Below, one piece after another: positions 1 through 14,752 of a DNA stretch of 14,752 nucleotides (position 1 is the first letter of the stretch; each line of letters starts with the position of its first letter). A program made the translations under genes and the position numbers. The notes beneath the pieces are model-generated. The model worked only from the letters and a program-made list of their open reading frames with translations. It was not told where the DNA came from and searched no databases. Source of the stretch: Elusimicrobiota bacterium (GTDB lineage: Bacteria > CAYTYR01 > UBA6262 > DAOVJB01); contig DAOVJB010000012.1 of assembly GCA_030673425.1 (NCBI GenBank), forward strand, positions 1-14,752. The letters are read 5' to 3'.

Positions 1-794
1 GCCCTGTTATATAAATAGACTAAATCATCATCGGAAATGAACCCGGTAAAAATCACATTATTTACCAAACCTAATTTATCCACCAGTTTAACCAGTTGTC
101 CATAAGTCCAATTTTTACTTCCGCCAATGACCAACTTATACTTCTCTTTTATATCATCAGGTAATCCCAAATAGGCCTTTACTAAAGAAGAGACATTCTT
201 ATGGGGCATAAGATTACCAATGTAGAGAATATAATCTGATTTGATGCTATATTTTTCTAAAATAATCTTTAAAGAGATATTGTCTTCTACGCGGAAAAAT
301 CTTCCATCAACAGCATTATAATTGACAATTATTTTGCTTTCATCGGTTCTGAAGATTTTGAAAAGTTCTTCTTTGACATAATTGGAAACAACCAGGATAA
401 AATCTGCGCTATAGATAGACCTTTTAAGTGTTTTTTTAAAATAACTCCGATGCCAGAAAGAGATATTTCTGTTAAACAAAGGATTTAAATCGTGCACAGT
501 TATAATTGACTTGCATTTTAACGACCAGGGTTTCTTATAATAGGGAGAAAAAAATAGATTTATTTTATCTTCATTTAATGCTCTTGGCAATGTAATATGG
601 TCCCACAGGAATTTCGAACCGGATAAGATTCTAACTTGGATATTAAAGTCACTGAGATCAACCTCAGGTTTATGAGAATAATAAAGGAAGTATTCATGAG
701 AAGTGCTGGAGGCATATTTAATAAATCCCCTAAGATACCTGCCAATTCCCGTCATTACACTTTCAATTTCCCGGGCATCAATTCCTATTTTCAC
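1..794 (-). CDS. GT4-family glycosyltransferase, C-terminus cut by window edge
   Basis: The minus strand from 794 to the left edge is open for 264 codons plus two bases. The product begins VKIGIDAREIE and contains a VHDLNPLF segment (about residues 100-107), the VVSNYVKEEL stretch that opens the second Rossmann domain of many GT4 enzymes (135-144), and the donor-domain segment YIGNLMPHKN (191-200). It ends just before the expected E-x7-E motif, so about 100 residues lie outside the window. These features match retaining GT4 glycosyltransferases of the mannosyltransferase-like kind, which move a sugar from a nucleotide donor to a lipid-linked glycan at the inner face of the cytoplasmic membrane. 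GTG at 794 is chosen because an ATG two bases upstream is followed at once by a stop, and an AAGGAGA ribosome site precedes it. The start lies 1 nt past the stop of the upstream methyltransferase. Donor and acceptor cannot be read from the sequence. Confidence 0.88.
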   Translation of the reverse strand, partial: MKIGIDAREIESVMTGIGRYLRGFIKYASSTSHEYFLYYSHKPEVDLSDFNIQVRILSGSKFLWDHITLPRALNEDKINLFFSPYYKKPWSLKCKSIITVHDLNPLFNRNISFWHRSYFKKTLKRSIYSADFILVVSNYVKEELFKIFRTDESKIIVNYNAVDGRFFRVEDNISLKIILEKYSIKSDYILYIGNLMPHKNVSSLVKAYLGLPDDIKEKYKLVIGGSKNWTYGQLVKLVDKLGLVNNVIFTGFISDDDLVYLYNR

Positions 795-795
795 A

Positions 796-1662
796 TTAAC
801 TCTCCTTCTGGCAAGTAAGGTGTATTCCTATTGCTAAGGGGAAATTTTTAAGGATTCCAGATTCATAGAAAGCTACTGTCTCAACCAAGCGTCCTAATAT
901 CGCCCAGAGTGTCAAAATTATTCCTCTTTCTTTTAAGCTTCTTGATATCTTCTCCTTAACTGAAAGAGCTTGTTTTCTCTCATAATCAATTGTTTTTTTT
1001 CTTTGAAATTTTCTGGGAAGATAATCAAAAAAAATGTCATATACCTGCCCGATAAAATGAAAACTGAATGTTTCTTTAACTATTATAAAACCCTGTTCCT
1101 CAACAAATCTATGAACATCGTACCTACTCAATCTTTGAATATGACCAGCATATTCCCTTTTTAAATTATATCCTATTTTTAATTTCCACATTAACCAATG
1201 CAAAGTAAATCTATTGGCCTCACAGGGAACCAAAAGATGGCATATTCCTCCTTCTTTTAATACCCTTTTTGCCTCTTTTATCGCCTCCTCTACATCTTTA
1301 AGATGTTCCAACACATCCATCATTACTACAATATCAAAACTTTTATCTTTATAAGGTAGGGCTGATGTTTCTCCAATCTTGTAGTGAATATCATATTTTT
1401 TATTTTTCATTGCTATGGTAATAGCAGTTTTGCTAATATCGCATCCATATACCTCTAAATCAGGGCGATAATGTTTTACAGATTTAATAAATATCCCGGT
1501 ACCGCACCCTATTTCTAACAATCGGCCATTTACACTCTCTATTATTTCTAAAAAACGCTTTAAGCCGAGAACAGAATTTCTTTTGCTCTCTAATCCAATA
1601 ATAGATTCTACAGTACCCCAAATATGCTCTTCATAATCAAATCTTTCCTCTTTGGCTTCCAT
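796..1662 (-). CDS. Class I SAM-dependent methyltransferase
   Basis: This 288-residue protein has a standard class I methyltransferase core. Motif I is LLEIGCGTGIF (48-58), the acidic ribose-binding residue is in YGCDIS (about D75), the region before motif II is FDIVVMMDVLEHL (109-121), and a VLKEGG turn follows (134-139). The C-terminal ~100 residues are a lid or substrate domain with aromatic and basic patches (for example DIFFDYLPRKFQRKK), which may touch the membrane. The closest general family is Methyltransf_11/23. Such enzymes in polysaccharide loci O-methylate sugars or sugar nucleotides, but the target here is unknown. The ATG at 1662 directly abuts the TAG stop of the upstream glycosyltransferase, with only a weak AAAAGG upstream, so translation is probably coupled. 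Confidence 0.9.
   Translation of the reverse strand: MEAKEERFDYEEHIWGTVESIIGLESKRNSVLGLKRFLEIIESVNGRLLEIGCGTGIFIKSVKHYRPDLEVYGCDISKTAITIAMKNKKYDIHYKIGETSALPYKDKSFDIVVMMDVLEHLKDVEEAIKEAKRVLKEGGICHLLVPCEANRFTLHWLMWKLKIGYNLKREYAGHIQRLSRYDVHRFVEEQGFIIVKETFSFHFIGQVYDIFFDYLPRKFQRKKTIDYERKQALSVKEKISRSLKERGIILTLWAILGRLVETVAFYESGILKNFPLAIGIHLTCQKES
801..807 (-). promoter_or_regulatory. Ribosome binding site that decides the GTG start at 794
   Basis: AAGGAGA lies inside the last codons of the upstream methyltransferase, 6 nt before GTG 794. The nearby ATG at 796 is followed directly by TGA, so it cannot be the start. The spacing and purine-rich core support GTG initiation coupled to termination of the upstream gene. 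Confidence 0.6.
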
Positions 1663-2802
1663 CTATTGATTAACCTTTTTTATGAGAAGCTCTTCATAAA
1701 CTGCTTCTGTTTTTTCAACATGTTCCTGGATAGTAAAATATTTCTCTACTCTCTCTCTGCCCCTCTGTCCCATTTCTTTCGCCAGCTCTCTATTATTAAG
1801 TAAGATAATTATATTCTTAGCCAATGCCTCGGAATTTCTGGGAGGGACTAATAATCCGGTTTCTCTATCTATAACTATCTCAGGAGTTCCACCGGTATTG
1901 GTAGCTACGATTGGTTTTGCCATAGCCATTGCCTCAAAAAGAACCCGCCCACATGGTTCAGCGTCAGAAGCCAGGACAAATATATCCATTCCTGCTAAAA
2001 CTTGGGGCATATCCCTCCTGAAACCGGCAAAAATAACTCTTTTTTCTAAGTGTAATTTCTGCACCAAATTTCTCAAATGCTCACGAAGCCAAAAATGCTC
2101 CGGAGAAAAGGTATCCCCAACAATTAAAAAACGCACCCGAGGATAGCTCTTAACAACGCCGGCTGCTGCGTGCAGGAAATACTCATGGCCCTTACTCGGG
2201 TCAAGACGACCGACCATACCAACTATGATTTCCTCATCATTTATATCAAATTCCTTACGTATTTGCCTGCCGCTAATTCCAGGGTCAAATTTACTAACAT
2301 TAACACCATTAATAATAGTTATAATTTTATCCTGTATTTTTCCCCTTTTATAAAAGCGTTCTCTAATAGCCTCGGAATTGCATATTATTTTGTCCGGCAA
2401 GAAAGAAAAAAACCGGTCTATATCCCACATTCCCTTACCGAGTAAATTACGGGCATGCCAAGTAATAAGAACATGAGAAAGCTTAGCAGAAACCGCTGCT
2501 AACAAGTTAGTCCCTGTGCCGCTGGAGTGAACTAAGGCTATTTCTTTCTTTCTAATAACCTGCCTAATTTTATTGATAGCGCTACAGATTCTAAAAGGAT
2601 TTAATCTTTTTAACCGTGGGAACCTAACAAAAAAAACTTCTATATTTAGTTTTTTCAACTCATCAACAAAAGGCCCATCTTGGGGACAGATAAAAAAGGG
2701 CTGAAACTTATTTTTATCTAATTTGCTTACTAAATTAAGGAGACTATTCTCCGCTCCACCCAATATGGATGTCTCGTGTAAATATAAGATATTAAACTTC
2801 AT
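1663..2802 (-). CDS. GT4-family glycosyltransferase
   Basis: With ATG 2802 as the start, the protein has 379 residues, normal for GT4. It begins MKFNILYLHETS and has the N-terminal glycine-rich acceptor-domain loop GGAEN (15-19). The donor domain has VGMVGRLDPSKGHEYF (residues 194-209), whose Arg and Lys bind the nucleotide diphosphate in this family. The catalytic E-x7-E motif runs from E282 to E290 within EPCGRVLFE and is followed by ATNTGGTPEIV. The frame stays open upstream to ATG 2865, which would add 21 polar residues. I prefer 2802 because an AGGAA site sits 8 nt upstream, the fold starts there, and the longer start has no ribosome site and overlaps the previous gene by 25 nt. It is probably a cytoplasmic, membrane-peripheral enzyme that extends the glycan. 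The sugar is not predictable. Confidence 0.9.
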   Translation of the reverse strand: MKFNILYLHETSILGGAENSLLNLVSKLDKNKFQPFFICPQDGPFVDELKKLNIEVFFVRFPRLKRLNPFRICSAINKIRQVIRKKEIALVHSSGTGTNLLAAVSAKLSHVLITWHARNLLGKGMWDIDRFFSFLPDKIICNSEAIRERFYKRGKIQDKIITIINGVNVSKFDPGISGRQIRKEFDINDEEIIVGMVGRLDPSKGHEYFLHAAAGVVKSYPRVRFLIVGDTFSPEHFWLREHLRNLVQKLHLEKRVIFAGFRRDMPQVLAGMDIFVLASDAEPCGRVLFEAMAMAKPIVATNTGGTPEIVIDRETGLLVPPRNSEALAKNIIILLNNRELAKEMGQRGRERVEKYFTIQEHVEKTEAVYEELLIKKVNQ

Positions 2803-2810
2803 TACTAAAT

Positions 2811-2815
2811 TTCCT
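2811..2815 (-). promoter_or_regulatory. Ribosome binding site supporting the internal start at 2802
   Basis: AGGAA inside a purine run lies 8 nt before ATG 2802. The alternative ATG at 2865 has no comparable site. This favours the shorter product that begins at the first beta strand of the GT4 fold. Confidence 0.5.
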
Positions 2816-2840
2816 TTTTTGCCGAGAACTTTTGTATTTA

Positions 2841-3830
2841 TTATATCTTCTTTCTTATCATCCATAAAATGTTGAAACTGAACGCTTCTTTAAGTATAGG
2901 AATCTTAGCTAAAAATGGACGGCCAATGTCAGCATAAGTCCGTTTAAATTCTAAACCATTTCTTTCTAACAATCGCTCAAATTTAAATCTATTAGTCAAA
3001 CCAAAATGGAGTCTCGTTTCCAGTACATTCTTCTTAAACAAGCGCTCAATTTTTCTTTTAATAAATCCGATTGCTTCACGAAAACCATTAGGAGTAAAAA
3101 TTATAATTAGCCCGAAGGGTTTAAGTACCCGGCACATTTCTTTGATTGCCTTTTCTTTTTGTTGGTCAGTAATGTGCTCTATAAAATCGGCAGTGACAAT
3201 TTTGTCAAAAAAGAAATTTTCAAAAGGTAATTTTTTAGCTGCATCGCAGGTTACAAATTCAATCTTGCTGCCAACCCCGAATTTATTACACAATATTTTG
3301 GCTGCCTCAATAGACTTTTTTGAATAATCTACCCCCCAAGCTTGAGCGCCAACTTTTGCCGAGTGATAGGTAAATGTCCCTACCCCACATCCCACATCTA
3401 ATATTTTCTCCCCCGGTTTGGGGTCTAAGGCATTCAAAACTTTTTCTTTTCTCCTCTTAAAAGAAAGATTTTTTGGTTCATAATATGAATCAATTTGGAA
3501 TTGCAACGACTGCAGGGCGATACGTAAATCGTAATCTTGTGGAATTATTGGTCTTTTATAAACTATCTTTCTAACCACTTCTAAATTATCGCTAACAGGG
3601 CTTTCCAGCCTTGGATTAATATTTTCAAGAAATTGGATAAAATAGTCAATTAAGAAGAGACTCTCCTCGTTTTCTAATTTCAAAAAATAGTCTATTTCTT
3701 TCTGAGTTAATTTTTGTTGAGCAACAAAATTCCAAAATTTATTAAGCATTTTTTGATAAGTTTCTACCTCTCCTGCAGAGATAATGCCTTTTTCCTTTAA
3801 ATCATCGAGAAATTTGACTATTATTTCCAT
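2841..3830 (-). CDS. Class I SAM-dependent methyltransferase with helical N-terminal extension
   Basis: From ATG 3830 the product has 329 residues. The methyltransferase core is in the second half: motif I ILDVGCGVGTF (143-153), the acidic residue in WGVDYS (about D168), FDKIVTADFIEHI (208-220) and VLKPFG (235-240). The first ~125 residues do not belong to this core. They look helical and charged, with short amphipathic segments such as NKFWNFVAQQKL and YFLKLENEESLFLIDYF, and I do not recognise a domain. The C-terminus is basic and hydrophobic (ILWMIRKKI). The frame also allows a TTG start at 3854, which would overlap the upstream stop; no ribosome site supports it, so ATG 3830 is preferred. 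It lies between two GT4 genes in the same transcription unit, suggesting sugar methylation of the chain or its precursors. The exact substrate is unknown. Confidence 0.87.
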   Translation of the reverse strand: MEIIVKFLDDLKEKGIISAGEVETYQKMLNKFWNFVAQQKLTQKEIDYFLKLENEESLFLIDYFIQFLENINPRLESPVSDNLEVVRKIVYKRPIIPQDYDLRIALQSLQFQIDSYYEPKNLSFKRRKEKVLNALDPKPGEKILDVGCGVGTFTYHSAKVGAQAWGVDYSKKSIEAAKILCNKFGVGSKIEFVTCDAAKKLPFENFFFDKIVTADFIEHITDQQKEKAIKEMCRVLKPFGLIIIFTPNGFREAIGFIKRKIERLFKKNVLETRLHFGLTNRFKFERLLERNGLEFKRTYADIGRPFLAKIPILKEAFSFNILWMIRKKI

Positions 3831-3847
3831 CTCAAATTTTTCGCGCC

Positions 3848-4984
3848 TTAACAATTTTCTAGTTTGCTTATTTTAAAGTTGATATAATAATCATAAATCT
3901 CTTCTATTTTCTCTGCCATAATTTTTGAGCTGAATTGTTCGACGCGTTTCTTTCCTGCTTCTCCTAAAGCAACAGCATATTCTTTATCTTTTAATAACCT
4001 GGTTATCGCTGAAGCTAATGCAAAAGAGCTTTTTGCCGGAACCAATAAGCCTGTCTCGCCATCTTTAACTACCTCCGGAACGCCTCCGATATTAGTAGCA
4101 ACTACTGGCTTGCTGCAAGCCATGGCCTCAATGATAGATATTGGCATTCCTTCTCTAATCTTCGAAGAAAGCACCACCATATCCATAATTGATAGCAAAT
4201 CGGGGACATCATCTCTTTTTCCTGTAAAGATAACGTGCGAGACGATATTTAGATCATTAACTTTCTGTTCTAATTCTTTTCGTAAAATCCCATCTCCTAC
4301 AATTAAAAACGTAATCTGTGCAAAAGTTTCCAACACCTTGCTTGCTGCTTCTAAAAAATATATATGCCCCTTCTGGGGTGTTAAAGAAGCGACTATCCCC
4401 ACTACCATATCAGAAGGATTGATCTTAAGAACCTGCTTAATAACAAAAGTATCTTTGAATTGATTAAATCTATTCTCATCAATACCATTATAAATAACCA
4501 CTGTTCTTGATGATTTAATCCCCTCGTATTCCTGCACAAATTCTTCAACGGCTTTTGAGCAACATATAATCTTATGTGTAACGATGCTCAGCAATTTCTC
4601 AACTACAATATGCCTTTTTTTATACCACCAATAGGTACTATGCACATGGACAATAATAACTGGAACTCCTGCCAGTTTTGCTGCAATTCTTCCAATAGTA
4701 GATGCAAAGTAACCATGTATATGTACAATATCTGGTTTTGCCCCTCTTAACAAAAAAATGATTTTTAACGCATCAAAAGGATTATGGTAATTGAGAATGT
4801 TCAAAATTTTTACTTTAAGCCCTTTATGCTCCAGCTCGTTAGCAATCCTACCTCCTCTAGCAACACACCAGACTTCTACATCATATTTCGCCTTATCCAA
4901 GCTATAGGCGAGAGTAGCAATAACTCTCTCCATCCCGCCTAAGTCTAAGGTTTCAACTAATTGCAGCACTTTTGTTTTTTTCAT
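3848..4984 (-). CDS. GT4-family glycosyltransferase
   Basis: This 378-residue protein is a full-length GT4 enzyme. The acceptor-domain loop is LGGMER (15-20), IVHIHGYFAS (86-95) follows, and the inter-domain segment CCSKAVEEF (141-149) precedes the donor domain. The donor domain carries VGIVASLTPQKGH (195-207), in which the usual Arg of the GRL turn is replaced, a variation seen in many GT4 enzymes. The E-x7-E pair is E278 and E286 in EGMPISIIE, followed by VVATNIGGVPEVV. The gene starts 18 nt after the upstream GT2 gene stops, without a strong ribosome site. Its C-terminal end shares the short region around 3830-3854 with the start of the next methyltransferase. It probably adds one sugar to the lipid-linked glycan on the cytoplasmic side. 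It is only a distant relative of the GT4 at 1663-2802. Confidence 0.9.
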   Translation of the reverse strand: MKKTKVLQLVETLDLGGMERVIATLAYSLDKAKYDVEVWCVARGGRIANELEHKGLKVKILNILNYHNPFDALKIIFLLRGAKPDIVHIHGYFASTIGRIAAKLAGVPVIIVHVHSTYWWYKKRHIVVEKLLSIVTHKIICCSKAVEEFVQEYEGIKSSRTVVIYNGIDENRFNQFKDTFVIKQVLKINPSDMVVGIVASLTPQKGHIYFLEAASKVLETFAQITFLIVGDGILRKELEQKVNDLNIVSHVIFTGKRDDVPDLLSIMDMVVLSSKIREGMPISIIEAMACSKPVVATNIGGVPEVVKDGETGLLVPAKSSFALASAITRLLKDKEYAVALGEAGKKRVEQFSSKIMAEKIEEIYDYYINFKISKLENC

Positions 4985-5002
4985 AGACTTTAACGTTATG
5001 TG

Positions 5003-5893
5003 TTATTTATATTGTTTTATCCTCAATATCTTCCATTTAGTTTTTCGTACTACCTGTGTTATCAAAGGCAGCAAATAAAGAAGAATCAGTAATCTCCATG
5101 CATCTCTATTACAAATATTTAACCAAAAACACTGTTTTAATAATTTTTTAGCTTGGCTATAATTTTTTTTATAAAATTGCTTCCGTGCATACAAATAGCT
5201 TTTCATAGAAGAACTTATATACTTATCCCTTATTTTTACTATCAACTCCTCAATCCCCTCTGTAACATACTTGGAGCTTAAACTATCTGGATGCACTCGA
5301 TAATAATATAAGAATTTATTTATTTTTTGCAACTTGAATTTTTCGCGCACTCTTAACCAATAATCATAATCCTCAGCTAATAAAGCTTGCGGATCATAGT
5401 TTCCAATTTCCTGATACACTTTTCTCCTATACAAAAAACAAGCACCAATACAATTTTCAATGCTTAATTCCCTGGATGAACCGACCCTTCGCTCAAATAT
5501 AATATTGTCTTTTTCATCAATTTTATAAAAATTGGCATAGACAAAATCTATTCTTTTATTAGATTCCAGAACCTTAACCATACACCCAATTGCATTAAGG
5601 GTATAATAGTTATCATCTGATGTCCAGGTTAGAAACTGGCCACTGGCATAAAAAAATCCTTTATTGAGAACCTCAGATACACCAGAATTTGTATCGTACC
5701 TTAAATACTTTATGCGAGAGTCATTATAATCTTTGATTATCCGCGGGGTGGTATCTGTGGACGCATCATCAACTATAATAAGCTCAATATTTTTGTAGGT
5801 TTGATTGAGGCAACTATCAATTGACTCTCGTATATACTTAGCGCCATTATAAGTAGGTAGAACAATGCTGACTTTTGGTAGACTTTCATTCAT
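5003..5893 (-). CDS. GT2-family glycosyltransferase
   Basis: The 296-residue product begins with the GT-A signature VSIVLPTYNGAKYI (8-21), then IIVDDASTD (39-47) for UDP-sugar binding. A SDDN motif (92-95) occupies the place of the metal-binding DxD, and LLAEDYDYWLR (171-181) carries the likely catalytic acidic residues. This is the normal layout of inverting GT2 glycosyltransferases. Beyond about residue 225 a short helical tail reads ARKQFYKKNYSQAKKLL then NICNRDAWRLL, resembling one tetratricopeptide-like hairpin, followed by a hydrophobic stretch (LLILLYLLPLI) and a basic end. This suggests membrane association. ATG 5893 overlaps the wecB stop by 8 nt, and GAGG lies 9 nt upstream, so the two are translationally coupled. 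Coupling to wecB hints that its donor could be UDP-ManNAc or a derivative; that is inference. Confidence 0.92.
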   Translation of the reverse strand: MNESLPKVSIVLPTYNGAKYIRESIDSCLNQTYKNIELIIVDDASTDTTPRIIKDYNDSRIKYLRYDTNSGVSEVLNKGFFYASGQFLTWTSDDNYYTLNAIGCMVKVLESNKRIDFVYANFYKIDEKDNIIFERRVGSSRELSIENCIGACFLYRRKVYQEIGNYDPQALLAEDYDYWLRVREKFKLQKINKFLYYYRVHPDSLSSKYVTEGIEELIVKIRDKYISSSMKSYLYARKQFYKKNYSQAKKLLKQCFWLNICNRDAWRLLILLYLLPLITQVVRKTKWKILRIKQYK

Positions 5894-7013
5894 TCTTTTC
5901 TGCCTCGCTTAGGAGCCGCTCAACAATTCTTTTACTTGCTTTTCCATCTCCGTAGGGATTTATAGCTTTTGACATACGTTGATATTTTTCTTTATCCTCT
6001 AATAATTCTATCGTTGCCTCTATGACTCTTTCAGATTGAGTTCCAACCACTTCTGCTGCTCCTGCTTCTATAACCTCAGACCGCTCGGTTAATTCACGCA
6101 ATACTAAAACAGGTTTATTTAAACTGGGAGCTTCTTCTTGCAAACCTCCTGAGTCTGTTAATATAAGATAAGACTTTTTCATTAAATGCATAAAATACTC
6201 GTAATCTAAAGGTTTAATCAGTGAAACATTTTTTATCCCCTTCAGTATTGAATATACAGGCTTTTGAACATTGGGATTAAGATGAACGGGATAAACAATA
6301 TGTACATCGGAAGGATACTTTAGGGCGATCGCCTTAATTGCATTGCAGATATTAGTTAAGGGCTCACCAAAATTCTCTCGTCTATGAGCTGTAACTAAAA
6401 TAACTTTTTTTTTATTAAATGGTATATTCTCTAAAGCAGTACTTCTTAAATCAAGATCTCTTACGGCTATATCAAGCAGAGCATCAATAACTGTATTACC
6501 GGTTACTTCTATTCTTTCTTCGGCAACTCCTTCCTGCAGAAGATTTTGTTTTGCCTGCTCAGTATGAGCGAAGCATAAATCGCTTACTGCATCAATAACT
6601 TTTCTGTTAATTTCTTCGGGGTAAGGCTGTAATTTGTTCCAGGTCCTTAAGCCGGCTTCAATATGAGCAATCTTAACTTTTTGATAAAAAGCCGCTAAAC
6701 TCGCCGCCATACTTGTAGTAGTATCCCCTTGAACCAATAAATAATTTGGTTTTTCTCTCCTAATAATTTCTCCAAGTTGCGTTAAAACTGTAACCATAAT
6801 ATACTCGAGACTCTGGTTTTCCTGCATAATATTTAAGTCATAATTGGGTTTTATATCAAATAGTTTTAAAAATTGATCTAACATCTGTCGATGTTGTGCT
6901 GTAACGCAAATGCGGCAAATGAACTTGTCGAAATGTTTATCTATCTCCTTTATCACCGGCGCCATCTTAATTACTTCTGGCCGAGTGCCAAAGACAGTTA
7001 GGATTTTAATCAT
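5886..7013 (-). CDS. wecB: UDP-N-acetylglucosamine 2-epimerase (non-hydrolysing)
   Basis: This 375-residue protein carries the full WecB signature: FGTRPEVIKMAP (8-19), QGDTTT (95-100, with D97), HIEAGLRT (117-124, with E119), PYPEEINR (130-137, with E133), VTAHRRENFG (207-216, with H210), LTDSGGLQEEAPS and the C-terminal NPYGDGKAS. These residues correspond to the catalytic acids and histidine of the non-hydrolysing family, and the length is typical. It interconverts UDP-GlcNAc and UDP-ManNAc in the cytoplasm. No WecC-type dehydrogenase is visible in the window, so ManNAc may be used directly or modified by enzymes encoded elsewhere. ATG 7013 overlaps the upstream TGA by 4 nt (ATGA), which implies coupling to the toroid-methyltransferase gene. 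Its 3' end overlaps the GT2 gene by 8 nt. Confidence 0.97.
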   Translation of the reverse strand: MIKILTVFGTRPEVIKMAPVIKEIDKHFDKFICRICVTAQHRQMLDQFLKLFDIKPNYDLNIMQENQSLEYIMVTVLTQLGEIIRREKPNYLLVQGDTTTSMAASLAAFYQKVKIAHIEAGLRTWNKLQPYPEEINRKVIDAVSDLCFAHTEQAKQNLLQEGVAEERIEVTGNTVIDALLDIAVRDLDLRSTALENIPFNKKKVILVTAHRRENFGEPLTNICNAIKAIALKYPSDVHIVYPVHLNPNVQKPVYSILKGIKNVSLIKPLDYEYFMHLMKKSYLILTDSGGLQEEAPSLNKPVLVLRELTERSEVIEAGAAEVVGTQSERVIEATIELLEDKEKYQRMSKAINPYGDGKASKRIVERLLSEAEKNE

Positions 7014-8485
7014 ATTTTTACACCTTCCCAGGCAATAAATAATCCGTCAGGATGAGAAAGTTTTCCATATGCTATTGGTTTGTAATGCGCTTTTACGCCA
7101 TATTTATTGAGTATCTTTATTATCTCTTCTGGTTTAAACCATTGCTCCCAAGGTTTCAACTTTAAAACTCCAAGCTTAGCAATATTTTTATCTATAATAA
7201 TTATTTTCCCGCCAGGTTTAAGAATCCTAACCATCTCTTTTATAGCGCTTTTAGTCATTAGTGCGTGCTCAAGTGCTTCTACGCAGTAAACACAATCAAA
7301 AAAGGCATCTGGATACCTTATATTAAGTATACTTCCGCAGAGAGTTTCTATTCCCTCGGGACAAAAATTGAGCAGTGTCTCTGAAATATCTAAGCCATAA
7401 AGTTGGGTATTTGGAAATCTCTTCTTCAAAATCCGAAGAAATCTTCCCTTACCACAGCCGATTTCAATTACCTTCTTACCGTCCAAACTTCCGAAAAAAG
7501 ATAATATTTCTTGCACCCTCCCGTCTTCTGCCTCTATTGATTCAGGGAATAGATTAACTTCTTTGTTAAATGCCGTTTTTATTTTCCAATAATGGGCATC
7601 GAGAAAAAATTTTACTGCCCAGCTTATTTCCTCTTTAGAAAAATAGTTTGCTCTTCTTCCATAACTGCCATAAAATCCTCCTGTTCTATTTTGAATCTTC
7701 TCTAAGTAATTAATTGCTTTATCAGCAAATTCTCTCATGCCCAGTTTATATCCTATGACAGCAAACTGAGCTACGCCGGTAGAACATATCCAAGATACAT
7801 CCTTATGTGCTGGAACGCTCCCATCTTTTTTTTGCAATGCTGCCACCTGTTCCATTCCTACTTTTACTAATTCTATTTCTCCCAAATCATAAAGCGCCTC
7901 AATTATATACGCATAAAAATGAGAGAGTGCGTTAAATTCCACTAAATCCTTTCTATTCTTATAATATTCTAAAACACGGTATGCAGCATCAATATATTTT
8001 GGTTCATTAAGTTTTTCCCCTGCTTCGATAAGTGACGATAAAACATAAAGATGAATTCTATCATCGGCAATGTTTCCCCACATTTTGGTTGAAGGAGTCG
8101 ATAGCCTTCCATCAGGTTGAGTTTGAGTAAGAACCCAGTTACAAGCTTTTCTTAAAGATTGTTCAACCTCGGGTAAATCATCTAAAGCTACTATGAAACC
8201 TCGAATTACCTGGCCGGTATCAAATGTATAAGGTACTCCATCTGGCGCAGAAAAGGAGCCATCGTTATTCTGTTGAGTTAAAAGCCACAAAGCTAAATCT
8301 TTTGCAAATTCTTTCTCTCCCCATTGATACAAAGTGGGAATGGTGTAGCCAGTGACCTCGAGGTATGGAATTTTTCGTTTAGAGTTAACTGCAATTCCCT
8401 GTTCAGAGATGGCATTTGCTTTAATCCATCGTATCCCTTTTTCGCAATTTAAAATTATTGATTTCTCATTCCTAAACCAGAACAT
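7010..8485 (-). CDS. Alpha/alpha-toroid domain fused to class I SAM methyltransferase
   Basis: The 491-residue product has two parts. Residues ~10-300 form repeated helical units, each ending in a Q-x-x-DG-type turn: LLTQQNNDGSFSAPDG (68-83), VLTQTQPDGRLST (118-130), AALQKKDGSVPA (215-226) and LEKIQNRTGGFYGS (261-274). This resembles squalene-cyclase or prenyltransferase-like toroid repeats, but I see no DxDD cyclase motif. Residues ~335-491 are a class I methyltransferase: VIEIGCGKGRF (339-349), YGLDIS (363-368), CVEALEHAL (401-409), ILKPGGK (421-427). An AAGGA site lies 5 nt before ATG 8485, and the gene starts 1 nt after the upstream stop. It ends in a 4-nt overlap with wecB. Each domain is recognisable, but the role of the toroid is unknown. 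It could bind or process glycan, as several polysaccharide-active enzymes use this fold. The tight link with wecB suggests a shared N-acetyl-sugar pathway. Confidence 0.88.
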   Translation of the reverse strand: MFWFRNEKSIILNCEKGIRWIKANAISEQGIAVNSKRKIPYLEVTGYTIPTLYQWGEKEFAKDLALWLLTQQNNDGSFSAPDGVPYTFDTGQVIRGFIVALDDLPEVEQSLRKACNWVLTQTQPDGRLSTPSTKMWGNIADDRIHLYVLSSLIEAGEKLNEPKYIDAAYRVLEYYKNRKDLVEFNALSHFYAYIIEALYDLGEIELVKVGMEQVAALQKKDGSVPAHKDVSWICSTGVAQFAVIGYKLGMREFADKAINYLEKIQNRTGGFYGSYGRRANYFSKEEISWAVKFFLDAHYWKIKTAFNKEVNLFPESIEAEDGRVQEILSFFGSLDGKKVIEIGCGKGRFLRILKKRFPNTQLYGLDISETLLNFCPEGIETLCGSILNIRYPDAFFDCVYCVEALEHALMTKSAIKEMVRILKPGGKIIIIDKNIAKLGVLKLKPWEQWFKPEEIIKILNKYGVKAHYKPIAYGKLSHPDGLFIAWEGVKI

Positions 8486-8486
8486 T

Positions 8487-10313
8487 TTAATCCTTCTTTT
8501 TCAATATCAAACATAAAATAGAATAACCAGAATTTGGAACAGATGGATGGTCAAAATAACAATCATCTTCCTTTATTTTTTTAACAATTTCAAAATTATT
8601 TTTTCTAATCCATTCCTCAAACATCTTCAATTTCAAAGAATGCGGATGTAATTTATTGGTAGGTAGATTTAATTGCTCAAGAGAATAAAAAGTCCCTCCT
8701 CTCTTAAGTATTCGAATCCCTTCTTCAAGGACTTTCTCAAGAGATACCACATGCTGGAGAACATTATAAATGAAAACACAATCAGCAGTTTCGTCAAGTA
8801 GAGGTATCTCTTCACCAGGTCCTTTTATTCTCTTTATTGTTTTGTCAGCACTTTCTATCGGCAAAGGATCTACCGCAATTTTCTCTTTTGCTTTAAGTTT
8901 TGTTAAAATACCAATGGGGCCTGAACCAATATCTACAAGAACTTTATTGCCAAAATCCTGATTTTGTTTTAACTCAAAATACCTTAAAACTGTATTTAGC
9001 CATTTATTATCATTCGAATCAGGATTTTCTTTAAGCCAATTCTCCCACCATTTTTTCTCACCTTTTTGAGCAATAAACCACTTTAATCTTTGTTTTTTTA
9101 GCCGCCAAACAGCTTTAAACTTTATTCCAAACAAATTTTTCAAACGCCGATAGATTTTTTTGATTTTAATACTTTTTAGATATCGAAAGTTATTTTTGAT
9201 ATAATTTTTCGCTCCACACAACAAAATTTCAAAATATGAAAAATTGACGTTATTTCGCCTTACATCCAAAGAAATGTTCTTATGGAACCAATTCATAACA
9301 TCTTCTGGATTGACGCTATATTTTTCTACAATATTATTTGAATTAATATCTCCGATTTTAATCTGATAATTAAAAATTAAATCATAAAGAAAATTATTTT
9401 TTGCTTTTATATCTACTATAAAAGCATCAATACTTCTAATCTTCTGTATGTCATCATGAGCTTCCAATAAAATATTTTTCCCTGTAAATATGCCCTCTCC
9501 GAAAGCTCCAACTGTCTTATCGTACAAAAGAGACTCCAGCAATACAGTTGAGTTAATGCCAACTACCCACTTAGAATTTTTTATTAATAAATGCGTATTC
9601 ACATCTTTTGCAACCTCAACGTTATTCCATCGGGAACTATAATTTTGCTTATCCAACGGATGCGGTCTAATTACTATCTTCTCGTTGAAAAATGTTTTGC
9701 TCACAAAATCAACCAATTCATCCATTTTTTTGAATCTTTTAGAAAAATTTGTAATCTGAGAATCATTTTCTAATTGCAATGGGACAAAAATATAATCTTT
9801 CAAAATGAATCTATCATCGTTTATCAAAGTTATCTGTTTGTATTTACTAATCTTATCCCGCAGCCTCTTTCTTTGCTCATCACTGATATCTGGGCTTTTA
9901 CGCTCCCGTATTGAAGATAAATAATTTATCCCTTTTGTATCCAAATAGCAATGTTCCCTTTGAGGAAAAAAACCTACTTCACAAAATATTACTTTTCTAT
10001 GTGTCTTTACTTCATTAATTATATTCCGTCCTACTACAATTCCATTCCACCAAAAGATCGAATCTGGATTATAATTGTTAATAATTCTGAAAATTTCTGC
10101 GTCCCATTTATAATGTTTTCCGGTAATTATTATATCCTTACTGATAAATTCTTTGATGCTGTTATCAGAAACCCACCTATTGTATTCAGAACCTATTGAA
10201 GAAGTTGTACAACAATAGAGAGATTGTCCATGAGTTATACTGATTAAACTCTCTACTATTGGCATCATATACATCAAATGGATAGAATTATTGCCGACTA
10301 CTAAAATTTTCAT
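8487..10313 (-). CDS. KpsC/KpsS-like glycosyltransferase fused to SAM methyltransferase; candidate chain terminator
   Basis: The 608-residue protein has three parts. Residues 1-345 resemble the capsule KpsC/KpsS (Kdo-transferase-like) fold: an E-x-GF..Q....LD..GIN block (112-130), IVIRPHP (213-219), and KWVVGINSTVLLESLL (248-263) followed by FGEGIF. Residues 369-423 form a very basic linker with 20 Lys/Arg and one Glu in 55 residues, rich in Trp and other aromatics and suited to lying on a membrane. Residues ~455-608 are a methyltransferase with VLVDIGSGPIG (458-468), AVDP (480-483), NVLQHVVSLEKV (517-528) and ILKRGG (535-540). The gene starts 21 nt after the upstream methyltransferase and has no clear ribosome site. 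The family match for the N-terminal half rests on short motifs, so the donor (Kdo or other) is uncertain. Its place near an exporter with a carbohydrate-reading domain suggests it caps the finished chain. An ordinary transferase that modifies an internal residue remains possible. Confidence 0.8.
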   Translation of the reverse strand: MKILVVGNNSIHLMYMMPIVESLISITHGQSLYCCTTSSIGSEYNRWVSDNSIKEFISKDIIITGKHYKWDAEIFRIINNYNPDSIFWWNGIVVGRNIINEVKTHRKVIFCEVGFFPQREHCYLDTKGINYLSSIRERKSPDISDEQRKRLRDKISKYKQITLINDDRFILKDYIFVPLQLENDSQITNFSKRFKKMDELVDFVSKTFFNEKIVIRPHPLDKQNYSSRWNNVEVAKDVNTHLLIKNSKWVVGINSTVLLESLLYDKTVGAFGEGIFTGKNILLEAHDDIQKIRSIDAFIVDIKAKNNFLYDLIFNYQIKIGDINSNNIVEKYSVNPEDVMNWFHKNISLDVRRNNVNFSYFEILLCGAKNYIKNNFRYLKSIKIKKIYRRLKNLFGIKFKAVWRLKKQRLKWFIAQKGEKKWWENWLKENPDSNDNKWLNTVLRYFELKQNQDFGNKVLVDIGSGPIGILTKLKAKEKIAVDPLPIESADKTIKRIKGPGEEIPLLDETADCVFIYNVLQHVVSLEKVLEEGIRILKRGGTFYSLEQLNLPTNKLHPHSLKLKMFEEWIRKNNFEIVKKIKEDDCYFDHPSVPNSGYSILCLILKKKD

Positions 10314-10334
10314 ACTATTTATTCACATCTAGCC

Positions 10335-11030
10335 TTATAATTTCTTCGCAATGGCAATATTGAATAAACCATTCCAACCCTCTAAAATTTCTTCCTCCTC
10401 TCTATTGTATTGTGTATATCTACCTAAAATCTCAAAACCATTCGAAACGAATAATGCGTCAAACTCTGAAGGAGTATAATGTCTCAAATGAAAAGGAAAG
10501 CTCTTTTTATTAAATGGCTGTGTATCTTGGTTGGGAACTGATACAATAAAGCGTCCATTCCTCTTTAATTTTTTGTAAAAAAGTTTTATAAGTTTTTCCC
10601 CATCTACATGTTCAACTGTCTCAAAAGAAACTATACAATTAAAGTATTCATTAGGAATATCCAAATGAAAAATATCTCCTAATCTATATATTATCTTCTT
10701 ATCAAAATAATACTTTCTAGCAAATTTTATCGCTTTTCTCTCTTTATCAACAGCGATAATCTTAGATAACTGAGTTTCTTTTGACAAAATATATGATCCG
10801 TAAGCTACACCAGATGCACAGTCTAACACAACATCATCTTTATTTACAAGCCTACAAGCAAACTTATATCTTCCTACATGGTCTTTTCTAATCCCATCTA
10901 TGGTGGGTGATACCTGTCTTTCGCCTTTCCCACTATAATCTTTTTTAAATATATTTCTTATTATTGTATGAAATAGGTAGAAAATCGTTTTAATTAACTT
11001 TTTAAATTCATATAGCAAATTATCAATCAT
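10335..11030 (-). CDS. Class I SAM-dependent methyltransferase with amphipathic N-terminus
   Basis: This compact 231-residue methyltransferase has motif I VVLDCASGVAYGS (67-79), in which the usual G-C-G is replaced by C-A-S-G. The acidic residue is in AVDKE (about D95), the post-I region is CIVSFETVEHV (132-142), and LKRNGRFIVSVPN (155-167) follows. The segment HLRHYTPSEFDALF (181-194) is common in methyltransferases of surface-glycan loci. The first ~30 residues (LLYEFKKLIKTIFYLFHTIIRNIFKK) alternate hydrophobic and basic residues, as in a membrane-surface helix. The ATG lies 8 nt after the wzt stop and has no strong ribosome site, so coupling to wzt is likely. Its place directly after wzt makes it an alternative chain-terminating methyltransferase to the fused protein downstream. 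The substrate cannot be read from the sequence. Confidence 0.88.
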   Translation of the reverse strand: MIDNLLYEFKKLIKTIFYLFHTIIRNIFKKDYSGKGERQVSPTIDGIRKDHVGRYKFACRLVNKDDVVLDCASGVAYGSYILSKETQLSKIIAVDKERKAIKFARKYYFDKKIIYRLGDIFHLDIPNEYFNCIVSFETVEHVDGEKLIKLFYKKLKRNGRFIVSVPNQDTQPFNKKSFPFHLRHYTPSEFDALFVSNGFEILGRYTQYNREEEEILEGWNGLFNIAIAKKL

Positions 11031-11038
11031 AAACTATA

Positions 11039-12223
11039 TTATGAAATAGAACCTTCTATTTCATAAGGAGCATTTCCAATTCTTTTACCTTCAATACGGA
11101 AAATCCAACCATTATGAACCCAAAGTAAATGCTCAATTCGATTTTCAGATGTAACAATAAGGGACATATGATAAGTTCCTGGATTCAGCTGAAGCGGACC
11201 TAACGAAATATGAAACTTCTGGCGACCCTTACCAAGCTTCAAACGAACACCATTAAACCAACTACTCCATTCTGCAACAAACTCACCTGAGGAAGAAAGG
11301 AAACATATTATCAACGTCATTTGTTCGGCATCAACTTCTGAGTCTAGTTCGAGGTTCATTTCCAAAGGTTCACCTGTAGTCAAGATATACTCATCATTCT
11401 CTACTTTTGTTTTGATATCACATACTACAAGATACACACCATCAGAATGAATGTTGGTCTTTTCTCTTTCAAAGCTAGAGAAGTAGCGTTGAATAGCCTT
11501 CTCTGTCGCACCCAGAAAAATCGGCTGGGCATTATTGAGAAGCATACATTTGGAAGATATGCGTGCGATAGTAGGCATATCATGTGAAACAATAACAACC
11601 GTACAATTATTTTGTAATTCTGCTATTTTGTTATAACATTTCGCGCGAAAGCCAACATCCCCCACCGCCAGTACCTCGTCCACTAACAAAATATCCGGTT
11701 CACAATGAATCGCTATTGCAAATCCTAACCTCACATACATACCTGAAGAATAATATTTTACTGGAGAATCTAAAAAATCTCCAATATCTGCAAAATCAAC
11801 AATCGAATCATATTTTTTATTTATTTCTTTTTTGCTCATACCAAGAATTGCGCCGTTAACATAAATATTCTCTCTTCCTGTAAGCATCGGATGAAACCCC
11901 GCACCAATCGCTATAAGGACACCTGCTCTTCCTCTAACCTCTACTTTTCCCTTATCAGGCATAAAGATACCATTGAGCATCTTTAAAACTGTAGTTTTTC
12001 CTGCACCATTTGGGCCAATAATGCCCAGTGTTTCTCCTTTTTTTAGTTCAAAGGAAACATCATCAACTGCCCAGAATTCACCTTCTCTTAATTCTCCGGG
12101 CTTTGAACTCAAACCGACCAAATCCCTTGCTACATCCCGGACTCCATATTTTATCGAACGACCGAGACTGCGGCAGAACTTTTTGGAAACTCCCTCTACC
12201 TTTATTAATACATCGCCACTCAT
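11039..12223 (-). CDS. wzt: O-antigen/polysaccharide ABC exporter ATP-binding protein with C-terminal glycan-reading domain
   Basis: The 394-residue protein has an ABC nucleotide-binding domain: Walker A GPNGAGKTT (70-78), signature YSSGMYVRLGFA (158-169), Walker B DILLVDEVLAVGD (177-189) and the H-loop His in IVSHD (H214). These are hallmarks of the Wzt/KpsT/TagH group. After about residue 250 an extra ~140-residue, beta-rich domain follows, with segments such as EPLEMNLELDSE, MTLIICFLSSSGEF and LQLNPGTYHMSLIV. This matches the C-terminal carbohydrate-binding region of Wzt proteins that recognise a modified non-reducing end before export; KpsT-type proteins lack it. The start ATG abuts the wzm stop with GAGG 6 nt upstream, so the two subunits are translationally coupled. 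It drives ATP-dependent transfer of undecaprenyl-linked glycan across the cytoplasmic membrane with Wzm. Confidence 0.95.
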   Translation of the reverse strand: MSGDVLIKVEGVSKKFCRSLGRSIKYGVRDVARDLVGLSSKPGELREGEFWAVDDVSFELKKGETLGIIGPNGAGKTTVLKMLNGIFMPDKGKVEVRGRAGVLIAIGAGFHPMLTGRENIYVNGAILGMSKKEINKKYDSIVDFADIGDFLDSPVKYYSSGMYVRLGFAIAIHCEPDILLVDEVLAVGDVGFRAKCYNKIAELQNNCTVVIVSHDMPTIARISSKCMLLNNAQPIFLGATEKAIQRYFSSFEREKTNIHSDGVYLVVCDIKTKVENDEYILTTGEPLEMNLELDSEVDAEQMTLIICFLSSSGEFVAEWSSWFNGVRLKLGKGRQKFHISLGPLQLNPGTYHMSLIVTSENRIEHLLWVHNGWIFRIEGKRIGNAPYEIEGSIS

Positions 12224-13072
12224 CTATACCCTCTCTGCCATCCTGGCTTCTACAAGGTGAAATATTCGCCAGGATATTAAAAATATTACCAGCGAAATCA
12301 AGGAAGCCGACAAAAATTGGGATGGTTCCTTCATATATCCGAAAATGACAAGGTCGCGAGCACCTGTAACCAGAACACTAAGGGGATTATAAATGTTTAA
12401 GGTAGCCAAAAAGCCGCTTGAGGGGGAAGGATAAAGAACAGGGGTAAGAAAAAGCAGGAAAGTTGTCATTAAGGTTACAATATATGTTATATCTCTCATC
12501 AATACATTTAAAAGGGAGAGCAAAAACCCTAATCCCAGGGTTAATAACATCAAGGGAATAAGAGCCAAAGGAAGCAAAAGTGTACTCCACGAGGGTATTA
12601 CTTTATAGATAGCAAAAACGACAACAAGAAGTCCTATGCGCACCAGAAATCCAAATATTGACTGCGCCAGAGCAGCAATGACCAGAGATTCCTTGGGAAA
12701 ATTTATCTTTACTACCATACTTCCGCCCTGCAGAATACTATTAGTGCAAGCGGTAAGTCCGGTAGCAAATAATTGCCAAATAGAAAGTCCCAGCAACGCA
12801 AAAACCGGGTAGGGAACATCCGTTTTCCCAATATTCATCACACCAGCCCTATTTAAGAAGATAAAGGTTCCAACCATCAATAAGGGCATAATGAGCGCCC
12901 AGAGAATGCCTAAAACAGTCTGTTTGTACTTCGCCAAAAAATCACGGACAAAAAGCCGCCAGATAAGCTCCCGACTGCTTATGAGTTCATCAAACATTTC
13001 GCGCCATATAACAAACCAACCCATTTTGAGCTGAGCATCCGGCTGGTAAAGTTTTACCTGCTTATTATTCAT
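12224..13072 (-). CDS. wzm: Polysaccharide ABC exporter permease (ABC-2 type)
   Basis: The 282-residue protein is an integral membrane subunit of the Wzm/TagG/KpsM type. A cytoplasmic amphipathic lead SRELIWRLFVRDFLAKYKQT (33-52) is followed by LGILWALIMPLLMVGTFIFL, the classic start of the first membrane span. Further spans lie at about 90-110, 130-157, 163-190, 196-214 and 252-273, six in all. The N-P motif in IYNPLSVLVTGARDL (227-241) before the last span is also typical. It forms the channel through which the lipid-linked glycan is pulled by Wzt. AAGGAG lies 7 nt before ATG 13072, the best ribosome site in the window. By eye its base composition is clearly richer in G+C than the genes at 8487-11030, so the exporter and downstream genes may have different histories. 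Confidence 0.94.
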   Translation of the reverse strand: MNNKQVKLYQPDAQLKMGWFVIWREMFDELISSRELIWRLFVRDFLAKYKQTVLGILWALIMPLLMVGTFIFLNRAGVMNIGKTDVPYPVFALLGLSIWQLFATGLTACTNSILQGGSMVVKINFPKESLVIAALAQSIFGFLVRIGLLVVVFAIYKVIPSWSTLLLPLALIPLMLLTLGLGFLLSLLNVLMRDITYIVTLMTTFLLFLTPVLYPSPSSGFLATLNIYNPLSVLVTGARDLVIFGYMKEPSQFLSASLISLVIFLISWRIFHLVEARMAERV

Positions 13073-13157
13073 AAATGGGCTCCTTCGATTGAAACCATCG
13101 AAAAGGGACGGTTGTCTCTAACTATCTGAAAAATGGTAAATTAAAAAGGCAAAATTG
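13073..13157. other. Intergenic leader upstream of wzm
   Basis: This 85-nt gap is the longest in the cluster and the most natural place for the start of the wzm-to-GT4 transcription unit. A TTGCCT at 13147-13152 could serve as a -35 element, but no good -10 lies at normal spacing, so no promoter is called. There is no hairpin plus U-run that would end the upstream ATPase transcript. A hairpin next to the wzm ribosome site is listed separately. Confidence 0.4.
13082..13104 (-). promoter_or_regulatory. RNA hairpin overlapping the wzm ribosome binding site
   Basis: On the minus-strand RNA, the bases copied from 13104-13097 can pair with those from 13089-13082, giving an 8-bp stem (six Watson-Crick pairs from TTCGAT/ATCGAA plus two G-U) around a 7-nt loop, GGUUUCA. 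The 3' arm contains the first four bases of AAGGAG (13085-13080), so folding would partly hide the wzm ribosome site. The pairing is visible; a regulatory role is inference, and the stem is modest in stability. Confidence 0.35.
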
Positions 13158-14480
13158 TTATCCTATGGCCCAAGCGGGAAGAAAATAAACAGTAGTTTCG
13201 CCTTTCTTAACCTTATCGAAATAATCTTTAGTAATCACTATCCCCGCCTTTGGCTTATAATTCTGAATAAAGGCGCGCATACCTGATGGAATATTGGCAT
13301 AGCTCATTTCCTGAAATTTACATTCAATAGGAATAATCTGATTCGTTTCCACGATAAAATCAACCTCTGCCCCTGCTTTGGTTCGCCAAAATTTTATCTC
13401 TTCATTTGTTTTTAGCACAGTGTTTATCATACAGAATAGATAATTTTCAACTATTTGGCCTAAATCAGGCCTTAAATCCGGTAAACTAAAGGCCTTAATG
13501 CTGCTATTGCGCAAACCAATATCATAAAAATATACCTTAGGCATTTTAACAATTTCTTTACGTTTATTCTTAAAGTAAGGGGGAATGGTTTTAAGGATAA
13601 AGGTATTCTCAAGAATAAAAAGATAATTTTTTAGAGTCAGATAGCTGATTTTTAAGCCAGCAGTCAGGTTGTGGTCATTGATTAAGCCGCCTATTTGCAA
13701 AGAAAGCATCTTCACCAAATTATTAAAGGCAGTTATATCCTTAACTGTAAAGAGTTGGTTTATATCCTTTCTTACATAGGTAGTATATATCTCATTTATC
13801 AATTCTATCTTTTTTGAAATACCCACTTCTTTGGTAATTGCCGGATATCCGCCATAAGTAATATATTCTTTGAATTCTCCAATAAGTTCTTTTTGGTGAA
13901 TTGCAAGTATATTATTAAATTTTGGAAATTTACCATCAAGGATACTTCTGGCCCGAACATTATCAACAACCCCTAAAAGGTCAGCTCTTTCCTTAAATAA
14001 AAGATGTTCAGGAAAACTTAATGTGTTTAGTTCAAAAACCACTTTTCTACCTACTAAGGAATCTTTAAATTTGCGCCTTATCTCTAAAGTAGATGAACCT
14101 GAGGCAATAACCTTAATGTTTTTGTAATGATCAACAAGCAGTTTTAAAAAATTAGAAGGATTTTTAAGATACTGTATCTCATCTAAAAAAACATAGACAC
14201 GGCGGTTTAAGTCTGCCCCCTTTGATTTTAAAAACTTAATAAAAAACTCAATACCGCTATTCAGAAGATCTAATATCTGAAAATCCTCAAGATCATAGTA
14301 AAAAATGTTCGTTTTATTTTTTGGGTAAAGTTCTTTTATAAGAAGATAAAGAAGGCAGGTTTTTCCAACCTGGCGGGAACCGGTAATAAGAATCAGTTTA
14401 TTATCAGGGAGCCACTTCAAGATTTCATTTAATTTCCAGCGAGGAATAAGGTCTAATTTTAATATAGCCGAAATTTCCAT
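13158..14480 (-). CDS. AAA-family ATPase with DUF4143 C-terminal domain
   Basis: The 440-residue protein matches the widespread AAA_14/DUF4143 family. Walker A is GSRQVGKT (34-41), Walker B is VYVFLDEIQ (95-103), and the SGSS segment (127-130) is in the sensor position. In the C-terminal half, YGGYPAI (209-215), ENYLF (345-349), AEVDFIVE (371-378) and PIECKF (384-389) give the D...E-x-K pattern of a PD-(D/E)xK nuclease-like fold. Proteins of this family are common and often accessory; their cellular role is not established. Nothing links it to glycan synthesis except position, between the ligase-like gene and wzm. ATG 14480 has no ribosome site, while TATAAA ends 6 nt before it, so a leaderless transcript is possible. 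The first protein segment ISAILKLDLIPRW is normal for the family, supporting this start. Confidence 0.93.
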   Translation of the reverse strand: MEISAILKLDLIPRWKLNEILKWLPDNKLILITGSRQVGKTCLLYLLIKELYPKNKTNIFYYDLEDFQILDLLNSGIEFFIKFLKSKGADLNRRVYVFLDEIQYLKNPSNFLKLLVDHYKNIKVIASGSSTLEIRRKFKDSLVGRKVVFELNTLSFPEHLLFKERADLLGVVDNVRARSILDGKFPKFNNILAIHQKELIGEFKEYITYGGYPAITKEVGISKKIELINEIYTTYVRKDINQLFTVKDITAFNNLVKMLSLQIGGLINDHNLTAGLKISYLTLKNYLFILENTFILKTIPPYFKNKRKEIVKMPKVYFYDIGLRNSSIKAFSLPDLRPDLGQIVENYLFCMINTVLKTNEEIKFWRTKAGAEVDFIVETNQIIPIECKFQEMSYANIPSGMRAFIQNYKPKAGIVITKDYFDKVKKGETTVYFLPAWAIG

Positions 14481-14557
14481 AATATTTTTATAACGTTAGT
14501 TTAACTAAACTTAACACATAGCATAACATTAGTCAAGCACTATTTCGCTTGCAGAAA
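14481..14557. other. Intergenic region upstream of the DUF4143 ATPase gene
   Basis: This 77-nt gap holds an imperfect palindrome (arms TTAGT and ACTAA, 14496-14508) and a small 5-bp hairpin (CAAGC/GCTTG, 14534-14551) just after the ligase-like stop. The hairpin lacks a U-run in either direction, so it is not called a terminator. TTGACT (14531-14536, minus strand) resembles a -35 element but has no good -10 at 17 nt. Confidence 0.4.
14487..14492 (-). promoter_or_regulatory. Candidate -10 element (TATAAA) of the ATPase gene
   Basis: TATAAA on the minus strand matches five of six bases of the bacterial -10 consensus and ends 6 nt before ATG 14480. A start of transcription at the usual distance would fall on or beside the ATG, giving a leaderless mRNA. 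A weak TTAAGT lies 16 nt upstream in the -35 position. AT-rich DNA produces such matches by chance. Confidence 0.25.
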
Positions 14558-14752
14558 TTAATTCTTTACCCCGTTAGAAAAAGGTTTTCTAACCGAGTTT
14601 ACTCTGCAAATTTCCGGCAGCATCATTACTATCGCCGCCAGAAACCAGAATGGTTCCATAATACGCACGATAATAAAAGTATTGGCGGAAAAAGAATGAA
14701 TAAGCAATCCCATAAATCCGGCCAAAAACCCTAAAGTCAAGCCTTGAGCCCA
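14558..14752 (-). CDS. O-antigen ligase/polymerase-like membrane protein, C-terminal fragment
   Basis: The frame is open from the right edge to a TAA at 14558 and encodes 64 residues beginning WAQGLTLGFLAGFMG. It contains a membrane span, then LIHSFSANTFIIVRIMEPF, then a second span WFLAAIVMMLP and a basic tail ending SVRKPFSNGVKN. A short outside loop with HS..ANTF..IRIMEPFWF before the last span is familiar from the end of O-antigen ligase (WaaL/Wzy_C superfamily, PF04932) proteins. A TTG at 14738-14740 could make a 60-residue ORF, but the frame continues upstream without a stop, and the sequence reads as the end of a larger protein. If a ligase, it would attach the exported glycan to its acceptor at the outer face of the cytoplasmic membrane. 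A polymerase cannot be excluded from the fragment. Confidence 0.72.
   Translation of the reverse strand, partial: WAQGLTLGFLAGFMGLLIHSFSANTFIIVRIMEPFWFLAAIVMMLPEICRVNSVRKPFSNGVKN

Follow-up and report, generated by a model that had tools for sequence, protein, structure and literature searches.

A Kdo transferase-like protein fused to a methyltransferase beside an ABC glycan exporter in an Elusimicrobiota bacterium, and a candidate composite Kdo-plus-methyl cap

The stretch of DNA analysed here (the window; 14,752 nt, with the contig ending at position 14752) comes from an Elusimicrobiota genome assembly of 1.32 Mb in 199 contigs, which is 88% complete. It holds a transporter cluster whose transcript order is wzm, wzt, a gene for a 231-aa methyltransferase and a gene for a 608-aa fusion protein, and five methyltransferase domains are encoded within the window according to Pfam. 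The features that matter for the argument are the following, with the kind of evidence in brackets:

12224..13072 (-), Wzm, ABC-2 membrane subunit (Pfam)
11039..12223 (-), Wzt, ABC ATPase with a C-terminal Wzt_C domain at residues 265-378 (Pfam)
10335..11030 (-), 231-aa GERQV-type methyltransferase, proposed second half of the capping system (family, gene position)
8487..10313 (-), 608-aa fusion of a KpsC/WbbB-type transferase, a basic linker and a class I methyltransferase
9279..10313 (-), transferase domain of the fusion, residues 1-345 (AlphaFold2 model, Foldseek and VIA matches)
9978..9980 (-), Glu112, predicted general base corresponding to WbbB Glu158 (E in 27 of 29 alignment rows)
9762..9776 (-), QLEND, residues 180-184, the QXXXD nucleophile motif (Q180 and D184 invariant in 29 rows)
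9657..9668 (-), RPHP, residues 216-219, the (K/R)xHP CMP-binding motif (all 29 rows have H218 and P219)
9045..9209 (-), basic linker, residues 369-423 (composition; low-confidence helices in the model)
8569..8987 (-), C-terminal class I SAM methyltransferase domain, residues about 443-581 (Pfam, profile, fold match)
5886..7013 (-), UDP-GlcNAc 2-epimerase of the cluster (Pfam; also found in the cluster of locus L111, described below)

Two further reading frames flank these genes. The next gene after the fusion, 7010-8485 (-), encodes 491 aa with a squalene-cyclase/TED-like alpha-toroid in its N-terminal part and a methyltransferase in its C-terminal part. On the other side, immediately before wzm, an ORF of 440 aa, 13158-14480 (-), resembles P-loop ATPases and is apparently unrelated to the glycan cluster.

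As an initial annotation of this DNA had held, the fusion is encoded two genes downstream of a Wzt with an extra C-terminal domain, with the reservation that the Wzt_C match (E 8e-6) falls just under the curated cut-off of the family. Similarity of this Wzt to the cap-binding domain of the Aquifex Wzt is weak (E 0.06), and the tryptophan that lids the methyl pocket of the Aquifex protein is present here and in all six domains compared, so that it does not discriminate. The same annotation read the Wzt neighbourhood correctly but passed over the intervening methyltransferase gene (10335-11030) as a likely part of the system.

The ORF of the fusion starts with ATG and encodes the 608 residues that had been claimed for it. 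Two Pfam families match above their curated cut-offs, namely Capsule_synth (PF05159; residues 148-280, E 1.1e-10) and Methyltransf_11 (residues 461-543, E 5e-10), the latter confirming the C-terminal methyltransferase of the initial annotation. The KpsC/S-like motifs listed there are also in place (RPHP at 216-219, NST at 254-256 inside KWVVGINSTVLLESLL, and FFPQREHCYLDTKGIN at 115-130), whereas QLEND at 180-184 had been overlooked. An additional match of Osmo_CC to part of the transferase was set aside as a chance match. We could likewise locate the 55-residue linker with 20 basic residues: at 369-423, the densest basic stretch of that length in the protein, there are 20 K/R and a single D/E, and at least 20 K/R per 55 residues was reached in 37 of 5000 shuffles of the protein. 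In the model this linker forms low-confidence helices (pLDDT about 30-60) that are possibly membrane-associating. It probably keeps the enzyme at the membrane, and a basic tail that associates with the membrane is found in KpsC, too (PMC10148158). The model of linker and methyltransferase together is weak (pLDDT 67), yet its fold matches class I methyltransferases.

An important aspect of this protein is how closely its N-terminal module resembles characterised Kdo transferases. In an alignment of 29 rows Gln180, Asp184, His218, Pro219, Asn254 and Ser255 are invariant, and the profile of this alignment, compared with the PDB, retrieves WbbB (E 6.6e-22) and KpsC (E 1.7e-19). The profile alignment places residues of the 608-aa protein opposite Glu158, Asn179, Gln228, Asp232 and His265 of WbbB, with Glu112 as the counterpart of Glu158, Gln180 of Gln228, Asp184 of Asp232 and His218 of His265. 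Published work on this group assigns the catalytic nucleophile to QXXXD, CMP binding and the acid to the HP motif, and the base to the glutamate (PMC10148158, PMC9587256, PMC12887879); from sequence, Asp184 is thus predicted to be the nucleophile, Gln180 the carboxylate binder and His218 the general acid. One difference concerns WbbB Arg163, which contacts O4 of Kdo and is replaced here by Pro117, a proline common to most of the nearest relatives.

The structural models agree with this picture. The AlphaFold2 model of the transferase has a mean pLDDT of 76 and a pTM of 0.79, with pLDDT of about 90 or more over most of residues 110-320 and poor values for 15-68. Foldseek ranks WbbB first (E 1e-12), followed by KpsC and then KrkA, and by VIA the Z scores of KpsC (18.7) and WbbB (17.5) stand above those of unrelated folds, none of which exceeds 11.8. 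The model of residues 1-345 thus contains the modified GT-B fold of retaining beta-Kdo transferases, with low confidence for residues 15-68. The initial annotation had proposed precisely this comparison with KpsC (GT107) and WbbB (GT99), and had named an unrelated fold or missing active-site residues as evidence against itself; we found the fold to be alike and the active-site signature to be kept. In a tree, the transferase belongs to a separate group from KpsC and KpsS; support for this is moderate, many branches are long, and WbbB is represented by a short, long-branched fragment. Because the WbbB/KpsC fold is accompanied by conserved motifs of published role, it is very likely, as judged from sequence and model, that residues 1-345 transfer a CMP-activated ulosonic acid with retention.

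The source genome offers a matching donor. It has a KdsB-like gene (PF02348, 208 bits) and a KdsA-like gene that is split across two contig ends (L009/L012 = C113; L011 = C78), so that the Kdo operon was split by the assembly; reading by eye adds a KdsC-like phosphatase and an RfaE-like kinase. No clear NeuB was found in this genome; the single weak match falls on a probable DAHP synthase gene, to which the KdsA family matches as well, and a second cytidylyltransferase match looks like GlmU. Given KdsA-, KdsB- and KdsC-like genes and no clear NeuB, CMP-Kdo is the only CMP-ulosonate with genes seen in this 88% complete assembly, which fits the Kdo-like donor proposed initially.

Relatives of the transferase are located on plasmids, in one phage record, on viral contigs and in bacterial genomes. 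They were found by alignment-based searches, single-sequence searches of genome contigs and viral contigs having returned none, and four other genomes of the same phylum yielded none. Some belong to other systems, such as KpsS-type capsule loci and a likely flagellin-glycosylation island (L042:1182-11480) in which a transferase and a GERQ methyltransferase accompany Maf and a CTP_transf_3 gene. In Phycisphaera, an 882-aa ORF (L031:7776-10424) combines a Kdo-transferase-like domain with a GT25 domain and a sulfotransferase. The viral contigs L021-L027 and the 462-kb phage LR756500 (L005) carry Kdo-transferase-like genes, several of them directly adjoining a methyltransferase gene, and the viral genes tested had no match in PHROGs. 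The initial annotation regarded homologues lying mostly in loci that lack a C-terminally extended Wzt as evidence against capping; most relatives indeed show no Wzt with a cap-binding domain within the fetched flanks, but many of these flanks are short, among them those of planctomycete, Bacteroidota and proteobacterial relatives, so that the objection holds in part.

What recurs around these relatives is a methyltransferase. Across 40 relative loci, nine of 15 methyltransferase genes immediately adjoin the transferase, against 2.8 expected (permutation P 0.0006), a test based on mechanical ORF calls, on a profile for which methyltransferases of the window served as seeds, and on loci that are phylogenetically non-independent. 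Five of the nine are homologues of the 10335-11030 gene, and a planctomycete locus adds another, so that these homologues stand beside the transferase in a phage record, two viral contigs, Aliiglaciecola and Catenovulum (Alteromonadales) and the planctomycete; most of them contain the motif GERQ(V/I)...H..RY. The recurring partner of the transferase is therefore a separate GERQV-type methyltransferase of the 10335-11030 family.

The exact fusion of the window, a transferase with this C-terminal methyltransferase, was not found elsewhere among the relatives. The search for it beside wzm and wzt did reveal another transferase-methyltransferase fusion in a different phylum: on a Pseudomonadota chromosome (L111, 9245-11860), a single 871-aa protein joins a methyltransferase, a hexapeptide-repeat domain and the transferase. 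This locus runs from rml-like genes to wzm, wzt (Wzt_C E 2e-15) and, directly after it, the 871-aa protein, with the UDP-GlcNAc 2-epimerase further down. It thus shares with the window the two modules, the order wzm-wzt-cap enzymes and the epimerase, and differs in having one polypeptide, the extra hexapeptide-repeat domain and no C-terminal methyltransferase. The family of the 10335-11030 methyltransferase also occurs, as a GER[FY] type, in four further genomes (L145-L148), where its gene immediately follows that of a Wzt with a strong Wzt_C match, the same place as in the window. Unlike in the window, no Kdo-type transferase was seen in the stretches fetched from these genomes, and in the two proteins read (L117/L145 and L133/L146) the methyltransferase heads a long coiled coil. 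Known terminators carry a coiled-coil ruler (PMC11231755), and by analogy a methyltransferase with a coiled coil after Wzt is in the position, and has the build, of such terminators.

Comparison with characterised systems places the window between several of them. The GT99 domain of WbbB (Raoultella terrigena / Klebsiella O12) resembles the 608-aa protein in fold, QXXXD, HP and base glutamate as well as in the Asn that contacts O8 of Kdo in WbbB; moreover, its setting is that of a beta-Kdo terminator (as proposed here) for an ABC-exported O antigen, with a Wzt bearing a cap-binding domain. On the other hand, WbbB is fused to polymerising transferases rather than to a methyltransferase, and no coiled coil was recognised in the 608-aa protein by a crude heptad scan, where the linker model gives low-confidence helices. 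KpsC and KpsS share the fold, the catalytic motifs and the Pfam family, but what they make is the lipid linker at the reducing end. WbdD and the K. pneumoniae O7 terminator, which act on O antigens exported by a Wzt bearing a cap-binding domain, likewise include a methyltransferase, yet there it is coupled to a kinase and the product is methyl phosphate; in the window the partner is a Kdo-type transferase, and Pfam matched no WbdD-like kinase domain in either the 608-aa or the 231-aa protein.

Terminal caps decide the length and the export of many bacterial surface glycans. Our reading of the locus builds on computed evidence of five kinds, namely the fold, the active-site signature, the CMP-Kdo genes, the gene order and the recurring pairing. 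A Kdo-type transferase-methyltransferase fusion adjoins a second methyltransferase and a Wzt with a cap-recognising domain, and for this reason we consider a new combined cap somewhat probable: the 608-aa protein and the 10335-11030 methyltransferase would form the capping, chain-terminating apparatus of an ABC-exported glycan and give it a composite Kdo-plus-methyl cap. With CMP-beta-Kdo as donor and a covalent intermediate at Asp184, the N-terminal module would extend the growing chain at its non-reducing end by a single beta-Kdo or Kdo-like residue, at which point elongation would stop. The terminus would be methylated by the GERQV methyltransferase, possibly also by the fused one, with the methyl group sitting on the new Kdo or on the adjoining sugar, and the C-terminal domain of Wzt would recognise the combined cap, such that only finished chains would be exported. 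In this scheme we infer the donor and the acceptor, that the transfer ends the chain, in which order the steps follow one another and where the methyl group goes.

The initial annotation had gone further in proposing that one protein both adds a Kdo-like residue and methylates it. The first part agrees with the fold, the signature and the Kdo donor; methylation by the fused C-terminal domain is not supported in that form, as no relative of the transferase carries that domain (443-581) and the recurring methyltransferase is the separate one. Its broader suggestion, that both known cap chemistries meet in one polypeptide, has a counterpart in the L111 fusion beside wzm and wzt, except that L111 fuses the 10335-11030 family instead.

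The main rival is a cap made of methyl only, added by the 10335-11030 methyltransferase, with the 608-aa protein inserting an internal or side-branch Kdo-like residue and its fused methyltransferase decorating internal sugars. We regard it as rather unlikely. The four genomes with a methyltransferase of the same family after Wzt, and no transferase in the fetched stretch, speak for it; the Aquifex Wzt recognises a methylated neutral sugar (PMC9445017), and retaining Kdo transferases also build repeats, as KrkA does (PMC12887879). With five methyltransferase domains in the window, decoration by methylation is moreover to be expected. Against this stands the fact that the transferase and the 10335-11030-type methyltransferase are neighbours or fused in several phyla, in L111 directly beside Wzt, and that WbbB, the solved protein nearest to the transferase in sequence, acts as a terminator (PMC9587256).

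Other readings change the enzyme's substrate or its place in the pathway. It is improbable that the transferase uses a CMP-activated ulosonic acid other than Kdo, although the loss of WbbB Arg163, the existence of a related pseudaminic acid transferase (Acinetobacter KpsS1; PMC12887879) and the one relative that has a CTP_transf_3 gene and a Maf protein nearby, in an island resembling those for flagellin glycosylation, would all suit such a donor; the Kds-like genes of the source genome speak for Kdo, and its sole NeuB match is weak and of a kind common to the KdsA/DAHP family. Very improbable is a KpsS-like initiator, an enzyme that would begin the chain by transferring Kdo onto lipid, in the manner of group 2 capsules. 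The Capsule_synth match and a weak similarity to KpsS-like proteins encoded beside KpsC-like ones are compatible with it, but this match is the only one in the source genome (88% complete), which leaves no KpsC partner, and the ATPase bears Wzt_C, unlike two shorter ATPases tested beside relatives. These two points disfavour an initiator, and the tree, too, sets the protein apart from KpsS and KpsC.

We therefore return to the composite Kdo-plus-methyl cap as the preferred reading. Kdo caps and methyl caps are each known chemistries (PMC9445017, PMC11231755). A literature search that did not cover the 2019 Glycobiology census of glycan terminators returned no paper on methylated Kdo, and a methylated ulosonic-acid cap is not among the cap chemistries of the literature compared, within that same coverage. 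Tentatively, and with a good deal less assurance than for the locus itself, we suggest that a Kdo-type transferase and a dedicated methyltransferase might together make a methylated ulosonic-acid cap that serves as a composite export signal, and that they form a two-gene unit found across several phyla and phages. Should the pairing hold, Kdo and methyl, both known as cap chemistries, would be united in one system, and the glycan's cap would be directly testable with a few soluble domains. A QXXXD transferase beside a GERQ-type methyltransferase would then also provide a search signature for uncultured phyla and phages.
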